Shown here one piece after another: positions 1-10,851 of a stretch of 10,851 nt of DNA (within the stretch, counting starts at the first letter, position 1; every line of letters begins with the position of its first letter). Under the pieces are notes generated by a model. The model ran no database searches and was not told the origin of the DNA. It saw nothing but the letters and a program-made list of their open reading frames with translations. The DNA is from B21-G16 sp003644825 [NCBI: Candidatus Zhuqueibacterota bacterium] (GTDB lineage: Bacteria; SM23-31; B21-G16): contig QNDJ01000024.1 of NCBI GenBank assembly GCA_003644825.1, forward strand, positions 1 through 10,851, read 5' to 3'. Made by a program: the position numbers and the translations under genes.

Positions 1-2
1 CA

Positions 3-1079
3 ATAGATATATTATTAAAAAATCCTGTATGTCCGGATACCCTGTGGAAGAAAACTCCAGAAAAGTTCACAGTAGGTGTTGAAGCAGTATTTCCGAAAGA
101 CAAAATAAGTGTGGATGAAGTTAAAATGGAACTTTTTTATACATCATCCAGGACGGTAATTTGCACATATTATTTAGAGGATAAGGGTATTTCAGGCGAC
201 CTTATTCCAAAAGATGGAAGATATTCAACTGAAGTTAATTCAGAGGAGTTTAATAACTTTGTCGGGTCGATGTTTTTTCATTTTACTGCAACAGATATTG
301 ACTCTACAGTATTTAGTTCACCTCTTGACTATCCTTTGACAATTGTAGATGGTGAGAAAAATCTTCCGCCTTCAATCAGGAACATCAACTTGCCTGATTC
401 TATAAATATTGAAGAAAATCCTGAATTAATTGTAGAAATTGAAGTATCAGACCCTCAGGGGAATGATGATATTAAGGTTGCAACGTGTATGATATATTTT
501 CCTCTTTCACCTGTAGCTGATAAGATATTTCATTTGAATGACGAAGGCATAAATGGAGATAAATTAAAAGGTGATGGTATTTTTACCTGTAGAATTAAGA
601 CCAATGAAATATCTTTTTATGGAGAAGGTGTTTATACTTTTTTATTCAAAGTAGAGGACAGTTCAGGAAACAAAAGCCCTTTTGTATGGAAAAATGTTTA
701 TTTTTATTCTGAATCTGGAAACTTTCCACCTTCTGTAACTATTGTTTCTGTTCCAGATAGTATTAAGGCAAAAAATGATACTATCCTGTTTGAAGTAAAA
801 GTATCAGACCCGAATGGTTTATCTGATATTGCTAAAGTTTATTTTAATTCCTATAAACCGGATGGTTCTCCGTCTTCAGCTAATCCTGTTTATATGCTTG
901 ACGATGGAGGAAAAACTCCGGGATTTAATTCAGGTGATAAAAAAGAAAAAGATGGAATCTATTCAAAATTGATAATTATTACACCGGAAGTAAGTAAAGG
1001 AAATTACAGATTTGAATTTTTCGCTGTTGATAATGAAGGGCTTATAAGCCCTGAAAAAAAGCATATAATTGTTGTTTAT
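3..1079 (+). repeat. Three tandem ~360-base coding repeats (Ig-like modules)
   Basis: Modules begin at about bases 3, 360 and 720, a regular period close to 360 bases. Modules 2 and 3 align readily in protein (PPS, LPDSI/VPDSI, EVSDP/KVSDP, GDGIF/KDGIY). Module 1 shares the LEDKGISGD and KDGRYST segment but is more diverged. The DNA itself is not near-identical, so this is an old duplication and not a recombination-active repeat. Confidence 0.65.
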
Positions 1080-1082
1080 TGA
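3..1082 (+). CDS. Surface/secreted protein with Ig-like repeats, C-terminal part (5' end outside window)
   Basis: The reading frame is open from base 3 to the TGA at 1080-1082, giving 359 visible residues. A GTG at 111 could be read as a start, but the same frame continues upstream with repeat-like sequence and the GTG has no ribosome site, so the gene almost surely begins before the window. The visible part is three consecutive modules of about 120 residues (bases 3-359, 360-719, 720-1079), each predicted to be a beta-sandwich. Shared landmarks are N-x-PPS at the start of modules 2 and 3, V-S-DP-x-G in the first strand, L-x-D-x-G followed by GD and then DG-x-[YF] in the middle, and F-x-[AV]-x-D near the end. 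The acidic L-x-D-x-G...GDG-x-Y pattern is common in Ig-like and 'choice-of-anchor' repeats of bacterial surface proteins; metal binding there is only a guess. The protein ends after the last module with no sorting tail. It lies 15 bases before the propeller gene, probably in the same operon. Exact function unknown. Confidence 0.8.
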   Translation: MDILLKNPVCPDTLWKKTPEKFTVGVEAVFPKDKISVDEVKMELFYTSSRTVICTYYLEDKGISGDLIPKDGRYSTEVNSEEFNNFVGSMFFHFTATDIDSTVFSSPLDYPLTIVDGEKNLPPSIRNINLPDSINIEENPELIVEIEVSDPQGNDDIKVATCMIYFPLSPVADKIFHLNDEGINGDKLKGDGIFTCRIKTNEISFYGEGVYTFLFKVEDSSGNKSPFVWKNVYFYSESGNFPPSVTIVSVPDSIKAKNDTILFEVKVSDPNGLSDIAKVYFNSYKPDGSPSSANPVYMLDDGGKTPGFNSGDKKEKDGIYSKLIIITPEVSKGNYRFEFFAVDNEGLISPEKKHIIVVY

Positions 1083-1097
1083 GCAATTAATTTAAAA

Positions 1098-2561
1098 ATG
1101 AGATATAAGTTTATTATAGTAATAATTATTAATATATTTTTTTCAACAGGATTGAATGCTCAGTTTAAGAAATTTATTGCCTATGAATTTGAACATAAGT
1201 TCAATAAACTTTTAAGTAATAGTATTACAGATATACTTATTGTTAATGATGAAGTCTGGTTTGGAACAGGAAAAGGATTGAGCGTAACAAAAGATAACGG
1301 TAAAAGCTTTATAACTTTTTACAGTAAACAGGGGATAGGTAAGGGCAGTGTATCTGCTCTGGCAGTAGATAACGGAATAATATGGGTTGCTACTGGTTTT
1401 GATACAACAACATCCCAGGGTGTTTTACCGGCAGGAAGTGGTTTAAGCTATTCGACAGATGACGGGCTAACCTGGAATAAAATACCACAGCCCGTTGATC
1501 TAGAGGATGAAAACCCTGGATACAAACCAACTACAACCAACGTTACAAACCTTACTTATGATATAGCTTTTGATGATTCATCGGTATGGATTGTCAGTTA
1601 TGGTGGCGGGCTAAGAAAATCAACAGATTATGGGGAGTCCTGGAAGGTTGTAACGCCGGATAACAATTCCTTTGACCCATTAACCTATCTCAACCACAGG
1701 GCTTTTTCGGTAGTATCTGCTGAAAATGGTTTGTGGGTTGGAACTGCCGGTGGAATAAATAAATCTACTGACGGCGGTATTACCTGGATTAACTATAATG
1801 CACAGAATGGAAGTGGAATATCAGGCAATTTTATTGTTGCTCTTGCTGAACAGAAGTTGAACGATAAATCAATAATATGGGCTGCATCCTGGAAAGCAGC
1901 GGGAGAAGAAGAGTTTTATGCAGTAAGTAAAACTGAAAATGGTGGACTTACCTGGGAAACCGCACTCCATGGTGAACAGGTACATAATTTCTTTTTCAAT
2001 GGAAAAGATGTATACGTTCTTTCTGATAATGGATTATGGAAATCCAGTGATTTCGGTAAAACATGGGGGCTATTTCCTCAAATAATTGACGAAATAACTG
2101 GGGAAAAAGTATACACACAAAAATATTATTCCGGTGGATTCGGGAACGGAATATTGTGGATAGGAACAGATGACGGACTTGCTCAATCTTTTGATTATGG
2201 ATATTCGTGGAAAATATTCCGGGCTTTTGAAGAACCGGAAATAAAGAATAAATTTTATACCTATGCGTATCCGAATCCCTTTTCACCTCTCAGGCATAAC
2301 AGAATTAATAATGAAGGGCATATCAGAATACAGTATAATACTATAAATGATACAGAAGTAAGTATTTATATTTATGATTTCTCTATGAAACCTGTCAGGA
2401 CTGTTGTAGAAAACAAGTTCAGAGCAGGCGGTTTCAGTTATTCTGAAGTATGGAACGGCAAAGATGATTATGGGAGAAAAGTGGCTAACGGGGTATACTT
2501 TTATAAACTGGTTAAAAAAGGTGAGAAACCCCTTTATGGGAAAATTGTGATTATTGATTAA
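1098..2561 (+). CDS. Secreted Asp-box (BNR-type) beta-propeller protein with C-terminal FlgD-like/sorting-type domain
   Basis: This 487-residue protein starts with a Sec signal peptide (MRYK, hydrophobic residues 5-16, likely cut after LNA at 21). Seven Asp-box motifs (S-x-D-x-G-x-x-W) follow at about residues 64-71, 119-126, 175-182, 223-230, 279-286, 316-323 and 364-371. The first ends in Phe in place of Trp, and the fifth is degenerate (E-N-G-G-L-T-W). Blade-strand patterns such as VWFGT, LWVGT and LWIGT precede most boxes. Spacing of 37-56 residues fits one seven-bladed propeller. The C-terminus has the YPNPF box at 391-395 and an Ig-like FlgD-type domain (about 408-487) with the typical W-x-G-x-D and VANGVYFYKL motifs. 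Such tails resemble type IX secretion sorting domains. It probably binds or processes something at the cell surface; no catalytic site can be assigned. The ATG at 1098 has only an A-rich leader and no clear Shine-Dalgarno site. It sits between the Ig-repeat gene and two PorV/PorQ-family genes. Confidence 0.85.
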   Translation: MRYKFIIVIIINIFFSTGLNAQFKKFIAYEFEHKFNKLLSNSITDILIVNDEVWFGTGKGLSVTKDNGKSFITFYSKQGIGKGSVSALAVDNGIIWVATGFDTTTSQGVLPAGSGLSYSTDDGLTWNKIPQPVDLEDENPGYKPTTTNVTNLTYDIAFDDSSVWIVSYGGGLRKSTDYGESWKVVTPDNNSFDPLTYLNHRAFSVVSAENGLWVGTAGGINKSTDGGITWINYNAQNGSGISGNFIVALAEQKLNDKSIIWAASWKAAGEEEFYAVSKTENGGLTWETALHGEQVHNFFFNGKDVYVLSDNGLWKSSDFGKTWGLFPQIIDEITGEKVYTQKYYSGGFGNGILWIGTDDGLAQSFDYGYSWKIFRAFEEPEIKNKFYTYAYPNPFSPLRHNRINNEGHIRIQYNTINDTEVSIYIYDFSMKPVRTVVENKFRAGGFSYSEVWNGKDDYGRKVANGVYFYKLVKKGEKPLYGKIVIID

Positions 2562-2563
2562 GG
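2560..2563 (+). promoter_or_regulatory. Ribosome-binding site overlapping the preceding stop codon
   Basis: AAGG shares its first two bases with the TAA stop of the propeller gene (2559-2561) and lies six bases before the ATG at 2570. This supports that start and suggests translational coupling of the two genes in one transcript. Confidence 0.5.
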
Positions 2564-2569
2564 TCAGCA

Positions 2570-3490
2570 ATGTTTTGTAGAACAATAATAACAATTGTTA
2601 TAATTACAGGATGTTTGCATCCATCTTTTGCTCAGGAAGATGGCGGATATGCTGGTGCATTTTTAAGAATGGGACTGGGAGCAAGAGCAAAATCTATGGG
2701 TGATGCTTTTGTGCCGGTTGCAGATGATATATTTGCAATATTTTATAATCCTGCTGGTCTGCCTTTTCTTAGATATAATTCATTTTCTTTATCTTACAGA
2801 TTTCTCTCCCTTGACAGAAAATTCAGTTTTATCGGGTATGCTGGAAGAATAGGACCCTCCGGAGGAATATCAATCGGGTGGATTAATGCCGGTGTTAAAA
2901 ATATAGATGAAAGGGATTTTACTGGGGTCATTACTGGGAAAATTGATAATTCAGAAAATGGGTTTTATTTTTCTTTTGCTAATAGAATATACAAAAACTT
3001 TTCTGTTGGCATAAGTGGAAAAATTTTATACAACAAGCTTTATTCATTAACTGCTAAAGGGTTTGGATTGGACTTTGGGATATTATACAGTGGATTGAAA
3101 AATTTTTCATTTGGACTCCAGATTAAGGATGTCCATTCAAGATATACCTGGAATTCAGAAAGTATTTATGAAAGAGGAACAATCTCTACTGACAGGTTTC
3201 CTGCAGAGTTCAAATTTGGTGCATCTTATTTATATCTACCTGAAAATCTGCTCCTGTCTGTGGAATTCGATAAAAATGAAAAAACTGACTGGAAATTAAA
3301 ATTTGGTGGAGAAAAAAAGTTTTTTGATTTTCTGTTCATTCGTTCAGGCTATAATTCGAGTGGAATTACCTTTGGATTAGGTTTGAAAATCAGGTATTCA
3401 GGTAAGATTTCTTTCATAAATTATTCATTTTGCAAGGATAATTCTGATATTAATTTTTCTAATGTATTCTCTTTTGTTGTTGTTTTTTAG
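2570..3490 (+). CDS. PorV/PorQ-family outer-membrane beta-barrel protein (first paralogue)
   Basis: This 306-residue protein begins with an N-terminal signal sequence (MFCR plus hydrophobic 6-15), probably cut near SFA-Q at 21-22. The family signature is clear: FLRMGLGAR at 31-39, S-M-G-D-A at 42-46 and YNPAGL at 59-64, followed by alternating aromatic/hydrophobic beta-strands to a C-terminal FVVVF, as expected of an outer-membrane barrel ending in Phe. PorV-family proteins are FadL-like barrels; in type IX secretion they carry cargo from the translocon to the attachment complex, while many relatives in other phyla have unknown roles. Length is a little below that of characterised PorV. It is eight bases after the propeller gene and 34 bases before a second member of the family, so a role in exporting or anchoring the upstream proteins is plausible but inferred. 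Oddity: ITGC at residues 12-15 matches a lipobox, so lipoprotein processing cannot be fully excluded. Confidence 0.82.
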   Translation: MFCRTIITIVIITGCLHPSFAQEDGGYAGAFLRMGLGARAKSMGDAFVPVADDIFAIFYNPAGLPFLRYNSFSLSYRFLSLDRKFSFIGYAGRIGPSGGISIGWINAGVKNIDERDFTGVITGKIDNSENGFYFSFANRIYKNFSVGISGKILYNKLYSLTAKGFGLDFGILYSGLKNFSFGLQIKDVHSRYTWNSESIYERGTISTDRFPAEFKFGASYLYLPENLLLSVEFDKNEKTDWKLKFGGEKKFFDFLFIRSGYNSSGITFGLGLKIRYSGKISFINYSFCKDNSDINFSNVFSFVVVF

Positions 3491-3524
3491 AAAAGGGTTA
3501 AAAGAATTTTAATTTGAGGAAAAA

Positions 3525-4439
3525 ATGTCATTAAATAGAGTAATAAAGTTATTTTTTGTTATTTTTCTTTATTCTTTAATTCCATTGTTTGCTTATGGCG
3601 GAGAAACAACTGGATTGACTTTTCTTAGAATAGGTGTGGGTAGCAGAGAATCTTCCCTTGGTGGTGCAGTTACTTCTTTGACAAGAGGACCATCAGCAAT
3701 ATACTGGAACCCTGCAGGTTTGTATTTTTCCCGGAAAAGAGAGTTTACTTTTTCTTATACCAGCTGGCTAATTGATATTAAGACCCATTCCATTGGTTAC
3801 AGTTTCAAAAATAAAATCGGGGTTTTTGGATTAAGTTTTTATTCTTCAGGAATTAAAGGAATTCAGATAAGAACAATCCCGGGAATTGAGCCCGAGGGTG
3901 AAACAAGTTCGCATAATATTATGGCAGGTTGTTCTTATGCAAGGGTTTTGAAAAATCATTTAATATTTGGCGCTACTTTAAAACTGCTCTATGAGAAAAT
4001 TTATATCGATAGTGCCTCTGGTTTTGGAGCAGATTTCGGTATTCAATATGTTCCATCAAAAGAAGGAATCCTTATAGGCGCTACCATACAGAATATTGGA
4101 AGAATGGGAAAATTCAGGTCTGAAAAAAGTAAAATGCCTGCAAAAATCAAATTGGGTATAGGTTATAAAAAAACCTTTTTAAATAAAAAATTATCAGTGC
4201 TTATTGACCAGGATTATGAATTTAATTTTGACTATAAAGATTATTTTTTATCTGGAATAGAAACAGGTTTTAAAGATATTATTGTTTTAAGGGTAGGATA
4301 TATTTTCAAACATTCGACAAGAAATTTTTCTGTAGGTACGGGTTTTAAGTGGAAAAATTATATTTTTGATTATGCAATGATTCCTTTTTCTAATGGGTTA
4401 GGCGATACACACCAGTTTACTTTTAACCTGATTTTTTGA
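3525..4439 (+). CDS. PorV/PorQ-family outer-membrane beta-barrel protein (second paralogue)
   Basis: This 304-residue protein has a signal peptide (MSLNRVIK, hydrophobic 9-23, probable cut near AYG-G at 25-26). It shares the family signature with the preceding gene: FLRIGVGSR at 33-41, S-L-G-G-A at 44-48 and WNPAGL at 61-66, then a run of beta-strands, the mid-protein GFGADFGIQY matching GFGLDFGILY in the neighbour, and a C-terminal segment with YA-x-x-P, LGDTHQF and a terminal Phe. These ends are typical of PorV/PorQ-type barrels (FadL-like fold, outer membrane). The start is supported by GAGGA at 3516-3520, four bases before the ATG. It is the last gene of the plus-strand row. The two paralogues are well diverged, which suggests distinct roles and not a recent duplication. 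Assignment as PorV versus PorQ cannot be made from sequence reading alone. Confidence 0.85.
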   Translation: MSLNRVIKLFFVIFLYSLIPLFAYGGETTGLTFLRIGVGSRESSLGGAVTSLTRGPSAIYWNPAGLYFSRKREFTFSYTSWLIDIKTHSIGYSFKNKIGVFGLSFYSSGIKGIQIRTIPGIEPEGETSSHNIMAGCSYARVLKNHLIFGATLKLLYEKIYIDSASGFGADFGIQYVPSKEGILIGATIQNIGRMGKFRSEKSKMPAKIKLGIGYKKTFLNKKLSVLIDQDYEFNFDYKDYFLSGIETGFKDIIVLRVGYIFKHSTRNFSVGTGFKWKNYIFDYAMIPFSNGLGDTHQFTFNLIF

Positions 4440-4577
4440 ATCCACCTTCAGTTATGAGAAAGTTATATATTTCAAACTATTGAAATTTGGCAATCAAAGT
4501 ATCCTGCTTGAATTGAAGTGTAGAACATCAAGATCATTCAGCAGTTATCTTAATTCCCTGTTTCTTGTTAATTAGCT
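4440..4577. other. Convergent intergenic gap, no gene seen
   Basis: These 138 bases lie between the stop of the second PorV-like gene and the stop of the GWxTD gene on the other strand. I see no convincing open frame or RNA gene. A small perfect inverted repeat (ATTTCAA, loop ACTA, TTGAAAT at 4469-4486) is present, but it is AT-rich and lacks a T-run, so it is at best a weak terminator. Confidence 0.5.
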
Positions 4578-6521
4578 CTATTCTTTTATTTCAAACTTGC
4601 CTTTTCTTATCTTTTTTTGCATAGAGATGATATCAGTTACTTCGACGAGGAAATCATATTTTCCTGGATTCAGATTGGATACATCAAAAGTAATTTTTTC
4701 CTTTGCAGTCCTTGATGGTGAATCAAAACGATGAACTATTGATACTATTTCTTTCTTTTTCCCGCGCCTGAACAGTCTGCTGATTATCCCCCTCTTTTTT
4801 ACCACTTCATACTGGAATTTAATAGTATAATGGGTTCTGTTGTCCCTGCCGTATAAAAGGTGATATATTTCAATGTAAACCTGTAGTTTATCACCCTTCC
4901 ATATATGGCTGGTTGGTAATACAGGAAAGGGGAAACGGGACATATCCGCTCCAACAGGTAGATTAATCCCAACTACTAAATCACTCACCTCAAGGGTTTC
5001 TGGAGCGGGAGAGAGAGGAACAGTATTTTTTAGTGAAATCTTTCCAATCCCGATGATGGAATCTGCAGAAGTTCTATCAAATGCTTCGGCAGATAACATA
5101 TAATTAAGGGTGCTGTCTGTATGGGGTATTATAAAAATAGATGTATTATCATTCTTTTTTTCTGGTATATCCACAATCCTGTTAATTTCATTCCAGTTTT
5201 TATCTCTAATTATAAGGGTATGTTTCAGGTTATAGTCGGTTATATCTTTTTTTTCTATTACATTTTTTAAGTTTCTTTTAGTTAATCCCCGAGGATACGA
5301 AAAAGCCATTACTGCAAGTTCAGGTTTATTTTCATCATCAATAAAGCGAACCTGATGACAGGTCAGTTCTATCGGTAGAGCAATTTCTTCTACTTTTTCA
5401 GGTGGAATAAGCTTCCGAGCCGGGTAATTAACATCTTCCATACGAAAGCGTTCCCTGAAACTGCGTAATGTATGATAGTTTGGTGGGTGTGCATGAATAA
5501 GGTTTTCCTTCCAGGTTGATTCGAGTTCAAGATACCGTCGTTCAAAATAACTGTCGAAGGATACAAGCTCACTATAATACATAAGTTGTAATAAACTTCC
5601 TGGCAAAATACCTATTGAATATATATCCCCCATTGAATATTCTTGTTTTCTAAGTTGAATTAAACTTGTTTTACGATATGCTCTATCCGGGATAAAATCG
5701 TCTACTCCATTTACCAGACCAAATGGACGACCTGCAGGACTACCAAACATATATATAATAGGTTCTTCAGGTGATAAATATGAATAAATCCATACCTCAT
5801 AGTCAGACAGCCAGTTATATAAATTAATATTTTTTTTCACCTGCAGTGTGCTAATTCTGATATTTGGGATTGCATCCAATACTTCGCCTATCCAGAACTG
5901 CAATTCGGAATCATTTAATCCGAAGGTTCCTGTCTTTTTTCTATCCGGTTCGCCATATTTTACATAAATCATTCCTCTATCATCAGTGCCATAAGCAGTT
6001 CTTTTATTCCTATTAAAGTTTTTTCTGGCATAAGTAATCCGTTCCCAGTGGGTAATAAGTCTCTCATTTAATACCGTCGTTGGAGTTGGGTCTTTTTCAA
6101 TCCAGAAACCTCGTATTTTTGAGCATATTGTTGTGTCATTATCTTTAAGTGCTTTGAACCAGTATTTAGATTGCTCTTTTCTCATTATTGGTGTTATTCT
6201 TTCAATCTCTTTTTTTATATTTTTTCTGTATTCATTGATACTGTTCCTGGAAAACCCCCAGTAGTACATCTGACAGGCAGTTTCATAATATCTTTTCAGT
6301 TTTTTCTCTGTAACAAGTTCAATAAATGCTATTCCCATCCTCGGGTCGGTCTTTCCCAGTCTGGAAAGTGTTTCCTTACCCATAAGCCATATATCAATAG
6401 CTCTTTGCCAGTTTCCTCTATTTTTCTCTTTAATACCTTCAGTGTAAAAATCTGTCTTTATCTGGAATTGAAGAGTATTAAAAGATAAATGAGACAAAAT
6501 AAAAATATATAATAATATCAT
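4578..6521 (-). CDS. GWxTD domain-containing protein
   Basis: This 647-residue protein has a short hydrophobic N-terminus (residues 1-18), probably a signal sequence, though it has no positive charge before the hydrophobic stretch. A helical, TPR-like section follows (about 25-130), consistent with 'GNWQRAIDIWLMG'. The GWxTD domain (about 135-350) shows the hallmark order: WIEKDPTPTT at 140-149, NERLITHWERITYARKNF at 152-169, the core motif, then DRGMIYVKYGEPD at 181-193. The core reads AYGTD (176-180), so Gly and Trp of GWxTD are replaced by Ala and Tyr while Thr-Asp is kept. Residues about 505-647 look like a beta-rich domain ending in an NPGKYDFLVEVTD-type strand. The family is found in FCB and candidate-phylum bacteria and its function is unknown. 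ATG at 6519-6521 is preceded by AGGG with a six-base spacer; no ATG, GTG or TTG lies between it and the upstream in-frame stop at 6570-6572. It is convergent with the PorV pair and divergent from nadE. Confidence 0.85.
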   Translation of the reverse strand: MILLYIFILSHLSFNTLQFQIKTDFYTEGIKEKNRGNWQRAIDIWLMGKETLSRLGKTDPRMGIAFIELVTEKKLKRYYETACQMYYWGFSRNSINEYRKNIKKEIERITPIMRKEQSKYWFKALKDNDTTICSKIRGFWIEKDPTPTTVLNERLITHWERITYARKNFNRNKRTAYGTDDRGMIYVKYGEPDRKKTGTFGLNDSELQFWIGEVLDAIPNIRISTLQVKKNINLYNWLSDYEVWIYSYLSPEEPIIYMFGSPAGRPFGLVNGVDDFIPDRAYRKTSLIQLRKQEYSMGDIYSIGILPGSLLQLMYYSELVSFDSYFERRYLELESTWKENLIHAHPPNYHTLRSFRERFRMEDVNYPARKLIPPEKVEEIALPIELTCHQVRFIDDENKPELAVMAFSYPRGLTKRNLKNVIEKKDITDYNLKHTLIIRDKNWNEINRIVDIPEKKNDNTSIFIIPHTDSTLNYMLSAEAFDRTSADSIIGIGKISLKNTVPLSPAPETLEVSDLVVGINLPVGADMSRFPFPVLPTSHIWKGDKLQVYIEIYHLLYGRDNRTHYTIKFQYEVVKKRGIISRLFRRGKKKEIVSIVHRFDSPSRTAKEKITFDVSNLNPGKYDFLVEVTDIISMQKKIRKGKFEIKE

Positions 6522-6568
6522 TTGAGACCCTGAAAAATAAATATCCTGTTTTTTTACTATCAGTTTAT

Positions 6569-6597
6569 ATTATATGTTCCTTGTTTAAAAATGATAA
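6569..6597 (-). promoter_or_regulatory. Candidate sigma70-like promoter for the GWxTD gene
   Basis: Read on the minus strand there is TTATCA (6592-6597), a 17-base spacer, and a perfect TATAAT (6569-6574). The expected transcript start near 6562 leaves about 40 bases of leader before the ATG at 6521. The region is AT-rich, so chance matches are likely; the exact -10 and spacing make it worth recording. Confidence 0.4.
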
Positions 6598-6632
6598 TTT
6601 TATAGATAATTAATGTAACTTGATAAAAATTA

Positions 6633-6661
6633 TTGAATCTTTTACTTGAATATTTTATATT
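6633..6661 (+). promoter_or_regulatory. Candidate sigma70-like promoter for nadE
   Basis: TTGAAT (6633-6638), a 17-base spacer and TATATT (6656-6661) fit a -35/-10 pair with a transcript start near 6668, upstream of the ATG at 6696. If real, the in-frame TTG at 6633 lies inside the promoter and cannot be the translation start. AT-rich context limits certainty. Confidence 0.38.
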
Positions 6662-6695
6662 TCGGTGGAATGATTTATTTATTTTATCTGAAGAT

Positions 6696-7652
6696 ATGTA
6701 TTTGAACTCAGAAGATAAGGTTAAAGAGCTTAAACAGCAGATGAAAATTTCTCCAGAGAAGATAAGCATTTATCTGGAAAATTTTATCAGAAATTACACT
6801 AATAAACTTGAAAGAAATGGAACAATACTGGGTTTAAGCGGAGGGATTGATTCTGCAGTAGTAGCTTCCCTGTGTAAAAGGGCAGTCGGTTCGGAAAACA
6901 CTCTGGCTCTGATTATGCCAGAAAAAGATTCTGAAAAAGAGCATATCAGGGATGCTGTTAATTTTGCTAGAGAATTGAATATTGAATTTGAATTAATAGA
7001 TATAAGTAAGTATATTAAAAGTTTTGGAGCCTATAAATTATTTACCTTAAATAAACTTCCACTTTCAAAGAAACTTAAAAGAATCTTTGTTAGAAAGGCT
7101 TACGATTTTTATGAAAAAAAGACAGGAAAACCCCCTTTTTTAAGCAGTATATCGGGTTTTGAAGGAAAAGAGTTTGCTTCTTATCTTAAAAAAACCAATG
7201 CATACTATCGCATTAAACATAGAATAAGGATGTTGCTGTTGTATATGTATGCTGAACTTGAGAACAAACTTGTTGTTGGAGCTGCCAATAAAAGTGAATA
7301 TAAAATTGGATTTTTTGTAAAATATGGCTGTGATGATAATGCAGATATAATGCCTCTTCTGAATTTATATAAGACTCAGGTAAGAGAACTTGCAGTTTAT
7401 TTAAATATTCCCTTCAGAATTATAAAAAAGCCCCCATCTCCGGACATTATCCCTGGTATAACAGATGAAATTGCGACTGGAGTTCCCTATGAAAAACTTG
7501 ATTTAGTTTTACTAGCCTTAGAAAAAGGATGGAGAAATTCCAGGATAGCTGAAGTTTTGGAACTGGAAGAAAAAAAGATTATCTATGTCAAAAACTTAAT
7601 TGAGAAGTCGGAACATATGCGGAAAGTTTACGTGCCTGAAATTTTCATTTAA
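6696..7652 (+). CDS. nadE: NAD+ synthetase (ammonia-type, divergent, enlarged middle region)
   Basis: This enzyme family adenylates nicotinic acid adenine dinucleotide with ATP and amidates it with ammonia to give NAD+, the last step of NAD biosynthesis, in the cytoplasm. Numbering from the ATG at 6696 (318 residues), the ATP-binding P-loop SGGIDS is at 48-53, RIRM at 176-179, GAANKSE at 195-201, VKYGCDDNADI at 208-218, LYKTQVREL at 224-232 and PPSPDIIPGITDE at 246-258. No glutaminase domain is present. Differences from classical NadE: the Thr of GT-x-NKSE is Ala, TKYGD reads VKYGC, PSADL reads PSPDI, and about 35-40 extra, Lys-rich residues lie between the nucleotide-binding strands and RIRM (about 107-173). 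Usual length is 250-280. The frame is open upstream to a TTG at 6633, but ATG 6696 lies downstream of a promoter candidate; ATG 6741 is another possibility, and neither has a good ribosome site. It may be a specialised NadE subfamily, so activity is inferred. Confidence 0.82.
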   Translation: MYLNSEDKVKELKQQMKISPEKISIYLENFIRNYTNKLERNGTILGLSGGIDSAVVASLCKRAVGSENTLALIMPEKDSEKEHIRDAVNFARELNIEFELIDISKYIKSFGAYKLFTLNKLPLSKKLKRIFVRKAYDFYEKKTGKPPFLSSISGFEGKEFASYLKKTNAYYRIKHRIRMLLLYMYAELENKLVVGAANKSEYKIGFFVKYGCDDNADIMPLLNLYKTQVRELAVYLNIPFRIIKKPPSPDIIPGITDEIATGVPYEKLDLVLLALEKGWRNSRIAEVLELEEKKIIYVKNLIEKSEHMRKVYVPEIFI

Positions 7653-7670
7653 TATTGTTTGTATTTTATT

Positions 7671-8717
7671 TTACCATTTGAAAAAATATGTTAACCTTGG
7701 AATGATTTCCATATCAGGCTTTTTTCCGTTTATTTTACTGTAACTTACAAGCTCTATATTCGGAATAATATGGATATTTTTTTCGAGTAAAAAGTCTATA
7801 CCAAACAAAAAGAATTTTGATTTTGCATTGGTGTCAAATTTAATATAAGGTATCTTATCGCCTTCAGGAATCGGGTCAAAAACAAAGTCTACACGAGAAA
7901 TTCCTTTTATCTTTTCAGTAAAATTTCTTATATAAAATAGAGAAAGGAGTTCAAGTTTTATATCATTATTTTTGGTTCCATTCTGTCTGGTTTGCTGGAC
8001 AAACTGCACACCAAACCTGTGAATTTTTGTTCTGTAAGCCAGAAACCCCTGAAATGTGTATCTATCAAAATGACCGGGATAACCGTTCCAGTCGGCATAA
8101 ACTTCAACTGTCAGGTTATCAGTAAAATTATATCGTAGAGAAGCCATTACCATTTTTTCTTTATCTGTTTCAGATTTTATTCCATTTCCATTTGCAAGCA
8201 TCAGCCGGTAGCTTACGGTTTTTGATTTGTTCAGGGAGCCTTTAAAACTTATACCAAAATCTCTTGGATTACCAAATTTAAATAAATCAACAGCAGTCTT
8301 TTCCACAGAACGATATCCCCAGAAGCTTTCTACAAAACCCCAGGTTGGTGTAGGTGATATGCCAATGATAATTGAATGGTTGTTGTGTTTCCAGTTGAGG
8401 TAAGCATCTTTTACATAGGGCTCCAGTTTAGTTTTTGTTTTAAAATCTCCAGGGCTGTTCATTTCAAGACGAAGGCGAATGGAGAATGTGCGGCTTAAAT
8501 TTTTATCGAATGTAAAATATATGCGTCGAAACCAGAATCCATTCTCTTTCTCTATATTTTTGTTATGACTTGAAGCAATATAATAGATATCCCCGAACAT
8601 ATAGCCAGAGAACTCTGCATTTTCATAATTCTGAGATTTGTTTTTTTCTCCTGCAAAAGAATTAAAAGAAAAAGCGATTAACGAGGTCGTTATAATTCCA
8701 ACTATAATCTTCTGCAT
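7671..8717 (-). CDS. Porin-like outer-membrane beta-barrel protein
   Basis: This 348-residue protein has a clear signal peptide (MQK, hydrophobic 4-16, cut after SFA at 20-22). The mature part alternates aromatic and hydrophobic residues in short strands and ends in YFFKW, a terminal aromatic typical of outer-membrane barrels. Several segments resemble the phosphate-selective porin O/P (OprO/OprP-like) superfamily: FWFRRIYFTF at 61-70, YVKDAYLNWK at 101-110 followed by IIIGISPTPTWG at 116-127, and FGNPRDFGISFKG at 148-160. Substrate cannot be told; phosphate selectivity should not be assumed. The ATG at 8715-8717 is preceded by AAGG about nine bases upstream. A strong terminator separates it from the transketolase gene upstream, so it should have its own promoter within 8718-8765, where I find no convincing -35/-10 pair in very AT-rich sequence. 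Its stop is only 18 bases from that of nadE on the other strand, with no terminator between them. Confidence 0.75.
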   Translation of the reverse strand: MQKIIVGIITTSLIAFSFNSFAGEKNKSQNYENAEFSGYMFGDIYYIASSHNKNIEKENGFWFRRIYFTFDKNLSRTFSIRLRLEMNSPGDFKTKTKLEPYVKDAYLNWKHNNHSIIIGISPTPTWGFVESFWGYRSVEKTAVDLFKFGNPRDFGISFKGSLNKSKTVSYRLMLANGNGIKSETDKEKMVMASLRYNFTDNLTVEVYADWNGYPGHFDRYTFQGFLAYRTKIHRFGVQFVQQTRQNGTKNNDIKLELLSLFYIRNFTEKIKGISRVDFVFDPIPEGDKIPYIKFDTNAKSKFFLFGIDFLLEKNIHIIPNIELVSYSKINGKKPDMEIIPRLTYFFKW

Positions 8718-8765
8718 TTTCTTTTACCTTATAAGAAAGATTAATTAACATAAAATTATTTAAAT

Positions 8766-8801
8766 AAAAAGAAGGCAGATGAAACATCATCTGCCTTTTT
8801 T
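8766..8801 (-). terminator. Strong intrinsic terminator after the transketolase gene (hairpin readable on both strands)
   Basis: A perfect 11-base-pair stem (AAGGCAGATGA at 8772-8782 against TCATCTGCCTT at 8787-8797) closes a four-base loop. On the minus strand the stem is followed by CTTTTTATTT, the expected U-run, and it starts nine bases after the transketolase stop. On the plus strand it is followed by TTTTTT, so it could also end antisense transcripts. It insulates the porin gene from transketolase transcription. Confidence 0.9.
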
Positions 8802-8806
8802 AATGA

Positions 8807-10828
8807 TTAGTGTTTACTTTTATAGTAATCGAACAACTCTTTAGCGAGTTTGGCGATGTGTTCACCGCTTACTTCAAATTCTTTTACCAGTTCCCAGGGA
8901 TATCCAGATTCACCGAATCTGTCCTTTACCCCGATCATTCCCATAATGATTGGTTTTTCAAAGAGTTCTTTTGATGTTGTCATAACAGCAGCAACCCTGT
9001 TCCCGAATCCACCAACCTGATGTTCTTCTGCGGTTATAATAACATTTGTTTCCAGAACCGCTTTTATTATGGTTTCTTTGTCAATAGGCTTGACAGTATG
9101 CATATTCACAACCCTCGTTTCTATACCGAATTCTTCTTTTAAAATATAGGCAGCTCTCATTGCTTCAGGAACACTCGGTCCACAGGCAATAATAGCAATA
9201 TCCTCATTTTCTGATTTATAATCCGAGGCAAGGACCGTTTCGAAAGCATCGATGAATCTATCTTTTTCACCCCTGTATCTAATTACATTTGCTTTACCAA
9301 ATACAAAAGGAGTATCAGGAGTGGTAACTATCGGTGTTGCTTCTCTTGCGAATCTTATATATTTTGGTCCTTTAATATTAAACAGGAGGTATTCTGTCAT
9401 TCTTTTTGTCTCAACAGAGTCACAGGGAACAGCAACATGCATATTTGGTAGTCCACACATCTGGAATAATTCTTCAAGAGCCTGATGAGTTGCGCCATCT
9501 GGACCTACAGAAACACCACCATGAGCACCAGCAACAAAAACGTTAAAGTTCCCATAACAAACAGTAGTCCTGAGCTGGTCAAGGTTTCTGGCAGACGCAA
9601 AAGTTCCATAGGTGCCAATTACTGAAAGTTTTCCTTCTTTTGCAAGGCCTGCAGCTACTCCTGTTCCACTTTGTTCTGCTATTCCCATACTTAAGAACCT
9701 TTTTTTTCTCTCGGGATAGTTTTCATAGAATTGACTTATAGTAATTGAACCGGATATATCCTGCCCGAGACAGACTATTCTCTCATCATCTCCATGTTCA
9801 TTAAGGCATCTTCCAAATCCTCTTCTTGTTGGGTCCATATCAACTTTCATTTTATCGCCTTTATTCCAGAAGTAGTCTTTGCTGAATTTTGGCATTTTTG
9901 ATTCGAGTTTTATTGTAACTTTTTTCTGATAATCTTCGGCTTTTTTAAGCAATCTTTCAACATCGAGTTTATCTCTAAGACCGAGTTGTTCAATAGCGCT
10001 TTCCATCTGTTCTCTATTAGGTGCTTTTCCGTGCCATCCAGCCACATTTTCCATAAAATCTACACCTTTTCCCTTTATTGTATGGGCAATAATTACAGTG
10101 GGTTTTCCTTTATATTCTTTTGCAGTTTCGTAAGCTCTAATAATTTCTTCCATATTATGTCCATCAATTTCAATAACATTCCATTTAAAGCTTTTGTATT
10201 TTTCGACTATGGGGTCAATATCCATTACATCCTTTACCCATCCATCAATCTGGAGCCTATTTTTATCAAGGACGTTAATCAGGTTATCCAGTTTATAATG
10301 TCCAGCTTCCATAATTGCTTCCCATATCTGTCCTTCCTGATGTTCTCCATCTCCGGTTATGGTATAAACTCTGAAATTTTTATTATCGAGTTTTGCAGCA
10401 AGGGCTATACCAACTCCAATACTCAATCCCTGCCCTAAGGAGCCGGTGGATGCCTCAACACCTGCCAGTTTCAACCAGTGTGGGTGTCCCTGGAATGGAC
10501 TATAAAGTTTTCTTAAAGTTACAACCTCTTCAACATCAAAATATCCTGCCATACCGAGCCCTAAATATAAACTTGGTGCTTTATGACCTGTTGACCATAT
10601 TACCCGGTCTCTTCCATCCCAGAAGGGGTCATCAGGGTCATGGTTAATAATATGAAGATAAAGAGCCGCAGTAATATCCATAATTGATAAGGTACCACCT
10701 GAATGACCAGAACCAGCCGCATAAAGCGATATCATATTATATCCTCTCATTAATTTTGCAGCCTCTTTCAACTCTTCTATTGTATACTTTTTCCTGACTT
10801 TACCGGTTTTTGAATCTACTATTGGCAT
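8807..10828 (-). CDS. tkt: Transketolase (full-length, archaeal-like sequence type)
   Basis: Transketolase moves two-carbon ketol units between sugar phosphates in the non-oxidative pentose phosphate pathway, using thiamine diphosphate, in the cytoplasm. The 673-residue length is normal for the whole enzyme. N-terminal half: GSGHSGGTLS at 39-48 with active-site His42, STGHKAPSLY at 79-88, STGSLGQGL at 127-135, the cofactor/metal motif GDGEHQEGQIWEA at 159-171 with Asn190, and AGWHGKAPN at 263-271. A charged linker spans about 285-328. C-terminal half: GIAEQ at 382-386 with the catalytic Glu385, YGTFASARNLDQLR at 407-420, GPDGATHQALEE at 442-453, YIRFAR at 490-495, and a third domain from about 545 with EEHQVGGFGN at 601-610. 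Each half resembles the separate subunits of split archaeal/Thermotoga-type transketolases, here joined in one chain. All key residues are present, so it should be active. The start is fixed by a perfect Shine-Dalgarno site, and a strong terminator follows the stop. Other pathway genes are not in view. Confidence 0.93.
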   Translation of the reverse strand: MPIVDSKTGKVRKKYTIEELKEAAKLMRGYNMISLYAAGSGHSGGTLSIMDITAALYLHIINHDPDDPFWDGRDRVIWSTGHKAPSLYLGLGMAGYFDVEEVVTLRKLYSPFQGHPHWLKLAGVEASTGSLGQGLSIGVGIALAAKLDNKNFRVYTITGDGEHQEGQIWEAIMEAGHYKLDNLINVLDKNRLQIDGWVKDVMDIDPIVEKYKSFKWNVIEIDGHNMEEIIRAYETAKEYKGKPTVIIAHTIKGKGVDFMENVAGWHGKAPNREQMESAIEQLGLRDKLDVERLLKKAEDYQKKVTIKLESKMPKFSKDYFWNKGDKMKVDMDPTRRGFGRCLNEHGDDERIVCLGQDISGSITISQFYENYPERKKRFLSMGIAEQSGTGVAAGLAKEGKLSVIGTYGTFASARNLDQLRTTVCYGNFNVFVAGAHGGVSVGPDGATHQALEELFQMCGLPNMHVAVPCDSVETKRMTEYLLFNIKGPKYIRFAREATPIVTTPDTPFVFGKANVIRYRGEKDRFIDAFETVLASDYKSENEDIAIIACGPSVPEAMRAAYILKEEFGIETRVVNMHTVKPIDKETIIKAVLETNVIITAEEHQVGGFGNRVAAVMTTSKELFEKPIIMGMIGVKDRFGESGYPWELVKEFEVSGEHIAKLAKELFDYYKSKH

Positions 10829-10833
10829 AAAAT

Positions 10834-10840
10834 CCTCCTT
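10834..10840 (-). promoter_or_regulatory. Perfect Shine-Dalgarno site of the transketolase gene
   Basis: On the minus strand AAGGAGG ends five bases before the ATG at 10826-10828. It fixes the start and shows that this organism uses canonical ribosome-binding sites, at least for highly expressed genes. Confidence 0.85.
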
Positions 10841-10851
10841 TCTATTTTCTG

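Follow-up and report, generated by a model that had tools for sequence, protein, structure and literature searches.

We identified a conserved four-gene module (IG, PROP, PVA and PVB) within the window, which is the whole stretch of DNA analyzed here and corresponds to an entire contig (G000:C24) of 10,851 bases. On balance, we favor the interpretation that the products of these genes form a dedicated carrier-client complex at the cell surface, which would use the SprA translocon of the same genome, analogous to, and distinct from, PorV-PorU and PorQ-PorZ. The four genes are co-directional, with intergenic gaps of 15, 8 and 34 bp in the ORF list, matching the closely spaced arrangement described in an earlier note on this DNA. 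Because the window ends at the contig edge, the 5' end of IG is missing. The features of the locus are the following:

3..1082, + strand: IG, Ig-like repeat protein with its 5' end missing, predicted lipoprotein by its orthologues (choice_anch_X; orthologue lipobox)
1098..2561, + strand: PROP, predicted secreted Asp-box beta-propeller with a C-terminal sorting-like domain, 487 aa
1098..1160, + strand: predicted PROP signal peptide (read from the sequence)
1203..2240, + strand: PROP propeller, residues 36-381, seven Asp-boxes (AlphaFold model, VIA-align rows, motif count)
2262..2558, + strand: PROP C-terminal domain, residues 389-487 (AlphaFold strands, weak profile matches)
2385..2387, + strand: PROP Met430, at the Lbeta3beta4 glycine position of other C-terminal domains (tail alignment)
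2541..2543, + strand: PROP Lys482, putatively at the place of the PorV-contacting lysine (tail conservation; equivalence by position)
2570..3490, + strand: PVA, predicted PorV/PorQ-family outer-membrane barrel in its own clade (PorV_fam, PDB sequence match, tree)
3525..4439, + strand: PVB, second predicted PorV/PorQ-family barrel in a separate clade (PorV_fam, PDB sequence match, tree)

Conservation and genomic distribution of the module

Conservation was analyzed with profiles built from 14 PROP, 11 PVA, 11 PVB and 14 IG sequences, those of the window included, in 60 loci chosen from 126 PROP-positive genomes, with denser sampling among the lower scores. All four genes were present in 44 of these loci and PROP, PVA and PVB in 50, this three-gene arrangement being missing in the other 10. 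PVA lies no more than 1.5 kb downstream of PROP in 56/60 loci, and a PorV-type barrel is found within 3.5 kb of PROP in 58/60, no barrel being recognized near PROP in loci L196 and L229. Among the remaining 66 PROP genomes, gene order was examined in three (G034, G036 and G037; loci L048, L050 and L051). A search with PVB as the sole query retrieved nine loci, all of them with PROP-PVA-PVB in order and eight with IG by BLAST. The propeller gene and both barrel genes thus stay together in relatives, as the adjacency check proposed in the earlier note had asked. Variants of the locus include the order PROP-IG-PVA-PVB in genome G003 and a module locus with no recognized PVB in genome G004; in genome G006, the module is located downstream of SprA.

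A search of the window's genome for SprA, also proposed in that note, identified a 1960-aa frame (G000:C42; SprA_N 125 bits, cut-off 27), as well as a PorU-type C25 peptidase and a PorZ homologue encoded away from the module, and a PorV (C80) scoring 243.4, slightly under the equivalog cut-off of 250. The earlier note had regarded the lack of a type IX-like translocon, together with unrelated neighbors of the barrel pair in relatives, as grounds to abandon its proposal; the genome holds type IX components and the neighbors are kept. No PorQ-like match better than PVB (89.8 bits) was found in this genome; separate PorQ-like genes are present in related genomes, and we read the missing gene as a gap in an assembly that is 83.6% complete. 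GldM/PorM was not found in the window's genome (0/31 over the cut-off in that search), to which the same completeness applies and in which the model may miss diverged forms; the lineage may thus lack a full canonical type IX system, as the earlier note suggested, or merely seem to. For GldL the figure was 0/21, but the controls likewise gave no match, so that this search carries no information.

The distribution of PROP was analyzed in a separate draw of 296 genomes, requested at a completeness of at least 90 (values for individual genomes were not displayed); three sets of 296 were treated as one draw because their genome handles agree. SprA is present in 227 genomes, the GldM model matches 70, and PROP is present in 126, all of them SprA-positive. 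PROP was found in 0/70 GldM-bearing genomes, and in 126/159 SprA-positive genomes without a GldM match versus 0/68 with one, a complementarity that phylogeny alone would also produce, as would a GldM that has diverged beyond the reach of the model. With five candidates scored per genome, 124 of the 126 genomes have a single match to PROP with an E-value of 1e-25 or lower.

The propeller protein and the lipoprotein

PROP probably has a cleaved signal peptide, with Gln22, conserved at 90% or more among 14 orthologues, as the likely mature N-terminus. Seven Asp-boxes, the number given in the earlier note, begin at residues 64, 119, 175, 223, 279, 316 and 364, far above the count in 1000 shuffles (mean 0.078, maximum 2). 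The BNR match (26.3) falls slightly under its cut-off of 27, and the Sortilin-Vps10 match (39.4) is over its cut-off of 33. The AlphaFold model of the propeller has a mean pLDDT of 72.9, and the VIA-align rows cover residues ~35-381, ranking GH74 enzymes first, along with numerous unrelated propellers; the 50 rows do not include PorZ, an absence that excludes nothing.

The PROP tail starts with YPNPF, followed by strands at residues 409-485 of the AlphaFold model, and weak NCBIfam matches to PorU, PorZ and TIGR04183 fall on this domain. The YPNPF and FlgD-like tail noticed previously is present, although its scores are under the cut-offs for FlgD_ig (20.8 bits versus 27) and for TIGR04183, the T9SS type A C-terminal domain (CTD) model (20 bits versus 23). 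The PorZ model NF052228 gave 23.1 bits, far from its cut-off of 260, its best stretch being residues 351-486. The near-invariant C-terminal lysine that characterizes T9SS CTDs is found in 96/96 PROP tails, Lys482 being invariant in the alignment of PROP orthologues, and a GK close to the C-terminus is present in 96/96 PROP tails and in 12/43 other CTD tails. The Lbeta3beta4 glycine was found in 0/96 distinct PROP tails versus 42/43 other CTD tails, a comparison set that leans PROP-like because it was retrieved with a profile of PROP tails. Within the window's genome, 14 of 16 other CTD proteins were aligned, and all 14 have this glycine, which the PROP tail lacks; by eye, the two omitted proteins, L252 (open end) and the second L055 protein, both show Gly at this position. 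An NG-V/I/T-Y pattern occurs in 45/74 PROP tails and 2/14 other CTD tails, and ANGVYFY and GK are common to the tails of PROP and of PorU from the same genome. Taken together, the PROP tail is a predicted T9SS-like CTD of a distinct kind, in which the lysine was kept and the Lbeta3beta4 glycine lost.

In F. johnsoniae structures (PMC10994853), the CTD lysine contacts PorV, and the other conserved CTD residues serve the fold and make no contact with the translocon. For this reason, the lost glycine may not itself alter the choice of carrier. In RgpB, G699R blocked secretion, and G699P had been reported as harmless (PMC11285876).

IG matches NCBIfam choice_anch_X with 40.5 bits (cut-off 25). A lipobox cysteine is present in 14/14 printed complete orthologues, and a loose rule detected a lipobox in 48/50 further IG matches, with picks in L197, L209 and L212 that look wrong and a plausible lipobox visible in both rows scored as none. 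Judging from its complete orthologues, IG is a predicted lipoprotein. The Ig repeats of the earlier note stand, and its proposal of IG as type IX CTD cargo is rejected because the complete orthologues carry a lipobox.

Two PorV/PorQ-family barrels

Both barrels exceed the cut-off of 90 bits of the NCBIfam PorV_fam model NF033709 (PVA 106.9, PVB 163) and share 29% identity, in line with the two diverged family members reported previously. Scores for PVA and PVB are well below the equivalog cut-offs for PorV (NF033710; 35.6 and 63.4 versus 250) and PorQ (NF033711; 69.4 and 95.2 versus 220). PorV is the best PDB sequence match of PVA (E=3.7e-10) and of PVB (E=1.3e-25). In the tree, PVA, PVB, PorV and PorQ-like rows each fall on one side of a branch, with support of 100/100 for the PVA clade and 98/83 for the PVB clade. 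By sequence, PVA and PVB are thus assigned to the PorV/PorQ family, yet to two clades of their own.

A putative carrier-client complex and its alternatives

Because PorV-type barrels co-travel with PROP, and PROP has a CTD-like tail, we consider a dedicated exporter or anchor to be the best reading of the barrels; the earlier note had extended this role to all upstream cargo, which agrees with the data for PROP and, given the lipobox of the complete orthologues, not for IG. In the complex that we favor, PROP would be exported by Sec, and its C-terminal domain would then enter SprA and be picked up not by PorV but by its own PorV-family barrel (PVA, PVB or both). PROP would remain uncleaved at the cell surface, docked on the barrel as PorZ is on PorQ and PorU on PorV; IG would be a further outer-membrane partner, and the propeller would recognize a ligand, perhaps a glycan of the cell surface. 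The genes and their families, the retained order, the association with SprA-bearing genomes and the distinct tail are observed; joint transcription, capture of the tail by a barrel, docking, retention and the ligand are what we infer for the module. There is precedent in Type B CTDs, which are served by cognate carriers whose genes are often linked to theirs (PMC12618676; PMC10994853), and the PorU CTD stays on its protein in P. gingivalis (PMC11285876).

Several known systems resemble the module. The PorQ-PorZ part of the P. gingivalis attachment complex also combines a CTD-bearing propeller protein with a PorV-family barrel, but PorZ has two propellers and PROP one, the module adds a second barrel and a lipoprotein, and related genomes have PorZ and PorQ-like proteins in addition to the module. 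We rejected PROP as the PorZ of its lineage, with the barrels as its PorV and PorQ, since PorZ homologues, PorV and PorQ-like proteins are encoded at other places in these genomes. The Type B cargo of F. johnsoniae likewise has a divergent sorting tail and a gene beside that of its own carrier, which is PorP/SprF-like, whereas the putative carriers of the module are PorV-family proteins. With an E-value limit of 0.1, the NCBIfam matches listed for PROP included no Type B CTD model, which this library presumably contains. PorV, the Type A carrier, belongs to the same NCBIfam subfamily as PVA and PVB and is their top solved-structure sequence match, but these fall in separate clades and far under its equivalog cut-off.

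It is possible, and compatible with a carrier-client complex, that the module is a third attachment-type unit whose propeller binds LPS or another polysaccharide and, as PorZ does for PorU, offers it to the sortase or displays it at the cell surface. PorZ (5m11) is the top Foldseek match of the PROP model (E=1.2e-11), but with a TM of 0.34/0.24, in a near-tie with BT4663-type sensors, and VIA-align prefers GH74. Glycosyltransferases and other polysaccharide genes adjoin the module in the loci scanned. Wzx-type flippase relatives were found within the retrieved stretch in 20/60 and 6/9 cassette loci versus 0/9 SprA control loci, flippase and M50 neighbors being counted per locus and not per lineage; however, this context is confined to few lineages, with 0/7 in loci of kin and other G genomes (some contigs short). 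PorZ binds A-LPS (PMC8545088). Against a glycan unit of this kind, the genomes already possess a PorZ homologue.

It is unlikely that PROP is ordinary Type A cargo of PorV while the barrels do other work, such as moving hydrophobic molecules. YPNPF still opens the PROP tail and the lysine near its end is kept, PorV is present in the genome, and PorV has been termed a FadL homologue (PMC12578637), but PROP is co-conserved with the barrels, mostly as the single strong match of a genome, and its tail lacks the glycine of the other aligned CTDs.

We also doubt that the module helps to assemble the outer membrane in the manner of the extracellular dome on the BAM complex of Bacteroidota, with PVA as BamG and IG and PROP as surface lipoproteins. 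In that complex, the FadL-type barrel BamG carries a surface lipoprotein and BamI contains a propeller (PMC12578637), so that both systems place a FadL-type fold next to surface proteins including a propeller. Foldseek with the PVA model, which is weak (pLDDT 65.7), ranked the BAM chain 9hiv_F (E=8.6e-10) above PorV 8gl6_F (2.3e-9). However, the barrel profiles match PorV best and, up to E=10, no BAM barrel among PDB sequences; the tail of PROP is of T9SS type, whereas BamI is a lipoprotein; and the module marker occurs only with SprA in the 296-genome draw whereas BAM is general.

Detailed knowledge of type IX secretion comes from Bacteroidota in which a proton-driven motor is present. The module marks SprA-bearing lineages in which a GldLM-type motor went undetected, and a second kind of type IX system, with SprA, PorU, PorV, PorQ and PorZ but without GldLM, is conceivable but improbable; there the module would do part of the motor's work and might pull carriers with their cargo out of SprA. 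In G006 and G012, the two small genes that follow PVB were considered as ExbB/ExbD-type motors and rejected, the three scanned having no Pfam match and being read as lipoproteins. As one small unit offering a client, likely carriers and a lipoprotein partner, the module of the favored carrier-client reading makes two questions testable: how a CTD selects its carrier, and what drives carrier release, or takes its place, in lineages where GldLM was not found.

Finally, gene order retained by descent alone, functionally unconnected with type IX secretion, is very improbable: related genomes inherit order and phylogeny confounds the SprA link, but the order persists where the proteins are 20-57% identical to those encoded in the window, amid otherwise different neighbors, and SprA accompanies PROP in 126/126 genomes.

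Anatomy and conservation of the cassette

The source genome (G000; 493 contigs totalling 2.48 Mb, completeness 83.6%) carries the cassette on contig C24, whose 10,851 bases are the entire window. Positions 3-4439 are occupied by four co-directional genes separated by 15, 8 and 34 bp: IG, an Ig-like repeat protein truncated by the contig edge; PROP, a propeller protein with seven Asp-boxes (shuffle mean 0.078) and a YPNPF/FlgD-like tail that scores under curated cut-offs; and PVA and PVB, two barrels that both exceed the PorV/PorQ-family cut-off. The earlier note had described these four genes, the Asp-boxes, the tail and the barrels correctly, and had listed IG as a secreted repeat protein; its orthologues point instead to a lipoprotein. 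A cysteine follows a hydrophobic stretch in all 14 complete IG orthologues printed and, under a loose rule, in 48 of 50 further IG matches, and IG is thus a predicted lipoprotein. The rest of the window encodes:

4578-6521, minus strand: GWxTD-domain protein (56 bits, cut-off 28), convergent with the cassette
6633-7652, plus strand: NAD synthase, an ordinary neighbour
7671-8717, minus strand: Porin_O_P-like barrel, just under the Pfam cut-off, an ordinary neighbour
8807-10828, minus strand: transketolase, an ordinary neighbour

The cassette is conserved. A scan of the contig database with PVB only retrieved nine loci. The MAGs they come from bear the titles Ignavibacteria, Ignavibacteriae or Bacteroidetes; the order PROP-PVA-PVB holds in all nine loci, and BLAST detected IG in eight. 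Among the other genomes compared, the order is IG-PROP-PVA in G004 and in G002 (running to the contig end), PROP-IG-PVA-PVB in G003, PROP-PVA-PVB in G014 and in G012 (where a lipoprotein occupies the place of IG), and PROP-PVA in G008. In G006, two FGE-domain genes lie between PROP and PVA (IG-PROP-FGE-FGE-PVA-PVB), downstream of SprA. In G001, a fragment of PROP with no adjoining IG sits where a contig ends, and G005 (63% complete) gave short matches only. At E up to 1e-25, the PROP profile matched 126 of 296 genomes from the phylum of locus L048, with a single match in 124 of the 126 (at most five candidates scored per genome). Gene order was counted in 60 loci, fetched from 60 of these 126 genomes: all four genes are present in 44, PROP, PVA and PVB in 50, PVA within 1.5 kb downstream in 56, and any PorV-type barrel within 3.5 kb in 58; no PorV-type barrel was recognised in the remaining two (L196 and L229). 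A tandem duplication, IG-PROP-IG-PROP-PVA-PVB, was observed in L225 (G319).

Several genes recur beside the cassette, in counts that are uncorrected for kinship. An M50 membrane protease, of a family distinct from RseP (e.g., L188 4389-5402 and L201 3883-5118), is the immediate upstream neighbour, in the same orientation, in 25 of the 60 sampled loci and three of the nine PVB-scan loci; it adjoins IG in 22 and three, respectively, and PROP in three loci without a recognised IG. Flippase relatives occur nearby in 20/60 and 6/9 cassette loci, against 0/7 loci of kin and other compared genomes and 0/9 SprA control loci, and other polysaccharide genes occur in the loci scanned. G003 encodes a rhomboid-type protein, below family cut-offs, whose cluster also has members in G001 and G002. 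The FGE-domain proteins of G006 (L062 12932-16478) reached 63 and 70 bits with the EgtB model and about 64 bits with that of GldK, for which the cut-off is 350, so that a part as GldK is no more than a lead. In G006 (L062 18972-19901) and G012 (L063 6022-7190), PVB is followed by two small lipoprotein-like genes; phmmer found no relatives of them in the other loci of the set searched.

The barrels and the sorting-like tail

In a barrel tree of 74 rows, PVA (26 rows; support 100/100), PVB (24; 98/83), PorQ-like proteins (17; 99/96) and PorV (7; 100/99) are each set apart from all other rows by a single branch. At sites outside the cassette, PorQ-like genes score over the cut-off of 220 in eight of the nine genomes of the PVB-scan loci, and below it, at 147-182 bits, in G001-G006, G008, G012 and G014. 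Because related genomes have these separate PorQ-like genes, PVA and PVB represent third and fourth paralogues. For both, the closest solved relative by sequence is PorV; the PVA structure model is weak (pLDDT 65.7), and in Foldseek the BAM chain 9hiv_F, PorV 8gl6_F and FadL lead as near ties.

The PROP tail is distinct from other type IX C-terminal domains (CTDs). The Lbeta3beta4 glycine matters in RgpB, where G699R stops secretion, although G699P was earlier reported as harmless, and P. gingivalis does not properly secrete a Tannerella CTD with methionine at this position (PMC11285876). This glycine is present in all 14 of the other CTDs that were aligned for the window's genome, versus 0/74 PROP tails (66 with Met) and, across all fetched loci, in 42/43 other CTD tails versus 0/96 distinct PROP tails (85 with Met). 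A near-invariant lysine close to the CTD C-terminus contacts PorV, other conserved residues shape the fold, and the step that requires energy is the release of carrier and substrate as a complex (PMC10994853). All 96 PROP tails carry this lysine, invariably within GK; among the other CTD tails, 39/43 have it, 12 of them as GK. The window's PROP agrees with both patterns (Met430 and Lys482). ANGVYFY and GK are common to its tail and that of the genome's own PorU; the ANGVYFY-type pattern holds in only 45/74 PROP tails and in 2/14 other CTDs.

Type IX components and the distribution of PROP

Type IX secretion parts are present in the window's genome, which is not free of such secretion. They comprise SprA_N in C42 (125 bits, 1960-aa frame), a C25 peptidase fragment at the start of C8 with a CTD behind it (227.7 bits), PorV in C80 (312 bits with the family model and, with the PorV model, 243.4 where the cut-off is 250) and a full-length PorZ homologue in C185 (242.8 bits against 260). 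GldM was not found in this genome and exceeded the cut-off in none of the 31 genomes searched. An 802-aa frame in G000 (C2, L055 13990-16398) fuses a barrel of the PorV family with a C-terminal region that gives TPR-type matches, and PorV-family matches also lie within 787-815-aa frames in G002, G004 and G005. C25 peptidases over the cut-off were observed in G017, G018 and G019, which are genomes without a SprA_N match.

PROP is linked to SprA. In what is apparently one and the same draw of 296 genomes, SprA_N matches 227 and GldM 70, and all 126 PROP genomes are SprA-positive. PROP occurs in 126/159 SprA-positive, GldM-negative genomes versus 0/68 positive for both; these 68 are exactly those with the best SprA_N scores (E below 1e-110), and two further genomes have GldM without a SprA match. 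A clade effect is the probable cause of this pattern, and GldM elsewhere may be too diverged for the model; we therefore read it as a lineage marker rather than as proving that the motor is missing.

A candidate carrier-client module

Anatomy, protein families, gene order, the SprA link and the distinct tail are observed; we interpret the module as a dedicated pair of carrier and client, joined by a lipoprotein partner. The four genes would be co-transcribed, and PVA or PVB, rather than PorV, would take the PROP tail at SprA. PROP may then dock without cleavage, as the CTDs of PorU and PorZ stay uncleaved in P. gingivalis (PMC11285876), and may bind a ligand. The Type B system offers a precedent for gene-linked carriers (PMC12618676), and FCB phyla, Ignavibacteriota and Rhodothermota among them, may harbour T9SSs (PMC11285876). 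No description of the four-gene module was found in the full-text literature, as judged by titles and abstract openings, with subscription papers and preprints mostly outside this search.

A match to a propeller is, by itself, a poor guide to function. The PROP model (pLDDT 72.9, pTM 0.66) contains a single propeller at residues 36-381 and a C-terminal domain rich in strands; Foldseek placed PorZ first (E=1.2e-11, TM 0.34/0.24) with BT4663-type sensors just behind, and GH74 propellers led in VIA-align (Z 26.8).
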